A stretch of 64,000 nucleotides of DNA from Opitutaceae bacterium TAV5 (GTDB taxonomy: Bacteria; Verrucomicrobiota; Verrucomicrobiia; Opitutales; Opitutaceae): the NCBI GenBank assembly GCA_000242935.3, contig CP007053.1, positions 6,309,001 to 6,373,000 of the forward strand, given 5' to 3'. Positions 1 through 64,000 of this stretch are shown piece after piece. The stretch's first letter is position 1. Each line of letters begins with the position of its first letter. The translations under genes and the position numbers were made by a program. Under the pieces are notes generated by a model that did not search any database, was not told the DNA's origin, and saw only the letters and a list, made by a program, of their open reading frames with translations.

Positions 1-21
1 ACAGGGCGCGCGGTCGCGACG

Positions 22-786
22 TCAGGCTCCCGGCGACGACACCGGAGACTGCGAGGGTTGCGACGAGGGAGTCATCGGTACGATGCCCGATGCCATCGCG
101 AGGTGGATCAGTTCCGTCCCCTTGGTGACGTTGAACTTTTTCATGAGACGCGTGCGGTAAACCTCCACCGTCTTGGGGCTGAGAAACAGTTGCGCTCCGA
201 TTTCCTTGGTCGAGAGTCCGCGTGTGATGCCCTGCAACACCTCGCGTTCGCGCGGAGCGAGTCGCGGTGTTTTCGGAGACGCTCCGGCCGCCGTCTCCAT
301 CGTCCGGCTGAAAAGAAATTCCTCGCCCTGACAGACGCGGCGGATGATGGACGCGAGCGCATCGAAGGCGTCGTCCTTGGCGACAAAGGCGCAGGCCCCG
401 GCATCAAACGCATCCTGCATCGCCAGGGGCGTCGCGTGCATCGTCAGCACAACGACACGTGTAGCGGGAAACTCCTTGCGCAGACTTCGCAGAAACCCTG
501 CCCCCGTGCTGCCGGGCATGCTCAGGTCGGAGACCAGCACGTCGGGCCGGACGCGGGCGACCAGTTCCTTCGCCTCCGCGCCGTCGCTGGCGCCGCCGAC
601 GTATTCCATATCCGGGCACATCCGGAGCAGGGCCTCGATGCCCTGACGCACCACGCGATGATCATCGGCAATCGCCACGGTGATGGGTCGGGAATACCCT
701 GGCGCCGTAGCGGATGCGGCGTCGCCGGTTGCCGGGCTGACGCGATCTGACGGTGAGGGTGGCGAAGAAGCGCGGGAAGTCGTCAT
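22..786 (-). CDS. NarL/FixJ-type response regulator (receiver + LuxR HTH)
   Basis: This 254-residue two-component response regulator should bind DNA when phosphorylated by a partner histidine kinase. The receiver spans about residues 34-160. It has the acidic pair D41-D42, the phospho-acceptor D87 in SDLSMPG, a conserved T in VVLTMHA and a K in VAKDD. A LuxR-type helix-turn-helix fills about residues 180-245 (LAPREREVL, then LSTKEIGAQLFLSPKTVEVY). The frame stays open upstream to 1077, but that extension has no domain character, so the ATG at 786, about 33 residues before the receiver, was chosen. No kinase lies in the window; it may be just outside the left edge. The first 30 or so residues are rich in Ser, Pro and Ala and look like a disordered leader. 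The family is certain; the signal is unknown. Confidence 0.9.
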   Translation of the reverse strand: MTTSRASSPPSPSDRVSPATGDAASATAPGYSRPITVAIADDHRVVRQGIEALLRMCPDMEYVGGASDGAEAKELVARVRPDVLVSDLSMPGSTGAGFLRSLRKEFPATRVVVLTMHATPLAMQDAFDAGACAFVAKDDAFDALASIIRRVCQGEEFLFSRTMETAAGASPKTPRLAPREREVLQGITRGLSTKEIGAQLFLSPKTVEVYRTRLMKKFNVTKGTELIHLAMASGIVPMTPSSQPSQSPVSSPGA

Positions 787-1146
787 GGCATGCGTCGGAA
801 GGCTCCGGAATGAAGCCGTTCCGTTGTGGTCGGATCCGTGAAGGAACAGAAAGAAGTCCAGGTTGCGGTTGAGTCGGATAAGCAAGCCTGCCGCGCCGGA
901 AGCGACTTCGGAATGCGCGCCCGGTGTGGCAGAACAGGCGGTAGCGGTTGACAGGAATGATGCACCAACCCGCCCGATGATCAACCAGAAGCATCGGTCT
1001 GGTCTCCCGCTCGCCAACGGCGCTCTCCGTCCGGAAGGATCACGACGAGGAGAGAAGGGGTAGATGATGGCCGCCAATTTCCCGCTGTCATCGGCATGAA
1101 CAAAGCAGCTTGCATTCCTTGCAAAAAAAACTGTAACAACTGCAAC
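787..1146. other. divergent intergenic region
   Basis: This 360-base stretch lies between the divergent response regulator and GbsR-like genes. Both frames stay open into it but have no recognisable protein content. Promoters for both genes must lie here, but I see no convincing -35/-10 pair, palindrome or hairpin. A stretch just before the second gene (around 1121-1137) is A-rich. Confidence 0.4.
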
Positions 1147-1665
1147 ATGCCATCGTCATCACCGGCCGCTGCGACACCGCCTCCACTTTCCGATGCCCCG
1201 CCGCTCGACCTGGAGGTGATTGCGTTCTGGGTGCAGGTGGCGACGCTGCTCGGTTTTCCGCGCTCGGTCGGTGAAATCTACGGTCTTGTTTTCCTTTCCG
1301 AGCAGCCGCTGAGTGCCGACGACATTGTGGAAAAACTCGGCCTGAGCCGCAGCGGAGCCGGCCAGGGATTGAAGGTGTTGCTGGACATCGGTGCCATCCG
1401 GCCGGCGCACCAGCTTGCCAGCCGGAAGGACTATTACCAGCTCCAGACCGATCTGGGCATCCTGGTCAAACTCCTGCTCAACGCCCGCGTTCTGCCGCAA
1501 CTTGAGGAACTCGGCCGCCGCCGCGCCGCCCTCGCCGCCACCGTGGCTGAATCCGGCCCCGACCACCTCGCCCGGCGCTTCGAAAAACTCGACCGCTGGC
1601 GCGAAAAAGCCGAACCCATCCTCGCCCTGGTCAAGGGGCTGGCAGAAACCCGCACCAACTCATGA
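1147..1665 (+). CDS. GbsR/MarR-like winged-helix regulator of the polysaccharide locus
   Basis: This is a predicted DNA-binding regulator of about 172 residues. A winged-helix region is visible (GEIYGLVFLSEQPLSADDI, then the recognition-helix-like LGLSRSGAGQGLKVL), followed by the wing segment ASRKDYYQL and a C-terminal helical dimerisation-like part. This is the GbsR/MarR arrangement. An in-frame ATG at 1096 would add a Cys-rich 17-residue leader; the ATG at 1147 gives a more usual N-terminus, so the start is uncertain. The stop overlaps the ATG of the dTDP-glucose 4,6-dehydratase gene by four bases (ATGA, 1662-1665). That ties the regulator to the exopolysaccharide/O-antigen operon and suggests translational coupling. 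The ligand is unknown. Confidence 0.75.
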   Translation: MPSSSPAAATPPPLSDAPPLDLEVIAFWVQVATLLGFPRSVGEIYGLVFLSEQPLSADDIVEKLGLSRSGAGQGLKVLLDIGAIRPAHQLASRKDYYQLQTDLGILVKLLLNARVLPQLEELGRRRAALAATVAESGPDHLARRFEKLDRWREKAEPILALVKGLAETRTNS

Positions 1666-2684
1666 ATCTGCTCGTCACCGGCGGCTGCGGTTTTATCGGC
1701 AGCAATTTTATTCGGCAGCGCCTCATCGAGGATAAAAAAAGCTCGCCGCTGCGCAAGCTCGTCAACCTCGACGCCCTCACCTACGCCGGAAATCCGGCCA
1801 ATCTCGCGGACCTTGCCGGCGACCCGCGGTACGTTTTCGTACATGGCAACATCGGAGATGAAGCCCTCGTTACCCGACTGCTTGCCGATTACGACATTGA
1901 CGCCATCATCAATTTCGCGGCCGAAAGCCACGTGGATCGCTCCATCAATTCACCGGAGCCGTTCATCCAGACGAATGTTGTCGGAACTCTGCGCCTCCTC
2001 GAGGCCGCCCGTCGCCACCATGCCGCCTTGCCCGCAAACCGTCGCTTTGCCTTCCGGTTTCTGCACATCTCCACTGACGAAGTCTATGGTACCCTTGGGC
2101 CTGGTGATCCTCCCTTTACCGAAAACACACCCTTTGCGCCCAACTCCCCCTACTCTGCCAGCAAGGCCGCCAGTGATCATCTGGTTCGCGCCTGGAACCA
2201 GACATATGGCCTCCCAACCCTGACCGTTAACTGTTCCAACAACTATGGTCCGTACCAACACCCGGAAAAACTCATACCTCTGACAATTCTCAATGCCCTT
2301 CAGGGAAAACCGATCCCTCTCTATGGGGATGGCTTGCAGGTCCGCGATTGGCTCTATGTCGAAGACCACACCGCTGCCATTTGGCTTGTCCTTCAAGGAA
2401 GCTGTCTTGGCGAAACCTATAATGTCGGAGGCATGAACGAACAAACCAATATCGATGTCGTAAAAACCGTTTGCGCACTCCTCGATGCCAGAGTCCCGCG
2501 CGTTGATGGCCAGTCTTATGCCCGGCAAATCACACACGTAGGTGACCGCCCCGGCCATGACCGCCGCTACGCCATCAACTGCGAAAAAATCCGGCGTTCA
2601 TTAAAATGGGGACCAGAGAAAATTTTTGTTACCGGTCTTGAACAGACGGTCAGTTGGTATCTTGGCAGACATATCAGGAAATGA
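1662..2684 (+). CDS. rfbB: dTDP-glucose 4,6-dehydratase
   Basis: This extended short-chain dehydrogenase converts dTDP-glucose to dTDP-4-keto-6-deoxyglucose, a precursor of rhamnose and other deoxysugars of surface glycans. The 340-residue length is normal. Visible are the NAD-binding TGGCGFIGSNF at the N-terminus, NFAAESHVDRSI, the active-site ISTDEVYG (Thr-Asp-Glu) and the catalytic YSASK. The GDGLQVRDWLYVEDH segment is typical of RmlB. It overlaps the preceding regulator by four bases and is followed at once by the Wzm gene. The other rml genes (rmlA, C, D) are not in the window. Codon use shifts within the gene: the first ~400 bases are GC-rich like the flanking chromosome, and the rest becomes AT-richer like the genes downstream. 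Confidence 0.95.
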   Translation: MNLLVTGGCGFIGSNFIRQRLIEDKKSSPLRKLVNLDALTYAGNPANLADLAGDPRYVFVHGNIGDEALVTRLLADYDIDAIINFAAESHVDRSINSPEPFIQTNVVGTLRLLEAARRHHAALPANRRFAFRFLHISTDEVYGTLGPGDPPFTENTPFAPNSPYSASKAASDHLVRAWNQTYGLPTLTVNCSNNYGPYQHPEKLIPLTILNALQGKPIPLYGDGLQVRDWLYVEDHTAAIWLVLQGSCLGETYNVGGMNEQTNIDVVKTVCALLDARVPRVDGQSYARQITHVGDRPGHDRRYAINCEKIRRSLKWGPEKIFVTGLEQTVSWYLGRHIRK

Positions 2685-2689
2685 CTTGT

Positions 2690-2695
2690 GGAGGG
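2690..2695 (+). promoter_or_regulatory. ribosome binding site deciding the Wzm start
   Basis: GGAGGG lies seven bases before the ATG at 2703. It favours that ATG over the in-frame GTG at 2688, which it overlaps. Confidence 0.7.
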
Positions 2696-2702
2696 AATAT
2701 AT

Positions 2703-3500
2703 ATGTCAGAACAGAATAATCATCACTATTGGCACACTATGGAACGATTCAGGGATATTGTCCTGTATCGTACCATAGCCGGCATAAAATCCGAGGCCCG
2801 TCAGCGTTATTTAAGCTATCTATGGTTCCTTCTGGAGCCATTGCTAAGTACTGCCGTTTTTTATATAGCCTATTCTCAAATTACCGGAAAAAGGGGACCC
2901 GATGCCATCCTCAGCATACTTATCGGCATGATCCTCTGGCAATGGTTTGAAAGCGCCGTCATGTCCGGTTCCGGTTCAATCAGGGCAAAATTTCATATCC
3001 TCAACCAATTTAACCTGCCCAAGTATCTCTTCCCGCTCGTCTCCATATTTATCAGCACATGGAAATTCCTGTGCGTTTCAGTGATCATCTGGCTGTTGGC
3101 AGCGGCATTCGGATATCTACCAAATCTTAACTGGATATATCTCCCCCCTCTCTTCCTCATACAACTGTCTTTCATCATCGCCCTCACTTTGCCTATCTCT
3201 ATAGCCGTCACACTCTGGAACGATTTTCAAACCATATTAAGCTCTGTTTTTCGCATGTTATTTTTTATTTCCGGCATATTTTTCGATCCCAATAAAATTC
3301 CCGCCAATTTACAGAAATGGTTTTATACTAACCCCATAGCTTTCTTCATTGAAGCCGGCCGTGCTGTCATATTGCGAAATGAACCTCCACGTTTCGAGCA
3401 CATGACAATGTCACTCATCTCAACCCTTATTTTGTTATTGATTGCCTGGAGGTTGCATCGCAGCTATGATAAGCGCCTCTTGAAGCTTACCAATGACTAA
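2703..3500 (+). CDS. ABC-2 type polysaccharide exporter permease (Wzm-like)
   Basis: This is the membrane subunit of an ABC transporter that moves an undecaprenyl-linked polysaccharide across the inner membrane. The 265 residues show about six hydrophobic segments (for example YLSYLWFLLEPLLSTAVFY, the LPKYLFPLVSIFIST region and SVFRMLFFISGIFF) and a cytoplasmic N-terminus, the layout of the ABC-2 family of O-antigen, capsule and teichoic acid exporters. The following gene encodes the matching ATPase. The ATG at 2703 was chosen because of the ribosome binding site at 2690. It sits between rfbB and the ATPase in a tightly packed operon. The polymer is therefore probably finished in the cytoplasm and exported by the ABC route; no Wzx flippase or Wzy polymerase is seen. 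Confidence 0.88.
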   Translation: MSEQNNHHYWHTMERFRDIVLYRTIAGIKSEARQRYLSYLWFLLEPLLSTAVFYIAYSQITGKRGPDAILSILIGMILWQWFESAVMSGSGSIRAKFHILNQFNLPKYLFPLVSIFISTWKFLCVSVIIWLLAAAFGYLPNLNWIYLPPLFLIQLSFIIALTLPISIAVTLWNDFQTILSSVFRMLFFISGIFFDPNKIPANLQKWFYTNPIAFFIEAGRAVILRNEPPRFEHMTMSLISTLILLLIAWRLHRSYDKRLLKLTND

Positions 3501-3542
3501 GGGGGCTTAAAAACCTGCTCTTTTTTGCAACATGCTCCTAAA

Positions 3543-4265
3543 ATGACAACTGCCAAACCCATCATATCATTACGCAATGCCGGCGTGTGTTATCGCCCGC
3601 CCAAAACCATCTTTTCAAAAGCTAAAAAGGAAATCTGGGCATTACGCAGCCTCAACCTTGACATCTATGAAGGCGAAAAGCTCGGCATCATCGGACGCAA
3701 TGGCAGCGGCAAAAGCACCCTTATGCGCGTCCTCACCAAAATCTATAATCTGGACGAGGGTGAAATCATTTTTCACAAGCCAAACGCCCATGTGGAATTG
3801 CTTTCGCTTGGCGTTGGCTTTGAGGGCATTTTAACCGGACGTGAGAATGCAATCTTGAACGGAATGCTTATGGGCAAGACGCGCTCTTACATGCTGGAAC
3901 ACATAGATGCGATCCATGATTTTTCCGGTCTTGGTGAGTTTTTTGATTATCCGGTTTACACCTACTCAACAGGAATGAATGTTCGCCTAGGCTTCTCAAC
4001 AGCAATGGAGATAGATCCAGACATACTGCTTGTGGATGAGGTTCTTGGTGTTGGTGATCAGGTGTTCATGGAAAAATCGACTAAGGCTTTAAAAACGAAA
4101 TTCACCGGAAACCGAACGGTAATCCTAATCAGTCATCAGCCAGCTAACATAAAAACTCTTTCAACACGGGCCATCTGGCTTGAAAAAGGGATGATCCTTT
4201 CAGAGGGAAGTCCCGCAGAAGTTATCAAGTTTTACGAAGCCAACATACATCAATATACAAAATAG
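3543..4265 (+). CDS. ABC exporter ATPase (Wzt/TagH-like)
   Basis: This is the nucleotide-binding subunit paired with the permease upstream. Walker A is GRNGSGKST (residues 51-59), the signature region is YSTGMNVRLGFS, and Walker B is DILLVDEVLGVGD, followed by the switch SHQP. At 240 residues it has only the ATPase domain. It lacks the C-terminal carbohydrate-binding domain of the Wzt proteins that recognise a modified chain end, so it resembles capsule or teichoic-acid type ATPases. A TTG at 3525 would add six residues; the ATG at 3543 is preferred. It is followed after only three bases by the glycosyltransferase gene. Confidence 0.92.
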   Translation: MTTAKPIISLRNAGVCYRPPKTIFSKAKKEIWALRSLNLDIYEGEKLGIIGRNGSGKSTLMRVLTKIYNLDEGEIIFHKPNAHVELLSLGVGFEGILTGRENAILNGMLMGKTRSYMLEHIDAIHDFSGLGEFFDYPVYTYSTGMNVRLGFSTAMEIDPDILLVDEVLGVGDQVFMEKSTKALKTKFTGNRTVILISHQPANIKTLSTRAIWLEKGMILSEGSPAEVIKFYEANIHQYTK

Positions 4266-4268
4266 CGC

Positions 4269-5483
4269 ATGCCCTTACACTCCATTCATAACATGACTTC
4301 AACATCATTGTTCCCAAAAAATCACATATTTCAGCCACGAGAGGCTGCTGAATCTTCCGTAGCAATTATCATGCGGACAAAGGACAGACCCATCCTTCTT
4401 GCCCGTGCAATTTGTAGTGTTATAAATCAGAATTTTTCCGACTGGCATCTATTCGTGATCAACGACAGCGGTTGCCCTGTCATCTTACAAGAAACTTTGC
4501 GCCCCTATATGGCCACACTCCAAGGGAAACTCACTCTCTTCAACAATGAAACCTCTTTGGGGATGGAAGCGGCCAGCAATGTCGCGGTAAAGGCAATAAT
4601 GGCGGTCAATTCCAGACAAAATGTCACAGGTATTCCGCCTGCCCGGCGCTTCGCCTACTGCGTCGTCCACGACGACGACGATTCATGGCATCCGGATTTC
4701 TTGCAGGAAACAGTTGCTTTTTTGGAAAAAAAAGAAAATCTTTGTTATGCTGGAGTTTGCACAAGAGTTATACTGATTGAAGAGGAAATCCGTGACGAAA
4801 GCGTCGTCTGTATTCGAGAGTACCCTTATCGTGATTTTGTCAGAGATATAAACTTGTGGGAAAGTTTTAAAGTAAATCAGAGTCCGCCTATAGCTTTCTT
4901 GTTTCGCGTGGATTTATTTGATATGGTCGGGCTGTTTAATGAACACCTGCCTGTCCTTGGCGATTGGGACTTTATGCTTCGTGTCCTTTTTCAATCTGAT
5001 GTCGGATTTGTTGACAAACAACTCGCCTACTATCATCATCGAACAAGTAACAGGGGAGGCACGGACGGTATTTATGGTAACTCTATAATTGCTTCAAATT
5101 CACTCCATCAGTCGCAAAGAAAACTTTTTGAGTCAGCTATTTTCAGGAGCGGGATACAAGAAACTGGTGGAAATGGAACATTCAGCATCCTGTTCGCGCT
5201 CGCCCAAATGGAGAAAAGCATAAGATGGGAGACGGATAAATTATCCACAAAACTTGCAAAACTCGAAAAAGAAATCGAACAAAAAAATATTATAAAGAAA
5301 AGTGTCTTTAAAAAAATAACTTCCTTTTTTTATCAAAATTTCATCAAGCATCTTCTGAAATTATTCAACATTCCAACCCCGCCACCAGACAAAAGGAAAA
5401 ATATCCTTAAACGATTGAAATCTTTTTTCTATCAAGTCTTTGCAAAACATATTATCAACACAATAAACGCTTTGAAAAAATGA
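4269..5483 (+). CDS. family 2 glycosyltransferase with C-terminal basic amphipathic tail
   Basis: This GT-A fold transferase probably adds a sugar to the polysaccharide exported by the neighbouring ABC system. The N-terminal part reads VAIIMRTKDRP and SVINQNFSDWHLFVINDSG, typical of GT2. The metal-binding acidic run is DDDD at residues 135-138 (VVHDDDDSWHPDFL), and ED-like LGDWDFMLRV follows. After about residue 300 comes a charged heptad stretch (KLSTKLAKLEKEIEQKN), probably a short coiled coil. Then come two copies of a basic amphipathic segment (ITSFFYQNFIKHLLKL and LKSFFYQVFAKHIINT) that could anchor the enzyme to the membrane. A second possible start is the ATG at 4293. The stop overlaps the next gene's ATG by four bases. 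The gene is strongly AT-rich compared with the flanking chromosome. Confidence 0.85.
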   Translation: MPLHSIHNMTSTSLFPKNHIFQPREAAESSVAIIMRTKDRPILLARAICSVINQNFSDWHLFVINDSGCPVILQETLRPYMATLQGKLTLFNNETSLGMEAASNVAVKAIMAVNSRQNVTGIPPARRFAYCVVHDDDDSWHPDFLQETVAFLEKKENLCYAGVCTRVILIEEEIRDESVVCIREYPYRDFVRDINLWESFKVNQSPPIAFLFRVDLFDMVGLFNEHLPVLGDWDFMLRVLFQSDVGFVDKQLAYYHHRTSNRGGTDGIYGNSIIASNSLHQSQRKLFESAIFRSGIQETGGNGTFSILFALAQMEKSIRWETDKLSTKLAKLEKEIEQKNIIKKSVFKKITSFFYQNFIKHLLKLFNIPTPPPDKRKNILKRLKSFFYQVFAKHIINTINALKK

Positions 5484-8400
5484 GTGACTTATCTTCATTT
5501 GTTGGCCGTATCCCGCAAAACGGAATACTTTCTCTGGATATTTTTGACACGGCGGTAACAAGAAAAGTGGCAATTCCAACGCATATATTTGCGATTATTC
5601 AAGGTGCCATGTTGGCAAGATGTAAAAAACGGAGTGAAAAATTTCTCTGGAGAAATTTTATCGAAATGCGAATTCGGGCGGAGCGAGAATCCCGCGCAAA
5701 TGGCAGTATCGTACTGGGAGAAACCACGCTTGATCGTATCTATAAAAAACTCGGTGAACTTGACAAGAATTTCATTCCCTTTATCGATGAAATCAAGATA
5801 CTGGAAATTGAGACGGAATTGGCAGAAGCAGTAGCGATACCTGAGATCAAAAAAATATATGACGATGCTGTCTCTCACCGAAACGAAATTATATTTACCT
5901 CGGACATGTATCTGCCACTACATGTGATTGAGCAAATATTGCAGAAATGTGGATACTCCGAATATCAAAAAATATTTCTGTCCTCGGAATTTCAAAAGAC
6001 AAAGGGTCACGGTGATTTATGGGAGGAGGTACTGAGAAGCGTTGGGAAGGGTCATCAAATTTTTCACATAGGCGACAATTGGAACTCGGATGTCAGGCGC
6101 GCAAAAGAAAATGGAATTCAGGCATTTCATTTCCCGAACTATTCAACAGGGCATAAAAAATACGCGGGATTTAGCAATGCAATAATCCCGTTATCACGAT
6201 TGATTGCCAAGACTAGAAATGATGTGTCCTCATACAATGTGCCTGTTTTACAAAAGGATACACTCAGTGAAATTGCACGCACTCACCTTCCGTTACTCTT
6301 GGGGAGTTACATAAAATGGATTGACGAACAGGTTCGTTTGCAAGGAGTAAAAACCATCTATTTTTTATCACGGGATGGTTGGATATTGAAACGCACATGG
6401 GAATCTCTTGAAAAACAGGGAGTTGTAACGAATGGATTGCAAATAGTTTATGCAGAGATTTCTCGACGGGCACTCTGGATGCCAACTATAAAACAAATAA
6501 ACGAAGAAGTGCTTAATCGCTTCCTTTTAGGTGGACTGAAGCCAAATCGCCCTGTGCGTGTTTTTTTGGAAAGAATAGGAATTCAAATAACAGAATCTGT
6601 CGAGTTAAAAGTCCGTAAATTCTTCTCCTCTTCAGATGAAATAATTCCAGTTGCATGGCAATGTAAAAAATTATCCGCCTTGATTCATTCATTGGAAACC
6701 GAAATTGTGGATATTGCCGCAAAAGAACGTAAGCTCGCGTTGGGCTACTTGCACCAGATTGGGTTTTTCGATACTTCGGGGAAAAAAGCGATTGTGGATT
6801 TAGGCTGGCATGCGAGTATGCAAGCAATGTTGGTTAAGTTGCTTGAATTTGAATGCGAGTACCCCAAACATAATATTATCGGACTATATACAGGTCTCTT
6901 TCAGGCTGCGCAACGAAACATTTACAGAGGTGGCTATGCACAGGGAATGATCTGCACACCATTTTCCGCACTGGAAGAACAACGCAGGTTGCAAACGACC
7001 GTTCAACTTCTGGAAATACTTCACATGGCCCCCCATGGATCCGTGACCGGTTATAAGATCAATCGAGATAATGACAAAGAACATTTCAGCGGACTTTATG
7101 TAGAAAACGAAAACGAAATGATGCTCTACAGAAACTTTATAGAGCCAATGCATGAAGCCGCCATAAAAACATTGGTTGAAAGACTGATCGATAAGACAAT
7201 CACATGGGATGCGCTGACCCCGCAGACATATTTGGAAACATGGCTTGATCTGAGCATACATCCAGCCGCAAATGAAGCTAAAGCACTTGGGAATTTCCTT
7301 CACTGGGATGGCATTGAGCATAGTGGGGAGGGGACGCCTCTGATACCCAGTGAAATTCCGATGGATTTTGCCAGTGCAAATTCTCTACTAAGTCAAACCG
7401 GATATTGGAGACCTGGACTTTTATGCTCTTGGAGTAGTAAAAGATGCCTGCCCCAGGAGACTTTGTTAAAACTCACAAATTCTTGCGGACATTTAGGGGG
7501 AAACGGGAAGGCCTATTTCAGGCAACTAATCTCTCAGAATGAGTTGGATAAAAAAGAAAAGAAAAAAAACCTGCATTCAAGTGCCTACAATATTGAGGAA
7601 ATAAAGGAAAGCATAACCCTGAAATATCTATATCTTGTCCCTCCCTACTCACCTCGCAGTTTCGATATTGCCGGCTATTGTTGGTCCATCTTCAAATGGG
7701 TTCACAACACCAATGCCGCGAGCGATTCTATCATTATTGCACCAGAATCTTATCGTAAATATTTTGAAAACCCAATTAAAAAGGCTCGAGGAATGATATG
7801 GGGATTAAGCAAGAATGAACAGGAGGGAATGGGATATAATATAAATGAAGACGACTTGGCCAATGGAGTCCATATCATTTTCCACAGAATCTCCTCACCC
7901 GCGGAAAAAGAAATAGAGGAGAACCCTCATCTTCGCTTCGTCAACTATGTTCTTAGCGAAAACTTTGCCGGACTCAATTACGCTAATATTTTGACAGAAC
8001 TCAGAGATGCTTTTGGTAAATTCACGATAATCACCTGGCTGAATTCAGTTTCTCTTAAGCAAACGGCGAAAGAACTTGGTCTGCCAATAATATTCAACGA
8101 GATCGGTCCCCTAAGGAAACCATTTTATCGACAAACTGCATTTTTTGATTTTTCCGGTGTAAATGGGAACACCTCTGCTAGAGCACAATGGGAGAGTCAA
8201 GACAGGACAGAAGATGGAAGGAAAAGGTTCATTCAATGGTGCGATAAAAATAATATAAACAAAAGGAAAATACAGACCTTACTGGCACCAACGATAAATC
8301 CGAATGATTTTACCACTAAAATCGACACGGAGTTAGGTGTCGCACTACAGGTTGAAGATGATTCGAACACTTTATTGTATTCGAATAAATGGACATCGCT

Positions 8401-8896
8401 GTCTTTGCTTGCGAGTGTTCAGGATAGAAGAGACAGTATGCGTGTGCGCCTGCATCCTGGCGGACTGGCATTATATCGTGGAAATATTGATTTATCCAAA
8501 ACTTCACTCCATTTCTGCGCCCGGTGCAAAAAAATCATAACCATAAATTCCAGCGTTGGAATTGAGGCCGTTTTTTGGGGAAAGCCTGTCAGGTTTTTTG
8601 GAGAGAATCCCATAACATTTTTATTCGATGTTCCTGATGAGGAAAAACCATATGCATGGATATATTTCTTCCTTGGTTATCTTATTCCATGGGAAATGCT
8701 CTTCGATAGAAACTATTATGATTGGCGGATTAACAAGAATCCGGGTTTGCCGGAAATTGCAGAGGCACATCTCAATTATTATAAGAGCCTGCCACGAACA
8801 AGAAAATCAAACCCGATAACATTTCAGGCGAACGACAGTCTATATAAAGAGAGGATCGGGCATCCGATGACAGACTTCCTTCCCCACCAATCCTGA
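5480..8896 (+). CDS. HAD-like / COG5610-type / GT-B-like fusion protein for surface polysaccharide
   Basis: This is a 1138-residue three-part protein. Residues 1-235 form a HAD-superfamily domain: motif I LDIFDT (D20), motif II FTSDMYLP, Lys in QKTKGHGD, and motif IV IGDNWNSDV. Residues ~265-600 form a second domain with FLSRDGWIL and VDLGWHASMQ, which is repeated in the next gene. This HAD-plus-domain layout resembles COG5610 proteins of capsule and O-antigen loci. Residues ~740-1120 look like a capsule-synthesis (GT99/Kps-like) transferase domain: IIFNEIGPLRKPFYRQ, FDFSGVNGNT, and INSSVGIEAVFWGKPV near the C-terminus. A role in adding or capping a sugar is inferred, and no substrate can be named. 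It overlaps the preceding glycosyltransferase by four bases and is AT-rich. Confidence 0.72.
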   Translation: MSDLSSFVGRIPQNGILSLDIFDTAVTRKVAIPTHIFAIIQGAMLARCKKRSEKFLWRNFIEMRIRAERESRANGSIVLGETTLDRIYKKLGELDKNFIPFIDEIKILEIETELAEAVAIPEIKKIYDDAVSHRNEIIFTSDMYLPLHVIEQILQKCGYSEYQKIFLSSEFQKTKGHGDLWEEVLRSVGKGHQIFHIGDNWNSDVRRAKENGIQAFHFPNYSTGHKKYAGFSNAIIPLSRLIAKTRNDVSSYNVPVLQKDTLSEIARTHLPLLLGSYIKWIDEQVRLQGVKTIYFLSRDGWILKRTWESLEKQGVVTNGLQIVYAEISRRALWMPTIKQINEEVLNRFLLGGLKPNRPVRVFLERIGIQITESVELKVRKFFSSSDEIIPVAWQCKKLSALIHSLETEIVDIAAKERKLALGYLHQIGFFDTSGKKAIVDLGWHASMQAMLVKLLEFECEYPKHNIIGLYTGLFQAAQRNIYRGGYAQGMICTPFSALEEQRRLQTTVQLLEILHMAPHGSVTGYKINRDNDKEHFSGLYVENENEMMLYRNFIEPMHEAAIKTLVERLIDKTITWDALTPQTYLETWLDLSIHPAANEAKALGNFLHWDGIEHSGEGTPLIPSEIPMDFASANSLLSQTGYWRPGLLCSWSSKRCLPQETLLKLTNSCGHLGGNGKAYFRQLISQNELDKKEKKKNLHSSAYNIEEIKESITLKYLYLVPPYSPRSFDIAGYCWSIFKWVHNTNAASDSIIIAPESYRKYFENPIKKARGMIWGLSKNEQEGMGYNINEDDLANGVHIIFHRISSPAEKEIEENPHLRFVNYVLSENFAGLNYANILTELRDAFGKFTIITWLNSVSLKQTAKELGLPIIFNEIGPLRKPFYRQTAFFDFSGVNGNTSARAQWESQDRTEDGRKRFIQWCDKNNINKRKIQTLLAPTINPNDFTTKIDTELGVALQVEDDSNTLLYSNKWTSLSLLASVQDRRDSMRVRLHPGGLALYRGNIDLSKTSLHFCARCKKIITINSSVGIEAVFWGKPVRFFGENPITFLFDVPDEEKPYAWIYFFLGYLIPWEMLFDRNYYDWRINKNPGLPEIAEAHLNYYKSLPRTRKSNPITFQANDSLYKERIGHPMTDFLPHQS

Positions 8897-8941
8897 TTGC
8901 ACAAACCGCACTGATGACTTAAGTGCCAACAGGAATCACAT

Positions 8942-10330
8942 ATGATACATACAACCAAAGATAATCCAGGAAGGCAAAGTCCATTCATAGGAGAAAGAAA
9001 ATTATTACTGCAAGAGTCACTCCGGAAGCTGCAGAATACCTCGTTTTCACGAGCAGAGTCATTCTGGTTTTTTCTTGGCTACGCTATTTCGGGGCCTTTG
9101 TTACTGGGATTTGGTCAATTTATATACAATCACTTCAAAAGGGGGGAGGCGGATCGTTGGCATTTTCTGGCACGGGATGGCATGCAAATTTTTCGCGCTT
9201 TTCTGGCATGTAAAAGCGAGGGGAACAACTTTGGTCTCAATGATGATCACTGGCTCCACTGTGATCTTGATGACTTGTTGAAAAATATCTCCGATCTTCA
9301 ATCAACGCTGGAATCTCCGCCGGAATCAACAAACCAGTATTCATATTTACTTACATCTCGCAGGGCACTCAACTTTGCAGCAATTACGTGTGTGGGCCAG
9401 AAATCCACTGATTTCTTAATCTCGGATGCCTCCGGAATGTCAGTTAGGGATTTTTTGAAACGGATCAATATCCATGCGGAAAACCACCTGTCGGAAATAA
9501 AGGAATCCGGTTTGGCCTCGGGCAGCCACATTATTACCGCCGCCAACAGACCGCAGCTCAAGAAGCTTATCCATCTGCTGGAAACTCCCATTCTCAATCA
9601 GTCTGAAATAGAACGGAAGGCATATCTTGATTACCTGCATTCAATGGGGCATCCATGGAAGCGAGTGGCGTTAGTGGATATTGGATGGCATGCCTCCTCT
9701 CAATGCTCATTTGAGGCACTTCTGGCCGATTCGATCTCATCCCACGAGCGCTGTCAGTGGAACGGTTATTATTTTGGAACTCTCTCGAAAATCCAAACCA
9801 ATGGTAAGACCAATGGCTTTTTTTTTGAAGAGGAGGCTCCCGTGGAGAATTTCTTACTAATTAAGGAATGCATTGAAATTGTGGAACTCCTTTTTTCCAA
9901 TACCACTCAAACTTTGGAATATATATCCACAAAGAATGAACAGATCGATTTCCATTTTTTACCTGATAACAACAATCTGGACCGAAGGCTGCTGCTGCTT
10001 ATGGAAACAGGCGCCCTTCGATATATCAATGATTTCTTTCACAGCGCCAACTCATTCCCTGCCTTGACCGATTTGTATGCGTGCCTGGCGGAATTACTTC
10101 TTTATCCCTCGGAAGCTTCAGTTGCAGAACTTTCCCGTGTGCGATTCACATGCGGATTCGGGAATTCCCAAGGAAGAAATATTGTTGCACATTCGACACA
10201 TTCCTTCCGCTTCAAAAAGATTGTCTCCGGATATCGTGGTTCCTTTTGGCGAAGAGCTTATATTCAAAGACTGAATTTAATTCAGCGGTTACTTTTGAAG
10301 ACATTCGTTCCGTCATCGCGAAAATACTAA
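8942..10330 (+). CDS. stand-alone COG5610-type domain protein, paralogue of the middle of the preceding gene
   Basis: The 462-residue protein shares landmarks in order with residues ~265-600 of the preceding 1138-residue protein: PLLLG, FLARDG (FLSRDG there), SRRAL, VDIGWHASSQ (VDLGWHASMQ there), and a hydrophobic stretch around IVELLFSN (LLEILHMA there). It has neither the N-terminal HAD motifs nor the C-terminal transferase domain. Its function is unknown; context says surface polysaccharide biosynthesis, perhaps working with the neighbour. It ends the AT-rich part of the locus, only 27 bases from the converging stop of the glycosyltransferase at 10358. The 45-base gap upstream suggests it belongs to the same transcript. 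Confidence 0.65.
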   Translation: MIHTTKDNPGRQSPFIGERKLLLQESLRKLQNTSFSRAESFWFFLGYAISGPLLLGFGQFIYNHFKRGEADRWHFLARDGMQIFRAFLACKSEGNNFGLNDDHWLHCDLDDLLKNISDLQSTLESPPESTNQYSYLLTSRRALNFAAITCVGQKSTDFLISDASGMSVRDFLKRINIHAENHLSEIKESGLASGSHIITAANRPQLKKLIHLLETPILNQSEIERKAYLDYLHSMGHPWKRVALVDIGWHASSQCSFEALLADSISSHERCQWNGYYFGTLSKIQTNGKTNGFFFEEEAPVENFLLIKECIEIVELLFSNTTQTLEYISTKNEQIDFHFLPDNNNLDRRLLLLMETGALRYINDFFHSANSFPALTDLYACLAELLLYPSEASVAELSRVRFTCGFGNSQGRNIVAHSTHSFRFKKIVSGYRGSFWRRAYIQRLNLIQRLLLKTFVPSSRKY

Positions 10331-10357
10331 TGGATAGCTTGAATATAAAACCACTCT

Positions 10358-11680
10358 TCAACATTTTCCTTGGATAAGTTCTTTATAAAATCGGTTGTAA
10401 CCAAATATGAAAGAAGGCCTCCGAGCAGAGAAAAGAGGCGTGGTTCGCGAGGGCGTGGCATTCTGATATGAGTCCAAGCACGCACCCAAAGCGGTCAGGT
10501 AATTTGAACTGGTCCGACCAAATGCGCAGTTTTTCAATGTCTTACGGAGGATCGAAATTCTGGATCCATTTTCCGTGCATGATTTTTCCATGAGCGAGAT
10601 GAGGGTGGAAGCTTTTGGCATGTCGCCTGCTGGATATAAACAAGAAGAGGCGGTTCCCGGCAAATCTTCCTCTTTTTTACCCGAACTAACAAAGTTCGGA
10701 TAAACAGGCAAACACCCTGCCGCCACCGCCTCCAGCATAGCGAGGCTCAGACCTTCGTAATCACTCACATTTACATAATATTTCCAGGTCTTCAGTATCT
10801 GGCCGACGCCAACCGCATCCTTCCAGCCAAGAAACCTCACACGGCCTCGTGCTATCTCGTCGGCAAGCTCTTTTTCCAGCCACGTTCGTTCGGGTCCATC
10901 TCCGAGGATCTCGAAATGCCAGTCTCTCCCGGCCAATTCCCTTTCCAGCAACCTCACCAATTCCGGCAGCCGGTCCACCCGCTTTTGCTCTTTTACCAGT
11001 CGTCCGGAATAACCGATCACACATTCCCTCGCAGAATCCCGATGTTTCTGCTCTTCCCCGCTTTCACTCTCTTGCGCCATCGCCAGAATCGCCGGATTCA
11101 GTGGGCACGGAACACTCGCAACGCACTCCCGTGCATGCCCCTCCGCACAACCTCGCACCCGTGTGGCGAGCGCCGGACTTACACACAAAAAGCCGTCCAG
11201 CCACCGGGAAAAATATTTTATATAATTATCGAATCCCGGAAAACTGCTGTGTAAGTAGCCGATTCGCAGGTGTGCGGTGTCCACGTCCGCCAACATGTCG
11301 GCTCCCCAGCAATTATAATAGAGAGACACATCCGGCCGCTCCTTCGCGAATACCCGTGCCGCCTTTCTCCGCAGACTCCACCACAGGCTCCATGCCCCCC
11401 CCCCTAACTCGATCAATCCCGGCTCACTTGTTCGCTTGGTCCGGTCATTCCTCCTCAGCAGGGCCATGCACACGTCCCCCCCCTCCCCTGCCGCTGCCCG
11501 TCGCATGTGCAGACGCTGCACGTAATCCATCCCCCCCTGGCCAGGCGGATATTTGAAAACATGCAGTACCTTTAGACCATCACTCTCCGTCCGGGCCCGT
11601 GATTCAGCCCCCCGGGAAAGTCGCTCTCTGGACTCGTATCCTCCCTTCGCATCCTTTGCGTCCTTCGCGGTCAAATTCAT
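10358..11680 (-). CDS. GT4-type glycosyltransferase
   Basis: This GT-B transferase probably takes part in building the same surface glycan. The N-terminal domain begins at LKVLHVFKYPPGQGGMDYV with the glycine-rich loop of GT4 enzymes. The C-terminal domain has GYSGRLVKEQKRVDRL and the donor-binding motif EGLSLAMLEAVAAG. The ATG at 11680 overlaps the stop of the upstream GT8-like gene by four bases (ATGA), so this start is preferred, giving 440 residues. It puts a 35-residue leader before the first beta strand. Part of that leader, TAKDAKDAKGG, is encoded by a short dispersed-type repeat at 11642-11675, which is unusual inside a gene. If the leader is not translated, the start would be internal. 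Codon use is GC-rich, unlike the converging AT-rich genes. Confidence 0.85.
   Translation of the reverse strand: MNLTAKDAKDAKGGYESRERLSRGAESRARTESDGLKVLHVFKYPPGQGGMDYVQRLHMRRAAAGEGGDVCMALLRRNDRTKRTSEPGLIELGGGAWSLWWSLRRKAARVFAKERPDVSLYYNCWGADMLADVDTAHLRIGYLHSSFPGFDNYIKYFSRWLDGFLCVSPALATRVRGCAEGHARECVASVPCPLNPAILAMAQESESGEEQKHRDSARECVIGYSGRLVKEQKRVDRLPELVRLLERELAGRDWHFEILGDGPERTWLEKELADEIARGRVRFLGWKDAVGVGQILKTWKYYVNVSDYEGLSLAMLEAVAAGCLPVYPNFVSSGKKEEDLPGTASSCLYPAGDMPKASTLISLMEKSCTENGSRISILRKTLKNCAFGRTSSNYLTALGACLDSYQNATPSRTTPLFSARRPSFIFGYNRFYKELIQGKC
11642..11675 (-). repeat. short AAGGAYGC-type tandem repeat inside the GT4 reading frame
   Basis: Read on the minus strand, the unit GCGAAGGAC / GCAAAGGAT / GCGAAGG recurs about three times with a 9-base period, giving Ala-Lys-Asp triplets. 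Such tracts usually lie between genes; here one sits at the 5' end of a coupled gene. Confidence 0.6.
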
Positions 11681-12405
11681 TCTCCGATCCCCCACTGTTT
11701 CCAAAACACCGGGGCATCTTCTGCCATACGGGGCCGATCAACCAGACCGGCATAATGGACGACCAGCGATCCCGTTTGCCCTCCGCCCAAGCGCACCTCC
11801 CGGTTTGTCCAGCGACTCCCGTCAAGCGGCGAGAAGTTATATCTGTTCTCCAGATACCGTGTCCTCACGCCATCATTCCGGGCGTTGTAGTTGATTCCCG
11901 TCTGCTCCCGCCAGCGTCCTTCCGGCGGCCAGCATCGTGCCGGATCGAACACCGCCCGGCATGCCTTGGATAGGACCATCACCCCTGTATTGAAGTACGG
12001 CTCCGCTGTCCGCTCCGGCGGCAACGTCCCCAGTGCTTTCTGCGCCCGATCCAGATCGTCGCGCCGCTTCCATGTCTCCCCTCCCCCGTCCGCCTGCTCG
12101 TCGCTCACCGCGCCCAGACAATCATCCGGCACCAGTTCCAGCAAATTCGGACATTCCGGATGAATCAGGATGTCCGCATCGAAAAAGATCACCCGGTCAT
12201 ACTCCCCGAGCAACCGGTGCAATTGCAGTTTTTCGAACTGGGCCCGCTTGCGTTTCGGGGTGAACCAGCCGCCTTTCCGCACCCGCCACTCGTCGATCAC
12301 GACAAACTCCAGGCCGTGCCGCTGCGCATAGGCGCGGAAAACCGGATGCGACCAGCGCGTTTCCGGCACCTCTCCCACCGCCAATGTCACCAAGGCCGCT
12401 CTCAT
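11677..12405 (-). CDS. GT8-like / nucleotide-diphospho-sugar glycosyltransferase
   Basis: This 242-residue GT-A fold enzyme is probably a hexosyltransferase. The N-terminus (MRAALVTLAVGE, then YAQRHGLEFVVID) and the metal-binding FFDADILIHP (D76-A-D78) resemble galactosyl-transferase-like proteins of the GT8/GT34 type. FNTGVMVLS and LDGSRWTNREV further on also suit that group. It is the first gene of a two-gene minus-strand operon and is translationally coupled (ATGA) to the GT4 gene. The pair converges on the exopolysaccharide operon and probably serves the same product. The exact sugar cannot be read from sequence. Confidence 0.78.
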   Translation of the reverse strand: MRAALVTLAVGEVPETRWSHPVFRAYAQRHGLEFVVIDEWRVRKGGWFTPKRKRAQFEKLQLHRLLGEYDRVIFFDADILIHPECPNLLELVPDDCLGAVSDEQADGGGETWKRRDDLDRAQKALGTLPPERTAEPYFNTGVMVLSKACRAVFDPARCWPPEGRWREQTGINYNARNDGVRTRYLENRYNFSPLDGSRWTNREVRLGGGQTGSLVVHYAGLVDRPRMAEDAPVFWKQWGIGE

Positions 12406-12706
12406 TTTCTTTCTTCGGGATATACTTCTCTTTCGGACATAGCCGGACTGGTTAGCAGCCGGAATCGCTGCGGCGAGCCTATACTCGCATCGGATTCTGC
12501 CATTTTCACCCGCAGAAAAATCCCCTACCCGTTCGTCCCTGCAGAGATTTCGTGCTAAAAAGTAACCACCAGACCATCACCGCCAACGCCTCGTCGGTTC
12601 ACCATCCGGCCTCGCCTCTTACGCAAAACTACGCCCTCCCCCGCAAACCGGTTGGCCGGAGATGTGCTACCACGAGGCTCCAACCACAGATTATTCACGA
12701 CTCACG
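12406..12706. other. divergent intergenic region
   Basis: About 300 bases lie between the divergent GT8-like gene and the symporter gene. I see no further gene and no clear operator or hairpin. An in-frame ATG at 12662 before the symporter gene lacks any membrane-segment character. Confidence 0.4.
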
Positions 12707-14104
12707 ATGACCCTCCGCCTCCGTCCCCCCTGGAAATGGCAGTCCGCCAACCTCATCATCTCCGGCCTCGTCGTCGGATTGTTGTTCGGTCTGCTCGCCC
12801 GGCATTTCTGCACCACTCCCGAAGCCACGGAGCGTCTCCACTGGTGGCTCGACCAGCTGATCCAGCCGCTCGGCAAGCTGTTCATTCGGATCATTTTCAT
12901 GATCGTGATCCCGCTGATCCTCTCCGCCATCGTGCTCGGGATCGTGGAAATGGGAGATATCCGCAAGCTCGGCCGCGTCGGCCTCAAATGCGTGCTCTGG
13001 ACGTTCATCCTCGCCGGCACCAGCGTCGTGCTCGGGCTGGTGCTCGTCGACACGCTCGCCCCCGGCCGGCACATGCCCGAAAGTACGCGTCTCGAGCTCA
13101 CCGCCCGCTATGGGGGCGACGCCGCCGTCAAAATCGAGCAGGGCACCCGCGAAAGCCCGCCTCTTGCCGAATCGATCCTCGAACTCGTCCCCCAGAACCC
13201 GCTCGCCGAAGCGGTCAACGCCTTCGCGCCCAACTACACCGGCGGGGGCCTCATCGCCGTCATGGTATTCAGCGTCTTTGTCGGCGTGGCGCTGGCCATG
13301 GTGCCGCGCGAAAGGGGCGCGGCGCTCACTGCGGTCTTCCAGGGCATGTTCGATGTCTGCATGCTGATCATCGAATTCGCCATGAAACTGGCGCCGATCG
13401 GCGTGGCGTGTCTCGGCTTCAGCCTCACTTCCACGCTCGGCATCGGCATCCTGCAAAGTCTCGGCGCCTATGTCGGCGTCGTCATCCTCGGGCTGACCCT
13501 GCACCAGTTTGGCACCTACTCGCTGCTGCTCGCACTTATCGGACGCCAGTCGCCGCTCCTGTTTTTCCGGCGCATCCGCGAGGTCATGGTCACGGCCTTC
13601 AGCACGTCGTCGAGCAACGCCACGCTCCCCGTCTCGATCCGCGTGGCCGAGGAGAATCTCGGCCTGCCCCGGCAGATCAGCCGCTTCGTGCTCACGGTCG
13701 GCGCCAGCGCCAACCAGAACGGCACCGCGCTTTATGAAGGCATCACCGTGCTCTTCCTCGCCCAGGTGTTCGGCATCGACCTGACCATCGGACAACAGAT
13801 TGTCGTGGCGCTCATGTGCATCATGGCCGGCTTCGGCACGGCGGGCGTGCCAGGCGGCTCGCTCCCCCTGGTGGTCGGCGTGCTCGTGACGATCGGCGTG
13901 CCGGGCGAGGCCATTGCCATCATCCTGGGCATCGACCGTCTGCTCGACATGTGCCGGACCACGCTCAACGTCAGCGGCGATCTCGTCTGCGCCGTGCTCG
14001 TCTCGCGCGGCGAGGCCGATCTGCCCGAAGACGACGACACGTCGAATACCGGTTCGCCGATTCCGGTCTCCGCAACGACACCGCCGGGAATTGCGACGGG
14101 GTAA
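12707..14104 (+). CDS. dicarboxylate/amino acid:cation symporter (DAACS, GltP/DctA-like)
   Basis: This is a secondary transporter for C4-dicarboxylates or acidic amino acids, driven by Na+ or H+. The 465 residues show about eight membrane helices (for example NLIISGLVVGLLFGLLA, IFMIVIPLILSAIVLGIVEM). The family signatures are present: the serine-rich re-entrant loop TAFSTSSSNATLP, ASANQNGTALYEG (the NxxGT motif), FGTAGVPGGSLPL and ILGIDRLLDMCRTTLNVSGD. The start at 12707 follows an untranslated-looking extension and gives the usual short cytoplasmic N-terminus. It is a single-gene unit ending at a strong hairpin (14128-14158) shared with the converging clpB. Which substrate is moved cannot be decided. 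Confidence 0.93.
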   Translation: MTLRLRPPWKWQSANLIISGLVVGLLFGLLARHFCTTPEATERLHWWLDQLIQPLGKLFIRIIFMIVIPLILSAIVLGIVEMGDIRKLGRVGLKCVLWTFILAGTSVVLGLVLVDTLAPGRHMPESTRLELTARYGGDAAVKIEQGTRESPPLAESILELVPQNPLAEAVNAFAPNYTGGGLIAVMVFSVFVGVALAMVPRERGAALTAVFQGMFDVCMLIIEFAMKLAPIGVACLGFSLTSTLGIGILQSLGAYVGVVILGLTLHQFGTYSLLLALIGRQSPLLFFRRIREVMVTAFSTSSSNATLPVSIRVAEENLGLPRQISRFVLTVGASANQNGTALYEGITVLFLAQVFGIDLTIGQQIVVALMCIMAGFGTAGVPGGSLPLVVGVLVTIGVPGEAIAIILGIDRLLDMCRTTLNVSGDLVCAVLVSRGEADLPEDDDTSNTGSPIPVSATTPPGIATG

Positions 14105-14127
14105 GGAGGCATGTTCCTCCCACACAC

Positions 14128-14158
14128 ACAAGGGGCGCACGTGAAGTGCGCCCCTTGT
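14128..14158. terminator. bidirectional hairpin terminator
   Basis: A perfect 13-bp stem (14128-14140 with 14146-14158) encloses a 5-base loop (GTGAA). It lies between the converging symporter and clpB stop codons and can serve both. Confidence 0.8.
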
Positions 14159-14221
14159 TGCTACGGGCAAACCTCATGAACACCGGCACCACTTGCGGCT
14201 ACAGGATGACGTCGCCGGTCG

Positions 14222-16804
14222 TCAGGACATCACGAGTTCGTCGTTCTTGACCTTGAAGGTCACCGTCGAACCTTCTTTCACCTCCCCGGTGATCAGGGCA
14301 CGGGCGAGCCGGGTTTCGATCTGGCGCTGGAGAAAACGCTTCAGCGGGCGTGCGCCGAACACCGGATCGTAGCCTTTCTCGCCCGCCCAGGTTTTCGCCT
14401 TCTTGTCCAGCTCCACCGTCACGCGGCGGTCGGCGAGGCGCTTGTTGAGGTCGGCCAGCAGCAGGTCCACGATTTTTGTGATTTCCTCGAGCGTCAGCGG
14501 CTTGAAGAGGATCGTCTCGTCGATGCGGTTCAGAAATTCCGGACGGAAGCCCTTGCGCAGCTCGGCCATGACCGACTCGCGCACACTCTCGGGGATCGTG
14601 TCACCGGTCACGCCGTCGAGCAGGTAACGGCTGCCGATGTTGGAGGTCATGATGATGATCGTGTTCTTGAAGTCCACGGTGCGGCCTTGCGAATCGGTGA
14701 TGCGGCCGTCGTCGAGCACCTGTAACAGGACATTGAATACATCCGGGTGCGCTTTCTCGATCTCGTCGAAGAGGACGACGGCGTACGGCTTGCGCCGGAC
14801 GGCCTCCGTGAGCTGACCACCCTCATCGTAACCGACGTAGCCCGGAGGCGCGCCGATGAGGCGGGCGACGCTGTGCTTTTCCATGTACTCCGACATGTCG
14901 ATGCGGATCATGGCGGCCTCGCTGTCGAAGAGCGTTTCGGCGAGCGTCTTGGCCAGTTCGGTCTTGCCGACGCCTGTCGGGCCAAGGAAGAGGAAACTGC
15001 CGACGGGGCGGCGCGGATCCTTGATGCCGGCGCGGGCGCGGAGGATGGCCTCGCTGGTCAGTTGCACGGCCTCGTCCTGGCCGATGACACGCTCGTGGAG
15101 CACCTCGCCGAGGCGGAGGAGTTTTTCGCGTTCGCTCTCGACGAGGCGCGTCACGGGGATGCCGCTCCACTTGGCGACGATCTCGGCGACCTCCTCGGCG
15201 GACACCTCTTCCTTGAAGAGCTGCGTCTGCGCACCGGTGGTTTCGAGTTTTTTCAGTTCGGCTTCCAGTTGCGGAATCTTGCCGTGGCGGAGTTCGGCGA
15301 GCTTGTTGAGATCGTAGGCGCGCTCGGCCTTTTCCATGGCGAGGCGGGCCGCGTCGAGTTCCTCGCGCACCTTGCGTACGCGGTCGATGGAGGCTTTTTC
15401 ACGCTCCCACTGGCGCTTCAGCGCATCGGCCTGCTCGCGGGTGTTGGCGAGCTCCTTGCGGAGGGTTTCGAGACGCTGCCGGGAGGCATCGTCCTTTTCC
15501 AGTTTCAGGGCTGTTTCCTCGATTTCGAGCTGAAGGGCGCGGCGTGTGAGGGCGTCGAGTTCCTGCGGCATCGAGTCCATCTCGGTGCGGATCATCGCGC
15601 AGGCTTCGTCCACGAGGTCGATGGCCTTGTCGGGCAGGAAGCGGTCGGAAATGTAGCGGTTGGAAAGCGTGACGGCGGCGACGAGGGCGTTGTCCTGGAT
15701 GCGCACGCCGTGATGGAGTTCGAAGCGTTCGCGCAGGCCGCGCAGGATGGAGATGGCGTCCTCGACAGAGGGCGGCTCGACCTGCACGGGCTGGAAACGG
15801 CGCTCGAGCGCGGCGTCTTTCTCGATGTGCTGGCGGTATTCGTCGAGCGTGGTCGCGCCGATACAGTGCAGCTCGCCGCGGGCGAGCATGGGCTTCAGGA
15901 GATTGCCGGCGTCCATCGCACCCTCGGTCTTGCCGGCGCCGACGATGGTGTGGAGCTCGTCGATGAAGAGCAGGATGCGGCCGTCGCTCTGCTTGACTTC
16001 GTTGAGCACGGCCTTGAGCCGTTCCTCGAATTCGCCGCGGTATTTCGCGCCGGCGACGAGCGCGCCCATGTCGAGCGAGAAGATGGTCTTGTCCTTCAGC
16101 CCCTCGGGCACGTCACCGCGCACGATGCGCTGGGCGAGGCCTTCGACGATGGCGGTCTTGCCGACGCCGGGCTCGCCGATGAGCACGGGGTTGTTTTTTG
16201 TCTTGCGGGAAAGGATACGGATGGTGCGGCGGATCTCGTCGTCGCGGCCGATGACGGGATCCATCTTGCCCTTGCGCGCCAGTTCGACGAGGTCGATGCC
16301 GTATTTTTTCAGGGCGTTGTAGGTGGCTTCGGGGTTGTCGGTGGTCACGCGCTGCGCGCCGCGCAGTTCACTCAGGGTCTTGAGAACGGTCCGGCGGTCG
16401 ATGCCGAAGGATTTCAGATACCGGGCGAAGGCTTCCGGCTTCGCCACCTCGATGAGCGCGAGGAACAGGTGTTCGACGGAAACGAACTCGTCCTTGAGCT
16501 GCTTCGCTTCCTCCTCCGCCCGGGTGAGGACGTCGTTGACGGCCTGGGTGACGTAAACTTTCGACGTATCCACGCTGCCGCTGACGCGCGGGAGCCGGTC
16601 GAGTTCGCGCTGCAACGCAAGCTGGAGCGCGGACGTGGTGAGGCCGAGCTTTTCGACGATGGCGGGCACGATGCCGTTTTCCTGGGAAAGCAGCGCGTGC
16701 AGCAGATGCCACGTGTCGACTTCATTGTTGTTGCGGCGACGGGCTTCCGACTGCGCGTCGGTGATCGCCTGACGGGACATTTGTGTGAACTGGTTCGGGT
16801 CCAT
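14222..16804 (-). CDS. clpB: ATP-dependent disaggregase ClpB
   Basis: This hexameric AAA+ chaperone pulls polypeptides out of aggregates together with DnaK. The 860 residues match ClpB. The N-terminal Clp repeat domain begins at [17 protein letters not shown]-1 has Walker A GEPGVGKT and IVEGLAQRI. The middle coiled-coil domain lies around EDDASRQRL to [12 protein letters not shown]-2 has Walker A GPTGVGKT, the pore segment [19 protein letters not shown] and the sensor NRIDE. The frame is open further upstream to 17065, but that part has no ClpB homology, so the ATG at 16804 was chosen. It is a single-gene unit. No CIRCE-type element was recognised upstream. Confidence 0.97.
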
Positions 16805-17321
16805 AGGTTGCACTTTCTTCTGCACGCCGCGGGCCAGCGGAGCCTGAGGGGAGATCGCCGGGAGAACCCGGACAACCCGGCACGACAACGCGTCAGCATT
16901 GCGCGAAAGATGTGCCAAAACGCCCGCTTCCGCCATTGTTGCCGAGCGGAAATCAGCCCGTTTCTCCGGACGTTTCACCGCGCCCCGGCACGGCCTCCGG
17001 CGCTCCGCGCCTTCCGGTGCGGACACGAGAAAGCCCGCGGCAGACGCCTGAAAAGCCAATAACATCCCCTATGCATTCGCTTTCAAGGCTCGCGCCCACC
17101 GCGGGCAAATTATCTGCTTTAAATTGAAAGAACCTTTTTACAAAACGGGCCTCGTTGCCCGGTTGCAACTCATATTTGCCTGACGGGTGAAATCCTGAGC
17201 AAAAAACTGTACGCCTGTCGAGCACGAGTCGCATTTTGCCTTCTTTTTGCGTTTAAGTGGTTGATAATTCGCTTTTCTCCGGTGCCAAAGCTTTTCTTTT
17301 CGCCGGATTTCGCCTCCTTGC
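16805..17321. other. divergent intergenic region between clpB and the YyaL-like gene
   Basis: These roughly 500 bases hold no supported gene. The part near 17110-17150 is AT-richer than its surroundings and is the likeliest place for promoters, but no element could be assigned. The long in-frame extension of clpB through it is read as chance openness in GC-rich DNA. Confidence 0.4.
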
Positions 17322-19532
17322 ATGCCCATGCCCAACCGCCTTTCAGCCGCCCGGTCTCCCTACCTGCTCCAGCACGCCCGCAATCCGGTGCACTGGCAGG
17401 AATGGGGCGAGGAGGCATTTGCCCGGGCGCGCGCGGAGCAGAAGCCGATCTTCCTCAGCATCGGGTATTCGACCTGCCACTGGTGTCACGTGATGGCCCG
17501 GGAATCGTTTGAAAACGAAGCCGTCGCCGCCGTGCTCAACGAGCATTTTGTCTCCATCAAGGTGGATCGCGAGGAGCGGCCCGACGTGGACAAGGTTTAC
17601 ATGGCCTACGTGCAGGCGATGACCGGTCATGGCGGCTGGCCGCTCAGCGTGTGGCTCGCTCCGGACCTGAAGCCGTTTTACGGCGGCACGTATTTCCCGC
17701 CCGAGGACCGCTCCGGCCGATCCGGGCTTCTCTCCGTGCTCGACGTGATCATCCAGGGCTGGAACGACGACGGCGAACGCCGGAAATTCGTCGCGGAATC
17801 GTCACGCGTGATCGACGTGCTCGCCGGTTATTATGCCGGGAAGCAGGTGCGTCCCGATCCCGCCACCCCGATGCCGCCGCTGTACGAAACCGGCGGCGAC
17901 GCCTTCGAACGCTGTTACCTGCAACTGGGCGAAAGTTTCGACTCCACACATGGCGGTTTCGGCGGCGCGCCCAAATTCCCTCGCGCCTCCAACCTCGATT
18001 TTCTTTTTCGCGTCGCCGCCATCCAGGGGCCGGAAACCGAAACCGGGCGCGAAGCCGTTTCCATGGCCGCGAGCACGCTCCGGCACATGATCGCCGGAGG
18101 CATCCACGACCACGTCGGCGGCGGCTTCCACCGCTACTCCGTCGATGACGCGTGGTTTGTGCCGCATTTCGAAAAAATGCTCTACGACCAGGCCCAGATT
18201 GCGGTCAACCTGCTCGATGCCGCGCTCTTCACCGGTGACGAACGGTACGCCTGGGCCGCGCGCGCGACGCTCGACTACGTGCTCCGCGACCTCACGCATC
18301 CGGACGGCGGATTTTTCTCCGCCGAAGACGCCGACGCGGCGCCGGCGCACGGCGCCACGGAGCATGTCGAAGGCGCGTTTTACGTGTGGACGGCCGATGA
18401 ATTGCGCCGCGCGCTCTCGCCCGACGCAGCCCGGCTGGTCGAATCCCATCTCGGAATCAACCCAGGTTCCGAAGGCAACGTGCCGCCGGCGCTCGATCCC
18501 CACGGCGAGTTGCGCGGAAAAAACATTCTGCGCCAGGTACGCCCTCTGGCCGAAACGGCCGCCGCTCTCGGCCTCGAACCCGCCGCAGCGGCCGAACGCC
18601 TGGCCGCCGCTCTCGAAACCCTGCAGGCGATTCGCACCGCGCGGCCGCGGCCGCATCTCGACGACAAGGTCATCACCGCGTGGAACGGCCTCGCGCTCTC
18701 CGCCTTCGCCCGCGCCGCCACCTCGCCCGCCGCCTGCCTCGACGACCGGCGCGACCGGTACCTCGACGCCGCCCGGCGCGCCGCCCGCTTCGTCGAACGC
18801 GAACTCTGCGACGCCGGCCGCGGCGTCCTCTACCGCGCCTGGCGCGGCGAACGCGGCGCGAGCGAGGGTTTTGCCGAAGACTACGCCTGTTTCATCGCCG
18901 GCCTGCTCGACCTCCATGACGCCACGTTCGACGCACACTGGCTGCGCCTCGCCGAACGGCTGCAACAGACCATGGACGCGCGCTTCCGTGACGAGATCGC
19001 CGGCGGTTATTTCAATTCCCCTGCCGGCGACCCGCACATCGTGCTGCGCCTGAAAGAGGATTACGACGGCGCCGAGCCCGCCCCGAGTTCCATTGCCGCC
19101 TCCAACCTCCAGCGGCTCTCCTCGCTCCTCCATGACGAGACCTTGCACGCCCGGGCGGTCGACACCGTCGAAGCGCTTCGCGGCCAATGGAGCCAGACGC
19201 CGCACGCCCTGCCCGCCATGCTCTGCGCGCTCGAACGCATCCTCGCCGAGCCCGTGCAGGTCGTGATCGCCGGCGACCCGGCGGCACCCGGTTTCCGGGC
19301 GCTCGTCGCCGTTGTCCGCGCGCAGGCGACCCGCCGCCGGCCGGCGCTGATCGGCCTGGTTCCGGCCGGCGGCAGCGACGCCGATGCCGACCTCTGGCTG
19401 CGCGCTCGCGCTCCCTGGCTCGATGGCATGCGCCCGGCGGACGGCGGACAGGCCGCCGCGTATGTCTGCCAGCACTACACCTGTCAGTCGCCCGTGACGA
19501 CACCGGAGGCATTGCGGCAATTGCTGGCGTAA
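17322..19532 (+). CDS. thioredoxin-domain protein of the YyaL / DUF255 family
   Basis: The 736-residue protein matches the full length of the YyaL/SPATA20 family. The N-terminal DUF255 thioredoxin-like domain shows [19 protein letters not shown], the C52-H-W-C55 active site (STCHWCHVM) and the conserved [14 protein letters not shown]. The rest is an alpha/alpha-barrel like N-acylglucosamine epimerases, with [10 protein letters not shown]-type sequence at ~265 ([29 protein letters not shown] region) and [17 protein letters not shown]. The family role is unclear; redox activity or sugar-related binding have been suggested from its domains. It may start instead at the ATG at 17328. The small SlyX gene lies 55 bases downstream. 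Confidence 0.93.
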
Positions 19533-19587
19533 TCCCGGGCGCTCCCACACCCTTCCCGGCTGCATCGCAACTCACGCCCAACCGCAC

Positions 19588-19788
19588 ATGTCGAACGAAA
19601 GACTGGATATTCTCGAGGAACGCATCGCCTGGCTCCAGCGCCACGTGGTGGAGCAGGACAAGGTCATGCTGGGGCAGGCGCGCGAACTCGAGCGCCTGCG
19701 CGCCGAACTGACTCGCGTCATCGAACGGCTCCCCGACGACTCCGGGCTGCCGCCCGCCGGGCAGCAGGAGCGGCCGCCGCACTATTAG
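19588..19788 (+). CDS. slyX: SlyX family protein
   Basis: This 66-residue protein is predicted to be a coiled coil: the heptad-rich stretch ERLDILEERIAWLQRHVVEQ continues to LTRVIERL. A Pro-rich tail ends in the PPHY typical of SlyX. Its function in the cell is not settled for the family. It follows the YyaL-like gene by 55 bases and is probably cotranscribed. Confidence 0.85.
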   Translation: MSNERLDILEERIAWLQRHVVEQDKVMLGQARELERLRAELTRVIERLPDDSGLPPAGQQERPPHY

Positions 19789-19850
19789 GAGAGAATCCCT
19801 CGCCCGCCCGCTCGCCGTTCCGGTGCTGCGGCAGATGCCCTTGTCCGCGC

Positions 19851-21299
19851 TCAGTCGAGCACATCGAGCTCCGGCCACTGGGCGATCTTGCGGTGCAGCG
19901 TGCGGCGGCTCACGCCCATGAGTTGCGCGGCCTTCGTGCGGTTGCCCCTCGCCTTGATCAGGGCCTCGCGCAGAAGCCGCTTTTCATTCTCCTCGACCGA
20001 AAGCGTCCCGCCCGCGCTGCCGCCTGCCGGCTGAAACGGCATCGTGCCCGGCGCAGGCGCCAGTCCGCCCGTGCCAGCCGATAAAGCCTGGGCGCCGCCG
20101 GCCGGCGGCAGTGCGAGAGGCGCCGCGAACGGTTGCCGGAAACGCGCGTCGAGATCGTACTCGGTGAGCTTGCCTCCGCGATGGAGCACCACGGCGTTTT
20201 CACAAAAATTGCGCAATTCGCGAATGTTCCCCGGCCACGGATACGCCTGCAACGTGCGCAACGCTCCGGGCTCCACCGTCAGGAGCGGCAGATTGTTTTC
20301 CTTCGCAAACAGCCGGAGGTAATGGGCCAGCAGCATCGGGATGTCGTCGGTACGCTCGCGCAACGGGGGCAAGGTGATCCGCACGACGTTGATGCGGAAA
20401 AACAGGTCTTCGCGAAATTTTCCCTCGCGCACCATCTGTTCGAGGTTGCGGTTGGTCGCGGCCACGAGGCGCACATCCAGCGTGATGGGACGCGAACCGC
20501 CCACGCGTTCGATGGATTTTGTTTCCAGAAAACGCAGCAGCTTCACCTGGGTGGAAGCGGAGATCTCGCCGATTTCGTCGAGAAACAGCGTGCCGCTGTC
20601 CGCCGATTCGAACCGGCCCACGCGACGTTCGGTCGCTCCCGTGAAAGCGCCGCGTTCGTGACCGAAGATTTCGCTCTCGAGCAGGTTTTCCGAAAGCGCC
20701 GCGCAATGCACCGCCACGAACGGGGCGCGGGCGCGCGGACTGGCCTGGTGGATCGCCTGGGCGATGAGCTCCTTGCCCGTGCCGGACTCGCCTTCGATGA
20801 GGATGGTGGCCCTGGAGGGCGCGACCAGGCGCACGCGGTCGATCACATCCTTGAGGCGATCCGAGTGACCGACGAGGCCCTCGAAACTGAACTTGTCGTC
20901 GAGGCGCTCGTGAAGCTGTTTCACCTCGACCTCGAGCGTGCGTGTCTTGAGGGCGCGCTGGATGAGAACCTCGAGCCGTTCGATGTTGACCGGTTTGGTG
21001 AGGAAATCGACGGCGCCGCGCTTCATGGCCTCGACCGCGGTGTCGATGTTGCCGTAGGCGGTCATCATGATGACCGCGGGGCGATGAGGCAGGGACAGGG
21101 CCTTGTCGATGACCTTGAGGCCGCTTTTGCCCGGCATGCGCAGGTCGGTGAGGATGACGTCGAACTCCTGCGACTCCATGAGGTTGAAGGCTTCGTCGGC
21201 ATTGGCGGCGGCGAAGACATCGTACTCGTCCTCGAGCGCCTGACGGAGGCCTTCGCGGGTGTGTTTTTCGTCGTCGATGATCAGGACGCTGGCAATCAT
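19851..21299 (-). CDS. NtrC-type sigma-54 response regulator
   Basis: This 482-residue bacterial enhancer-binding protein is a two-component regulator that activates sigma-54 promoters. The receiver has D9-D10-E11 and phospho-acceptor D52 (LTDLRMPG). The AAA+ domain has Walker A GESGTGKE, the sigma-54 contact loop ERGAFTGATE, and the arginine-finger region FREDLFFRINVV. The C-terminal Fis-type helix-turn-helix is RTKAAQLMGVSRRTLHRKI. A Gly/Pro/Ala-rich linker precedes it. The frame is open to 21428, but the receiver begins directly at the ATG at 21299. No cognate kinase lies next to it, so its signal is unknown. Confidence 0.94.
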   Translation of the reverse strand: MIASVLIIDDEKHTREGLRQALEDEYDVFAAANADEAFNLMESQEFDVILTDLRMPGKSGLKVIDKALSLPHRPAVIMMTAYGNIDTAVEAMKRGAVDFLTKPVNIERLEVLIQRALKTRTLEVEVKQLHERLDDKFSFEGLVGHSDRLKDVIDRVRLVAPSRATILIEGESGTGKELIAQAIHQASPRARAPFVAVHCAALSENLLESEIFGHERGAFTGATERRVGRFESADSGTLFLDEIGEISASTQVKLLRFLETKSIERVGGSRPITLDVRLVAATNRNLEQMVREGKFREDLFFRINVVRITLPPLRERTDDIPMLLAHYLRLFAKENNLPLLTVEPGALRTLQAYPWPGNIRELRNFCENAVVLHRGGKLTEYDLDARFRQPFAAPLALPPAGGAQALSAGTGGLAPAPGTMPFQPAGGSAGGTLSVEENEKRLLREALIKARGNRTKAAQLMGVSRRTLHRKIAQWPELDVLD

Positions 21300-21453
21300 G
21301 GTGAACCAAGGAAAAGGCGGAGCGGTGAGTGTGGCTGCTCGTGCTCGCAAGGGAGCGGCAGGAGGCGATTTGAACAAGAAAAAAGATTCTGCTTGCTGCA
21401 CGGGGGCGGGACCCCTCATGTTCCGCAACTCCTCAAACGAGGACGATCGAGAT

Positions 21454-21530
21454 CGGGGTGTAGCTTAGCCTGGTAGAGCGCTACGTTCGGGACGTAGAGG
21501 CCGTGAGTTCGAATCTCACCACCCCGACCA
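21454..21530 (+). tRNA. tRNA-Pro (anticodon CGG)
   Basis: The 77-base cloverleaf has acceptor CGGGGTG paired with CACCCCG, discriminator A and an encoded CCA at 21528-21530. The anticodon stem CTACG/CGTAG encloses loop TTCGGGA, giving anticodon CGG. The T arm contains GTTCGAATC. It sits between two minus-strand genes and is transcribed on the + strand. Confidence 0.96.
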
Positions 21531-21614
21531 TTTTCAGGTCTTTTGGCATGTTCAACCGCCCGGCGGAGATTTGATACCCGCCAGGCTTGAGGAGGACCTG
21601 CGAGCCGGCGCGGC

Positions 21615-22790
21615 TTACGGAATAAGCCGCTCGCGGCGCAATTTTTCGAACAGGAGGAAGAAGGCGTCGTCCGTCGGCTGGTAGAGATTGAAACCAAGCC
21701 GCCGGCTTTTGGAGATGTCGGTCACCACTTCGATCGGCCGGCCCAGGTCGGCATCGGTATGCCAGGGCGAGGCCAGACGGGCGAGATCCGGCTCGGCGAG
21801 GCGGTGGGTCGCCGCGATCTCGCGCCAGAGGGGCGCATCGGCGGCCATCTGCTGTTCGAGCGGCCGGACGACCCCGTCGAAAGGCTCCGCCTCGATGCCG
21901 AACCAGCCGGCGATGCGGCCCCACATCCACTTCCAGCGGAAGATGTCGCCGTTGACGACGTTGAAGGCTTCGTTGGCCGCGGCCGGCGTGGTCGCCGCCC
22001 ACAGCAGATGGCGGGCGAGCAGCCGCGCGTCGGTCATGTCGGTCAGGCTGTCCCATTGCACGCCCACGCCCGGAAACCGGAACGGCCGGCCGGTCTCGCG
22101 GCAGATCGTCGCGTAAGCGGCCAGGGTCGTGCCCATGTTCATGGCGTTGCCGACCGCCCGGCCGATGACCGTATGCGGACGGTGGATACTCCAGTGGAAG
22201 CCGTCGCGCGCGGCGGCCGCGAAGACTTCGTCTTCCTGGGCGTAATAGAAGTTCTCGAGGTCGAGCCGCGCCTGATCTTCGCGGAAGGGCGTCTGCGGCA
22301 GGGCCCCCTTCCCGTAGGCCTCGAACGGCCCGAGGTAGTGCTTGAGGCCCGTGACCAGGGCGACGTGGCGAACGGAGCCGGCGGGCCGGAGCGCGTCGAG
22401 CAGATTGCGCACCATCGCGGCGTTGACCCGGATGTTCTCCGCCTCGGTCGCCTGCCGCAGCCAGGTCGTGAGGAAAACATGGGTGGGCTTCAGGCCGGAG
22501 AGCGCGGCGGCGAGGGACGCCGGATCGAGGAGGTCGGCGGCGATCGGGGTAACGCCGGGCTGCGCGAGGGGCCGGCGGGCCAGGCCGGACACCCGCCATC
22601 CTTCCCCGGCCAGGACTTCCGCCGTCGCGCCGCCGATGATGCCGCTGGCGCCGGCGATCAGGGCGTGCCCGCCCGTCGGCAGGGTGCCCGCGCCTTGGGC
22701 GTTGGCGGTGTTGGTCCGCGAAGCCGGGGAGGAGGCGTCGTCCGCCTCCGGAGCCGGGTCAGGCGATGATGAAGTTTCGGTTTTGTTCAT
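21615..22790 (-). CDS. PRISE-type NAD(P)-dependent SDR (progesterone 5-beta-reductase / iridoid-synthase-like)
   Basis: This 391-residue extended short-chain dehydrogenase has the dinucleotide-binding loop ALIAGASGIIGGATAEV near residue 45, SGLARRPL after strand 2, and a long C-terminal half with NVVNGDIFRWKWMWG. That combination is seen in the PRISE group of enone reductases. The substrate in bacteria is unknown. About 40 N-terminal residues are low in complexity (Ser, Ala, Pro, Asp) and may be untranslated if an internal start is used. It starts six bases after the EamA permease stop and is likely in one operon with it. Confidence 0.8.
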   Translation of the reverse strand: MNKTETSSSPDPAPEADDASSPASRTNTANAQGAGTLPTGGHALIAGASGIIGGATAEVLAGEGWRVSGLARRPLAQPGVTPIAADLLDPASLAAALSGLKPTHVFLTTWLRQATEAENIRVNAAMVRNLLDALRPAGSVRHVALVTGLKHYLGPFEAYGKGALPQTPFREDQARLDLENFYYAQEDEVFAAAARDGFHWSIHRPHTVIGRAVGNAMNMGTTLAAYATICRETGRPFRFPGVGVQWDSLTDMTDARLLARHLLWAATTPAAANEAFNVVNGDIFRWKWMWGRIAGWFGIEAEPFDGVVRPLEQQMAADAPLWREIAATHRLAEPDLARLASPWHTDADLGRPIEVVTDISKSRRLGFNLYQPTDDAFFLLFEKLRRERLIP

Positions 22791-22796
22791 GATTTT

Positions 22797-23741
22797 TCAG
22801 GTTGCAGGTTTGTCTGGAGAGAGGGCGGCCGGGACATGCCGCTCGCCGGAGACGGACGGGGGCAGCGGCGTTCCCCGCGCTTTTTCCCGCATCAGGGTGA
22901 GGAGGCCCGAGCCGACGATCAGAACGATCCCCGCCAGCGTGGGAAGATCGACGCCCGTCCCGAACAGCAGGAAGTCGAGCAGGATCGCCCAGAGCATCTG
23001 GCTGTATTGCGTCGGGCCGATATGCGTGGCGGGGGCATGCCGGGCCGCACGCATGGTCACGATGTTGGCGAAGGCGGCGAGCAGGCCGTAGCCGGCCAGT
23101 TTCGCCCATTGTTCGGCATTGGGCGCGACGAAGCGCGGAATCGTGAGCAGGCCGCAGACGATGACCGCGCCGAGGATGCCGGCGCCGAACAGCGAGATGG
23201 CCTTTTCCTTCGCCCCGACGGCGCGGAAGGTCACGATCGACACGGCGCCGCCAAGACCGGCGAACACGGCTCCCAAATGGCCGATTGAGAGTTCGCGGAA
23301 GCCGGGTCGCAGCACGATCAGAACGCCGATGAAGCCGATCACCACCGCGCTCCAGCGCCGGATGCCCACCCGTTCCTTCAGAAACAGCATCGACGTGAGG
23401 GTGACGAAGGCCGGCTGCAGAAAGATCAGCACAAAGGCTTCGGCCATCGAGAGGTGGGTGAAGGCGGTGACGCTGCCGATCACGCCTGCCGGATAGGCGA
23501 AGAAGCGAACCAGCCAGAGGGGCCGGTTCGTGGTGGCGAAGACATCGCGCCAACGGTCTCCCCGGCGCAGCAGAAAAGGCAGGATGGCGAGGCCGAACAG
23601 CGCGCCGAAAAAGGCCGATTCGTAGGGCGGCAGTTCGCCTTCGATCAGCTTGACGCTGGCATCGCTGAAGGAGAACAGGGCAAAGGAGGCAAAACCGAGC
23701 AGGACCCCTTTCGTGATCCGGCCGGTGTCGGTGGTCTGCAT
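22797..23741 (-). CDS. EamA/DMT-family membrane transporter
   Basis: This 314-residue permease has two EamA repeats and about ten hydrophobic helices (GVLLGFASFALFSFSDASV at the N-terminus, VLIFLQPAFVTLTSMLFLKE in the first repeat and TQYSQMLWAILLDFLLFG in the second). The family exports or imports small metabolites. The gene is six bases upstream of the PRISE reductase gene and probably forms a bicistronic unit with it. A weak hairpin (23786-23806) separates it from the DoxX gene. Confidence 0.88.
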   Translation of the reverse strand: MQTTDTGRITKGVLLGFASFALFSFSDASVKLIEGELPPYESAFFGALFGLAILPFLLRRGDRWRDVFATTNRPLWLVRFFAYPAGVIGSVTAFTHLSMAEAFVLIFLQPAFVTLTSMLFLKERVGIRRWSAVVIGFIGVLIVLRPGFRELSIGHLGAVFAGLGGAVSIVTFRAVGAKEKAISLFGAGILGAVIVCGLLTIPRFVAPNAEQWAKLAGYGLLAAFANIVTMRAARHAPATHIGPTQYSQMLWAILLDFLLFGTGVDLPTLAGIVLIVGSGLLTLMREKARGTPLPPSVSGERHVPAALSPDKPAT

Positions 23742-23785
23742 GAATCAGGCCGTCCTCCCTGCGGGCGTGGCTTGTTTATGTCCGC

Positions 23786-23806
23786 GGGCGCGCACGAGGC
23801 GCGCCC
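23786..23806. terminator. short GC hairpin between the DoxX and EamA genes
   Basis: An 8-bp stem (GGGCGCGC 23786-23793 with GCGCGCCC 23799-23806) has a 5-base loop. There is no T-run, so termination is only possible. It resembles in composition the stronger hairpin at 14128. Confidence 0.4.
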
Positions 23807-23838
23807 CTGCTGCAAAAACTGGGTGGTGCATCGGAAAA

Positions 23839-24267
23839 TCAGGCGGCCGGAGAGGAACCGCGGCGGCGGCTGTCGAGCGACCAGGCGTCGTGGCGGACGG
23901 TCGCGAGGAGCACGGCGTAGAAGCCGAGGTAGGTCATCTGGATGCCGGCGGCGCCCCAGTTCTCGATCAGGCACGAGCCGGTGATGAGCAGGATCATCAA
24001 CAGCGTGCCGGCCACGAGCGCGGGGCGCAGGAACAGGCCGAGCACGAGCAGCACGCCGATCACGGCCTCGCCGATGACGATGCCGCAGCCGCTGAGATAA
24101 ACGAGCGGACCGGGCAGGATGCTTTGCGCGAACTGCTCGCGCAGGCCGCTCGCGAAGGCGTCGAGCTTGGGCAGGCGCACGAGGCCGTGCAGGGCGATGT
24201 TGACGCCGAGCCCGAGGCGCGCGAGGGCGTGGGCGAGGCGGTAGTCGGAACGGGAATCGGTGCTCAT
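23839..24267 (-). CDS. DoxX family membrane protein
   Basis: A 142-residue protein with four hydrophobic helices: ARLGLGVNIALHGLVRL, VYLSGCGIVIGEAVIGVLLV, FLRPALVAGTLLMILLITG and a last one near YLGFYAVLLATV. This is the DoxX layout. Members are linked to redox or thiol-stress functions, but none can be assigned here. It lies 13 bases downstream of the aldo/keto reductase gene on the same strand, which suggests a common transcript. Confidence 0.82.
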   Translation of the reverse strand: MSTDSRSDYRLAHALARLGLGVNIALHGLVRLPKLDAFASGLREQFAQSILPGPLVYLSGCGIVIGEAVIGVLLVLGLFLRPALVAGTLLMILLITGSCLIENWGAAGIQMTYLGFYAVLLATVRHDAWSLDSRRRGSSPAA

Positions 24268-24280
24268 GGGAGGCGGTAGT

Positions 24281-25420
24281 TCAGACAGGGGACGGCACGG
24301 GGGCGTTTTCCGCGATGAGTTTTTCGTGTTTCAACTCGGCCCAGAATCCGGCGGGGATGGCGACTTGCAGGGAGGCGACGTTTTCTCCGGGTTGGTGCGC
24401 CCGGCGGGCCCCGGGAATGACGGCGGAGACGACGGCGGGCGCGCTGCAAAACTGGAGCGCCGCGGTCCGCAGATCGACGCCGTGCGCCGTGGCGACGGTT
24501 TCGAGGCGGCGTCGTTTTTCGAGTTGTTGCGCGTTGGGCTTGCGGTCTCCGGCGTAGTTGAAGCGGTCGCGGCCGGCGAGGAAGCCGTTGTTGAGCGGCG
24601 AGCCGACGACGATGGAGACGCCGCGCGGCTCGCAGAGGGGGAAGAGCGTGTCGAGCGCCTCGGCGTGATCGATCAGGGTGTAGTTGCAGGCGGAGAGAAA
24701 GATGTCCGGGTCGGCGCGTTCGAGCGTGCGCAGGAGGGGCGGGAGGGTGTTCACCCCGAGGCCCCAGGCTTTGATGAGGCCTTCGGCCTTCATCTTTTCG
24801 AGCTCGGGCACGGCGCCTTTGAGGGCCTGGTCGAGGTAGTCGGTCCAGCGTTCGCCGAGGTCGGGGTTGTCGGGGGAGAGGTCGTGGATGAACGCGATGT
24901 CGATCGACGAGATGCCGAGGCGCTGGAGGCTGTCCTCAATCGAGCGGCGGGTGCCGGAGGCCGAATAGTCGTAGTCGTAGTCGAAGGGCGAGGGATTGGC
25001 CCAGGCGGACTTGCGCGGCGCAGCGGTGGCGTGGAAGAGGCGGCCGACTTTGGTGGAGAGGACGTAGTCCTCCCGTTTTTTCTCGTGGAGGAGCCGGCCG
25101 AACCGGCGCTCGCTCAGGCCGAAGCCGTAGAACGGCGATGTATCGTAATAGCGGATACCGCCTGCCCAGGCGGCTTCGAGGACGGAGAGGGCCTCGGCCC
25201 CGTCGATCGCGATGGAGGAGGCGTTGCCCAGCGGCGAGCCGCCCAGGCCGAGGCGATAGGGCGGGCGATAGCGGCCGGTGGGGGTCTGCGGGGATTGGAC
25301 CAGGGCGGGAGAACGGGGCGCGGGCCCGGCCCCGCGGGCGATGGACGGGAGGGCGGCGGACGAGGCCAGGGCGGCGGTGCCGGCGGCCAGGGCGGAGAGG
25401 AAGTGGCGTCTTGTCGTCAT
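24281..25420 (-). CDS. exported aldo/keto reductase (Tat-type leader)
   Basis: This 379-residue (beta/alpha)8 NADPH-dependent oxidoreductase has a leader MTTRRHFLSALAAGTAAL. The RRHF motif plus a hydrophobic stretch ending in SIARGA look like a Tat signal, which would export the folded cofactor-bound enzyme. The barrel shows YYDTSPFYGFGLSERRFG (Asp and Tyr of the catalytic tetrad), VLSTKVGRL (Lys) and IAFIHDL (His at the expected strand). It resembles the dehydrogenases of the fucose/galactose AKR group. It precedes the DoxX gene and follows the Yellow-like gene by 107 bases. An exported AKR is uncommon and fits the other secreted proteins of this group. Confidence 0.88.
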   Translation of the reverse strand: MTTRRHFLSALAAGTAALASSAALPSIARGAGPAPRSPALVQSPQTPTGRYRPPYRLGLGGSPLGNASSIAIDGAEALSVLEAAWAGGIRYYDTSPFYGFGLSERRFGRLLHEKKREDYVLSTKVGRLFHATAAPRKSAWANPSPFDYDYDYSASGTRRSIEDSLQRLGISSIDIAFIHDLSPDNPDLGERWTDYLDQALKGAVPELEKMKAEGLIKAWGLGVNTLPPLLRTLERADPDIFLSACNYTLIDHAEALDTLFPLCEPRGVSIVVGSPLNNGFLAGRDRFNYAGDRKPNAQQLEKRRRLETVATAHGVDLRTAALQFCSAPAVVSAVIPGARRAHQPGENVASLQVAIPAGFWAELKHEKLIAENAPVPSPV

Positions 25421-25527
25421 GTGGGCGGCGTTTGTTTTGATGGGAGTCGTGCGGGAGGGCGGGAGGCTTCGTCGGGACTGCTGGTCGTCGTGAAATCCGG
25501 GCGCGGGGGGGGCGGGAATGCGGTCGC

Positions 25528-26613
25528 CTACGGGAGCCTGACTTTGAAGAGGAGGAAAGGGCGCTCGATGAGGTCGCGGCCTTCCGGGTTGTTGGCGGGC
25601 AGGCGGTTGATCTGGGCGGCGGGGAAGTAGAGGAATCCGTCGGGGCCGATGCGCGAGGCGTCGGGCCAGGCGATGCGCGCGGGGTCGGCGACCAGGGTTT
25701 CGAAGGTGCCGTCGGGTTTGCGGCGGGTGATGCCGCCGATCTCGATGTCGCTGTAGTAGAGGGAACCGTCCGGGCCGAAGGTCATGCCGGCGTTGAAGCG
25801 GGTGGGGCCCAGGTCCTCGATGGCGGCGGAGAGGGCCGTGTCGTCCTGCGCGGGGTCGATGAGGAGGGCGAGGGGCAGGCGGAGGAGGCGCGGGCCGCCG
25901 TTGGGCTGGAAGTAGAGGTGGCGGCCGTCGGGGCTGAGGTCGAGGGTGTTGACGTGCATCTGCGGGGTCCGGCCCTGGGCGTTGAGATAGGGTCGTCCGT
26001 CGATGGTGAGGGTGAGGTTCGGGTCGGCTTTCAGGCGGGGATCGTCGGCGAGGAGGCGGCGGGAGCGGCCGGTGTCGAGGTCGAGCACGATGAGCGCGCC
26101 GAGGCCGGAATCGGTGAGTATGGCGTGCCCGCCGGCGATGCGCACGTCGTTGATGAAGCCGCGCTCGGGGACGACGTCGGTGGGAAATGGATACACGCGG
26201 GCGACCGTGTCGGCGGCGAGGTCGATTTGCACGAGCTTGGCCTGGCCGGCGAGGGGCACGGAGCCGAAGCCGCCGGCGGGATCGACGACCCAGAGGCGGT
26301 CGCGGTCGTCGGAGACCACGGCGTTGACGCCGACGAAGCGGTCGTGGGTGGGGTCGCCTTTTTCATAGGTGTTCCAGGTGCCGCCGGGATAGGGGCGGAT
26401 GGCGCCGTCGGGCAGGATTTCGCCGACGGAGAGGGTCCGGGCACCGGCCATGGCGGGGAAGCTGGCGAAGAGGCGTCCGGTTTTGGAGACGGTGACACCG
26501 TTCCACATGTGTTCGGGGGATCGGGCGACTTCGACGAGTTCGGCGGAGGCGGAAAAGGCCGGGACGGCGGCGATCGCAAGGGCGAGACTGAGGGAAAACA
26601 CTCGGTGGTTCAT
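25528..26613 (-). CDS. secreted Yellow / major-royal-jelly-like beta-propeller protein
   Basis: A 361-residue exported protein: signal peptide VFSLSLALAIAAVPAFSASA, then six-bladed propeller-type repeats (VSKTGRLFASFPAM, DDRDRLWVVDPAGG, GFINDVRIAGGHAILTDSG, LSPDGRHLYFQPNGG, MTFGPDGSLYYSDIE, IGPDGFLYFPAAQIN). This is the family annotated as L-dopachrome tautomerase-related or Yellow. Its bacterial substrate is unknown. It lies between the AKR and monooxygenase-like genes on the same strand. Confidence 0.82.
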   Translation of the reverse strand: MNHRVFSLSLALAIAAVPAFSASAELVEVARSPEHMWNGVTVSKTGRLFASFPAMAGARTLSVGEILPDGAIRPYPGGTWNTYEKGDPTHDRFVGVNAVVSDDRDRLWVVDPAGGFGSVPLAGQAKLVQIDLAADTVARVYPFPTDVVPERGFINDVRIAGGHAILTDSGLGALIVLDLDTGRSRRLLADDPRLKADPNLTLTIDGRPYLNAQGRTPQMHVNTLDLSPDGRHLYFQPNGGPRLLRLPLALLIDPAQDDTALSAAIEDLGPTRFNAGMTFGPDGSLYYSDIEIGGITRRKPDGTFETLVADPARIAWPDASRIGPDGFLYFPAAQINRLPANNPEGRDLIERPFLLFKVRLP

Positions 26614-26684
26614 GGCGAGGATGAGGTTTTGGCTGGGCTCATGCGGGAAGCGTGGGTCGGCACGACATGGCGCGCTTGCGGGTG

Positions 26685-27377
26685 TCAGGGAACGACGTCG
26701 CGCAGCAGCACGCGGCCTTCCATCAGCGGGCGTGCGAGCAGCGGTTCGAGGATGCCGCCGAGGGCCTGACTGTCGGGCTGGGCGAGGTGGGCGTCGTGGG
26801 CGGCCTTGGTCGTCCAGCGTTCGAAAAGCACGAGGGTGTCGGGATCTCCGGGCACTTCATGCAGGGAAAAGAGCAGGCAGCCGGGGCGCTGTCTGATCTC
26901 GGGGATGTTGGACCAGGTGGCCAGGAAGGCGTCGCGCGCGCCGGGCTTGAGCTTGAAGATCACCCCGACGTTGGAGGTGGGTCCGGGGTCGGCGACCGGC
27001 AGGACTTCGGCGGGGGGAACGGGATGCAGGTCCCGGATCGGGAGGTTTTCCGCCTCGGATACGCTGGTGGAGGCGGCAGCCTGCACCGCTTTCAGGTGCG
27101 GGGTCTGCATGTGCGCGTCGAGGGCGGCCTGGCTTTTCCAGCGTTCGTAAAGGTAGAGCGTGTCCGGCTGCGCGCGATCCTCGAAGGCGGTGAAGGAGAT
27201 GTTGCCGGGCTCGAGGCGGGACTGGCGCACGTTTTCCGCCATGACGGAGAGGAACGTTTCCTTGTGTCCGGGCTTGAGCTGGAGACGCACGAAGAGCTCG
27301 ACCGTCCCGGAGGCGGCGAGGCCGCCGGCCGCGCAAAACGACGAGGCGGCAAACAGGGTGACGATGGTTTTGATCAT
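26685..27377 (-). CDS. secreted protein with two antibiotic-biosynthesis-monooxygenase (ABM) domains
   Basis: The 230 residues begin with a signal peptide (TIVTLFAASSFCAAGGLAA), followed by two ABM dimeric alpha-beta barrel domains. In the first, VELFVRLQLKPGHKETF leads to LYLYERWKSQAALDAHM. In the second, VIFKLKPGARDAF leads to LVLFERWTTKAAHDAHL. ABM proteins act on small aromatic or quinone-like substrates or serve as folding scaffolds; a periplasmic tandem copy is unusual. The frame is open to 27434, but the signal peptide fixes the start at 27377. It is the first gene of the minus-strand group and diverges from the GntR/LacI hybrid regulator gene. Confidence 0.85.
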   Translation of the reverse strand: MIKTIVTLFAASSFCAAGGLAASGTVELFVRLQLKPGHKETFLSVMAENVRQSRLEPGNISFTAFEDRAQPDTLYLYERWKSQAALDAHMQTPHLKAVQAAASTSVSEAENLPIRDLHPVPPAEVLPVADPGPTSNVGVIFKLKPGARDAFLATWSNIPEIRQRPGCLLFSLHEVPGDPDTLVLFERWTTKAAHDAHLAQPDSQALGGILEPLLARPLMEGRVLLRDVVP

Positions 27378-27545
27378 GATGGAATCAGGTGAAAAAAGTG
27401 AAGGACGCGGTCTGAACCGGCGCTGGACGGTCAAATCGGCAACCTGACTTAGTTTTCAAACAAAGCTGTATCATTGTCAAATTGGGCGGGGAGTTTGTTC
27501 CCTTCTTCCTCCCAGCATACCGCCTCGTCACCGTTCCGGGTTGCT

Positions 27546-27564
27546 TTTTGAATTAAAATCAAAA
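27546..27564. promoter_or_regulatory. candidate operator palindrome before the GntR/LacI regulator
   Basis: TTTTGA and TCAAAA are inverted around ATTAAAA, 18 bases before the regulator ATG at 27583. The flanking GC/GC extends the symmetry with a one-base offset. It is AT-rich in GC-rich DNA and lies in the divergent region, so autoregulation is plausible. Confidence 0.5.
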
Positions 27565-27582
27565 GCTGTTATATCAACTTCT

Positions 27583-28734
27583 ATGAAATCCGTGTCATTC
27601 AGATATCGCCAGATCTTCGAGACGCTCTTCAACGAACTGGGATCGGGCGTCTTTCGGCCGGGTCAAAAAATGCCCAGCGAGGCGGACCTGGTGAAACGCT
27701 TCGGCGTCTCGCGTGTGACCGTCGGACGCGCGCTGCGGGAGCTGCAATTGCAGGGGCTCGTGGAGCGGAGGGCGGGCTCCGGCACCTACGCAAGGGCCGG
27801 GGCGGCCTCGGGATTCACTTTTGGGCTGATCGTGCCGGACCTCTTCCGGGGCGAGATTTTCGAGCCGATCTGCCGGGGTCTGGCCGAGGCTCCCCGCGCC
27901 GCCAACCATGTCCTGCTCTGGGGACATGGCGCCACGGATGCCTCCGCGGAAGACCGGAGCGAGCAGGCCCTCAACCTGTGCGCGCAATATATCAACCGGC
28001 GGGTGTCGGGCGTGTTCTTTTGCCCGGTGGATGCACCGCCGCCGGAGGACCGCGTCAACGAGCAGGTGCTCGCCGCCCTGGAAAAGGCGCGGATTCCGGT
28101 CGTGCTGCTCGACCGCGATTGCGTCCCCTACCCGCGCCGCACCCGGCACGATCTGGTCGGCATCGACCACCGGCGCGTGGCGCACCGGGCCGCGAAACAC
28201 CTGATCGACCTGGGAGCCCGCCGGATCGCTTTCGCCGCCTACACGACCCCGGCCGAATCGATCCGGATGCGTATCGCGGGGTATGCGGACGCCTTGAAGG
28301 CCGCCGGGCCGTCGATGAACGCACCCGTCGTGGTGACTCTCGATCAGGATACCCCGCAAAGAAACATGGAGGCCCTGCGGAACCTGGAGGTGGAGGGCCT
28401 GGTGTGCGCCAACGACCCTACCGCCGGGCTGGCGATGCACGGCTTGAGGGCGCTGGGCAAACGGGTGCCCAGGGACGTGCGCATCGTGGGCATCGACGAT
28501 GTGCGTTACGCCGCGTTGCTTCCCGTGCCGCTTACCACCCTTCGCCAGCCTTGCCGCGAGATCGGCATCGCCGCCATGTCCGCGATGCTGGAGCGTCTGG
28601 TCCGTCCCGACATCCCGGCGCGCGACATTCTGCTGGAATGTCCGCTCATCGTGCGCGACTCCTGCGGAGCGAAAAAAGCGCCCGGCCATGTATCCGAGGA
28701 GACCATACGCCACAAAGCATCCGCCGGTGAATAA
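27583..28734 (+). CDS. GntR-type HTH / LacI-type sensor hybrid regulator
   Basis: The 383-residue regulator has an N-terminal GntR winged helix (FRPGQKMPSEADLVKRFG, then VSRVTVGRALRELQLQGLV and RRAGSGTYAR). A periplasmic-binding-protein-like sensor of the LacI type follows (FGLIVPDLFRG, PVVLLDRD, GIDHRRVAHRAAKHLID, GLVCANDPTAGLAMHGL, VRIVGIDDVRYAALLPVPLTTLRQP). Such hybrids (AraR-like) usually sense sugars. A TTG at 27541 would overlap the candidate operator, so the ATG at 27583 is preferred. It diverges from the secreted ABM/Yellow/AKR group and lies about 1.2 kb before the GH95 gene. Either could be its target. Confidence 0.88.
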   Translation: MKSVSFRYRQIFETLFNELGSGVFRPGQKMPSEADLVKRFGVSRVTVGRALRELQLQGLVERRAGSGTYARAGAASGFTFGLIVPDLFRGEIFEPICRGLAEAPRAANHVLLWGHGATDASAEDRSEQALNLCAQYINRRVSGVFFCPVDAPPPEDRVNEQVLAALEKARIPVVLLDRDCVPYPRRTRHDLVGIDHRRVAHRAAKHLIDLGARRIAFAAYTTPAESIRMRIAGYADALKAAGPSMNAPVVVTLDQDTPQRNMEALRNLEVEGLVCANDPTAGLAMHGLRALGKRVPRDVRIVGIDDVRYAALLPVPLTTLRQPCREIGIAAMSAMLERLVRPDIPARDILLECPLIVRDSCGAKKAPGHVSEETIRHKASAGE

Positions 28735-28737
28735 AGA

Positions 28738-28759
28738 TCCCCGGGGCAAGCTCCGGGGA
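28738..28759. terminator. hairpin after the GntR/LacI regulator
   Basis: TCCCCGG (28738-28744) pairs with CCGGGGA (28753-28759) around an 8-base loop, four bases after the stop codon. There is no long T-run. Confidence 0.5.
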
Positions 28760-28930
28760 ATTGGACCCAAGCGAATAAAGCCCCGCACTCCGCTCTTCAT
28801 CGGCTTCCCCCTCCAGGAGGGCAACCTCCCGAAGGTTCACAACCAGCGGAAGGCGGTTCGATACAGCGAGCTCCACGAACGATCCGGCGACGCCGGTCCG
28901 GGCTGTTCGCGACAACCTGCCCGACGCCGC

Positions 28931-29221
28931 TCAGGAGCCCGTGGCGCCGTGAGGCGCTTCCAGCGCCTTCGATTCGGGCGAACCCTTCTCCCGCAGGAAA
29001 ATGCTCAGGACCACCATCGAGCCGATGGCGAGAAACTCGCTTTGCCAGTTCTGGAACGATTCGAACCAGAACTGCGCGCCGCCCAGATGCTCCGCAACGG
29101 AGACAGGCGCTTCGCCCTGCCATGCGCGTTCCCTGTTTTCCAGCCGGGTGCTGCCGGAGCCGGAGCGGCCGCTGGCGGCGGCAGGATCCGCAGGACCGGA
29201 AGAGGAAAAGGTGACCGGCAT
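28931..29221 (-). pseudogene. truncated DUF6766-like gene
   Basis: Residues ~45-96 of this 96-residue frame resemble the C-terminal half of DUF6766 proteins (FWFESFQNWQSEFLAIGSM, then VVLSIFLREKGSPESKAL). The N-terminal membrane helix and the following loop of the family are absent; the first 40 residues are low-complexity Ser/Gly/Ala. No membrane-type sequence was found in the other two frames upstream, so this looks like a deletion rather than a frameshift. It lies 15 bases downstream of a small conserved gene. It may still be translated. Confidence 0.5.
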
Positions 29222-29236
29222 GGTCGGGCGGTTCGT

Positions 29237-29638
29237 TCACTCCGGACCGGATCGCCGCCGGTCGCGGCGGCGGGCGGCCAGCATCTGGTCGTGTTGCGCC
29301 TCTTCGACGCCTTCGATCGCGAGGCGCTCGCTGGTCGCCTGTTCGTCCGGTTCGTCTTGCGAAGGGACTTCCCGGCCCGGGTTGTCGGCGGGTTCGGCCG
29401 GATCGCGGCTGATACCCCCGGTGCCTTCCGCGTCCGCAAGGGTGCCTTCCGGCAGATGGTCGCCCCTCAATTCGAGCCGGCTGCGCCGCCTGTCCCCGTC
29501 GGTCACCTGCGCCGCGGAACGGCCGTCGATCAGGGCGAGTTCACGGGCGCGAAGCTCGATGGCTTCGGCGGTCACCTCGTCGGCACGTTTGCCATGGCGG
29601 AGGATACGGCCGGTTGGACTGGTGGTTTCTTTTTTCAT
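29237..29638 (-). CDS. small conserved-looking hydrophilic protein
   Basis: The protein of 133 residues is strongly charged and has no signal peptide or membrane segment. Its core reads ADEVTAEAIELRARELALID and then AQVTDGDRRRSRLELRG, an amphipathic helix followed by a DGDR loop; the middle is Glu/Asp/Pro-rich. I do not recognise a named family. An in-frame ATG at 29836 would add a hydrophobic segment; 29638 was chosen because the clear sequence starts there (MKKETTSPTGR). The truncated DUF6766 gene follows after 15 bases. Confidence 0.45.
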   Translation of the reverse strand: MKKETTSPTGRILRHGKRADEVTAEAIELRARELALIDGRSAAQVTDGDRRRSRLELRGDHLPEGTLADAEGTGGISRDPAEPADNPGREVPSQDEPDEQATSERLAIEGVEEAQHDQMLAARRRDRRRSGPE

Positions 29639-29925
29639 GGCCGGAACGGCAAACGGCGCCGCCAGGGGCAAGGGACGAGACAGGACGAGGACGATAAACG
29701 CTCCCGCCCGCAGCGCCAAGCGGACGCCTTCCCGGCGTGACGATGGGGGATTCTCCGAAAGCGCGCCGGGAAATATCGCCTGACCGGCCCGAACGAATCT
29801 CCCGGGAGTGGTTTCCGGCTTCGCTGCCGGAGTCACGCGGAGACATTTTGCGGCAGGCCCGGAAAAGCCGGTTGAAGCTCCCCCGCCCCGCCTTCATGGA
29901 GTAAGCGAATATTTCCACTCACTCG

Positions 29926-32445
29926 ATGCCTGACGCACTCCCCGACCCGTTCACTTCCCTCTGGTTTGACCAGCCTGCGCAACAGGACTGGAATCGCGCG
30001 CTGCCCATCGGCAACGGCCGTTTCGGCGCCATGATCTACGGCAACATCGTCGCCGAACGCCTCCAGCTCAACGAAGACTCGCTCTGGAACGGCGGCCCGC
30101 GCGACCGTCGCAACCCTGACGCCCGCGAGCACCTCCCGGTCCTCCGCCAGCTCCTCGCCGACGGGCGGCTCGCCGCCGCCCACGACCTCGTGCATGATGC
30201 GCTGGCCGGCATCCCCGACAGCCAGCGCTGCTACGAACCGCTCGCCGACCTGTTCCTCCACTTCGAGCACCCCGGGGCTCCGGTCGCCGTCTCCGCCGAT
30301 GAAATGGCGCTCGCTTCCGGCTATGCCACTCCGCGCTTCGATCCCGCGCTTCTGTCACACTACCGTCGCGCCCTCGATCTGCGCACGGCCGTCATGTCCG
30401 TGGACTACACTCTCAACAACACGTCGTATGCCCGCCGCCACCTCGCCAGCACCGTCGACCAGGTGATCGCCCTCCACCTTCGCGCCGGTCGCCCCGGCGG
30501 CCTCACCCTTCGCCTCCGCCTCGAACGCGGCCCGCGCGAAAGCTACTCCACCCGTTATGCCGACACGGTCGGCTTCGTCGCCGACGCCGCCCGGGAGCCC
30601 GCCGATGCCCGCACGTCCCCCGCGCTCCTGCTCCGCGGCCGCGCCGGCGGCGAGGACGGCGTGCGTTTCGCCGTCGGCCTGCGCGCCCGGATCGCGGGCG
30701 GCGCGCTCCGCCGTATCGGGGAAACGCTCTGCATCGACGCCGCCGATTCCGTCACTCTCGTGCTCGCCGCCGCCACCACTTTCCGCGAGGACGACCCCGC
30801 CGCGTTTGTCATCGGGCGCACCGGCGCCGCGCTCGCCCGCGGCTGGGATAAAATCCGCGCCGACCACGAGCGTGAATATCGCTCCCGCTTCGACCGCGCC
30901 TCCCTCACGCTCGGCGCGCCCGCCGCCGCCGAAGCCGGGGCGGGATCAATCCCCGTCGATCTCCGGCTCAAGCGCGCCCGCGAGTCCGGCGGCGACCCGG
31001 TGCTGGCGTCACTCTATTTCAACTACGCGCGCTACCTGCTCATCTCCTCCAGCCGCCCCGGCAGCCTCCCGGCCAACCTGCAGGGGCTCTGGAACGCCGA
31101 CTTCTGGCCGTCGTGGGGCTCCAAATACACGATCAACATCAACACCGAGATGAACTACTGGATCGCGGAGCCGGCCAACCTCGCCGACTGCCACCAGCCG
31201 CTCTTCGATCATCTCGGGCGCGTCGTCGAATCCGGCCGCGAGACCGCGCGAGTCATGTACGGCTGCCGCGGTTTTGTCGCCCACCACAATACCGATCTCT
31301 GGGCCGACACCTGCCCGACCGATCGCAATGCCGGCGCCTCCTACTGGACGATTGGCGGCGCCTGGCTCGTGCTGCATGCGTGGGACCGTTTTGACTACGA
31401 CCGCGATCCCGGCTCGCTCGCCGCCGCTTACGCCCTGCTCCGGGAAGCCTCCCTGTTCTTTCTCGATTTCCTCATCGAGGACGCCCGCGGTCGCCTCGTG
31501 CTCTCGCCCACCTGCTCACCGGAAAACACCTACCGCCTTCCCAACGGGGAAGCCGGCGTTCTTTGCGCCGGCTGCACGATGGACAGCCAGCTTCTTTCCA
31601 TCCTCTTCCGCCGCACCGCCCAGGCCGCGCAGCTCCTCGGCCGGCGTCCGCTCGCTGCCGCCGCCATCGCCGGGGATCACGATTTTCTCGCGCGGGTCGC
31701 CGCTGCCGCCGCCCGGCTCCCGCAACCCGCCGTGGGCCGCCATGGTCAGTTGCTCGAATGGCTTGAAGACTACGAGGAGCTCGATCCGCAGCATCGCCAT
31801 GTCTCGCACGCCTTCGGGCTGCATCCGGGCGATCTCATTTCCCCTCGCCGCACCCCCGACCTTGCCCGCGCCATCCGCGTGACCCTCGAACGTCGCGGAG
31901 ATGCCGGCACCGGCTGGTGCATGGCCTGGAAAGCCTGCATGTGGGCCCGCCTCGGCGACGGCGAACGCGCCCACCGCCTCCTCGGCAATCTCCTCGCGCC
32001 CGTCGAAACCGTCTCCCTCGCCAACCGCGACACGGCCTACGAAGACGGCGGCACCTACCCGAATCTTTTCTGCGCGCACCCGCCGTTCCAGATCGACGGC
32101 AATTTCGGCGGCGCCGCCGCGATCCTCGAGATGCTGCTGCAAAGCCACGAGACGGAACCCGACGCGGACGCGCCCGACGCTCCCCTCGGCCTGCCGGTGA
32201 TCCATCTGCTCCCCGCGTTGCCTTCCGCCTGGCCCGCCGGTTCCTTCCGGGGTTTCCGTGCGCGCGGCGGCTGCGAGGTGGACCTGCAATGGGAAGCCGC
32301 CACGCCCGTGCACGTCGCGCTGCGCGCATCAACCGCCACCAGCGTCTGCGTCCGCCACGGCGATGTCCTGAAAAAACTCCGCCTGCAACCCGGCGCGGAA
32401 ACGGTCCTCGCCGGCCCCGGCCTCGAACTCCGGGCCGAAAGCTGA
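29926..32445 (+). CDS. GH95 family glycoside hydrolase (alpha-L-fucosidase-like)
   Basis: This 839-residue enzyme is predicted to cleave alpha-1,2-fucosides or alpha-L-galactosides by inversion. The N-terminal domain starts LWFDQPAQQDWNRALPIGNG, with RFGAMIYGN and LQLNEDSLWNGGPRD, the hallmark of GH95. The (alpha/alpha)6 catalytic barrel holds LQGLWNADFWPSWGSKYTIN, NTEMNYWIAEPANL, VAHHNTDLWADTCP and LSPTCSPENTYRLPNGE. The late QIDGNFGGAAAILEMLLQS is also diagnostic. No signal peptide is visible, so it probably acts in the cytoplasm on imported oligosaccharides. It stands alone between the DUF6766 remnant and the ComM-like gene. Confidence 0.94.
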   Translation: MPDALPDPFTSLWFDQPAQQDWNRALPIGNGRFGAMIYGNIVAERLQLNEDSLWNGGPRDRRNPDAREHLPVLRQLLADGRLAAAHDLVHDALAGIPDSQRCYEPLADLFLHFEHPGAPVAVSADEMALASGYATPRFDPALLSHYRRALDLRTAVMSVDYTLNNTSYARRHLASTVDQVIALHLRAGRPGGLTLRLRLERGPRESYSTRYADTVGFVADAAREPADARTSPALLLRGRAGGEDGVRFAVGLRARIAGGALRRIGETLCIDAADSVTLVLAAATTFREDDPAAFVIGRTGAALARGWDKIRADHEREYRSRFDRASLTLGAPAAAEAGAGSIPVDLRLKRARESGGDPVLASLYFNYARYLLISSSRPGSLPANLQGLWNADFWPSWGSKYTININTEMNYWIAEPANLADCHQPLFDHLGRVVESGRETARVMYGCRGFVAHHNTDLWADTCPTDRNAGASYWTIGGAWLVLHAWDRFDYDRDPGSLAAAYALLREASLFFLDFLIEDARGRLVLSPTCSPENTYRLPNGEAGVLCAGCTMDSQLLSILFRRTAQAAQLLGRRPLAAAAIAGDHDFLARVAAAAARLPQPAVGRHGQLLEWLEDYEELDPQHRHVSHAFGLHPGDLISPRRTPDLARAIRVTLERRGDAGTGWCMAWKACMWARLGDGERAHRLLGNLLAPVETVSLANRDTAYEDGGTYPNLFCAHPPFQIDGNFGGAAAILEMLLQSHETEPDADAPDAPLGLPVIHLLPALPSAWPAGSFRGFRARGGCEVDLQWEAATPVHVALRASTATSVCVRHGDVLKKLRLQPGAETVLAGPGLELRAES

Positions 32446-32514
32446 AACGCGATGCGGGCGCGGTGTGCAAAACCTTGATTCCCGCAGGCCATTTCTGCCT
32501 AATCGCGGCCCCTC

Positions 32515-34065
32515 ATGTTATCGACTCTTCTTTCCGCCGCCCTCAATGGCATCGAAGCCCAGCCCGTCCATATCGAGGTCAATACCGGCGAGCGGGGCGA
32601 ATGGAAGCTTGTCCTGGTCGGGCTCCCGGATTCTGCCGTCAAGGAATCCGGCGACCGCGTTTCCTCCGCTCTCGCCAACAGCGGTTTTTCCCCGCCCCGC
32701 ACGCGCACCACGATCAACCTCGCTCCCGGCGACCTGCGCAAGGAAGGGCCGTTCTACGATCTGCCCATCGCGCTCGGCATGCTCGTCGCCACCGGCCAGG
32801 TGGCCGCGCCCGCCATCGGCGACTACCTGATCGCCGGTGAACTGGCCCTTTCCGGCGCGACCCGCCCCGTGCGCGGCGCGCTCGCCATCGCCCGGCTCGC
32901 CCGCTCGCTCGGTTGCCGCGGGCTCGTGCTCCCGGCCCAGTCCGCCGCCGAAGCCGCCCTCGTCGAAGGGCTCGATGTATTTGCCGTAAAATCCCTCGCC
33001 GAAGCCGCGCAGTTTCTCTCGGGTTCGGGATCGTCAGCAAAACCCCTCGAACCCGTCCGCCATGCCGACGCGCTCCGGCTGCTCCGTTCCTCCGGAGAGC
33101 ATGCCGGCGATTTCGTCGAGGTGAAGGGACAGCAGGCGCTGCGCCGCGCCGTCGAGGTGGCTGTCGCCGGCGGGCACAACCTCATCATGGTCGGCCCGCC
33201 CGGTTCCGGAAAATCCATGATCGCGAAACGCATCCCCTCGATCATGCCCGCTCCCACGCTCGACGAATCGCTCGAAATCCTCGCCATCCATTCGGCGGCG
33301 GGACAGACGATCTCGCACGCCTCGGAATTCGGACGGCGCCCGGTGCGCTCGCCCCACCACACGATTTCCGATGTCGGCCTGCTCGGCGGCGGCGCCATCC
33401 CCGGTCCCGGCGAAATCTCGCTCGCCCATCACGGCGTGCTGTTCCTCGACGAGTTGCCCGAATTCAAACGCTCCGCGCTGGAAGTGCTGCGCCAGCCGCT
33501 CGAGGACGGCGCGGTCACCATCTCGCGCAGCGCCGGCAAGGTCACGCTGCCCTGCGGTTTCATGCTGGTCGCGGCGATGAATCCGTGCCCCTGCGGGTAT
33601 CTCGGCGACCCGAAACACGAGTGCCGTTGCAGTCCGGCCCAGATCCAGCGTTACCGCGCCCGGATCAGCGGTCCGTTGCTGGACCGCATCGACATTCACA
33701 TCGAAGCTCCCGCGCTCGCCATCGGCGAACTCCGCTCCGCCGCTCCCGGCGAATCCTCCGCCGCCGTCCGCGACCGGGTGCAGGCCGCGCGCGACCGGCA
33801 ACTGGCGCGGTTTCACGGCAGCCGCACGCTCGCCAATGCCCGCATGACCCATGCGCAAATCCGCGAACACGTCCCGCTCGACACCACGCTCGGCGATCTC
33901 CTGCAACAGGCCATGGAGCAGCTTTCGTTGTCCGCCCGCGCCTGGGACCGCATCCTCAAGGTCGCCCGCACCATCGCCGACCTCGCCGCCAGCGACCGCG
34001 TCGAAAGCAATCACCTGCTCGAGGCCATCCAGTACCGCAGCCTCGACCGCAACCTGTTTTACTGA
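32515..34065 (+). CDS. comM: YifB/ComM family Mg-chelatase-like AAA ATPase
   Basis: The 516-residue protein follows the ComM plan. An N-terminal Lon-protease-like fold reads [20 protein letters not shown], with [17 protein letters not shown]. The AAA+ domain has Walker [14 protein letters not shown] and Walker [11 protein letters not shown] Cys-rich insertion [17 protein letters not shown] follows, then a C-terminal Mg-chelatase domain ([19 protein letters not shown]). In known ComM the helicase promotes branch migration during natural transformation. Whether this organism takes up DNA cannot be judged from the window. It is 18 bases upstream of the AraC regulator. Confidence 0.95.
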
Positions 34066-34083
34066 ATCCGAACGGAAGCTGAA

Positions 34084-35004
34084 ATGGCCCTGCTCGCCCA
34101 AGGCATCGACTACTTCGGCCCGGACGGCTTCCCCGTCACCGTCCGGCGCGCCACCGCCACCCGGCCTCCCGGCAAACCGTCGCACCCGCACGACTACACG
34201 GAAACCGAACACTGGCACGACTTCTGCGAACTCGTCATCGTGGCGGGCGGACGCGGCCAGCACCTCCTCGAAGGCGAATCGTTTTTTGTATCCACCGGCG
34301 ACGTTTTTGTCGTCCAGGGCCGTCAGGTTCACTGTTTCCGTGAACGCGACGGGCTGGCGCTGATCAACGTGATGTACGATCCGGCCCGCCTCCCCCTCCC
34401 CTTCGGGCTGCTCCGGCGCCTGCCCGGCTACAGCGCGCTTTTCATGCTGGAGCCGACCTTTCGCAGCGCGCACCGCTTCTCGAGCCGGCTCCATCTCGGG
34501 CGCCGCGACCTCGGCAGCGCGGAGACACTCGTGGAACGGATCGAGACGGAGTCCTCGCAGGGTCAGGACGGCCACGAAGCCGTGCTCCTCGGCCTGCTCG
34601 TCGAACTCATGGTTTTCCTCTCCCGACGCTACGGAGAAAGCGACGCCACCGAAAGCCGCGCCCTGCTCCGGATCGGGCAGTTTGTCAGCATGCTCGAACA
34701 GCGGTTCCGTGAACCGTGGACGCTGGAGCAACTCGCGTCCCGCGCGCATCTTTCGCGCACGAATCTGTTGCGTATCTTCCGGAAGGCCACCGGCCAGTCC
34801 CCCATCGATTTTCTCATCGGCCTGCGCATCGAGGCAGCCCGGCGCCTGCTGCGCCAGAGCGATCTCGACATCACCGCCATCGCGCTCGAATGCGGCTTTT
34901 CCGACAGCAACTATTTCGCCCGCCAGTTCCGGCAAGTCTGCGGATTGACTCCGACCGCCTATCGCCGCCAGACGCGAGGAGCCGCGCCCGGGAAACCCGC
35001 GTAG
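34084..35004 (+). CDS. AraC family transcriptional regulator
   Basis: The 306-residue regulator has a cupin sugar-binding domain (HPHDYTETEHWHDFCELVIV, GQHLLEGESFFVSTGDVFVV). A C-terminal double helix-turn-helix follows: WTLEQLASRAHLSRTNLLRIF and ITAIALECGFSDSNYFARQF. It lies directly upstream of xylose isomerase on the same strand and probably controls that carbohydrate group, as AraC-type XylR proteins do. The gene ends at a very C-rich tract (35006-35034). Confidence 0.92.
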   Translation: MALLAQGIDYFGPDGFPVTVRRATATRPPGKPSHPHDYTETEHWHDFCELVIVAGGRGQHLLEGESFFVSTGDVFVVQGRQVHCFRERDGLALINVMYDPARLPLPFGLLRRLPGYSALFMLEPTFRSAHRFSSRLHLGRRDLGSAETLVERIETESSQGQDGHEAVLLGLLVELMVFLSRRYGESDATESRALLRIGQFVSMLEQRFREPWTLEQLASRAHLSRTNLLRIFRKATGQSPIDFLIGLRIEAARRLLRQSDLDITAIALECGFSDSNYFARQFRQVCGLTPTAYRRQTRGAAPGKPA

Positions 35005-35005
35005 T

Positions 35006-35034
35006 CCCCCCCTCCCCCCCCTCCCCCCCCTCCC
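35006..35034 (-). repeat. C-tract with G-quadruplex potential
   Basis: The + strand reads C7-T-C8-T-C8-T-C3 immediately after the AraC stop, so the minus strand has four G-runs separated by single A residues. It could form a G-quadruplex or act as a slippage site. Confidence 0.65.
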
Positions 35035-35152
35035 TGCGCACGGCCCGATGCGCCCCTGTCCGATCCTGCTAACCGGACCGCCGGAATGGTCTTTTTGTGA
35101 AAGCAACCGGGCCGCCCTTCCTGTTATACTCGCGCGGACATTTTTTATCCAA

Positions 35153-35176
35153 CCTCCCAACCTCCCGACCTCCCGC
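35153..35176 (+). repeat. three 8-base CCTCCCRN repeats before xylA
   Basis: CCTCCCAA, CCTCCCGA and CCTCCCGC follow one another, ending seven bases before the xylA ATG at 35184. A purine-rich ribosome binding site is therefore absent. Confidence 0.6.
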
Positions 35177-35183
35177 ACCCGCC

Positions 35184-36521
35184 ATGAAAACCACCAGACT
35201 CACCCTCGGCACAAAAACCTTTTTCCCCGAAATCGGCCGCATCGCGTATGAAGGCCCCGAAAGCACCAACCCGCTCGCCTTCCGTTATTATCAGGCCGAC
35301 CGCCTCGTCGCCGGCCGTCCCTTGCAGGACCTGATGCGCTTCGCCGTCGCGTACTGGCACAGTTTCTGTGCCAATGGCACCGATCCCTTCGGCGCGGCCA
35401 CGCGCCCTCTCCCCTGGCTCGCCGCCGCCGATCCCGTCCGGCGCGCCCGCGACAAGATGGACGCCGCCTTCGAATTCATCACCAAGCTCGGCGCGCCGTA
35501 TTACTGTTTCCATGACATCGATCTCGTGGACGAAGCCCCGACGCTCGCCGAATCCGAAAAACGCCTCCAGGCCATCGTCGACTACGCGAAAGAGAAGCAG
35601 GCCGCCTCCGGCGTAAAACTCCTCTGGGGCACCGCCAACCTCTTCAGCCACCCGCGCTACATGAACGGCGCCGCCACCAGCCCCGAGTTTCCGGTCCTCG
35701 CCCGCGCCGGCGGCCAGCTCAAGTCCGCCATCGATGCCACCCTCGCGCTCGGCGGCGAGAGCTATGTTTTCTGGGGCGGACGCGAAGGCTACATGTCGCT
35801 CCTCAACACCGACATGAAGCGCGAGCGCGCCCACTTCGCCCGCTTCCTCACGATCGCCCGCGACTACGCCCGCGCCCAGGGCTTCAAGGGCAAGTTCTTC
35901 ATCGAGCCCAAACCCTGCGAACCGACCAAGCACCAGTACGATTACGACGCCGCCACGGTCATCGGCTTCCTACGCGAGTTCGACCTGCTGGCCGACTTCC
36001 GGCTCAACATCGAGGTCAACCACGCCACGCTCGCCGGCCACACCTTTCCGCACGAGTTGCAGGTCGCCGCCGACGCCGGCCTCCTCGGCAGCATCGATGC
36101 CAACCGCGGCGACGCCCAGAACGGCTGGGATACCGACCAGTTTCCCGTCGACCCCCTCGAGCTGACCGAGGCCATGGCGATCATCCTTCAGGCCGGCGGC
36201 TTCACGCATGGCGGCATCAATTTCGACGCCAAAATCCGCCGCAACTCGACCGATATCGAGGATCTCTTCATCGCCCATATCGCCGGCATGGATGCCTTCG
36301 CCCGCGCCGCCATCGCCGCCGAAAAGCTGCTCGGGGAGTCGCCGCTCCCCGCCATGAAAAAGCAGCGGTACGCCACCTTCGACAGCGGTGCCGGGCTTTC
36401 TTATGAAAAAGGCGAACTCTCGCTTGTCGATCTCCACCGCATCGCCCACGAACAGGGCGAGGTGACACCGCGCAGCGGCAAACAGGAACTCTGCGAAAGC
36501 ATCCTGCTGCGCTACACATGA
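35184..36521 (+). CDS. xylA: xylose isomerase
   Basis: This metal-dependent isomerase converts D-xylose to D-xylulose (and glucose to fructose). The 445 residues match the class II form. Landmarks are [12 protein letters not shown] with the catalytic H110, [17 protein letters not shown] (metal-binding Glu and Lys), [14 protein letters not shown] and [15 protein letters not shown] with [13 protein letters not shown]. The frame extends to 35097 through pyrimidine-rich repeats; the ATG at 35184 gives the usual N-terminus. The stop overlaps the ATG of the VC0807 gene (ATGA). No xylulokinase gene is visible nearby. Confidence 0.95.
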
Positions 36522-37351
36522 AACAAAGCGACGCTTTCGTCACTTCCGTCACTTTTGTGCGTGGACCCGCGTGCGTTGTCCTGTCCTGCTTCTTCGCTGT
36601 GACTCCCGACGCCGCCACTTCCGCATCGCCCGCCGCCGCTCCGGCCGCACAGAAACGCGAGAACATTCTCGCCAATCTCATCTGTAACATCGCCCTGCCC
36701 GTGCTCATTCTCTCGAAACTGAGCACGCCCGACCGGCTCGGCCCGCGCGTCGCGCTCCTTGTCGCCATCGCCTTCCCGCTCGGCTACGGTCTCTGGGATT
36801 TCACCCGCCGCCGCACGGTCAATTTCGTCAGTATCATCGGCCTCTTCGGCACCCTGGCGACGGGCGGCTTCGCCCTCATGCGCCTCGATCCGATCTGGTT
36901 TGCCGTCAAGGAAGCCGCACTCCCCGCCATCGTGGGCCTGGCCGTGCTCGCCTCCATGAAATCGCGCCGCCCGCTGATCCGGCAATTTCTCTACAACCCG
37001 CAAGTCATCAACATCCCCAAAGTCGAGGCCGCACTCGAAACGCGCGACAACCTGCCCGCCTTCAACCGCCTCCTCGTCAACTCCAGCTACCTCGTGTTTT
37101 TCTCCTTCCTCGTCAGTGCCGTGCTCAACTACGTCCTCGCCCGCTGGATCATCACCAGTCCGTCCGACACCCCCGAATTCAACGCCCAGCTCGCCAAAAT
37201 GAACTGGATGAGCTGGCCCGTCATCATGATCCCGAGCATGGCCATGCTCATGTTCGCCCTCTGGCGCCTCCTCACCGGCATCAAGCGCCTCACCGGCATG
37301 GAACTCGAAGAGATCTTCCATCCCCAGCCCGAAAAACCGGCCCGACAGTAA
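36518..37351 (+). CDS. VC0807 family membrane protein
   Basis: This 277-residue integral membrane protein has about six hydrophobic segments. Recognisable VC0807 features are [64 protein letters not shown] and [16 protein letters not shown]. Its function is not known; some relatives are annotated as possible transporters. It overlaps xylA by four bases, so it is translated with it and may support sugar uptake. The first 40 residues look like a poor leader and the true start could be internal. Confidence 0.75.
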
Positions 37352-37375
37352 AAACCCCGCCGAGCCTCCTGATTT

Positions 37376-37420
37376 TCCCCCCTATCTCCCATTCCTCCCC
37401 TCTCTCCCATATCTCCCATC
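37376..37420 (+). repeat. CTCCCAT-rich pyrimidine tract
   Basis: Several copies of CTCCCAT or a close variant stand in the 163-base gap between the VC0807 and 2-hydroxyacid dehydrogenase genes. They resemble the tracts before xylA and the Ldh gene. Confidence 0.5.
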
Positions 37421-37514
37421 CGTCCGTCGCCTCACCTGAAACTGTTTGCAGCCGCGTCCCTTTTGACCCCGACCCGCCGCCCGTCAGTGATCGACCTCCA
37501 CTGCCCTGCCATCC

Positions 37515-38474
37515 ATGACACGCGTTCTTCTCACCACCACTTCCTTCCAGGACACGCCCGGCGTGCACCACGACCTGCTGGCCAAGGCCGGCTATGAAAT
37601 CGTCCGCGAGCGCGGTCCCCTGCCCGAGTCGCGCATGCTCGAACTCGCCGGCCAGTTCGACGCCTTCCTCTGCGGCGACGACGCCATCACCGCCGCCGTC
37701 ATCGACAAGTCCCTCCCCCGCCTCAAGGTCATCAGCAAATACGGCATCGGCCTCGACAAGATCGACGTCAAGCACGCCACCGAAAAGAAGATCCCCGTCC
37801 TCTTCACCCCCGGCGTCAACCACACCACCGTGGCCGAGCACACCTTCCTGCTCCTCCTCGCCCTCCAGAAACACCTCCTTTTCCATTGCGACTCCACCCG
37901 CTCCGGCGGCTGGAAGCGCAAGACCGGCAACGAAATCTGGGGCAAGACGCTCGGTATCGTCGGCCTCGGCCGTATCGGAAAAGAAGTCGCCGTCCGCGCC
38001 CGCGCCTTCGGCATGAACGTCATCGCCTACGACGTGTACTGGGACGAAGCCTTCGCCAAGGCCCACGAGGTCAAGCGTGCCGCCACGCTCGACGACATTT
38101 ACGCCGCCGCCGACTACATCTCGCTCCACACCAACCTCACGCCCGAGACCCGCGACCTCGTCAGCGCGAAGAGCATCGCCAGGATGAAAAAAGGCGTGGT
38201 CATCCTCAACTGCGCCCGCGGCGAGATCGTCAACGTCCCCGACATGGTCGAAGCCCTCAAGAGCGGCGCCGTGGGCGGCTATGGCACCGACGTCCTCGAC
38301 CAGGAACCGCCCCCCGCCGACCACCCGTTCCTCAAGCTGCCCAACTGCATCGTCACGCCGCACATCGGCTCGCGCACCTCCGAAAGCGTGCAACGCCAGG
38401 CCACCTGCTCGGTGGAAAACCTCGTCCGCTTCCTCAACGGCCAGCCCCCCATCGCCCAGGCGAACAAATTCTAG
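37515..38474 (+). CDS. D-isomer-specific 2-hydroxyacid dehydrogenase (phosphoglycerate dehydrogenase-like)
   Basis: This 319-residue NAD-dependent dehydrogenase of the SerA/GyaR type carries the Rossmann loop IVGLGRIGKEVAVRARAFG, the substrate Arg in LNCARGEIVN, the catalytic Glu in DQEPPPADHPF and the catalytic His in VTPHIGSRT. It lacks the regulatory ACT domain of full-length serine-pathway enzymes, so a sugar-acid or glyoxylate-type substrate is as likely as 3-phosphoglycerate. It precedes an Ldh-type dehydrogenase, and the two together suggest oxidation or reduction of a hydroxyacid from sugar breakdown. Confidence 0.9.
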   Translation: MTRVLLTTTSFQDTPGVHHDLLAKAGYEIVRERGPLPESRMLELAGQFDAFLCGDDAITAAVIDKSLPRLKVISKYGIGLDKIDVKHATEKKIPVLFTPGVNHTTVAEHTFLLLLALQKHLLFHCDSTRSGGWKRKTGNEIWGKTLGIVGLGRIGKEVAVRARAFGMNVIAYDVYWDEAFAKAHEVKRAATLDDIYAAADYISLHTNLTPETRDLVSAKSIARMKKGVVILNCARGEIVNVPDMVEALKSGAVGGYGTDVLDQEPPPADHPFLKLPNCIVTPHIGSRTSESVQRQATCSVENLVRFLNGQPPIAQANKF

Positions 38475-38500
38475 AAACACCTCCTGCACATGGGTTCATA

Positions 38501-38535
38501 CGTCCCATGTGTCCCCTGTCTCTCATCGCTCCCAT
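38501..38535 (+). repeat. GTCCCAT-type tract before the Ldh gene
   Basis: CGTCCCATGTGTCCCCTGT and CGCTCCCAT units lie in the 79-base gap ahead of the Ldh ATG. The family resemblance to the two tracts upstream is visible, but the units are imperfect. Confidence 0.4.
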
Positions 38536-38553
38536 CGCCACATTCGCACTGCC

Positions 38554-39654
38554 ATGCCCGAACTCTACTACATCGTCCCCGAGAAGCAGCACAACGACCT
38601 CGTTGCCGCCGCCTATCAGCACCGCGGCTTCCACGCCGACGAAGCCGCCGAAGGCGCCCGCTTCTGCGCCGAGGCCACCCGCCACGGCATCCGCACCCAC
38701 AACGGCATCAAGGCCCTCCACCTCGACCATCTCTTCGGCTCCGGCAGCAAGGGCTGCGTCCCCGGCGCGCAAATCGAGGAGAAAAAATCGCGCTTCGCCG
38801 CCGCCAGGATCTGGAACGCCAACAAAAAACTCGGCCAGTCCACCGCCTACCGCGCCATCGACGAAGCCATCCGCCTCGCCGACCAGTACGGCACCGGCAC
38901 CGTCTCCGTCGACAACGCCTTCCACTACCTCTGGGGTGGCGGTTATGTGATGGAAGCCGCCCGCCGCGGTTACATCGCCTACACCAACTGCACGGCAGCG
39001 CTCGCCGAAGTCGTTCCCTTCGGCGGCAAGTTCCCGACCCTCGGCACCAACCCGCACTCGTGGGGTTTCCCGACGACCGACGCCATCGGCTACCCGATCG
39101 TCATCGACTGGGCCACCTCCGTCGTCGCGATGGGCCGCGTGCAGCAACTCAAGCGCGAAGGCAAGCCCCTCCCGCCCAACGCCGCCGTGGACAAGGACGG
39201 CAACCCGACGACCGACCCCAACGCCGCCGTCTCGCTCATGCCCTTCGGCGCGCACAAGGGCTACGGCCTCTCGCTCATCAACGAACTCGTCGGCGGCCTC
39301 ATCGGCGGCTCGCTCCCCACGATCCGCAACCGCTGGGATAAAGTGACCGACGGCGACAAGGGCACCTGCGCCTTCTATTTCCAGATCATCCATCCCGAAG
39401 CGATCAGCGGCGGCGCCTTCGCCAAAGGCCGCAGCCAAGCGGAGAACGTCAAGGCCGTCCTCGCCGACATCCTCGGACACGGAAACGAAAAGTGCATCCT
39501 CCCCGGCCAGATCGAGGCCGAGTTTGCGAAAAAGACGGCAGCCGCCGGCGGCCTCCTCTTCAGCAAGGCCGAAGTCGAAGCCTTCAACGAACTCGCCACC
39601 GAATCCGGCCAGCCGCTCTGGAAGCTCGACGCGTTCAAGACCGTCGAGCTTTGA
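38554..39654 (+). CDS. Ldh family (malate/L-sulfolactate/ureidoglycolate-type) dehydrogenase
   Basis: This 366-residue NAD(P)-dependent oxidoreductase is unrelated in fold to ordinary malate dehydrogenase. Family signatures are RHGIRTHNGIKALHLDHL, GTGTVSVDNAFHYLWGGGYVMEAARRG, NCTAALAEVVPFGG with GTNPHSWGFPT, and MPFGAHKGYGLSLINELVGG. The frame is open to 38281 inside the preceding gene, but homology starts at the ATG at 38554. The last 96 bases occur again at 40347-40442, so the gene end borders a duplication. It follows the 2-hydroxyacid dehydrogenase gene; the pair may form a redox step in sugar-acid metabolism. The substrate cannot be named. Confidence 0.9.
   Translation: MPELYYIVPEKQHNDLVAAAYQHRGFHADEAAEGARFCAEATRHGIRTHNGIKALHLDHLFGSGSKGCVPGAQIEEKKSRFAAARIWNANKKLGQSTAYRAIDEAIRLADQYGTGTVSVDNAFHYLWGGGYVMEAARRGYIAYTNCTAALAEVVPFGGKFPTLGTNPHSWGFPTTDAIGYPIVIDWATSVVAMGRVQQLKREGKPLPPNAAVDKDGNPTTDPNAAVSLMPFGAHKGYGLSLINELVGGLIGGSLPTIRNRWDKVTDGDKGTCAFYFQIIHPEAISGGAFAKGRSQAENVKAVLADILGHGNEKCILPGQIEAEFAKKTAAAGGLLFSKAEVEAFNELATESGQPLWKLDAFKTVEL
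39559..39654 (+). repeat. direct repeat copy 1: 3' end of the Ldh gene
   Basis: These 96 bases, ending at the Ldh stop, match 40347-40442 at 88 of 96 positions by my count, with no gaps. Most changed codons are synonymous. Confidence 0.9.
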
Positions 39655-39769
39655 TCACGATCGCCTGCCGTCCGCTTACCGAACAGGCTGTGAGTGGGCG
39701 GCGCGGATGCGACCGGGCCAAGACATGACCGGGACTTGCTTTGCGTAGTGATCAGGACACGTTACAGGC

Positions 39770-40006
39770 ATGAGTACGATGATGGAGCGAATCACCTTTA
39801 ATCCTGCCCAATGCGGAGGGCGTCCTTGCATCCGGGGCATGCGCATCCGTGTGCGCGACGTGCTCGACCTGCTGGCTGCCGGGGTCGCAATCCCGGAAAT
39901 TCTCGCCGACTATCCCGACCTCGAACCCGGTGACATCCAGGCGTGTCTTGAATATGCCGCCGCACAAGTCGATCACCCGGTGCTGACACTTGCCGCCGCG
40001 CGATGA
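39770..40006 (+). CDS. DUF433 protein (antitoxin-like)
   Basis: This 78-residue protein carries the DUF433 pattern ITFNPAQCGGRPCIRGMRIRV, then DVLDLLAAGVAIPEILADY and DLEPGDIQACLEYAA, a small helix-turn-helix-like fold. DUF433 genes are commonly paired with a downstream PIN-like gene and are treated as antitoxins. Here the stop overlaps the ATG of a DUF5615 gene by four bases, the classic layout of such pairs. Alternative starts are at 39779 and 39782. Together with its partner it lies between two copies of the Ldh gene end. Confidence 0.88.
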   Translation: MSTMMERITFNPAQCGGRPCIRGMRIRVRDVLDLLAAGVAIPEILADYPDLEPGDIQACLEYAAAQVDHPVLTLAAAR

Positions 40007-40335
40007 GCTATCTGGTCGATGCGCAGTTGCCGCCCGCCCTTGCGCAATGGCTGCGCGAAGCCGGTTACAACGAGGCCTGCGCTGTCCGGGAGCTTGGCCT
40101 GCGTGATGCTGATGACGGTGAAATCTGGAAAGAAGCGCACGCCCGCGGCCTGACAGTCATCACCAAGGACGAGGATTTTGCGCAGAGAGCACAAACCGGT
40201 GCACCCGGTCCGCAAATCATATGGCTGCGCATCGGCAACACATCCAATGCCGCCTTGCGCGCCTGGCTGCTTCCCCGCATCCCGCAGATAGCCGCCTTGC
40301 TTGCCCAAGGCTGCCGGGTGGTCGAAGTCCGCTGA
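40003..40335 (+). CDS. DUF5615 PIN-like protein (putative toxin)
   Basis: This 110-residue protein belongs to the PIN-like DUF5615 family. It has VDAQLPPALAQWLREAGY at the N-terminus, AVRELGLRDADDGEIW, and VITKDEDFAQRA with conserved acidic residues, the likely metal-binding nuclease centre. It is coupled to the DUF433 antitoxin-like gene by an ATGA overlap, so the two form a type II toxin-antitoxin-like module. Toxicity is inferred from the family only. It ends 11 bases before the second copy of the Ldh 3' end. Confidence 0.88.
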   Translation: MSYLVDAQLPPALAQWLREAGYNEACAVRELGLRDADDGEIWKEAHARGLTVITKDEDFAQRAQTGAPGPQIIWLRIGNTSNAALRAWLLPRIPQIAALLAQGCRVVEVR

Positions 40336-40346
40336 TATCTGTTGAT

Positions 40347-40442
40347 TTCAGCAAGACCGAGGTCGAAGCCTTCAACGAACTCGCCACCGAATCCGGCCAG
40401 CCGCTCTGGAAGCCCGACGCTTTCAAGACAGTCGAAATCTGA
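40347..40442 (+). repeat. direct repeat copy 2: orphan Ldh 3' end
   Basis: It encodes the last ~31 residues of the Ldh family protein in frame (SKTEVEAFNELATESGQPLW then KPDAFKTVEI) up to a TGA stop, with nothing of the gene before it. Copy 1 is at 39559-39654; the starts are 788 bases apart. Confidence 0.9.
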
Positions 40443-40787
40443 GTAGTCAACAAACGGAAGCCGCAACGAGTCGGCTGTCCCTGCATGCTTCCGTTCCTCG
40501 CCCCGGCAAAGGTTTTTCCTCACCCCCTCAACCCGACGCCAGATTTCACCCTTGACGAGCAGACTCCTCTGGAGCGCTCGGGCCACCGTTAACCGGGTCA
40601 AACCGCATTTTGCAGCGCTGGTACGTTGATTGGCCATTACGGATATTCAGTACCCTCCGGTCGTCAACGGATCGATGTATCGTGATATATTACCGGATCG
40701 TTGCATGATTTTTCCGGTACAATCAATATCCTCCGGAATACGCTGTTCTGTTCTTCCCCCGGAACATCGGGAGGTATATCCGGATCG
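40443..40787. other. intergenic region before the clan-A-like hydrolase
   Basis: About 345 bases without a supported gene. It contains a near-palindrome at 40675-40690 and a GGGAGG at 40769. A minus-strand frame ending here is open but has no recognised family. Confidence 0.4.
40675..40690. promoter_or_regulatory. candidate operator, TATC-GT-GATA near-palindrome
   Basis: The 16-base sequence ATGTATCGTGATATAT is symmetrical at six of eight pairs. It is AT-rich in GC-rich DNA and lies about 100 bases before the hydrolase start. Its half-site resembles that of the element at 44999. Confidence 0.35.
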
Positions 40788-43700
40788 ATGAAATCGAAAC
40801 CAGCGATCCCGGACAACCCGCCCATGACCATTCTGTCACCCCGCTTTCATTCCGGATTATCCGGCATCTTTCGTATCTGTTTCCCGATTACGATCGCTAT
40901 CGTCGTCATCGCCTCCGGCATTCCCCTTCATGCGCGCTGGTCAATCGATCTCGATCACGACGCCCTCTCGCTCTACGAACGCGGCGATCCGGCATTCGCC
41001 ACATTACAATGGACCGCGGAAGAAAACATGACGCCGTCCCGCGCGCCCGCGCCTCCCGCATTCGCGCTCTACGACCACCTCGATCGGCAAATCCGCTCGT
41101 TGCCTGTCCTTCCGTCAAAGACTGCCACCGACACCTGGACGCTTCCCGTACCGACAGACCGGCTCGGTTATTTCGAAATTCGTCCGCTCTCCACCGACGC
41201 CGCCACGATCATTCCTGCCCTCGGTTCGCGTCCCGCCGGTCGCCTCACGCTGGCCGTCGTCGAAAAAATCAATCCCGACCCGTCACACGCCTTCACCGCC
41301 TCCTTCCTCGGTATCCAGGGTACCACTCTCATCCGGCAACGCGATGGTCAGGCCTACGGCTGGGATGCTTACCCCTACCTCGGTATCCAGTCTGTCGGCC
41401 TCGGTTATCAATGGGGCCAATGGGAAGCGGATGGTCCCGGTACCTTCGAAAAAAACATCGCGCGCGACAAACAGCCCCGATGGGTCCGCGAACAGAAATT
41501 CGTTCCCTGGTTTCACTTGAACAGCATCCCCATGTGGGCGGCCGATCCGGACCGGCTTCCCGAAAAAGAACGCAAGTCCGCCAGCACCCAGCGTATACCG
41601 CCTCGCGACTGGAACCAGTGGCAGGCCTGGCTCGAAAAGCTCGTTCCGTATCTTGTCAAGAACTACGATTACCTCCCGGAGCGCGTGTACGAAGTCATGT
41701 GGGAGCCCGTTATCCCCTGGGGCTGGTACGGCACGCCTGAAGAAATTGTAAAAACATTCGAGATCGCCCACAACGTCATCCATCGCCTCGATCCTCTCGG
41801 CAAGGTCGCCGGCCCCACCCTCGCGAGCCTTGGAGACACCGGGTATTACGAAACCCTGCTCGAGGCCGGGCTCTCCCGTTACCTCGACATCGTCTCCGTC
41901 CATCCCTACAGGGGCTACCCTCCCGAAAAAAGCGCCATCCCTGACGCGTTGCAACGTATCCGCTCCGTTACGGCGAGCCGCCTCGGCCGCGAGCTTCCCG
42001 TCATCGGCACCGAATTCGGTTATCCCCAGGAAAAAACCGGCTCCGCGCTTGACCAGGGTTACGCGCTCGCCGCCTCGGTTCTCATCTTCAAGGGCGAACA
42101 CGCCGCCAAACACACCCTTTTTTATCTCGCCGACTATGCCCTCGAAGCCGGTTATGGCATGAGCTACAATCTCGTTTCCGGGCTCCCCTTCGGCCCCCGC
42201 AAGATTTCCCCCAAACCCGGCGTCCCCATGATCCGCGCCGCCATTGACCAGGTCGGCAACGCAGACTCCGTCGGCAAACTCGATTATTTCGGCGCCAACA
42301 TCCTCGGCTATGTTTTCAGGGATCGCGCCGACGGCACCCTGCTTGCCGCGCTCTGGGATGCCTCCGGCGCCAATCGCCGCGTGGATTTCGATGCCGGAGT
42401 CCCGCAAGCGGAACTCGTCGATGCCTTCGGCAACCGCAGCACACGCCCGACTGCCGACGGGCACCTCGAACTCCAGCTCGCCCGCAGCGCCACCTACGTC
42501 CGCGGGATCTCCCCTCAACTCTACGGCGAAGGACGCATCGCTCCCCTGCTCGACACTACAAAAATCTGGAAACTCTATCGCGGACGACCGGCAACGGAGA
42601 CCTTCACCCTTACCCGCGATGCCGGCAGCGCTGAGCCGGAAACCGCCGTCGCCCGACTCACCTTCGACACCGCTGCCGATATCAACCGCGGACGCGTCCA
42701 GTCCCCCGTCTCCCTGAAAAAAAACAGCCGGGCCACGATCAGCTTCGACGTCGCCGCCACCGCTCCTCTCGGTCCTGCCGTCGGCTACGTGCGCATCCGC
42801 GAAAATGACCGCTCCGTCTATCGCGGCACGCAACGACTCGAAGTGTTGCCCGAACTCGATATCTCCCCGCTCTCCGCCGACCGTGCCGACAACGGATGGA
42901 ATGTCACTGCAACCGTTCGCAATACGTCTCCCTGGCCGTGGTCCGGCATCGTCACCCTCCGCCATGAAAATGCGGCCCCTTCCACCAGGCGCCTCGCACT
43001 CGGCGCCGGCGCGATGCAGACACTGCGCTTTCCCGTCGATACCGTCGATGCCGCGCGCATCCTCCCGGCCTCTCTCCGGTTTGTATCCGACCTCGGCCCC
43101 GGCCTCGAGCAGCAAGGCTCGCTCACCTTTTTCACCCTCTCCCGGTACAACCCGGCGGAGGGCGATGTCTGGTCACGCCTGCACAAGACCCGCCTCCCCG
43201 TTACGTCTGAAACGCTCTGGAAGGCTCACCCCGATGCCTCCTATCGCGGCGCCTCCGATCTGTCGGCTGAAATCGGATACGCCTTTGACGACAACGGCCT
43301 TTACATTGAAATCGACGTTCGTGACGATGTTCACCGGCAAGAGGCCGCTCCGGGCGCGACCTGGTCGCAGGACAGCGTGCAACTTGCCTTCGACGTCGCT
43401 CCCGGACGCAACGGCAACAGCAATCTCCTCGCCGAAACCGGAGAACGCACTCGCAGCGAATGGACGCTTGCCTGGACAGCTCGCGGTCCCGAAATCTTCG
43501 CCAGCACCACACCCGGCGGTTCGCCCGTTCCCGAAAATACCGTCGTTACCGCGCCCGGCGCCCGGCTCGAAGGCGGACGCCGGGGCAATCGCACCCTGTA
43601 TCGCGTCACCCTTCCCTGGACGCTGCTCGATCCCGTCTCACGCCGCGATGGCAAACGTCTGGGCATCGCCGCCGCGATCAACGACAGCGACGCCGACACT

Positions 43701-43790
43701 CGTCCCGAAGACAGACGCGGGCTGGAATTTTTCGGAGGGATTCTCCGCGACAAGGATCCCGCTCATTTCGGTATCGTCCGGATGGAATAA
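40788..43790 (+). CDS. large exported clan GH-A-like glycoside hydrolase with C-terminal CBM9-like domain
   Basis: The product is about 1000 residues. After a hydrophobic leader (IFRICFPITIAIVVIASGIP then LHA) and a beta-rich part, residues ~200-480 look like a (beta/alpha)8 retaining hydrolase. Candidate catalytic residues are E306 in EVMWEPV and E409 in VIGTEFGYP, with DIVSVHPYRGYPP between them. A domain with AEIGYAFDDNGLYIEIDVRD then DSVQLAFDV near the C-terminus resembles the CBM9-like fold. The exact GH family is not clear (GH39/GH5-like). The ATG at 40788 has GGGAGG 13 bases before it; 40824 is the alternative. It converges on the LacI gene. Confidence 0.7.
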   Translation: MKSKPAIPDNPPMTILSPRFHSGLSGIFRICFPITIAIVVIASGIPLHARWSIDLDHDALSLYERGDPAFATLQWTAEENMTPSRAPAPPAFALYDHLDRQIRSLPVLPSKTATDTWTLPVPTDRLGYFEIRPLSTDAATIIPALGSRPAGRLTLAVVEKINPDPSHAFTASFLGIQGTTLIRQRDGQAYGWDAYPYLGIQSVGLGYQWGQWEADGPGTFEKNIARDKQPRWVREQKFVPWFHLNSIPMWAADPDRLPEKERKSASTQRIPPRDWNQWQAWLEKLVPYLVKNYDYLPERVYEVMWEPVIPWGWYGTPEEIVKTFEIAHNVIHRLDPLGKVAGPTLASLGDTGYYETLLEAGLSRYLDIVSVHPYRGYPPEKSAIPDALQRIRSVTASRLGRELPVIGTEFGYPQEKTGSALDQGYALAASVLIFKGEHAAKHTLFYLADYALEAGYGMSYNLVSGLPFGPRKISPKPGVPMIRAAIDQVGNADSVGKLDYFGANILGYVFRDRADGTLLAALWDASGANRRVDFDAGVPQAELVDAFGNRSTRPTADGHLELQLARSATYVRGISPQLYGEGRIAPLLDTTKIWKLYRGRPATETFTLTRDAGSAEPETAVARLTFDTAADINRGRVQSPVSLKKNSRATISFDVAATAPLGPAVGYVRIRENDRSVYRGTQRLEVLPELDISPLSADRADNGWNVTATVRNTSPWPWSGIVTLRHENAAPSTRRLALGAGAMQTLRFPVDTVDAARILPASLRFVSDLGPGLEQQGSLTFFTLSRYNPAEGDVWSRLHKTRLPVTSETLWKAHPDASYRGASDLSAEIGYAFDDNGLYIEIDVRDDVHRQEAAPGATWSQDSVQLAFDVAPGRNGNSNLLAETGERTRSEWTLAWTARGPEIFASTTPGGSPVPENTVVTAPGARLEGGRRGNRTLYRVTLPWTLLDPVSRRDGKRLGIAAAINDSDADTRPEDRRGLEFFGGILRDKDPAHFGIVRME

Positions 43791-43829
43791 CCCCCTCCCT
43801 CGTCCGCGCATGCGCTCGGTGGCACGCCA

Positions 43830-44867
43830 TTACCGGATCCGGCGCAGCGTCTTGCCCGCCACCCATTCGCTCTCGATATAGATCCCCTTGGGAAAGGCAG
43901 GCAGACCCCGCTCGTTGCGATGAATCTGCCCGATAACGGTATCCACCGCCTCTGCGCCGATCCGCGGGCGTAGCTGGTGAATGCCTGCGCAATCGGATTT
44001 GTCGGGGCTCACATCGAGATGCACCATGCCCACTTCTCCCGGCACGCGAAACCCTGCGCGCTCGATCCAGCCGCGCACGCGATAGTTTCCGGTCACGACC
44101 ACATCCGGCTTTTCCATCCGTATCCATTTCTTGAACACATCCTCGCTTTTTTCGTCGCAAATCAGCGGCTGGACGCGATCCGTCGGGGGCAGGCGCGACT
44201 GTGCGTGGAGGAAGGCCGCCACGTAACGATGACGCGTGGCGATATCGAGGTAGGGCCGCAACGCCAGCCCCGGACGACGGTATCCGAGCTTGAAAACCTC
44301 GCGCATGGCCTGCGCCGTATTTTCATAATGGTCCGATTGCACATGCGTGAGCGCGGGGCTGTCGGTATGGGTTCCCACCGACACGAGGGCGAAGCGCTCC
44401 CACTCGATCGCGTGCATGTTTTCCATCCCCAGCATTTCCGAGAAAATCAGGCCGAGGATGCCGCGGGCGCGGAGGATCTGGTTGATTCGCGTCCCCGACA
44501 ATTTTTCCTCCCGGCAGGCAATTTCCGTAAGGCGATAGCCAAGCTGGCGCGCGCGTTGGGATGCTCCATGAAAAACCTCCGCCGGAGCATCCCAGGGGGT
44601 CCGCGCCAGCAGATGGCTGACGCGATGCGGTGTGATGAAGGCGAGCGCCAGCCCCGTCGAATCCGGAGTGTGCGTCTTCATCGCGCGCTGCCTCGCCATG
44701 AAGGCAGAGACCACCGGATCGGGCCGATAGCCAAGCGCTTTTGCTGCCGCCTGCACGTGCCTCGCTGTCTCCGTCGGGATTTTCGGGCTGCCACGCAGAG
44801 ACAGACTGGCGGTTGCCAGCGAGACACCCGCCTCGCGGGCCACTTGACGAAGGGTAACATCGGGCAT
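43830..44867 (-). CDS. LacI family regulator of unit 1
   Basis: The 345-residue repressor-type protein has an N-terminal HTH, TLRQVAREAGVSLATASLSL, with hinge residues after RHVQAAAKALGYRPD. The ligand-binding domain of the periplasmic-binding fold shows GLALAFITPHRVS and PDVVVTGNYRVRGWIERAGF. The start at 44867 gives the usual MPDVTLRQVA beginning; the frame is open upstream. It diverges from the PEP-CTERM gene and converges on the clan-A-like hydrolase, so it can serve both sides. It lacks a typical LacI-type SPxxT-like region near the end (MVHLDVSPDKSD is present), and the ligand, probably a sugar, is unknown. Confidence 0.9.
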   Translation of the reverse strand: MPDVTLRQVAREAGVSLATASLSLRGSPKIPTETARHVQAAAKALGYRPDPVVSAFMARQRAMKTHTPDSTGLALAFITPHRVSHLLARTPWDAPAEVFHGASQRARQLGYRLTEIACREEKLSGTRINQILRARGILGLIFSEMLGMENMHAIEWERFALVSVGTHTDSPALTHVQSDHYENTAQAMREVFKLGYRRPGLALRPYLDIATRHRYVAAFLHAQSRLPPTDRVQPLICDEKSEDVFKKWIRMEKPDVVVTGNYRVRGWIERAGFRVPGEVGMVHLDVSPDKSDCAGIHQLRPRIGAEAVDTVIGQIHRNERGLPAFPKGIYIESEWVAGKTLRRIR

Positions 44868-44998
44868 GGTGAACGCGTTTAACGACAAAGGAGTGGTGCG
44901 CAAGCCTTGGTCGGCGATTATTTGTGACGTCAGACCCAACCCACCCGTTCAACCCTGTCCGTCTCCCTTCCTTCCCCGGAAACCGCCACAACAACCCT

Positions 44999-45012
44999 GT
45001 ATCACCAGATAC
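44999..45012. promoter_or_regulatory. candidate LacI operator GTATC-N4-GATAC
   Basis: An exact 5-base inverted repeat around ACCA lies just upstream of the PEP-CTERM gene in the divergent region. It is short; chance cannot be excluded. Confidence 0.4.
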
Positions 45013-45024
45013 GTCACCTGAAAG

Positions 45025-45957
45025 ATGCATCCTCGCACCTCCATGAAGACACAAAAAATGAACCCGCGTCTCGCGATCGGCACCCTGATGATGAGCCTGA
45101 TCGCTTTCTTCCCGACCCTTGGCAGCGCTGCCGATCTTCCTGCTCCGGTGCTCGATTTTTCGGCTGCAAACTACACCGCCGCCAAAAACGTTGACGGCCT
45201 GTGGATCGATTCGAGTGCCTCCCACAACAACGCCACCCCTGTCTCCAGCGGTAGCATCAGCCCTGCCCTCAAATCCGATGCCACTCCGCTGGGACTGCCT
45301 GCCGTCAACTTCAACTACAATGCCTATCAGGACGCCGAGAGCCTTGGCTTCCCGAAATCCCTCAAGCTCACCACTCCCCTGACCGGCCCGGCCTTTACCA
45401 CCGCCCCGACCTTCACACTCACTTTTCTTGCGAACATTTCCGACTTCAGCGGCGGCCCTGCCGTGCTCTTCACAACTGATGTTCAGGGCGGTCTCACCTA
45501 TCGGATCAATGTCGATGGCACTCAAACCCTGACCCGCGCCTCCACGGCGGATATCGGTACCAGCAGCAACACCTCCGTCTATACACCGGGCACATGGAGT
45601 GTGTTCACTGTCACCTTCGACAGCACCAGCGGCGCGTGTGTGTTTTATATGGATGGCACGGTTGTTGGCACCAGCACGCCAAACATAGGTAACCGGACAT
45701 TCGCAACGCCGACAAACACCCAGATCGGCGGCGGTTTTGGTTCCACCAAATTTTTTGGCGAGATTGCTGCCCTCAAGGTTTACGACACCGCGCTGACTAC
45801 CGACCAGGTGCTGGCGGACTACAACAGCCTCCGGGCGGCCTGGCTCGTCGCCCCGGTCCCCGAACCCGCCACCTGCGCCCTGCTCCTCGGCGGCGTTACC
45901 GTACTCGCTGCGTTCGCAGGGCGCAATCGTCGCCGCAAACACGATCCTCGCCAATAA
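45025..45957 (+). CDS. LamG-like PEP-CTERM protein (head of unit 1)
   Basis: This is a 310-residue (or 299 from 45058) exported protein. The signal peptide is LAIGTLMMSLIAFFPTLGSA. The body is a single concanavalin A-like (LamG) domain: APVLDFSAANY, TFTLTFLANIS, YTPGTWSVFTVTFDS, ACVFYMDGTVVG and AALKVYDTALTTDQVLADYN. The C-terminus is a PEP-CTERM sorting signal: VPEPATCALLLGGVTVLAA, then an Arg/Lys-rich tail. Such signals are recognised by exosortase and hold the protein at the cell surface. It may bind glycans. It begins a + strand operon divergent from LacI and is followed by a strong hairpin, which could keep its transcript level higher than that of the genes behind. Confidence 0.85.
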   Translation: MHPRTSMKTQKMNPRLAIGTLMMSLIAFFPTLGSAADLPAPVLDFSAANYTAAKNVDGLWIDSSASHNNATPVSSGSISPALKSDATPLGLPAVNFNYNAYQDAESLGFPKSLKLTTPLTGPAFTTAPTFTLTFLANISDFSGGPAVLFTTDVQGGLTYRINVDGTQTLTRASTADIGTSSNTSVYTPGTWSVFTVTFDSTSGACVFYMDGTVVGTSTPNIGNRTFATPTNTQIGGGFGSTKFFGEIAALKVYDTALTTDQVLADYNSLRAAWLVAPVPEPATCALLLGGVTVLAAFAGRNRRRKHDPRQ

Positions 45958-46002
45958 CCACGGTTGCCCTGTCCCTGCGGTCTGTGTGCGTTGTTGCCTT
46001 GT

Positions 46003-46031
46003 CGGCCAGCGGGCCAGGTGCCCGCTGGCCG
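46003..46031 (+). terminator. strong hairpin between PEP-CTERM and pseudopilin genes
   Basis: A perfect 12-bp stem (CGGCCAGCGGGC with GCCCGCTGGCCG) encloses a 5-base loop, 45 bases after the PEP-CTERM stop. No T-run follows, so it may act as a partial terminator or as an mRNA-stabilising structure. Confidence 0.7.
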
Positions 46032-46058
46032 GAAACACCTGTCAGCTTCTCTTCCAAA

Positions 46059-46706
46059 ATGAAACCCTTCCCCAAGCCTGCCTCCACCACATCCGGCTTC
46101 ACCCTGATCGAACTCCTCACGGTCATCGCCATCATCGGCATTCTGGCGTCGTTGAGTTTTGTCGGTATCCGAAGCGCACGACAAGCTGCGGCCAACGCAC
46201 GCTGCCTCTCCCACCTCCGCCAGATCGGCGTCGCCTTCGCCACCTGGTCCACCGAAAACAAGGACCAGGCTATCGTCTCCTGGGAAACCGAAGGCAAGTT
46301 ATGGATGCAACTCGTCGCCCCCTACGTCGGAGGCATACCCGGCAACAAAATCTGGGTATGCACCGCTCAACGACACGATCCCGCTATTTCTACCGACCTC
46401 TGGCCGGGCCCTCCTTTTGCCGGCTTCACCACTCCTGTTGATTACGCACAAAATACCTGTGCCGCCAGTGCCCCCGGCGGCATCCCCAGGAATCCCAAAC
46501 CCGTTTATTCGGCGTCCACCCCGCTATCCAGAATCGTTTGTCTGACCGAAGGCCGTAACACGTTCTGGAACGAAGGTTCCTGGAGCACGCAGGTTGTTCC
46601 CTATTCCGGCGCCCACAATTCCGGCACCAATGTCCTCTTCCTCGATTACCATGTGAAGACCGTCAAGGAGATCACGTTCCAGAAAGTCTGGGACGCCACG
46701 CTCTGA
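46059..46706 (+). CDS. pseudopilin-like protein with N-terminal methylation motif (unit 1)
   Basis: This 215-residue protein starts with a prepilin leader ending in TSG, followed by FTLIELLTVIAIIGILASL with the conserved Glu at +5. NARCLSHLRQIGVAF follows, and near the end HNSGTNVLFLDYH, a variant of the H-X9-DG motif. This matches the DUF1559-related, pseudopilin-like proteins abundant in Verrucomicrobiota and Planctomycetota. The real function of these is unsettled; they are processed by prepilin peptidase. The ATG at 46059 was chosen. It sits between the PEP-CTERM protein and a CBM11-like protein, with only 17 bases before the next gene. Confidence 0.85.
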   Translation: MKPFPKPASTTSGFTLIELLTVIAIIGILASLSFVGIRSARQAAANARCLSHLRQIGVAFATWSTENKDQAIVSWETEGKLWMQLVAPYVGGIPGNKIWVCTAQRHDPAISTDLWPGPPFAGFTTPVDYAQNTCAASAPGGIPRNPKPVYSASTPLSRIVCLTEGRNTFWNEGSWSTQVVPYSGAHNSGTNVLFLDYHVKTVKEITFQKVWDATL

Positions 46707-46723
46707 CCTTTTCCTCCTCTGTC

Positions 46724-47347
46724 ATGCCCGCCAAACGCCACATTCACACCCGCACCGGAACAGTCATCCTCGCTATTGCCGCCCTTGTCGCGGCGGTATC
46801 CATTACTGCCGTCACCAACGCCGACACACTGTCACCATCGGCCGATGCGGGATCCGCCGCGCTTCTCCTCAGTGGATTCGAAGCGCCTCTCGAAAATGAC
46901 TGGGCGCTCAATCCCGCGGCCCCCGCGCTCTCACCCGAAACCCGCCCCGAATTTATCAAGGAAGGCAAAACCTCCGCGCGCTGGGAAAACCTCCCGATGC
47001 ATTCGTGGCTCAACCTCAAACCCGGAAACCCTCCCGCCGACTGGTCCGCTTACGAAGCCATTTCCATCTGGATCAATGCCGAAAAAGCCAACGGACAAGT
47101 CATCAACTTCACCGCCGGTTCATCCGGCACCAACGGCGAAGGCGACTACTTCATTGCGCAGGTCACCGTGGACTGGACCGGCTGGAAACAGGTCATCATC
47201 CCCCTTGAACGTTTTATCAGGAACCGGAGTCCCAAAGGCTGGAACGCCATCACCGGCTTCCAGATCGCCGCCAAAGGATGGGGCGGCGTGCAAGCTCTGC
47301 CCGATACCGTCCTCTGGCTCGACCACTTGCAACTCATCCGCCGCTAA
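46724..47347 (+). CDS. exported CBM11/CIA30-like carbohydrate-binding protein
   Basis: This 207-residue protein has an N-terminal hydrophobic leader (TGTVILAIAALVAAVSITAV) and one beta-sandwich domain. The sequence SGFEAPLENDWALN, KTSARWENLPMHSWLNL, YEAISIWINAEKANGQV and DWTGWKQVIIPLERF fits the CBM11 pattern found in exported CAZymes. No catalytic domain is present, so it may be a free glycan-binding partner of the large enzymes that follow. It begins 17 bases after the pseudopilin gene. Confidence 0.68.
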   Translation: MPAKRHIHTRTGTVILAIAALVAAVSITAVTNADTLSPSADAGSAALLLSGFEAPLENDWALNPAAPALSPETRPEFIKEGKTSARWENLPMHSWLNLKPGNPPADWSAYEAISIWINAEKANGQVINFTAGSSGTNGEGDYFIAQVTVDWTGWKQVIIPLERFIRNRSPKGWNAITGFQIAAKGWGGVQALPDTVLWLDHLQLIRR

Positions 47348-47393
47348 TCCTCCGCTCTCATCTGCCATCACGCATTCCGCACGCACCTCTGCC

Positions 47394-50375
47394 ATGCACG
47401 CTCCGACTCGCCTCCGGTTTTCCCGGCCAATCACCATCCTGTCCTCCCTGCTCTCCGTCGTGCTGGCGTCCGCATTACATGCCCAGCTCAACACGAAGGA
47501 GGATGGCGGTGCGGCCGTTTATGCTGCCACCGCCACCTCTGCTCCCCGTCCGGCCGGAAGCCTCGTCAGTCCCGCTATCGCCGCCCGTTTCCCGCTCGCG
47601 CAACAAGCCCGCATTCACGTTCTCGGCGGCGCTGTCCGCGGTTTCGGCATGCTCGCCCGTTACCCCGAAAACCGGCCTCCCTCCGAAATCGTCGTTGCGC
47701 GAAAGACCACTCCCGGCGGGCAAGAACCCTTCACCCCCGTGGCGCTCGTCCGGGTTTTCGATCCGGCCGGCAACCTCGTGGCGGTCGAAGAATTCACCGA
47801 CCAGGCCACTCCGCTCGAAATCCGCACGCTGAAAATCTCATCCTCCGGCGCCGCGACCACGGCCGGCGCCCAAAAACTCTCCGCCAACGGCATCTGGCGC
47901 GTCTCCTTTTCCGGAGGGCGCTCCGATGACATCGTCGAAATCCGCCTTCCCCGCACCGACATATGGGGTGTGCGCGGAGAAATGTCGCTTGGCCTGACTG
48001 ATGCCGGCACCTCCCTCCCTCCCCCTTTTCCCGTCGCCGCGGACGGCATGATGCACGCCTGGCTCTGGGCTCCTCCTCCGGCCAGCGAACTCCTCATCGG
48101 TATTGAAACCGGCAGTACAGACGGCATCGAGCTTCGGGATTCGTCCGGTTCTGCCTCGCTCGCCACTCCCGAAAACGATCCAGCCGGCCGCGCCGGCCGC
48201 CTGCTCCTCTCCGCCCGGTCCGGGAAACCGCTTCCGCTCTCTGTCGCCGGTCAGACCGTTCGCCTGTCGCTGCCCCGCGGATGGGCTGGCACCCTTGTCG
48301 TCGACGGAGCCCCCGGCCTCCTCTGCCCCACCCCCGAAGCCGCCGCTCTTCTCAAAGGCGGCATGGTCGAAAGCCACGGTCTCTGGGTCGCCGGCCCCCT
48401 CCAGGCCCGAGCCCGCGAATGGATGATCGCCACCCTCCCCACACTCCAGCGCGAACCTGCATTTGTTTTCCCCCAAAAAATCCCCGACGGGCTGGACAAC
48501 CTCCTCGTCCATGCCCTCGGCTTCGGAAAATACTCTCCACTCAACAACCTCGACTGGATGGTCCGCCGCCAGAACGAAAACGCCGATCCCCTCCGCGCCG
48601 AATTTTGCAGCGAGCGTCCTCCCCTCACCGGCGACGCCGCCGTGCCTCTCCGCCTTTATCCTCCCCCCGTCCCCCCCTCCTTCTTCATGGCCGGCAGCCT
48701 CGCCGCCGCCGTTGCCTTCCACTCCCCTCTCAATCCCGCACAGGATAATCCCGAACTCGTCCGCCGCGCTGCTCTCGTCGCCTTCGCCAACATCGCCGCC
48801 ATGCAGGGGGACGACCTCCTCCGTGAAAACCCGCTGGTCAAATCCCGCTACCCTCTCACGCATGCTTTCTTCAGTTACGACGGCGCCGGCTCTCTCCCTT
48901 ACGAACTGCTGAAAGACAAGCTCCCCCCCGAAGTCCGCGCCATCTGGCGCGAAGGCGTCATGGCCCTCGGAGACAAGCTCGCCGACCACCAGGCCTATCA
49001 ATCCAACCAGTGGGCGCACGTCCTCCGCGGCCATCTCAACACCTGGCTTGCCACCGGCGAAAAACGCTTCCTCGGCTACTTTGAACGCCAGATGCGGGCC
49101 TACCTCGACAACACCTTCGGCCCCGGCTCCAAATTCGGCCAGCACGCCGCGGGCTACTACCTCGAAGAATTCGGACCCGACGGAAACTACGACAAACTCA
49201 ATTCCTTCTGCATCGACACCCTCTACTTCGACTACCGGGAAATCCCCGGAGCGGATCCCGTGCTTGTAAAAAAACTGCACGACGCCATCGAAAAAAATCT
49301 CCGTTTCAACAGCTTCTTCTGGCTTCCCCAGCCCGATGGCTCCATCGCCGGGCCCACCGCGATCAATTGCCGCACCACCGCCTATCTCGGTGGCGGAGGT
49401 TATCCCGGCTGTTTCCTCCCCAAGGCCGAGTATCCGCTCGCCGCCGCCCGCTTTGCCCTCACTCCCGAACCTGCCCGCGGCATCGGCGACGCCGGCACGT
49501 TTTCCTACTACGCCAATACTGAAAAATGGGCGCGCGAATGCATCGAGGTCGGCCTCGCCAAAGGCGCCTCCGCCTATGACGGTCCCAACGGCAACTGGCT
49601 CCCCTACCTCGTCAAGGCCTGGTCGCTCCCCCAAAAAGCCTCGCCCGCCGCGCTTCCCTGTCGCAGCGCTGACGCCTCCTGGCAGCTTCCCGGTCTCCTC
49701 GCCTGGAACCGCCACGGCGTCTATGGCCTCGTCTTCGCCGACGTCACCGGCACCGCCCCCTCGCAACGCCTCACCGGCATCACCGGCGGCGCCCCGACCG
49801 CCCTCTGGAGTCCGGCATTCGGCACCTTCCTCTCCTCCATGCATTCCGGCTACCCCCACGAATCCGCAAGACTTTCAAAACCCGAAGAACTCACCTTTGC
49901 CTGCATTTTCGGACAAACCGCCGACAACCGCTTTTTCTTCTCTGGCAAGGAACGCGCCACGATTGCACAATCCTCCTCCTCTCCCGACCGTTTTGACATC
50001 ACCTCCAAACCCGCCACCCCCTTTTCCACGCTCACCTGGAGCTACGACACCGCCACGCCCGAAACAACCATCGCCGTCCGCCTCGATTCTCTCGAACCCG
50101 TTCGCGAAGCCTTTGTGAGCCTTCCTCTCTTCATACAGAACCGGCAATTTTTCAAAACGCGTATCGAAAATGGCACGACACTGGTCATTGAAAACGCGAA
50201 AGCCCGCCTCTTCCTCACGTGGACCCTCCAGCCCCAAAAAGCGGCCGGCAGTCCCCTCCCCCCGCCCGCCGGTCAACTCCTGCCATCGACCCGCAACGAC
50301 ATCGAACGCCTCGTTATCCCCCTCCCTGCCGACGGCTCTGCTCTCACCTTCAGTCTCCGCAGCGAAACGCTCTGA
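47394..50375 (+). CDS. very large exported alpha/alpha-toroid protein, probable polysaccharide-degrading enzyme
   Basis: It encodes 993 residues. The leader is ITILSSLLSVVLASALHAQ. A beta-rich part precedes helical repeats at ~430-750 (LVRRAALVAFANIAAM, EGVMALGDKLADHQAYQS, AHVLRGHLNTWLATGEKRFL, CIDTLYFDYREIPGAD). Then comes a beta-sandwich (LLAWNRHGVYGLVFADVTG to the C-terminus). This toroid-plus-sandwich shape is seen in polysaccharide lyases (heparinase II/III- or alginate-lyase-like) and some hydrolases. I could not match it to one family, and catalytic residues are not assigned. The open frame runs further upstream to 46776 in a different frame from the CBM gene; homology and the signal peptide set the start at 47394. 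It follows the CBM11-like gene by 46 bases. Confidence 0.6.
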   Translation: MHAPTRLRFSRPITILSSLLSVVLASALHAQLNTKEDGGAAVYAATATSAPRPAGSLVSPAIAARFPLAQQARIHVLGGAVRGFGMLARYPENRPPSEIVVARKTTPGGQEPFTPVALVRVFDPAGNLVAVEEFTDQATPLEIRTLKISSSGAATTAGAQKLSANGIWRVSFSGGRSDDIVEIRLPRTDIWGVRGEMSLGLTDAGTSLPPPFPVAADGMMHAWLWAPPPASELLIGIETGSTDGIELRDSSGSASLATPENDPAGRAGRLLLSARSGKPLPLSVAGQTVRLSLPRGWAGTLVVDGAPGLLCPTPEAAALLKGGMVESHGLWVAGPLQARAREWMIATLPTLQREPAFVFPQKIPDGLDNLLVHALGFGKYSPLNNLDWMVRRQNENADPLRAEFCSERPPLTGDAAVPLRLYPPPVPPSFFMAGSLAAAVAFHSPLNPAQDNPELVRRAALVAFANIAAMQGDDLLRENPLVKSRYPLTHAFFSYDGAGSLPYELLKDKLPPEVRAIWREGVMALGDKLADHQAYQSNQWAHVLRGHLNTWLATGEKRFLGYFERQMRAYLDNTFGPGSKFGQHAAGYYLEEFGPDGNYDKLNSFCIDTLYFDYREIPGADPVLVKKLHDAIEKNLRFNSFFWLPQPDGSIAGPTAINCRTTAYLGGGGYPGCFLPKAEYPLAAARFALTPEPARGIGDAGTFSYYANTEKWARECIEVGLAKGASAYDGPNGNWLPYLVKAWSLPQKASPAALPCRSADASWQLPGLLAWNRHGVYGLVFADVTGTAPSQRLTGITGGAPTALWSPAFGTFLSSMHSGYPHESARLSKPEELTFACIFGQTADNRFFFSGKERATIAQSSSSPDRFDITSKPATPFSTLTWSYDTATPETTIAVRLDSLEPVREAFVSLPLFIQNRQFFKTRIENGTTLVIENAKARLFLTWTLQPQKAAGSPLPPPAGQLLPSTRNDIERLVIPLPADGSALTFSLRSETL

Positions 50376-50453
50376 AACACGCATCCCCTCTCCGGCACAC
50401 CACTCTCCGTCCTCGCCCTTGCACCTCCGCACCATCAATCCGGACACCCGATC

Positions 50454-51470
50454 ATGAATTCCCGAACATCATCCGACAACCGTGCCGCCTGGCTCCGCGA
50501 GGCCAGCCCCGGACTCATGTTTCACTACATAGACAATCCCGCCAGCAGTACGGTCGCCTCCGCCACCACGCCTGCCGAATGGAACCAGCGGGTGGACAGC
50601 TTCAACGTGCCCCGCTTCGCCCGCCTCGTCCGTGAAACCGGCGCCGGCTACATCATCTTCACGCTCGGTCAGAACAGCGGACATTATTGCTCCCCCAATG
50701 CCGTTTACGACGAGCTCACCCGCCAGCAACCCTCGCGCCTCTCCCATCGCGACCTTGTCGCGGAGATCGCCGATGCCCTCGCCCCCGACGTCAAGCTCAT
50801 CGCCTACCTCCCCTCCCACGCTCCGTCCAACCACCCCGAAGCGGTCAACGCCCTGCGCTACCTCCCCCCCTGGGATGCCAGCCTCTGCAGCCTCACCCGC
50901 TTTTGGCCCGAATCGAGCAATGCCGACGACCGCCTGACCGTCTTCCAGCGCAACTGGGAAGCCGTCATCGCCCATTGGGGCGAACGCTGGGGAGAAGCTG
51001 TCGCCGGCTGGTGGATCGACGGCTGCTACTTTGCCGACCGTATCTACAAATCCGCTACTCCGGAAGAAATCGCCGGCGGAGCTCCCTGCGAAGCCACCCT
51101 TGCTGCGGCTCTCCGCACGGGAAACCCCGACCGCATCCTTGCCTTCTGCGCCGGCACGGCCCGCGCTTTCGAACGCGTCATCGCCGGACAGGATTACACC
51201 GCAGGCGAATTTTCCAACCGCCTCCCCGTCTCCAACAAGTGGCATCCTCTCACCGCCACCACCGATGGCATGCAAACCCATCTCCTCGGTTATCTCGGCG
51301 ACTGGTGGGGCGAAGGCCAGCCGCGTTTCACCGACGATTTTGTCCGCGCCTACACCCGCCACGTAGGCGACGCCGGCGCCGCCCTCACCTGGGACATTCC
51401 CGTCACCCGCGATGGCGACATCCCCTCCGCCTTTCTCCGCCAGATCGAAACCATCACCAGTCACGTGTAG
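50454..51470 (+). CDS. GH29-like alpha-L-fucosidase-type protein
   Basis: The 338 residues resemble the catalytic barrel of GH29 fucosidases. Visible are the start WLREASPGLMFHYIDNPAS, the beta strand GAGYIIFTLGQNSGHYCSP, VKLIAYLPSHAP and the probable nucleophile D189 in GWWIDGCYFAD. No signal peptide is visible, unlike its neighbours. It is shorter than typical GH29 enzymes, which carry an added C-terminal sandwich. It is the last gene of unit 1, 78 bases after the large toroid protein, and converges on the second LacI gene. Fucosidase activity is an inference. Confidence 0.65.
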   Translation: MNSRTSSDNRAAWLREASPGLMFHYIDNPASSTVASATTPAEWNQRVDSFNVPRFARLVRETGAGYIIFTLGQNSGHYCSPNAVYDELTRQQPSRLSHRDLVAEIADALAPDVKLIAYLPSHAPSNHPEAVNALRYLPPWDASLCSLTRFWPESSNADDRLTVFQRNWEAVIAHWGERWGEAVAGWWIDGCYFADRIYKSATPEEIAGGAPCEATLAAALRTGNPDRILAFCAGTARAFERVIAGQDYTAGEFSNRLPVSNKWHPLTATTDGMQTHLLGYLGDWWGEGQPRFTDDFVRAYTRHVGDAGAALTWDIPVTRDGDIPSAFLRQIETITSHV

Positions 51471-51600
51471 AGAATCGACCGGTTTTCATCACCTTTCCGC
51501 CTCGACACGACGTGGCATGACGCACACCGCCATGGTTCATGGTCCCAATGGCATTGCTGTCATTCGTGAGGACTGAAGGGACCAAAAGCCTCCATCAGCC

Positions 51601-52737
51601 TCACTTCCCTTCCCCCACCACGCCAGGCGCGGCGGTGGTGTCGCGGAGGATCAGCCGTGGCTGCAACCGCCGCGTTTGCGGCTCGCTCAGGGCGTCACGC
51701 AGACGCCACCCGAGCAGGTCCAGCGCCTGCCCGGCCATCGCCTCCGCATCCATCTCCACCGTGCTCAGACACGGCAGCATCGACTCCGCATCGTGATCGC
51801 TCCCGACCGCCAGCACACTCAGGTCGCGCGGCACATCCAGTCCGCTTCGCGCGGCTTCATACACCACGGTGCATCCCACATCGATGTCGAGCGTGACGAT
51901 TGCCGTCGGCCTCTCTTCCGGCCTGGCCACCAGCAAACCGCGCAACCACGGCAAACTCTCCCGCTGTTTCCCCGCCCGATCCTCCTCCGAAAAAACGCAC
52001 ACCCACTCCTTGCGGCACCTGATGCCAAATGCCGACACCGCCCGCATGAACCCCTCGTGTCCAAGCCGGTGCAGTGTGTAAACCTGCGGCCCGGCGACCA
52101 GCGCAATCCTCCGGTGCCCGAGCGCCGAGAGATGTTGCACCCCGTTAAAAACCCCGTCGTCCGTGGCCGACAGCACGCAGTAATCCGCCGGCTCCTCGAA
52201 GCTCACCCACGGATACAGATCCTGGCCCTCCAGCCATTCGCGCAATCCGCCATCCACGTATCCACAAAGGATAACACCGTCCACCAGTCCGCCCGCCAGT
52301 TGCCTCGGCGGATTGGCCGCCCCCGGCACCGGATTCGCATAAAACTCGATATGATACCCCAGCTTCCTCTGCTCGCACTGCTTGATCAGATGCCCCAGCG
52401 CGATGCTCGCGTAGCCCCCGCGGAGCACTTTTGAAGGTTCCTCGCCCGGGAGCAGCAACCCGATCTGTCCGGTCGATTTACCCCGCAACAACTGCGCCGC
52501 CGCGCGCGGCCGGTAGCCGTACTCCGTGGCAAGCTGACGGATACGCTCGCGCTGCGTCTCGCTGACGCGCCCCGTGCCGTGCAAGGCCGAGGACACCGTG
52601 GAAAGCGTCACCCCGGCGATTCTGGCTATATCCTTCATCGTCAGACGCCCCGCGACGACCGGCGCAACGGAAACCGGTGTGACCGACGCAACCGACTCCC
52701 CGGACGAACGCTTTTTGGCAACGGACTTTTTCTGCAT
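51601..52737 (-). CDS. LacI family regulator of unit 2
   Basis: The 378-residue regulator has an HTH MKDIARIAGVTLSTVSSAL with hinge region AAAQLLRGKSTGQIGLLLPG. The sensor domain follows: RGGYASIALGHLIKQCEQRK, GHRRIALVAGPQVY, ATIVTLDIDVGCTV-like strand and LSVLAVGSDHDAESML. It begins either at 52737, with a 33-residue Lys/Ser/Val leader, or at the ATG at 52638 directly before the HTH. It diverges from the second PEP-CTERM gene. The sequence differs from the unit 1 regulator (345 residues), so each unit probably senses a different sugar. Confidence 0.9.
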   Translation of the reverse strand: MQKKSVAKKRSSGESVASVTPVSVAPVVAGRLTMKDIARIAGVTLSTVSSALHGTGRVSETQRERIRQLATEYGYRPRAAAQLLRGKSTGQIGLLLPGEEPSKVLRGGYASIALGHLIKQCEQRKLGYHIEFYANPVPGAANPPRQLAGGLVDGVILCGYVDGGLREWLEGQDLYPWVSFEEPADYCVLSATDDGVFNGVQHLSALGHRRIALVAGPQVYTLHRLGHEGFMRAVSAFGIRCRKEWVCVFSEEDRAGKQRESLPWLRGLLVARPEERPTAIVTLDIDVGCTVVYEAARSGLDVPRDLSVLAVGSDHDAESMLPCLSTVEMDAEAMAGQALDLLGWRLRDALSEPQTRRLQPRLILRDTTAAPGVVGEGK

Positions 52738-52855
52738 GAGAAGCCTTTTGGCAGAAGAGTTCCCCGCGTGAAAGAGTTTTTGCCGAACAGAAAAAACATT
52801 GCTTGACTATTTTGCGTGATCGATTTTTCAAAACCAGATCAACCCTGCCCAACCA

Positions 52856-53812
52856 ATGATCACTACCCGTCTGAAAAACACCTCCTGCCTGCCTCTCGCC
52901 GGTTTCGCCGGCTTTCTTGTCGCCAGTCTGACAGCTCCCCTTCACGCGGACATCGTCAACGCCGTTGCATCGGGCGAAGGTTTCACAACCGGAACCATCT
53001 GGGGAGAGGAGAATCCTCCCTCGTCCGCCAACGACTACTTCGCGGGGAGCTATCGCGTCGAGACGCCATCCGGCACGACTGACTATACCTTTGGGGGAAA
53101 GAGTCTCACCCTGAACGGAAGCGGCGTCCTGGCCTTCAGAGGCTCCGGAGTCGTTACGATTGAGGATTTCCGTTTTGGTGGCACGTCAGGCCAGATACAG
53201 AACTGGTCAAACAACCTCGCCCGGCTTGCCGGCAAAATCACGGTGACCAGCTACGGCATCATCAATCCCACCAACAATCGCACTATTGAAATTTCCTCCC
53301 TGATTCAGGGAACGGGTTATCTCAACATCCGCAATGGCACCGTGCAACTGACCTCCGCTAACACTTACTCCGGAGGTACCGACATTGTTTTCAACAGCAA
53401 CGGCAACGGACGCCTCGAGGCTCTGGCGGATGGTGCTCTCGGAACCGGCAAGGTACGCCTGCTGGATTCCGGCGTGTCGCTCAAACTCTCCGGCGGCATC
53501 ACCCACGACTACATCAATGACAACGCCGATCTCCAGCTCCATGCCGACCTGGCTGCCGGTGCCGTCGAGCTGTCCTTCGTCGGAACCGACATCATCGGAC
53601 GTCTCTCGCTGGATGGCGGCGCCTCCTGGATCACCAGCGGCACCTACGGTTCGCTGACTTCGGATGCGCAGCACAAGCTGGCGGTGTTTTCCGGAGACGG
53701 AATCCTGCAGGTGGGCGCGGCCATTCCCGAGGCATCGGCATCCGTCCTGATCGTCGCCCTGGGCACGGTCTGCGCGACCCTTGGCTTCCGCCGCCGTCGC
53801 TGCCCGGGCTGA
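52856..53812 (+). CDS. autotransporter-type beta-strand repeat PEP-CTERM-like protein (head of unit 2)
   Basis: This exported protein has 318 residues. The signal peptide reads LPLAGFAGFLVASLTAPLHA. The body carries the autotransporter-associated beta-strand pattern: YFAGSYRVETPSG, GKSLTLNGSGVLAFRG, GTGYLNIRNGTVQLTSANTY, SGGTDIVFNSNGNGRLEAL and GALGTGKVRLLDSGVSLKL. Its C-terminus is IPEASASVLIVALGTVCATL and then RRRR: Pro-Glu plus a hydrophobic helix and basic end, but the usual VPEPS/T is changed to IPEAS. It is therefore a variant sorting signal. It sits in the same place as the LamG PEP-CTERM gene of unit 1. Confidence 0.8.
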   Translation: MITTRLKNTSCLPLAGFAGFLVASLTAPLHADIVNAVASGEGFTTGTIWGEENPPSSANDYFAGSYRVETPSGTTDYTFGGKSLTLNGSGVLAFRGSGVVTIEDFRFGGTSGQIQNWSNNLARLAGKITVTSYGIINPTNNRTIEISSLIQGTGYLNIRNGTVQLTSANTYSGGTDIVFNSNGNGRLEALADGALGTGKVRLLDSGVSLKLSGGITHDYINDNADLQLHADLAAGAVELSFVGTDIIGRLSLDGGASWITSGTYGSLTSDAQHKLAVFSGDGILQVGAAIPEASASVLIVALGTVCATLGFRRRRCPG

Positions 53813-53880
53813 TGCGGTTTCGAAATCGCTCCACCGCAATTCCACCTCACAATCGCCCCTGTTGCTCCAGTCATCCCGCC

Positions 53881-54615
53881 ATGCACACCCCGACACACCT
53901 CCGCCCATCGTTTCCGCCGCGCCCGTTCGCGGATGCCTCCCGTTCCGCCCGGACTCCGCATGCCTTCACACTCGTTGAGCTGCTGACAGTCATTGCCATC
54001 ATCGGCATCCTCGCCGCGATAACGATCCCCGTGATCGGCAAAGTCCGCGGCGCCGCCGACAACGCCCGCTGTCTCTCCAACCTCCGGCAAACCGGCATAG
54101 CCCTCGCCATGTTTGTGAGCGACAACAAAGATCGGCTCCCCGCGCAAACCATGCTCGCTTACGGTCCTAGATACAGCGACTGGAACTGGAAAAACGACGC
54201 ATGGCCGCAGGACCTGGGATCCCTCCTCCACACTTACCTGTCCCTTCCCGTCCCCACCGGCACCGCCCGATATGCTGATGTGCTCACCTGCCCTGCCTGG
54301 AAAAAGCGGGTGGACCCGAGTTCCAAGACATCCCTCATCGTCAACCAGAGTGCCGACGGCAAAAGCCTTGCCCCCTTTGGCAAAAGTGGCACCCCCGGTG
54401 TCGCGCCGGTAACCCACGCCCAACTCTCATCCCTCGTTTCCCTCAGCAAAACGTGGGCATTCGCCGAGACCGACCAGAAATCCACCCGTAACGGGGGCAA
54501 CCCCGGTTGGGTCGCCGAACTCCCTCCCGAACCCGTGCACGGCAACTGGCGCAACGCCATCTTCTTCGACTGGCACGCCGGCAAGCTCGACCTCGACTAC
54601 AACCCCATAAAATGA
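53881..54615 (+). CDS. pseudopilin-like protein (unit 2)
   Basis: This 244-residue protein has an N-terminal leader with basic residues, then FTLVELLTVIAIIGILAAI (Glu at +5), VIGKVRGAADNARCLSNLRQ and a C-terminal NAIFFDWHAGKLDLDY close to the H-X9-DG motif. The residue before the predicted cleavage point is Ala (PHA/FTL) rather than Gly. It follows the variant PEP-CTERM gene by 68 bases and overlaps the GH2 gene's ATG by four bases (ATGA), so it is translated together with the hydrolase. The first ATG upstream (53812) overlaps the PEP-CTERM stop, but 53881 gives the better start. Confidence 0.85.
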   Translation: MHTPTHLRPSFPPRPFADASRSARTPHAFTLVELLTVIAIIGILAAITIPVIGKVRGAADNARCLSNLRQTGIALAMFVSDNKDRLPAQTMLAYGPRYSDWNWKNDAWPQDLGSLLHTYLSLPVPTGTARYADVLTCPAWKKRVDPSSKTSLIVNQSADGKSLAPFGKSGTPGVAPVTHAQLSSLVSLSKTWAFAETDQKSTRNGGNPGWVAELPPEPVHGNWRNAIFFDWHAGKLDLDYNPIK

Positions 54616-57600
54616 TTTTTCCCCGGCCTTTTCAAAATCGCCCCATTCGCGTCACCCTCTGCGTTCTTGCCACACTCCTGGCGCCAATCGCGACCGTCGC
54701 CGCCGCGAACCATCCGACGCTGGAACTCAACACCGGCTGGCGGATACAGCCCGCGACCCACCCCGGCACCCCGCCCGACCCCGCTGCATGGGGACGCTCG
54801 CGCATGATCGAACTCAGCGCCGGCTGGAACACGAATCAACCCGTGGCGCAGCCCGGCAACGCTCCCTGGAAAAACATCGACCGCGCCAAGGTAAACTCCC
54901 TCTGGCACGAGACGACTTTCACGCCGCCCGCCGCATGGGAAAAACGCTCCCGTGTATTCGTGGATTTCAGCCGCGTGGACGGCGACGCCATCGTCTTCCT
55001 CAACGGAAAACGCATCGCCGAAATGCCCGCCCCCGGCGGCGAACTTGAACTGACCGCCGCCCTGAATCCCGGACGCGAAAACACGCTGACCGTCTTCAAC
55101 ACCCGCGACTACACCGGCATGTCGCGCACCTTTGAACAAGACCTCCTGCGCCACACCGCCCGCACCGGACGTGAAAAACTCCCCCTGCAACAATGGCCGT
55201 TGGGCATCACCGGTCCCGTCACCCTGACCGCCCGCCCGCCCAGTGCCATCGTCGATGTGTTCGCGATTCCCTCGTGGAGACAAAAAACCCTCGGCCTGGA
55301 AATCGAGGTCGATGCCGCCAGCGACCTCCACAACTCCATCATTGACGTTTCGGTGCACGACAAGGATGGCCGCCAGGTTCTGGCCTTGAAAAGCTCTCCC
55401 GCTAAAATCCCCGCCGGCCGCAGCGTCCATCACCTGAAAACGCCGTGGGCCGATCCCGTGACCTGGGAACTCGAAAAACCGTATCTCTACACGATCACAG
55501 CCCGGCTTTCCCAAGGTGACAGACTTCTGGATACGAACGAAGGCACGACCTTCGGCTTCCGCGAAGTCTGGACGGAAGGCCGCCTGCTCATGCTCAACGG
55601 CCACCCCATCCGCCTGCGCCTGACGGACCTCTTCGGCGCGGACGCCAACGCCCTCTCGTTTTACCGGTTGATCGGCTACAACAGCGGCGCGCTGCAACCA
55701 CACCCCAAACTCTGGTGGCGGGACTGGAACGACATCCCGCTGCTCGACGAGGCGCTGATCGCGGAGGCCGACCGGCTCGGCTTCGCCCTCACCGCCCCCG
55801 TGCCCTCGATCTCCTACCTCGGCACCGCCTTCATCGACAACATCCCCCTGCAAGAAGCCTACACCGCGGAGATGAAACGTCATCTGCGCAAATACCGCAA
55901 CCACCCCTCCGTCCTCGCCTGGTCGGTGGGCATGAACAGCTACAACCCGCGCGAAAACATCCATGCCGGCACGCTCGGACGCCGGGAGACGCCCAATCCC
56001 TTCGGACGCGCCCGCGTGATCGAAATCGCCGCCGGAATCACCAAACGCAACGATCCCACCCGGCTCGCCTTTTCCCATGCCGACGGCAGCCTCGCCGACA
56101 TCTCCAGCGCCAACGTCTACCTCAATTTCGTGCCTTTGCAGGAACGCGAGGAATGGCCGATGGGCTGGGCACGCGACGGCGACATGCCCTACGCGGCCGT
56201 CGAGTTTGGCCAGCCGTTCGAGGCCAATTTCTGGAAAAACCGCCAGTTTCTGCTCACCGAGTTCGCCTCGATCTACCTCGGCGAGCGCGCCTATGAGATC
56301 GAAACCGAGGCCGGACTCCGGGATCTGGTGCGGACGAGCGCCATCGACTGGAAAAAACTGACCGCGTGGAGCCAGGTCGATGATGCCAATTATCCCGTGT
56401 ATTGGGAGTTTCAGGACCTGTTCGTCAACGCGACCAACCGCTCCTGGCGGACATGGGGAGTGAACGGCGGATGGAAACACTGGCTGCTCAGCGTGGGCTA
56501 CGGCAATCCGCCGGGACTCAAGCCCGGCGCCAGACAATACACTTACCGTTACCGGAACCTGCCCGGTCCCGTGGAAAAGAAACCGGAGTGGGCCAATCCC
56601 AATTTCGACATTCACGCGAAATCCAACAAAACCTTCCTCGCCTGGATCGCCGGCGGCGGGGTGCATACCGACAAGACGCACGCCTTTTACACCGGGGAAA
56701 AATTCGGCAAACAGATCGCCCTCGTCTGGGATGGCTCCGACCCCGAAACCGTGACCGTCGACTGGGTTTTCACCCGCTCCGGCGGCAACGAACCGCTGGC
56801 GAGCGGAACGCGCGAGGTCACACTCGCGCCCGGCGACATTTCGTTCATCCCGCTCGACCTGACCGCCCCCCCCTCCCCCGCCGGAGACGCAGCGCTCACG
56901 ATGCGCGTCCGCAAAAATGGACAGGAAATCGCCCGTGATTCGTTTTCGATTCAGGTATTCGAACGTAGTGAAAAACCGGACACGGGAAGCGCACGTTTTG
57001 CCCTCATCGATCCCGCCGGACGCAGCGCCGCCTGGCTTCGGTCGCTCGGGCTGAATCCGGAGCCGTGGGCCCCCTCCTCGCCGGACCGGCACGATGTACT
57101 GATCGTCGGGCGCGAGGCCCTGCAGCCGGGCGCCGCTCTGCCATGGACCGCCGCCGACATCGAACGCGGCCTCAAGGTCCTCATCCTGGAACAACAACCC
57201 GCCGTCTGGGAAATGCTCGGCTTCGAAACCGTCGAAACACTGCCCCGCTACACGTTTGCCGCCAATCCCAATCCCGATCCCGATCGCGGCAGCCCCGTGC
57301 TGCGCGGACTGCGGGACGTCGATCTCGTCAACTGGCGCGGCTCCCCCGACCTGCTGCCCGAAGGACGCCAGGTGCGCACCTACGACACGCCCCGCGCCCC
57401 GCGCTGGACCAACCGCCACGCCGTGGCCTCCGTCGCCATCAAAATTCCCGAAGTCGCCGGATTCACGCCGATCCTGAAAACCGAGTTCGATCTCTCCTAC
57501 ACCCCGCTCCTCGAATGGCGGCATGGCCGGGGCGCCGTCTATTACTCCTCCATCGATTTCACCGGACGCATCGGAAGCGACCCCGCCGCCACCCGGCTTG

Positions 57601-58895
57601 CCTCCAACCTGCTGCAAACGCTGGCCGCGCCGCTGCCCCCGACACGCAAGGTCTATTACCACGGCTCGCCCGAAGGCGCGGCACTGCTGCGCGCGGTGCA
57701 TGCCGGGCTCCGCGAGGGATCGTGGCCGGAAAATGCCGCCGATGCCACGCAGGCGCTGCTGGTGCTGGATCGCGACGCCTCCGCCGAATCGCCGGATACC
57801 CGGGCTCGCATCGCCGCCTTCCTCCGGCAGGGCGGCAACGTCTTGCACCTCCCGCAAACACAGGCGTCGCTCGCTGCCGCAGGCTACGCCTCCGGGTCGC
57901 GCAGTCTCGTGCGTGCCCCGGCGCAGGCCGCGCCCCGGCAAAACTCGCCGGAGATCGAAACCGGCTCCGTCATGCGCGGCCTCGGCGCGGACTTGTGGCG
58001 CTGGCGCGATGCGCTCGACGTCCAGATAATCACCGGCGCGGCCGATTCCCAAAGCCGTCTGCTCGCCGGCGGCCTGATGCTGGAACGCAGCGCAGGCGCC
58101 GGGCGGGAAGTATTTTTGCAGGTGGACCCGCGTCATCTCGCCGACCGGTACGCCGACGACCCCCTGAAGCGCGAGGCCGTGCAACTGAGCGTGTCGCGAT
58201 TGCAGCGCCTGCTTGCCCAGGTGCTCACCAATCTCGGGGCCTCCCCTTCCGGCGATCTGGCCGGACGCGTATGCCGGATGGGGCAGCCGCAAACGCATCG
58301 CGCCATCGTCAACTGGGAAGTCCTCGGCCCGTGGCGTCGCGGTGCCGACACCGCCGCCGTTGCTCTGCTCGACACCGTGTTCCCCGGCGAGGAAGATGCG
58401 ATTGCCGGTAACGACAACCCCAATACCGGATATAGTCCCGGCGACAACTCCGGCTCGCTTTACTGGCGCAAGGCCGTGCGCGCCGACAACAACGGGTTTG
58501 TCGATCTGGGCGGCGAATTACAGACGGCCGACGGTTCGGCTGCCTATGCGATTCACAAGCTCCGGTCGGACAAGGACCGCATGGTGCGGCTGCGCCTCGG
58601 CGTCGATTACTGGCTGAAACTCTGGGTCAACGGACGCCTGCATCTGGAAGTCAACAAACTGCACGCCAGTCCGAAGCCGGCCGGGTTCATGGTCGATGTT
58701 CCGCTCCAGGCCGGGGAAAACATCCTGACGCTCAAGGTGGTGGCGGGAACCAAGGGATTCGGCTTCTGGGCCGACATGCTGGACCTCGACCGCACGGCCG
58801 CCGCCTCCGACGGCAGCCCGGCCGCACCGGCGACGGCGAATTATTACCGTCCGCTCTTCAGGTCCTTCGACCCGTATATGTTCCACTACTGGTAA
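54612..58895 (+). CDS. giant exported GH2-like protein lacking the canonical acid/base Glu
   Basis: The product is about 1427 residues. A leader (VTLCVLATLLAPIATVAAA) precedes a GH2 sugar-binding sandwich (LNTGWRIQPATHPG, VNSLWHETTFTPPAAWEK), an Ig-like domain and a TIM barrel. The barrel holds KYRNHPSVLAWSVGMNSYNP, where normal GH2 enzymes have W-S-x-G-N-E; here M441-N442 stand in place of Asn-Glu. The nucleophile-like E550 is kept in FLLTEFASIYLGE. C-terminal sandwich domains follow, the last with YWLKLWVNGRLHLEVNK. Catalysis may use another residue, or the protein may bind without cutting. It is coupled (ATGA) to the pseudopilin gene upstream. Confidence 0.78.
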   Translation: MIFPRPFQNRPIRVTLCVLATLLAPIATVAAANHPTLELNTGWRIQPATHPGTPPDPAAWGRSRMIELSAGWNTNQPVAQPGNAPWKNIDRAKVNSLWHETTFTPPAAWEKRSRVFVDFSRVDGDAIVFLNGKRIAEMPAPGGELELTAALNPGRENTLTVFNTRDYTGMSRTFEQDLLRHTARTGREKLPLQQWPLGITGPVTLTARPPSAIVDVFAIPSWRQKTLGLEIEVDAASDLHNSIIDVSVHDKDGRQVLALKSSPAKIPAGRSVHHLKTPWADPVTWELEKPYLYTITARLSQGDRLLDTNEGTTFGFREVWTEGRLLMLNGHPIRLRLTDLFGADANALSFYRLIGYNSGALQPHPKLWWRDWNDIPLLDEALIAEADRLGFALTAPVPSISYLGTAFIDNIPLQEAYTAEMKRHLRKYRNHPSVLAWSVGMNSYNPRENIHAGTLGRRETPNPFGRARVIEIAAGITKRNDPTRLAFSHADGSLADISSANVYLNFVPLQEREEWPMGWARDGDMPYAAVEFGQPFEANFWKNRQFLLTEFASIYLGERAYEIETEAGLRDLVRTSAIDWKKLTAWSQVDDANYPVYWEFQDLFVNATNRSWRTWGVNGGWKHWLLSVGYGNPPGLKPGARQYTYRYRNLPGPVEKKPEWANPNFDIHAKSNKTFLAWIAGGGVHTDKTHAFYTGEKFGKQIALVWDGSDPETVTVDWVFTRSGGNEPLASGTREVTLAPGDISFIPLDLTAPPSPAGDAALTMRVRKNGQEIARDSFSIQVFERSEKPDTGSARFALIDPAGRSAAWLRSLGLNPEPWAPSSPDRHDVLIVGREALQPGAALPWTAADIERGLKVLILEQQPAVWEMLGFETVETLPRYTFAANPNPDPDRGSPVLRGLRDVDLVNWRGSPDLLPEGRQVRTYDTPRAPRWTNRHAVASVAIKIPEVAGFTPILKTEFDLSYTPLLEWRHGRGAVYYSSIDFTGRIGSDPAATRLASNLLQTLAAPLPPTRKVYYHGSPEGAALLRAVHAGLREGSWPENAADATQALLVLDRDASAESPDTRARIAAFLRQGGNVLHLPQTQASLAAAGYASGSRSLVRAPAQAAPRQNSPEIETGSVMRGLGADLWRWRDALDVQIITGAADSQSRLLAGGLMLERSAGAGREVFLQVDPRHLADRYADDPLKREAVQLSVSRLQRLLAQVLTNLGASPSGDLAGRVCRMGQPQTHRAIVNWEVLGPWRRGADTAAVALLDTVFPGEEDAIAGNDNPNTGYSPGDNSGSLYWRKAVRADNNGFVDLGGELQTADGSAAYAIHKLRSDKDRMVRLRLGVDYWLKLWVNGRLHLEVNKLHASPKPAGFMVDVPLQAGENILTLKVVAGTKGFGFWADMLDLDRTAAASDGSPAAPATANYYRPLFRSFDPYMFHYW

Positions 58896-58899
58896 TGAC

Positions 58900-59802
58900 A
58901 TGAAGATGACGAAAACAAGCTGCGCCGTCGTGCTGTTCCTGCTGGCTGCTGCATGGAGTACAGCCGCATCACCAGACAGGAAATCCGGAGGGCGGGACAA
59001 TTCTGATCAGCACTGCCTTCTCCACTACACCTTTGAGGAGGAGGGTGGAGACGAGGTGGTCCGTGATCACGGGCCGCTGGGGCGGAATCTTTCCATCGGC
59101 TCCGCGATGAGCCGGAGCCTGCCCGGTGCGGGAGCGGGCGGAGGCACGGGAATCGGCCGAACCGGCGACCGGGATGTTTTTCTCTCAAGCTCGAGCGCCA
59201 GCACCCGCGCCGACGCTCATGTCGCGGGGTTCGACGGGCTCGTGTCATTCACGCTGTGCGGCTGGTACAGGCTCAATTTCAACCGTCGGACTCGCGGCAC
59301 GCTCTTTCAGCTCGTGCCGCTGGAAGGCAACGGATTCCAGCTTCATTTCGGCTCCAAGGCGGGCGGCGCTCCCGACCGGTGGGCGATGTCTCTGGTCTCG
59401 GTGGTGGGGCCGGAGGGTAACAATCTGCACACGGGCGAGGGCGTCAGTTATTCGGCCTGGGACGATGCGTTCAGCCGCATGGACGAGTGGATTTTTTTCG
59501 CGCTGGTTTTTGATGCCGCCAGCCAGACCCGGCTGGTGGAGTTTTATGTGGGATCGGAGAACGATCCCGTCCGCCCTGCCGGACGGGTCAAGCGTCCGGG
59601 CCACTGGACCCGGGATTTCACGCTTGGCCGCATCGGCGGTATCCGGATTGCCAATGCGATGGACTCCCGGTCGCCGGTTCCGATGGGTGTCTACTTCGAT
59701 GACCTGCGCCTGTTCGGCGCGCGAACCGGCGAGGAGGGCGCGCTTTCCCGCGACGAACTCGAACGCGTGCGCCAGCGCGCCCTGTCGGGCCATTCTCGAT
59801 GA
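58900..59802 (+). CDS. exported LamG/concanavalin A-like protein
   Basis: This 300-residue protein with leader CAVVLFLLAAAWSTAASP has one jelly-roll domain: HCLLHYTFEEEGGDEVV, LVSFTLCGWYRLNFNRRT, GNGFQLHFGSK, EWIFFALVFDAASQTRLVEF and MGVYFDDLRLFGAR. It has no PEP-CTERM end. It lies four bases after the GH2-like gene and overlaps the GH35 gene by four bases, so it belongs to the same operon. It probably binds glycan next to the enzymes. Confidence 0.78.
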   Translation: MKMTKTSCAVVLFLLAAAWSTAASPDRKSGGRDNSDQHCLLHYTFEEEGGDEVVRDHGPLGRNLSIGSAMSRSLPGAGAGGGTGIGRTGDRDVFLSSSSASTRADAHVAGFDGLVSFTLCGWYRLNFNRRTRGTLFQLVPLEGNGFQLHFGSKAGGAPDRWAMSLVSVVGPEGNNLHTGEGVSYSAWDDAFSRMDEWIFFALVFDAASQTRLVEFYVGSENDPVRPAGRVKRPGHWTRDFTLGRIGGIRIANAMDSRSPVPMGVYFDDLRLFGARTGEEGALSRDELERVRQRALSGHSR

Positions 59803-62225
59803 AATACGATTCTTCAAGTATCCGTTTTACTATTACTAACGATTTTTTGGCACGCGCCGGCAATGCGCGGCCGCTTTCCGCCTTTCGCGGGAAAAATCCG
59901 GCGACCGGCGAATGCCTGGAGGTGAACGCCTCGCACATCACCCGGGACGGCCTTCCGTGGCTCCCCGCGATGGGAGAATTTCACTACTCGCGGTGTCCGC
60001 GCGAGGAATGGGAACCGGCGATTCTGAAAATCAGGGCCGGTGGCATCCGGATTCTGGCGACCTACATTTTCTGGAATCACCATGAGGAGGAGCAGGGCGT
60101 GTTCGACTGGTCCGGCCGCCGCGACCTGCGCGCGTTTCTCGGATTGTGCAAGAAGCACGACCTGGAGGTGGCGTTGCGCATCGGTCCGTTCGCGCATGGC
60201 GAGGCTCGCAACGGCGGGCTGCCCGACTGGCTGTATGCGCAGCCGTTCGAGGCGCGGAGCGACGATCCGCGTTATCTGGCGCTGGTCGGGCGGTTGTTTG
60301 GCGAGATCGGGCGGCAGGCTGCCGGGTTCATGTTCGGCGAAGGCGGGCCGGTGGTGGCAATTCAACTGGAGAACGAGTTCATGGACAGCGCCGCCCCGTG
60401 GGAGACCACGCATGTCGAGGGTGTGGAATTCACTCCACGCGGGAGCGGGGGCATCGGGCATCTGCGCATGTTGAAGGAACTGGCGCGACACGCAGGTCTG
60501 GTGGCTCCGGTTTATACGGCGACAGGCTGGGGAGAGTCGCCCGTGTCGGAGGAAGAGTTTTTGCCGGTGTTCGGCGGCTACGCGTTTCATCCGTGGATCG
60601 ATGCCGGCATCCCGCAAGAGCCGTCGGACAATTATGTGTTCCGCGATCTGCTGGCGGCGGACGAGAAGGCGCGGGGGTGGGGTGTGAAATTTGACGCCAC
60701 GCGCGTGCCGTATGCGTGCTGCGAACTGGGCAGCGGCGTGCAGGTTTTTTACAAAAACCGCCCCGTGGTGCCGCCGGAAAGCGTGGACAGCATGCTGGTG
60801 GTGGCGCTGGGATCGGGGGCCAATCTGCCGGGGTTTTATGTTTACCACGGCGGCACCAATCCGGAGAGTCGGCGGGGTGGCTTCCTGAACGAGCACCGGT
60901 GTCCGCGTTTTTCGTATGATTTTCAGGCGCCAATCGGCGAGTTCGGCCAGTTGCGGGAATCGTATCACCGGTTGCGGCGGTTGTTTCTCTTTCTCGACGC
61001 GTGGGGCGCGGAACTGGCGCCGATGCGCGTGGTGCATCCCGACGGAGGTCCGGTCGTATCGCCGTCGGATGTGAGCAGGGTCCGCTGCGCGGTGCGTGCG
61101 GACGCGGGTGCGCCCGGGAACGAAGGGAAGGCCCGCGGGTTTGTCTTCATCAACAACTACCAGGATCATTGTCCGCTTCCGGATCGTGAACGGGTGGAAA
61201 TCTGCCTCGCCGGTGCCGACGCGGCTGCATGGATGTTTTCCGTCCGCCTGAAGCCCGCTGTGTGCATGATTCTTCCCTTCGGGATGCAGGTGGGCGATGC
61301 GCGACTGGACTACGCCACGGTCCAGCCCTTGACGAAGCTGACCTGGCAGGAAAAAGACTATTTCTTCTTCCACGCACCGGAGGGGGTGGCCGCGCGACTG
61401 GCGTTTGACCGCCGGAGCGTGCGGTCGGTGAACTCCGGCAACGATGGCAGCCGGGTGTGCGAGGAGGGCGGTCATTTGCTCATCGACCTGGAGCCGGGGA
61501 TTGAGTCGATGGTTTGCGTAACCGCTTCTTCGGGCCGGGAAGCCGTCATGGTTGTGCTGGACGACAAGGCGGCGTTGCAATTCTGGCGCGGACGTTTCGA
61601 AGGAGAGGAACGTGTGGTCGTGAGTTCCTGCGATGTGGTTTTTGCGAACGATCACATGGAGATTTTGGCCGAAACCGGAGGGCGCGATGTGGAATCGGTG
61701 ACATTGCATGTATTCCCCCCGCTGGATGAATCGGGGGGCGCGAGGTCGGGCGTCTTCCAACGGCACAGCGTGGACGTGGAAACGCGATCGCCGCGTGTGG
61801 AGGTGGAGCAAATCGCGGCGTCGCGGGTGAGCGTGCGCGTGCGGGCGGAAGAGTTCGCCGGCTTCGACGAAGTCTTGTTGCGGATCGGCTACACTGGCGA
61901 TGTGGGGAGCGCGTTCATCGGCGGACGTCTGGTGCACGACAACTTCGGCAACGGCCAGATCTGGGAACTGGGGCTGCGCCGGTTTTTCAGGGAAAACGGC
62001 GGGCGCGATATCGAAGTGCTGCTGGTCGCCGTGCCCCGGAGCGATGGCGGGAGCGGTTTTACCGCCGACCAGATGGCAAGTATCAAGGTATTGAACACGG
62101 ATGGAAGTGGCGCGGGCATTCATTCCGTGCGCGTCACGGGGCGGCGGCGGGTGCGCTTCGCGCCCGTGCGGGCACGTCCGGAGGCCGAGGCAGCGCCCGA
62201 GCCTGAACTCGCGATGATCCGGTAA
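59799..62225 (+). CDS. GH35 beta-galactosidase
   Basis: The 808-residue retaining hydrolase of clan A has the GH35 N-terminal signature MGEFHYSRCPREEWEPAILK and YIFWNHHEEEQGVFDW. It also carries LRIGPFAHGEARNGGLPDWL and the acid/base Glu in VAIQLENEFMD. SYDFQAPIGEFGQLRESYH is typical of the region after the nucleophile, which I place near ACCELGSGVQVF. C-terminal beta-sandwich domains complete it. No signal peptide is visible, unlike the neighbours, so it may act on imported galactosides. It starts by ATGA overlap within the LamG gene and is followed by a sodium:solute symporter. Confidence 0.9.
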   Translation: MKYDSSSIRFTITNDFLARAGNARPLSAFRGKNPATGECLEVNASHITRDGLPWLPAMGEFHYSRCPREEWEPAILKIRAGGIRILATYIFWNHHEEEQGVFDWSGRRDLRAFLGLCKKHDLEVALRIGPFAHGEARNGGLPDWLYAQPFEARSDDPRYLALVGRLFGEIGRQAAGFMFGEGGPVVAIQLENEFMDSAAPWETTHVEGVEFTPRGSGGIGHLRMLKELARHAGLVAPVYTATGWGESPVSEEEFLPVFGGYAFHPWIDAGIPQEPSDNYVFRDLLAADEKARGWGVKFDATRVPYACCELGSGVQVFYKNRPVVPPESVDSMLVVALGSGANLPGFYVYHGGTNPESRRGGFLNEHRCPRFSYDFQAPIGEFGQLRESYHRLRRLFLFLDAWGAELAPMRVVHPDGGPVVSPSDVSRVRCAVRADAGAPGNEGKARGFVFINNYQDHCPLPDRERVEICLAGADAAAWMFSVRLKPAVCMILPFGMQVGDARLDYATVQPLTKLTWQEKDYFFFHAPEGVAARLAFDRRSVRSVNSGNDGSRVCEEGGHLLIDLEPGIESMVCVTASSGREAVMVVLDDKAALQFWRGRFEGEERVVVSSCDVVFANDHMEILAETGGRDVESVTLHVFPPLDESGGARSGVFQRHSVDVETRSPRVEVEQIAASRVSVRVRAEEFAGFDEVLLRIGYTGDVGSAFIGGRLVHDNFGNGQIWELGLRRFFRENGGRDIEVLLVAVPRSDGGSGFTADQMASIKVLNTDGSGAGIHSVRVTGRRRVRFAPVRARPEAEAAPEPELAMIR

Positions 62226-62305
62226 TCCATCCCTCCGCATCCGGTGATTTTTTCCCGCAGGCAGCTCCCCGGCGGTGCTGCCCTGCGCCTTCATTTTTCC
62301 GTCTT

Positions 62306-64000
62306 ATGCACATCCTCGACTGGCTCGTCATCCTCATCCCGTTGATCATCATCCTGACCATCGGCGTCGTCACGCATCGCTACATGAAAAGTGTCGCCCA
62401 TTTTGTGTCCGGAGGACGCGTCGGAGGGCGCTATTTGCTGGCCGTAGCCAAGGGCGAGATGTCGGCAGGCGCCGTCGTGTTTGTGGCGTCGTGGGAGGTG
62501 TTCGCGCAGTCCGGGTTCATTCCCACGTGGTGGGGATGGATCACGGGTCCGGTGGCCATCGTCGTGGCGATTTTCGGGTTCGTCATTTACCGGTTTCGAG
62601 AGACGCGGGCCATGACGCTGGCGCAGTTTTTCGAGATGCGCTACAGTCGCAATTTCCGCCTGTTCGCCGGGGTGTTGGGATTCGTGGCCGGGGCGATCAA
62701 CTTCGGCATCATCCCCGCGATCGGCGCGCGGTTCATGGTGTATTTTCTGCAACTGCCGCCGGAACTGACGGTCATTTCGTATTCAATTCCTACTTACATT
62801 CCGTTGATGGGAGTGTTCCTCGCCGTCGCCCTCACGCTTACGATTTCCGGCGGATTGATCACGCTGATGGTGACGGACTGCATCGAGGGGATTTTCTCCC
62901 AGTTGATGTATATCGTCATCATTGTGGGCGTGCTTTGCATGGTGGACTGGAGCGAGATGTCGGCCTTCATCGGCACGCGACCGCCGAATCATTCGATGGT
63001 CAATCCGTTCGATGCGTGGGCGGTGCAGGATTTCAATCTGTGGTTTGTCCTGATGGGTGTGTTTGTCGGCACCTACGGCACCATGGCCTGGCAAAATTCC
63101 AGCGCCTACAATGCGGCCGGAGCCACGCCGCACGAGGCGCGCATGGGTGGCCTGCTCGGGCGCTGGCGCGAGCAGGGGAAGAGTGCCGTGGTGGTGTTGC
63201 TGGCGCTGGCCGCGCTGACCTACCTGGGGCACCCCGATTTCGCCTCCGCGTCCGAAGACGCGCGCGAGTCGATTGCCGGCATCGGGCAGGCGCAGATCCA
63301 AAAGCAGATGACGATCCCGGTGGCGCTGTCCCACATGCTGCCGGTTGGCGTAAAGGGCGCGCTTTGCGCGGTGCTGTTGCTCGGCATTTTTGGCGGAGAC
63401 TCCACGCATCTTCATTCCTGGGGCGGCATCCTCGCGCAGGATGTGATCCTGCCCCGCCTCAAACGTCCGCCTTCGCCAACGGGACACATCCGCCTGCTTC
63501 GGGTGTGCATCATCGGCGTGGCGATATTCGCATTTTTGTTCGGTGTATTTTTCCGGCAGACGGAATACATCATCATGTGGTGGCAGGTAACGACCGCCGT
63601 CTATGTCGGTGGAGCGGGCGCGGCGATTATCGGCGGACTTTACTGGAAGCGTGGCACCTCGGCCGGCGCATGGTCGGCGATGGTGACGGGAGCGATTCTT
63701 TCGGGCGGGGGCATCCTCGTTTACAAATTGTTCGGCGACGCATTTCTTTCACGGGCCTTGCAGGCGCTGGGTGTTCCCGTCCCGGATTTTACGGTCAACG
63801 GCATGCAGATTTCGTTTTTCTCCACGCTGGTGGCGATCACGTTATACGTTGTGGTTTCGCTGTGCACCTGCCGTCGTCCTTACCCGCTGAACAGGATGCT
63901 GCATCGCGAGGAACTGCCACTCGATGCCGATGGCCGGCCGATCGTCGCGAAGCGCCCGTGGACGCTCGGGCGAATCCTGGGCATCGACAGTTCGTTCGGC
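62306..64000 (+). CDS. sodium:solute symporter (SSS family), cut by the window end
   Basis: At least 565 residues are present without a stop codon; the 3' end lies beyond 64000. It has the SSS pattern of many hydrophobic helices: VILIPLIIILTIGVVTHRYM, a glycine-rich VSGGRVGGRYLLAVA loop, GAINFGIIPAIGARFMVYF, LTISGGLITLMVTDCIEGIF, CAVLLLGIFGGDSTHLHSWG and QVTTAVYVGGAGAAIIGGLY. Such carriers import sugars, sugar acids or related solutes with Na+. It begins 80 bases after GH35 and is the likely uptake system for the sugars released by this unit. The substrate cannot be named. Confidence 0.9.
   Translation, partial: MHILDWLVILIPLIIILTIGVVTHRYMKSVAHFVSGGRVGGRYLLAVAKGEMSAGAVVFVASWEVFAQSGFIPTWWGWITGPVAIVVAIFGFVIYRFRETRAMTLAQFFEMRYSRNFRLFAGVLGFVAGAINFGIIPAIGARFMVYFLQLPPELTVISYSIPTYIPLMGVFLAVALTLTISGGLITLMVTDCIEGIFSQLMYIVIIVGVLCMVDWSEMSAFIGTRPPNHSMVNPFDAWAVQDFNLWFVLMGVFVGTYGTMAWQNSSAYNAAGATPHEARMGGLLGRWREQGKSAVVVLLALAALTYLGHPDFASASEDARESIAGIGQAQIQKQMTIPVALSHMLPVGVKGALCAVLLLGIFGGDSTHLHSWGGILAQDVILPRLKRPPSPTGHIRLLRVCIIGVAIFAFLFGVFFRQTEYIIMWWQVTTAVYVGGAGAAIIGGLYWKRGTSAGAWSAMVTGAILSGGGILVYKLFGDAFLSRALQALGVPVPDFTVNGMQISFFSTLVAITLYVVVSLCTCRRPYPLNRMLHREELPLDADGRPIVAKRPWTLGRILGIDSSFG

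Follow-up and report, generated by a model that had tools for sequence, protein, structure and literature searches.

In the genome of Opitutaceae bacterium TAV5, a stretch of 64,000 nucleotides (the window) contains two adjacent genes encoding proteins that share a domain, i.e. P0001 (5480-8896) and P0002 (8942-10330). The initial annotation suspected in this domain an active site of unknown function in polysaccharide assembly, one copy lying within a fusion protein and one on its own.

The shared domain belongs to the glycan phosphoribosyltransferases

Both open reading frames and all landmarks named in the initial annotation were found in the sequence. A BLASTP comparison of the whole proteins returns the common domain with an E-value of 7e-14 and 58 identical residues in 195 columns, and the Smith-Waterman score is 153 compared to a mean of 37.3 (sd 5.2, maximum 62) for 500 shuffles; the likeness of both proteins is greater than chance. 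PLLLG is indeed present in both, at residue 271 of P0001 and residue 52 of P0002, its register between the copies requiring a one-residue gap, and is followed by SRDG or ARDG, SRRAL and VDxGWHAS (Table 1).

The shared domain is almost certainly not of unknown function but a glycan phosphoribosyltransferase (gPRT). It has the PRPP-dependent ribofuranosyltransferase fold of 7SHG, i.e. the dual-domain ribofuranosyltransferase of Thermobacillus composti composed of a HAD-type phosphoribosyl phosphatase (PRP) and a gPRT, also present for K. pneumoniae O4/O7 (excerpts of PMC11127046 and PMC11231755), and of Bcs3, the capsule polymerase of H. influenzae type b with the domain order CroT-CrpP-CriT (8a0c/8a0m; excerpts of PMC10299916). 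A profile built without P0001 (A1) retrieves 7SHG with 7.3e-17 and Bcs3 with 1e-11, the next row being at 0.12, and a profile including P0001 (A2) retrieves them with 2e-33 and 2e-27. A profile was required, P0002 alone returning only chance rows and no relative from the PDB by phmmer; P0002 has no Pfam or NCBIfam match and the gPRT part of P0001 is uncovered by any model of these collections. The predicted model of P0002 (pLDDT 83.9) aligns to 7shg_A with Z 26.1 over 326 residues (rmsd 3.6) and to Bcs3 (8a0c_A) with Z 25.5 over 395 residues (rmsd 4.1), residues 10-462 aligning with the gPRT part of 8a0c; the first row outside the gPRTs is a uracil PRTase with Z 5.7 over 146 residues, a weak match comprising the core only. 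The model of P0001 residues 1-720 reaches Z 28.0 (7SHG) and 26.8 (Bcs3) with PRP and gPRT taken together, its residues 9-606 superposing on 7shg_A with an rmsd of 20.1 (pTM 0.58), so that the arrangement of PRP and gPRT in this model differs from the crystal. The range of about residues 265-600 given earlier for the domain in P0001 was about right, known structures aligning from about 256 to 606 (7SHG) or 657 (Bcs3). Profile search and structure prediction of both segments yield one fold with 7SHG and Bcs3 on top for both models; different folds, named beforehand as the result speaking against a shared domain, did not occur.

Table 1. Features of the locus and their coordinates in the window; PMC numbers, here and in the text, refer to excerpts of the papers.
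Feature	Position	Strand	Basis and remarks
Nucleotide-sugar dehydratase/epimerase	1662..2684	+	Pfam GDP_Man_Dehyd 2e-87, Epimerase 1e-66; first sugar gene of the apparent operon
Wzm-type ABC-2 permease	2688..3500	+	ABC2_membrane 4e-10
Wzt-type ATPase, 246 aa	3525..4265	+	ABC_tran 1e-18 over 40-173
P0003, GT2 glycosyltransferase	4269..5483	+	Glycos_transf_2 5e-11; 4-base overlap with P0001
P0001 residues 1-225, PRP	5480..6154	+	phmmer 7SHG over 19-568, E 1.7e-17
P0001 residues ~256-657, gPRT	6245..7450	+	Profile A2 vs 7SHG/Bcs3; model of residues 1-720
P0001 SRDG (297-300), loop 1	6368..6379	+	Bcs3 S678 R679 D680; predicted PRPP beta-phosphate and ribose contacts; A2 alignment, PMC10299916
P0001 SRRAL (328-332), loop 2	6461..6475	+	S328 R329 = Bcs3 S707 R708; A2 alignment, PMC10299916
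P0001 VDLGWHAS (439-446), loop 3	6794..6817	+	D440 = Bcs3 E818; predicted 5-phosphate loop; PMC10299916
P0001 E512	7013..7015	+	Bcs3 E874, proposed general base; invariant in A2, A4 (counted at P0002 E315) and A5
P0001 residues 719-1105, predicted GT99 retaining beta-Kdo transferase domain	7634..8794	+	Pfam Glyco_transf_99 3e-22; phmmer 5FA0/8CSE 1e-41
GT99 QxxxD motif, Q957-D961	8348..8362	+	D961 on WbbB nucleophile position
P0002, standalone gPRT, 462 aa, without PRP	8942..10330	+	Profile A1, predicted model
P0002 ARDG (77-80), loop 1	9170..9181	+	Profile alignment
P0002 SRRAL (139-143), loop 2	9356..9370	+	Profile alignment
P0002 VDIGWHAS (245-252), loop 3	9674..9697	+	Profile alignment
P0002 E315	9884..9886	+	Bcs3 E874; invariant in 23/23 rows of A4

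P0001 combines PRP, gPRT and a predicted Kdo transferase within an apparent export operon

P0001 is predicted to join a PRP phosphatase, a gPRT and a GT99 beta-Kdo transferase in a single chain, so that the HAD and GT-B-like partner domains recognised earlier can now be named as PRP and GT99; the observation of one fused and one solitary copy holds, P0002 comprising the gPRT only. The presence of PRP and gPRT in the same chain, which characterises the bipartite ribofuranosyltransferases, is thereby found in P0001 and not in P0002. There is hardly any doubt about the N-terminal domain being a PRP: across 16 PRPs, the HAD residues D20, D23, T24, S141 and K175 are the same throughout and D199 is nearly invariant. 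The C-terminal domain is very probably a GT99, judged from its match to 8CSE (1.5e-41, phmmer) and from the retention of the nucleophile D961, the base E874 and the HP motif H992-P993, E874 corresponding to WbbB Glu158 in a register counted by hand along the alignment. The WbbB position opposite D961 is Asp in 5fa0/8cse and Asn/Cys in 8csb/8csd; the QxxxD motif of GT99-type enzymes is described in excerpts of PMC12887879.

In the apparent operon, the dehydratase/epimerase gene shows a 4-base overlap with an ORF at 1096-1665, and the gene for P0001 ends 45 bases upstream of that for P0002. Terminus-recognising Wzt proteins have a C-terminal carbohydrate-binding domain; judging from its length of 246 aa, the Wzt-type ATPase appears too short to include one. 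P0003 is a GT2 subtype that often accompanies PRP/gPRT: of 50 distinct gPRT loci, 17 also encode a close relative (E under 1e-60), or 13 of 46 once the loci used for seeding the model are removed. A CMP-Kdo-synthetase-type gene (PF02348) is present in the genome, which only suggests a supply of CMP-Kdo because PF02348 also takes in enzymes for other sugars. KpsC/KpsS of group 2 capsules (Capsule_synth) have no match in the genome at E 0.001, the E. coli control being positive, and a sub-threshold Capsule_synth match lies inside P0001 only. A role in polysaccharide assembly, as initially proposed, is supported.

One PRP may serve two gPRTs

We infer the following enzyme activities, sharing of the phosphatase and polymer. 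The gPRT domains would transfer Ribf-5-phosphate from PRPP to a glycan acceptor, the PRP domain of P0001 would then strip the 5-phosphate, and its GT99 domain would add beta-Kdo with CMP-Kdo as donor. The second gPRT, P0002, would use an acceptor of its own, and the P0001 PRP would remove the phosphate from the P0002 product in trans. Together with the GT2 P0003 and the Wzm/Wzt exporter encoded in the operon, these activities would yield a surface heteropolysaccharide with two Ribf and Kdo. We consider this explanation as a whole likely, i.e. a PRP-gPRT-GT99 protein and a second gPRT with a common PRP for a two-Ribf/Kdo surface polymer. Taken separately, the action of the P0001 PRP on the P0002 product in trans is rather probable, and for Kdo plus two Ribf within one polymer the chances are even. 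As GT99 in WbbB acts as chain terminator, Kdo may be a cap outside the repeat.

The genome holds two gPRTs, P0001 and P0002, according to a profile search with 4 of 12 candidates scored, the same two being obtained by other searches. Its sole PRP-type HAD is that of P0001 (E 2e-71), the next match having an E-value of 0.05 (16 of 16 candidates scored). Since P0001 alone carries the finishing phosphatase, the two gPRT enzymes probably share it. Of the 12 complete gPRTs without PRP in our survey, the window copy included, 11 have a PRP no more than 6.3 kb away; the standalone gPRT L057 has none in the 18.5 kb examined. The sample included all profile matches with an open frame of up to ~540 aa regardless of neighbours; longer frames were also taken for architecture, those of ~590-850 aa lying mostly outside the sample. 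From 19 rows without HAD, eight were dropped: L016 and L034 (both on the contig of L015) and L041 (on that of L019) as sharing a contig with another row, L019, L037 and L040:-1 as end-truncated, L058 with 119 positions only, and L040:5911, which has an overlapping HAD ORF in another frame and a broken GT2 and looks frameshifted. The remaining 11, with L021 kept despite a loop reading ARGG, and the window give 12.

Alternatively, the P0002 product could stay phosphorylated, the Ribf-5-phosphate forming a side group or cap that gives charge or stops the chain. P0002 lacking a PRP, the only PRP-type HAD of the genome residing in P0001 and the isolated L057 would fit this reading, which we nevertheless regard as unlikely given the PRP near 11 of 12 standalone gPRTs and the finding for Bcs3 that separated domains function in trans, the polymer still being made when PRP and gPRT are split onto separate chains and mixed (excerpts of PMC10299916). 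It is less probable still that a phosphatase outside the PRP family handles the P0002 product: 17 generic HAD (PF00702) matches in the genome mean that another phosphatase could serve P0002, but none of the other HADs scores as PRP, and the PRP of P0001 is encoded just upstream in the same apparent operon.

Catalytic residues are retained in both gPRTs

SRDG, SRRAL and VDxGWHAS are predicted to form the PRPP-binding loops, the roles of the Bcs3 residues in PRPP binding being taken from excerpts of PMC10299916, and this mapping agrees with the active site previously placed at RDG and DxGW. The acidic pair D680 and E818 for PRPP/ribose in Bcs3, its S707/R708 and its E874 have their counterparts in D299, D440, S328, R329 and E512 of P0001 and in D79, D246 (Asp for Glu), S139, R140 and E315 of P0002. 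All 23 rows of alignment A4 have the Arg, Asp and Gly of RDG, the Ser and Arg of SRRAL, the Asp, Gly and Trp of DxGW and the Glu, and so do all 11 rows of A2 with the exception of one Glu for Asp in RDG; in A4, D, G and W of DxGW were partly selected by the scan pattern and the remaining residues were not. Of the Asp, Gly, Trp and His initially described as strictly kept, the first three stand (11/11 rows of A2) and the His does not: it follows DxGW in 3/11 rows of A2 (P0001, P0002 and L016) and in 11/23 rows of A4, where the scan that supplied most of the rows from other genomes permitted only H, Q or L at this position, a pattern that 18 of these 21 rows fit. What matters is R/D of RDG, S/R of SRRAL and, in DxGW, the Asp, together with a Glu 69-72 residues past it.

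The Glu beyond DxGW (P0001 E512, P0002 E315) was absent from the initial list of landmarks.

P0002 being a dead paralogue that serves P0001 as a scaffold or acceptor-binding partner is improbable: Ala77 occupies the position of Bcs3 Ser678 and the identity of P0002 to the other rows of A4 is low (19-29%), but Ala is common at this position (10/23 rows of A4), R78, D79, S139, R140, D246 and E315 are all intact, and the structure is predicted with confidence. The view of an unknown function with His in the active site, for which the missing Pfam and NCBIfam coverage might speak, can practically be dismissed in view of 7SHG and Bcs3 as clear relatives by sequence and fold and of the varying His.

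Origin and distribution

In a tree of 61 rows the gPRT of P0001 pairs with L063 (SH-aLRT 99) and not with P0002, long branches meeting there; P0001 and P0002 as one clade, which bears on a local tandem duplication, is not rejected (p-AU 0.113, 26 chosen rows). We examined whether L063 (1061 aa) could be a KrkA-type protein; for its first 398 residues, no Pfam model matched at E 0.1 and the only PDB row obtained by sequence at E 1 was a chance one (ribosomal protein, 0.92). GT99 occurs in 5 genomes among 387 of the phylum and is fused to gPRT in the window only, the other four being judged from wider stretches for three (in G430 the ORF is cut off by the end of the contig) and from a 3.2-kb locus for the fourth. 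A plasmid search gave partial matches to P0001 in 59 records, in none of which 80% of the protein is covered at a single place.

Significance and comparison with known systems

Ribofuranose enters bacterial glycans from the unusual donor PRPP in a two-step reaction. This chemistry has been known since 2022-2023; a gPRT without PRP and the order PRP-gPRT-GT99 are variants. In the literature excerpts searched, which left Kelly 2022 aside, we found no description of a gPRT encoded without PRP. Published screens for Ribf-adding enzymes use the PRP domain as marker (excerpts of PMC11127046), so that gPRTs without PRP can escape them. We tentatively suggest PRP-less gPRTs to be a recurrent second class of ribofuranosyltransferases, one phosphatase finishing the products of two gPRTs on different acceptors or, as a bolder version, a Ribf-5-phosphate mark being kept or removed on purpose, e.g. 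to order additions. If true, two riboses per repeat would need one phosphatase. According to excerpts of PMC13171606, the domains predicted for the E. coli K16 cluster do not account for its Ribf-Ribf-Kdo repeat; in such cases the missing enzyme could, as one concrete form, be a second gPRT encoded by a gene of its own. The window moreover offers a testable polymerase with a true GT99 in place of GT140.

Kelly 2022 reportedly describes the PRP + gPRT dual-domain ribofuranosyltransferase of Thermobacillus composti and K. pneumoniae O4/O7. P0001 resembles 7SHG and the K. pneumoniae O4/O7 enzyme in PRP-gPRT order, fold and PRPP-binding loops and differs by the additional C-terminal GT99, whereas P0002 is entirely without PRP. 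In Bcs3, described in excerpts as a multi-enzyme chain of an ABC-exporter pathway, CrpP corresponds to PRP and CriT to gPRT; by Pfam the window contains neither a ribitol-phosphate transferase nor an SH3b domain and instead has a Kdo transferase and a second gPRT. WbbB of Raoultella terrigena (5FA0, 8CSB-8CSF) shares the QxxxD nucleophile motif, the base Glu and the HP motif of its GT99, which is an N-terminal chain terminator there and in P0001 stands behind PRP-gPRT, with a short ATPase in the operon. KrkA of E. coli K13 likewise unites PRP, gPRT and a Kdo transferase in one chain, making a Ribf-Kdo repeat (excerpts of PMC12887879), but carries an N-terminal GT140 in contrast to the C-terminal true GT99 of P0001, and the K13 repeat contains one Ribf. 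By polymer composition alone, the predicted product resembles the capsules of Kingella kingae type c and of E. coli K74/K16, in which each Kdo is accompanied by two or three Ribf (excerpts of PMC5070880). CrpP/CriT and their partner domains can be encoded as a single chain or separately in E. coli (PMC10299916, Extended Data Fig. 1 legend).

A known fold in two adjacent proteins

P0001, a chain combining a HAD-type phosphoribosyl phosphatase (PRP), a PRPP-dependent glycan phosphoribosyltransferase (gPRT) and a GT99 domain, and P0002, a standalone gPRT, have one domain in common (BLASTP 7e-14), and with a Smith-Waterman score of 153, compared to at most 62 in 500 shuffles, the homology proposed in the initial annotation is real. 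P0001 matches the Thermobacillus composti ribofuranosyltransferase 7SHG (residues 19-568, 1.7e-17), Bcs3 (2.9e-12) and the GT99 domain of WbbB (1.5e-41) in phmmer searches, while P0002 alone retrieved no relative from the PDB by phmmer. A profile of P0002 and five relatives, constructed without P0001, finds 7SHG (7e-17) and Bcs3 (1e-11), after which the best remaining row scores 0.12; with an 11-gPRT profile the E-values for the two are 2e-33 and 2e-27. The AlphaFold model of P0002 (pLDDT 83.9, pTM 0.84) superposes on 7shg_A with Z 26.1 across 326 residues and on 8a0c_A (Bcs3) with Z 25.5 across 395, the next-best structures being nucleotide-type PRTases (Z 5.7). The model of P0001 residues 1-720 (pLDDT 78.3, pTM 0.58) matches the same structures over both domains with Z 28.0 and 26.8; the high rmsd values of 20.1 and 13.0 result from PRP and gPRT being positioned differently in the model. 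Different folds for the two segments were thus not seen, and the active site of unknown function suggested initially was placed about right within a domain already known as the gPRT of 7SHG and Bcs3.

Active-site residues and accessory domains

According to excerpts of PMC10299916, the β-phosphate pocket of Bcs3 is formed by the side chains of S678, R679, S707 and S884, the ribose is held by D680 and E818, the 5-phosphate by R708, R712, T825 and the loop 821-825, E874 has been proposed as the base, and replacing D680 or E818 by Ala clearly reduced activity. Counting along the 11-gPRT profile alignment, and allowing for residue numbers that differ by 3 between the 8a0c chain and PMC10299916, places P0001 S297, R298 and D299 and P0002 A77, R78 and D79 on S678, R679 and D680, S328/R329 and S139/R140 on S707/R708, D440 and D246 on E818, and E512 and E315 on E874. 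P0002 R78, D79, G80, S139, R140, D246, G248, W249 and E315 are invariant in the 23-row alignment A4, in which conservation of D246, G248 and W249 is biased because 18 of the 21 rows from other genomes fit a scan pattern requiring VDxGW; these three are also invariant in 11/11 rows of A2, whose rows other than the window copies came from protein searches using P0002 as query. The Trp is not universal since Bcs3 has no GW at this position of the profile alignment, and the following His, initially thought to be strictly kept, is variable (3/11 rows of A2, 11/23 of A4), in these alignments being frequent in near relatives yet no family residue.

The N-terminal HAD domain of P0001 is identified as a PRP by its residues D20, D23, T24, S141 and K175, invariant in 16/16 aligned PRPs, and the nearly invariant D199; D20 falls on the Bcs3 nucleophile D386 as judged from the phmmer match end points (query 18, 8a0c chain 387). 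The C-terminal part is a GT99 domain (Pfam 3e-22) keeping the HP motif and the QxxxD motif (Q957-D961), which carries the nucleophile in WbbB, KpsC and KrkA according to parts of PMC12887879. By manual count P0001 E874 sits at the WbbB base position. The genome holds one PF02348 gene, a family including CMP-Kdo synthetases, and a genome-wide search for Capsule_synth (KpsC/KpsS) gave no match. Wzt proteins exporting terminated chains have an extra carbohydrate-binding domain; because this is missing from the short Wzt ATPase of the window (246 aa), Kdo as a repeat residue is slightly favoured over Kdo as a terminator. GT99 domains are also present in the L077 and L078 proteins, that of L077 being fused to a GT4-type glycosyltransferase instead of a gPRT.

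Genomic context

Upstream of the GT2 gene P0003 lie Wzt, Wzm and sugar dehydratase genes with intergenic gaps of 3 to 24 bases. This polysaccharide operon coincides with a low-G+C island (0.375-0.510 per kb within window positions 2001-11000 vs 0.59-0.70 on either side), in line with a surface-polysaccharide cluster that was probably acquired. At its C-terminus P0003 has a charged stretch resembling a coiled coil, together with two basic-amphipathic segments that resemble each other, KKSVFKKITSFFYQNFIKHL and ILKRLKSFFYQVFAKHI; judged by eye, these may be a duplicated membrane anchor.

Coordinates of the window genes and of gPRT or GT99 loci from other genomes
Feature	Coordinates	Strand	Description
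P0003	4269-5483		GT2; 4-base overlap with P0001
P0001	5480-8896	+	ORF, 1138 aa
P0002	8942-10330	+	ORF, 462 aa; 45 bases from P0001
L052	7030-10035		gPRT and C-terminal-PRP pair
L053	7169-10136		gPRT and C-terminal-PRP pair
L054	9101-12171		gPRT and C-terminal-PRP pair
L055	7043-10004		gPRT and C-terminal-PRP pair
L056	12676-15704		gPRT and C-terminal-PRP pair
L021	14993-16606		divergent gPRT
L057	8890-10248		standalone gPRT, 452 aa
L063	5180-8365		nearest tree neighbour of P0001 gPRT
L077	7858-11055		GT99 protein, 1065 aa
L078	4501-7971		GT99 protein, 1156 aa

Two gPRTs and a single PRP

In the assembly (7.4 Mb, 2 contigs, completeness 100) the gPRT profile finds two places, P0001 and P0002 (scoring the best 4 of the 12 first-look candidates), in agreement with protein searches, and the PRP profile finds one, P0001 (2e-71; next E 0.05; 16/16 candidates scored). 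If P0002 is active, its product would therefore lose its phosphate through P0001, through an unrelated phosphatase or not at all. A direct precedent for P0001 acting on it is Bcs3, whose fragments 2-631 (with CrpP) and 632-1162 (CriT) are each inactive alone and active when mixed, as described in a section of PMC10299916.

gPRT matches occur in at least 21 of 387 genomes of the window's phylum and at least 21 of 398 of that of Thiobacillus (L030), scoring the best few candidates per genome, and in 7 of 149 of that of Treponema (L051), the centre genome being counted each time. PRP resides in the same ORF in 47 of 61 gPRT tree rows, 11 of these also having GT2; a close P0003-type GT2 shares the locus in 17/50 distinct gPRT loci, some on one contig (13/46 minus model-seeding loci). 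The L063 protein has 398 N-terminal residues matching neither Pfam nor PDB sequences, which could be an undescribed transferase.

We met 12 complete PRP-less gPRTs, P0002 included, of which 11 have a PRP within 6.3 kb and 11 keep R[DE]G, SR, D.G[WY] and the Glu. The exception in motifs is L021, in which ARGG replaces [SA]RDG, suggesting a probably altered or inactive gPRT; a separate PRP-type HAD ORF adjoins it, a doubtful sixth split pair beside those of L052-L056. These five genomes of the L030 phylum have a conserved adjacent pair, in which a gPRT of 344-351 aa lies directly next to, or overlaps, a gene whose product ends in a PRP. Because the N-terminal part of this gene is RgpF in L052 and L056 (Pfam scan of these two of five) and L069 is a single RgpF-PRP-gPRT chain, they look like naturally split versions of an RgpF-PRP-gPRT ribofuranosyltransferase. 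In the other five (window, the Opitutales genome G275, L030, L038, L051) the PRP close by is that of a different gPRT. No PRP was found in 18.5 kb around the L057 gPRT, making it a candidate for retained Ribf-5-phosphate; its motifs are intact and its neighbours by eye resemble nucleotide-sugar genes.

With the chemistry and the domain already known, the remaining news is modest: the PRP-gPRT-GT99 order is confined to the window among the loci examined, and a standalone gPRT in a single-PRP genome is an arrangement recurring in distant phyla, which PRP-based screens would miss.

Predicted product and comparison with known polymers

Judging by the GT99 domain and the two gPRTs, the product is probably a glycan containing Kdo and two β-Ribf, to which P0003 would contribute one more sugar. 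That one chain holding PRP, gPRT and Kdo transferase is able to assemble a Ribf-Kdo repeat is shown by KrkA of E. coli K13, as stated in passages of PMC12887879. Like the predicted product, the polymers of E. coli K74 and K16 (Ribf-Ribf-Kdo) and of Kingella kingae type c (three Ribf and Kdo), as given in portions of PMC5070880, combine more than one Ribf with Kdo.
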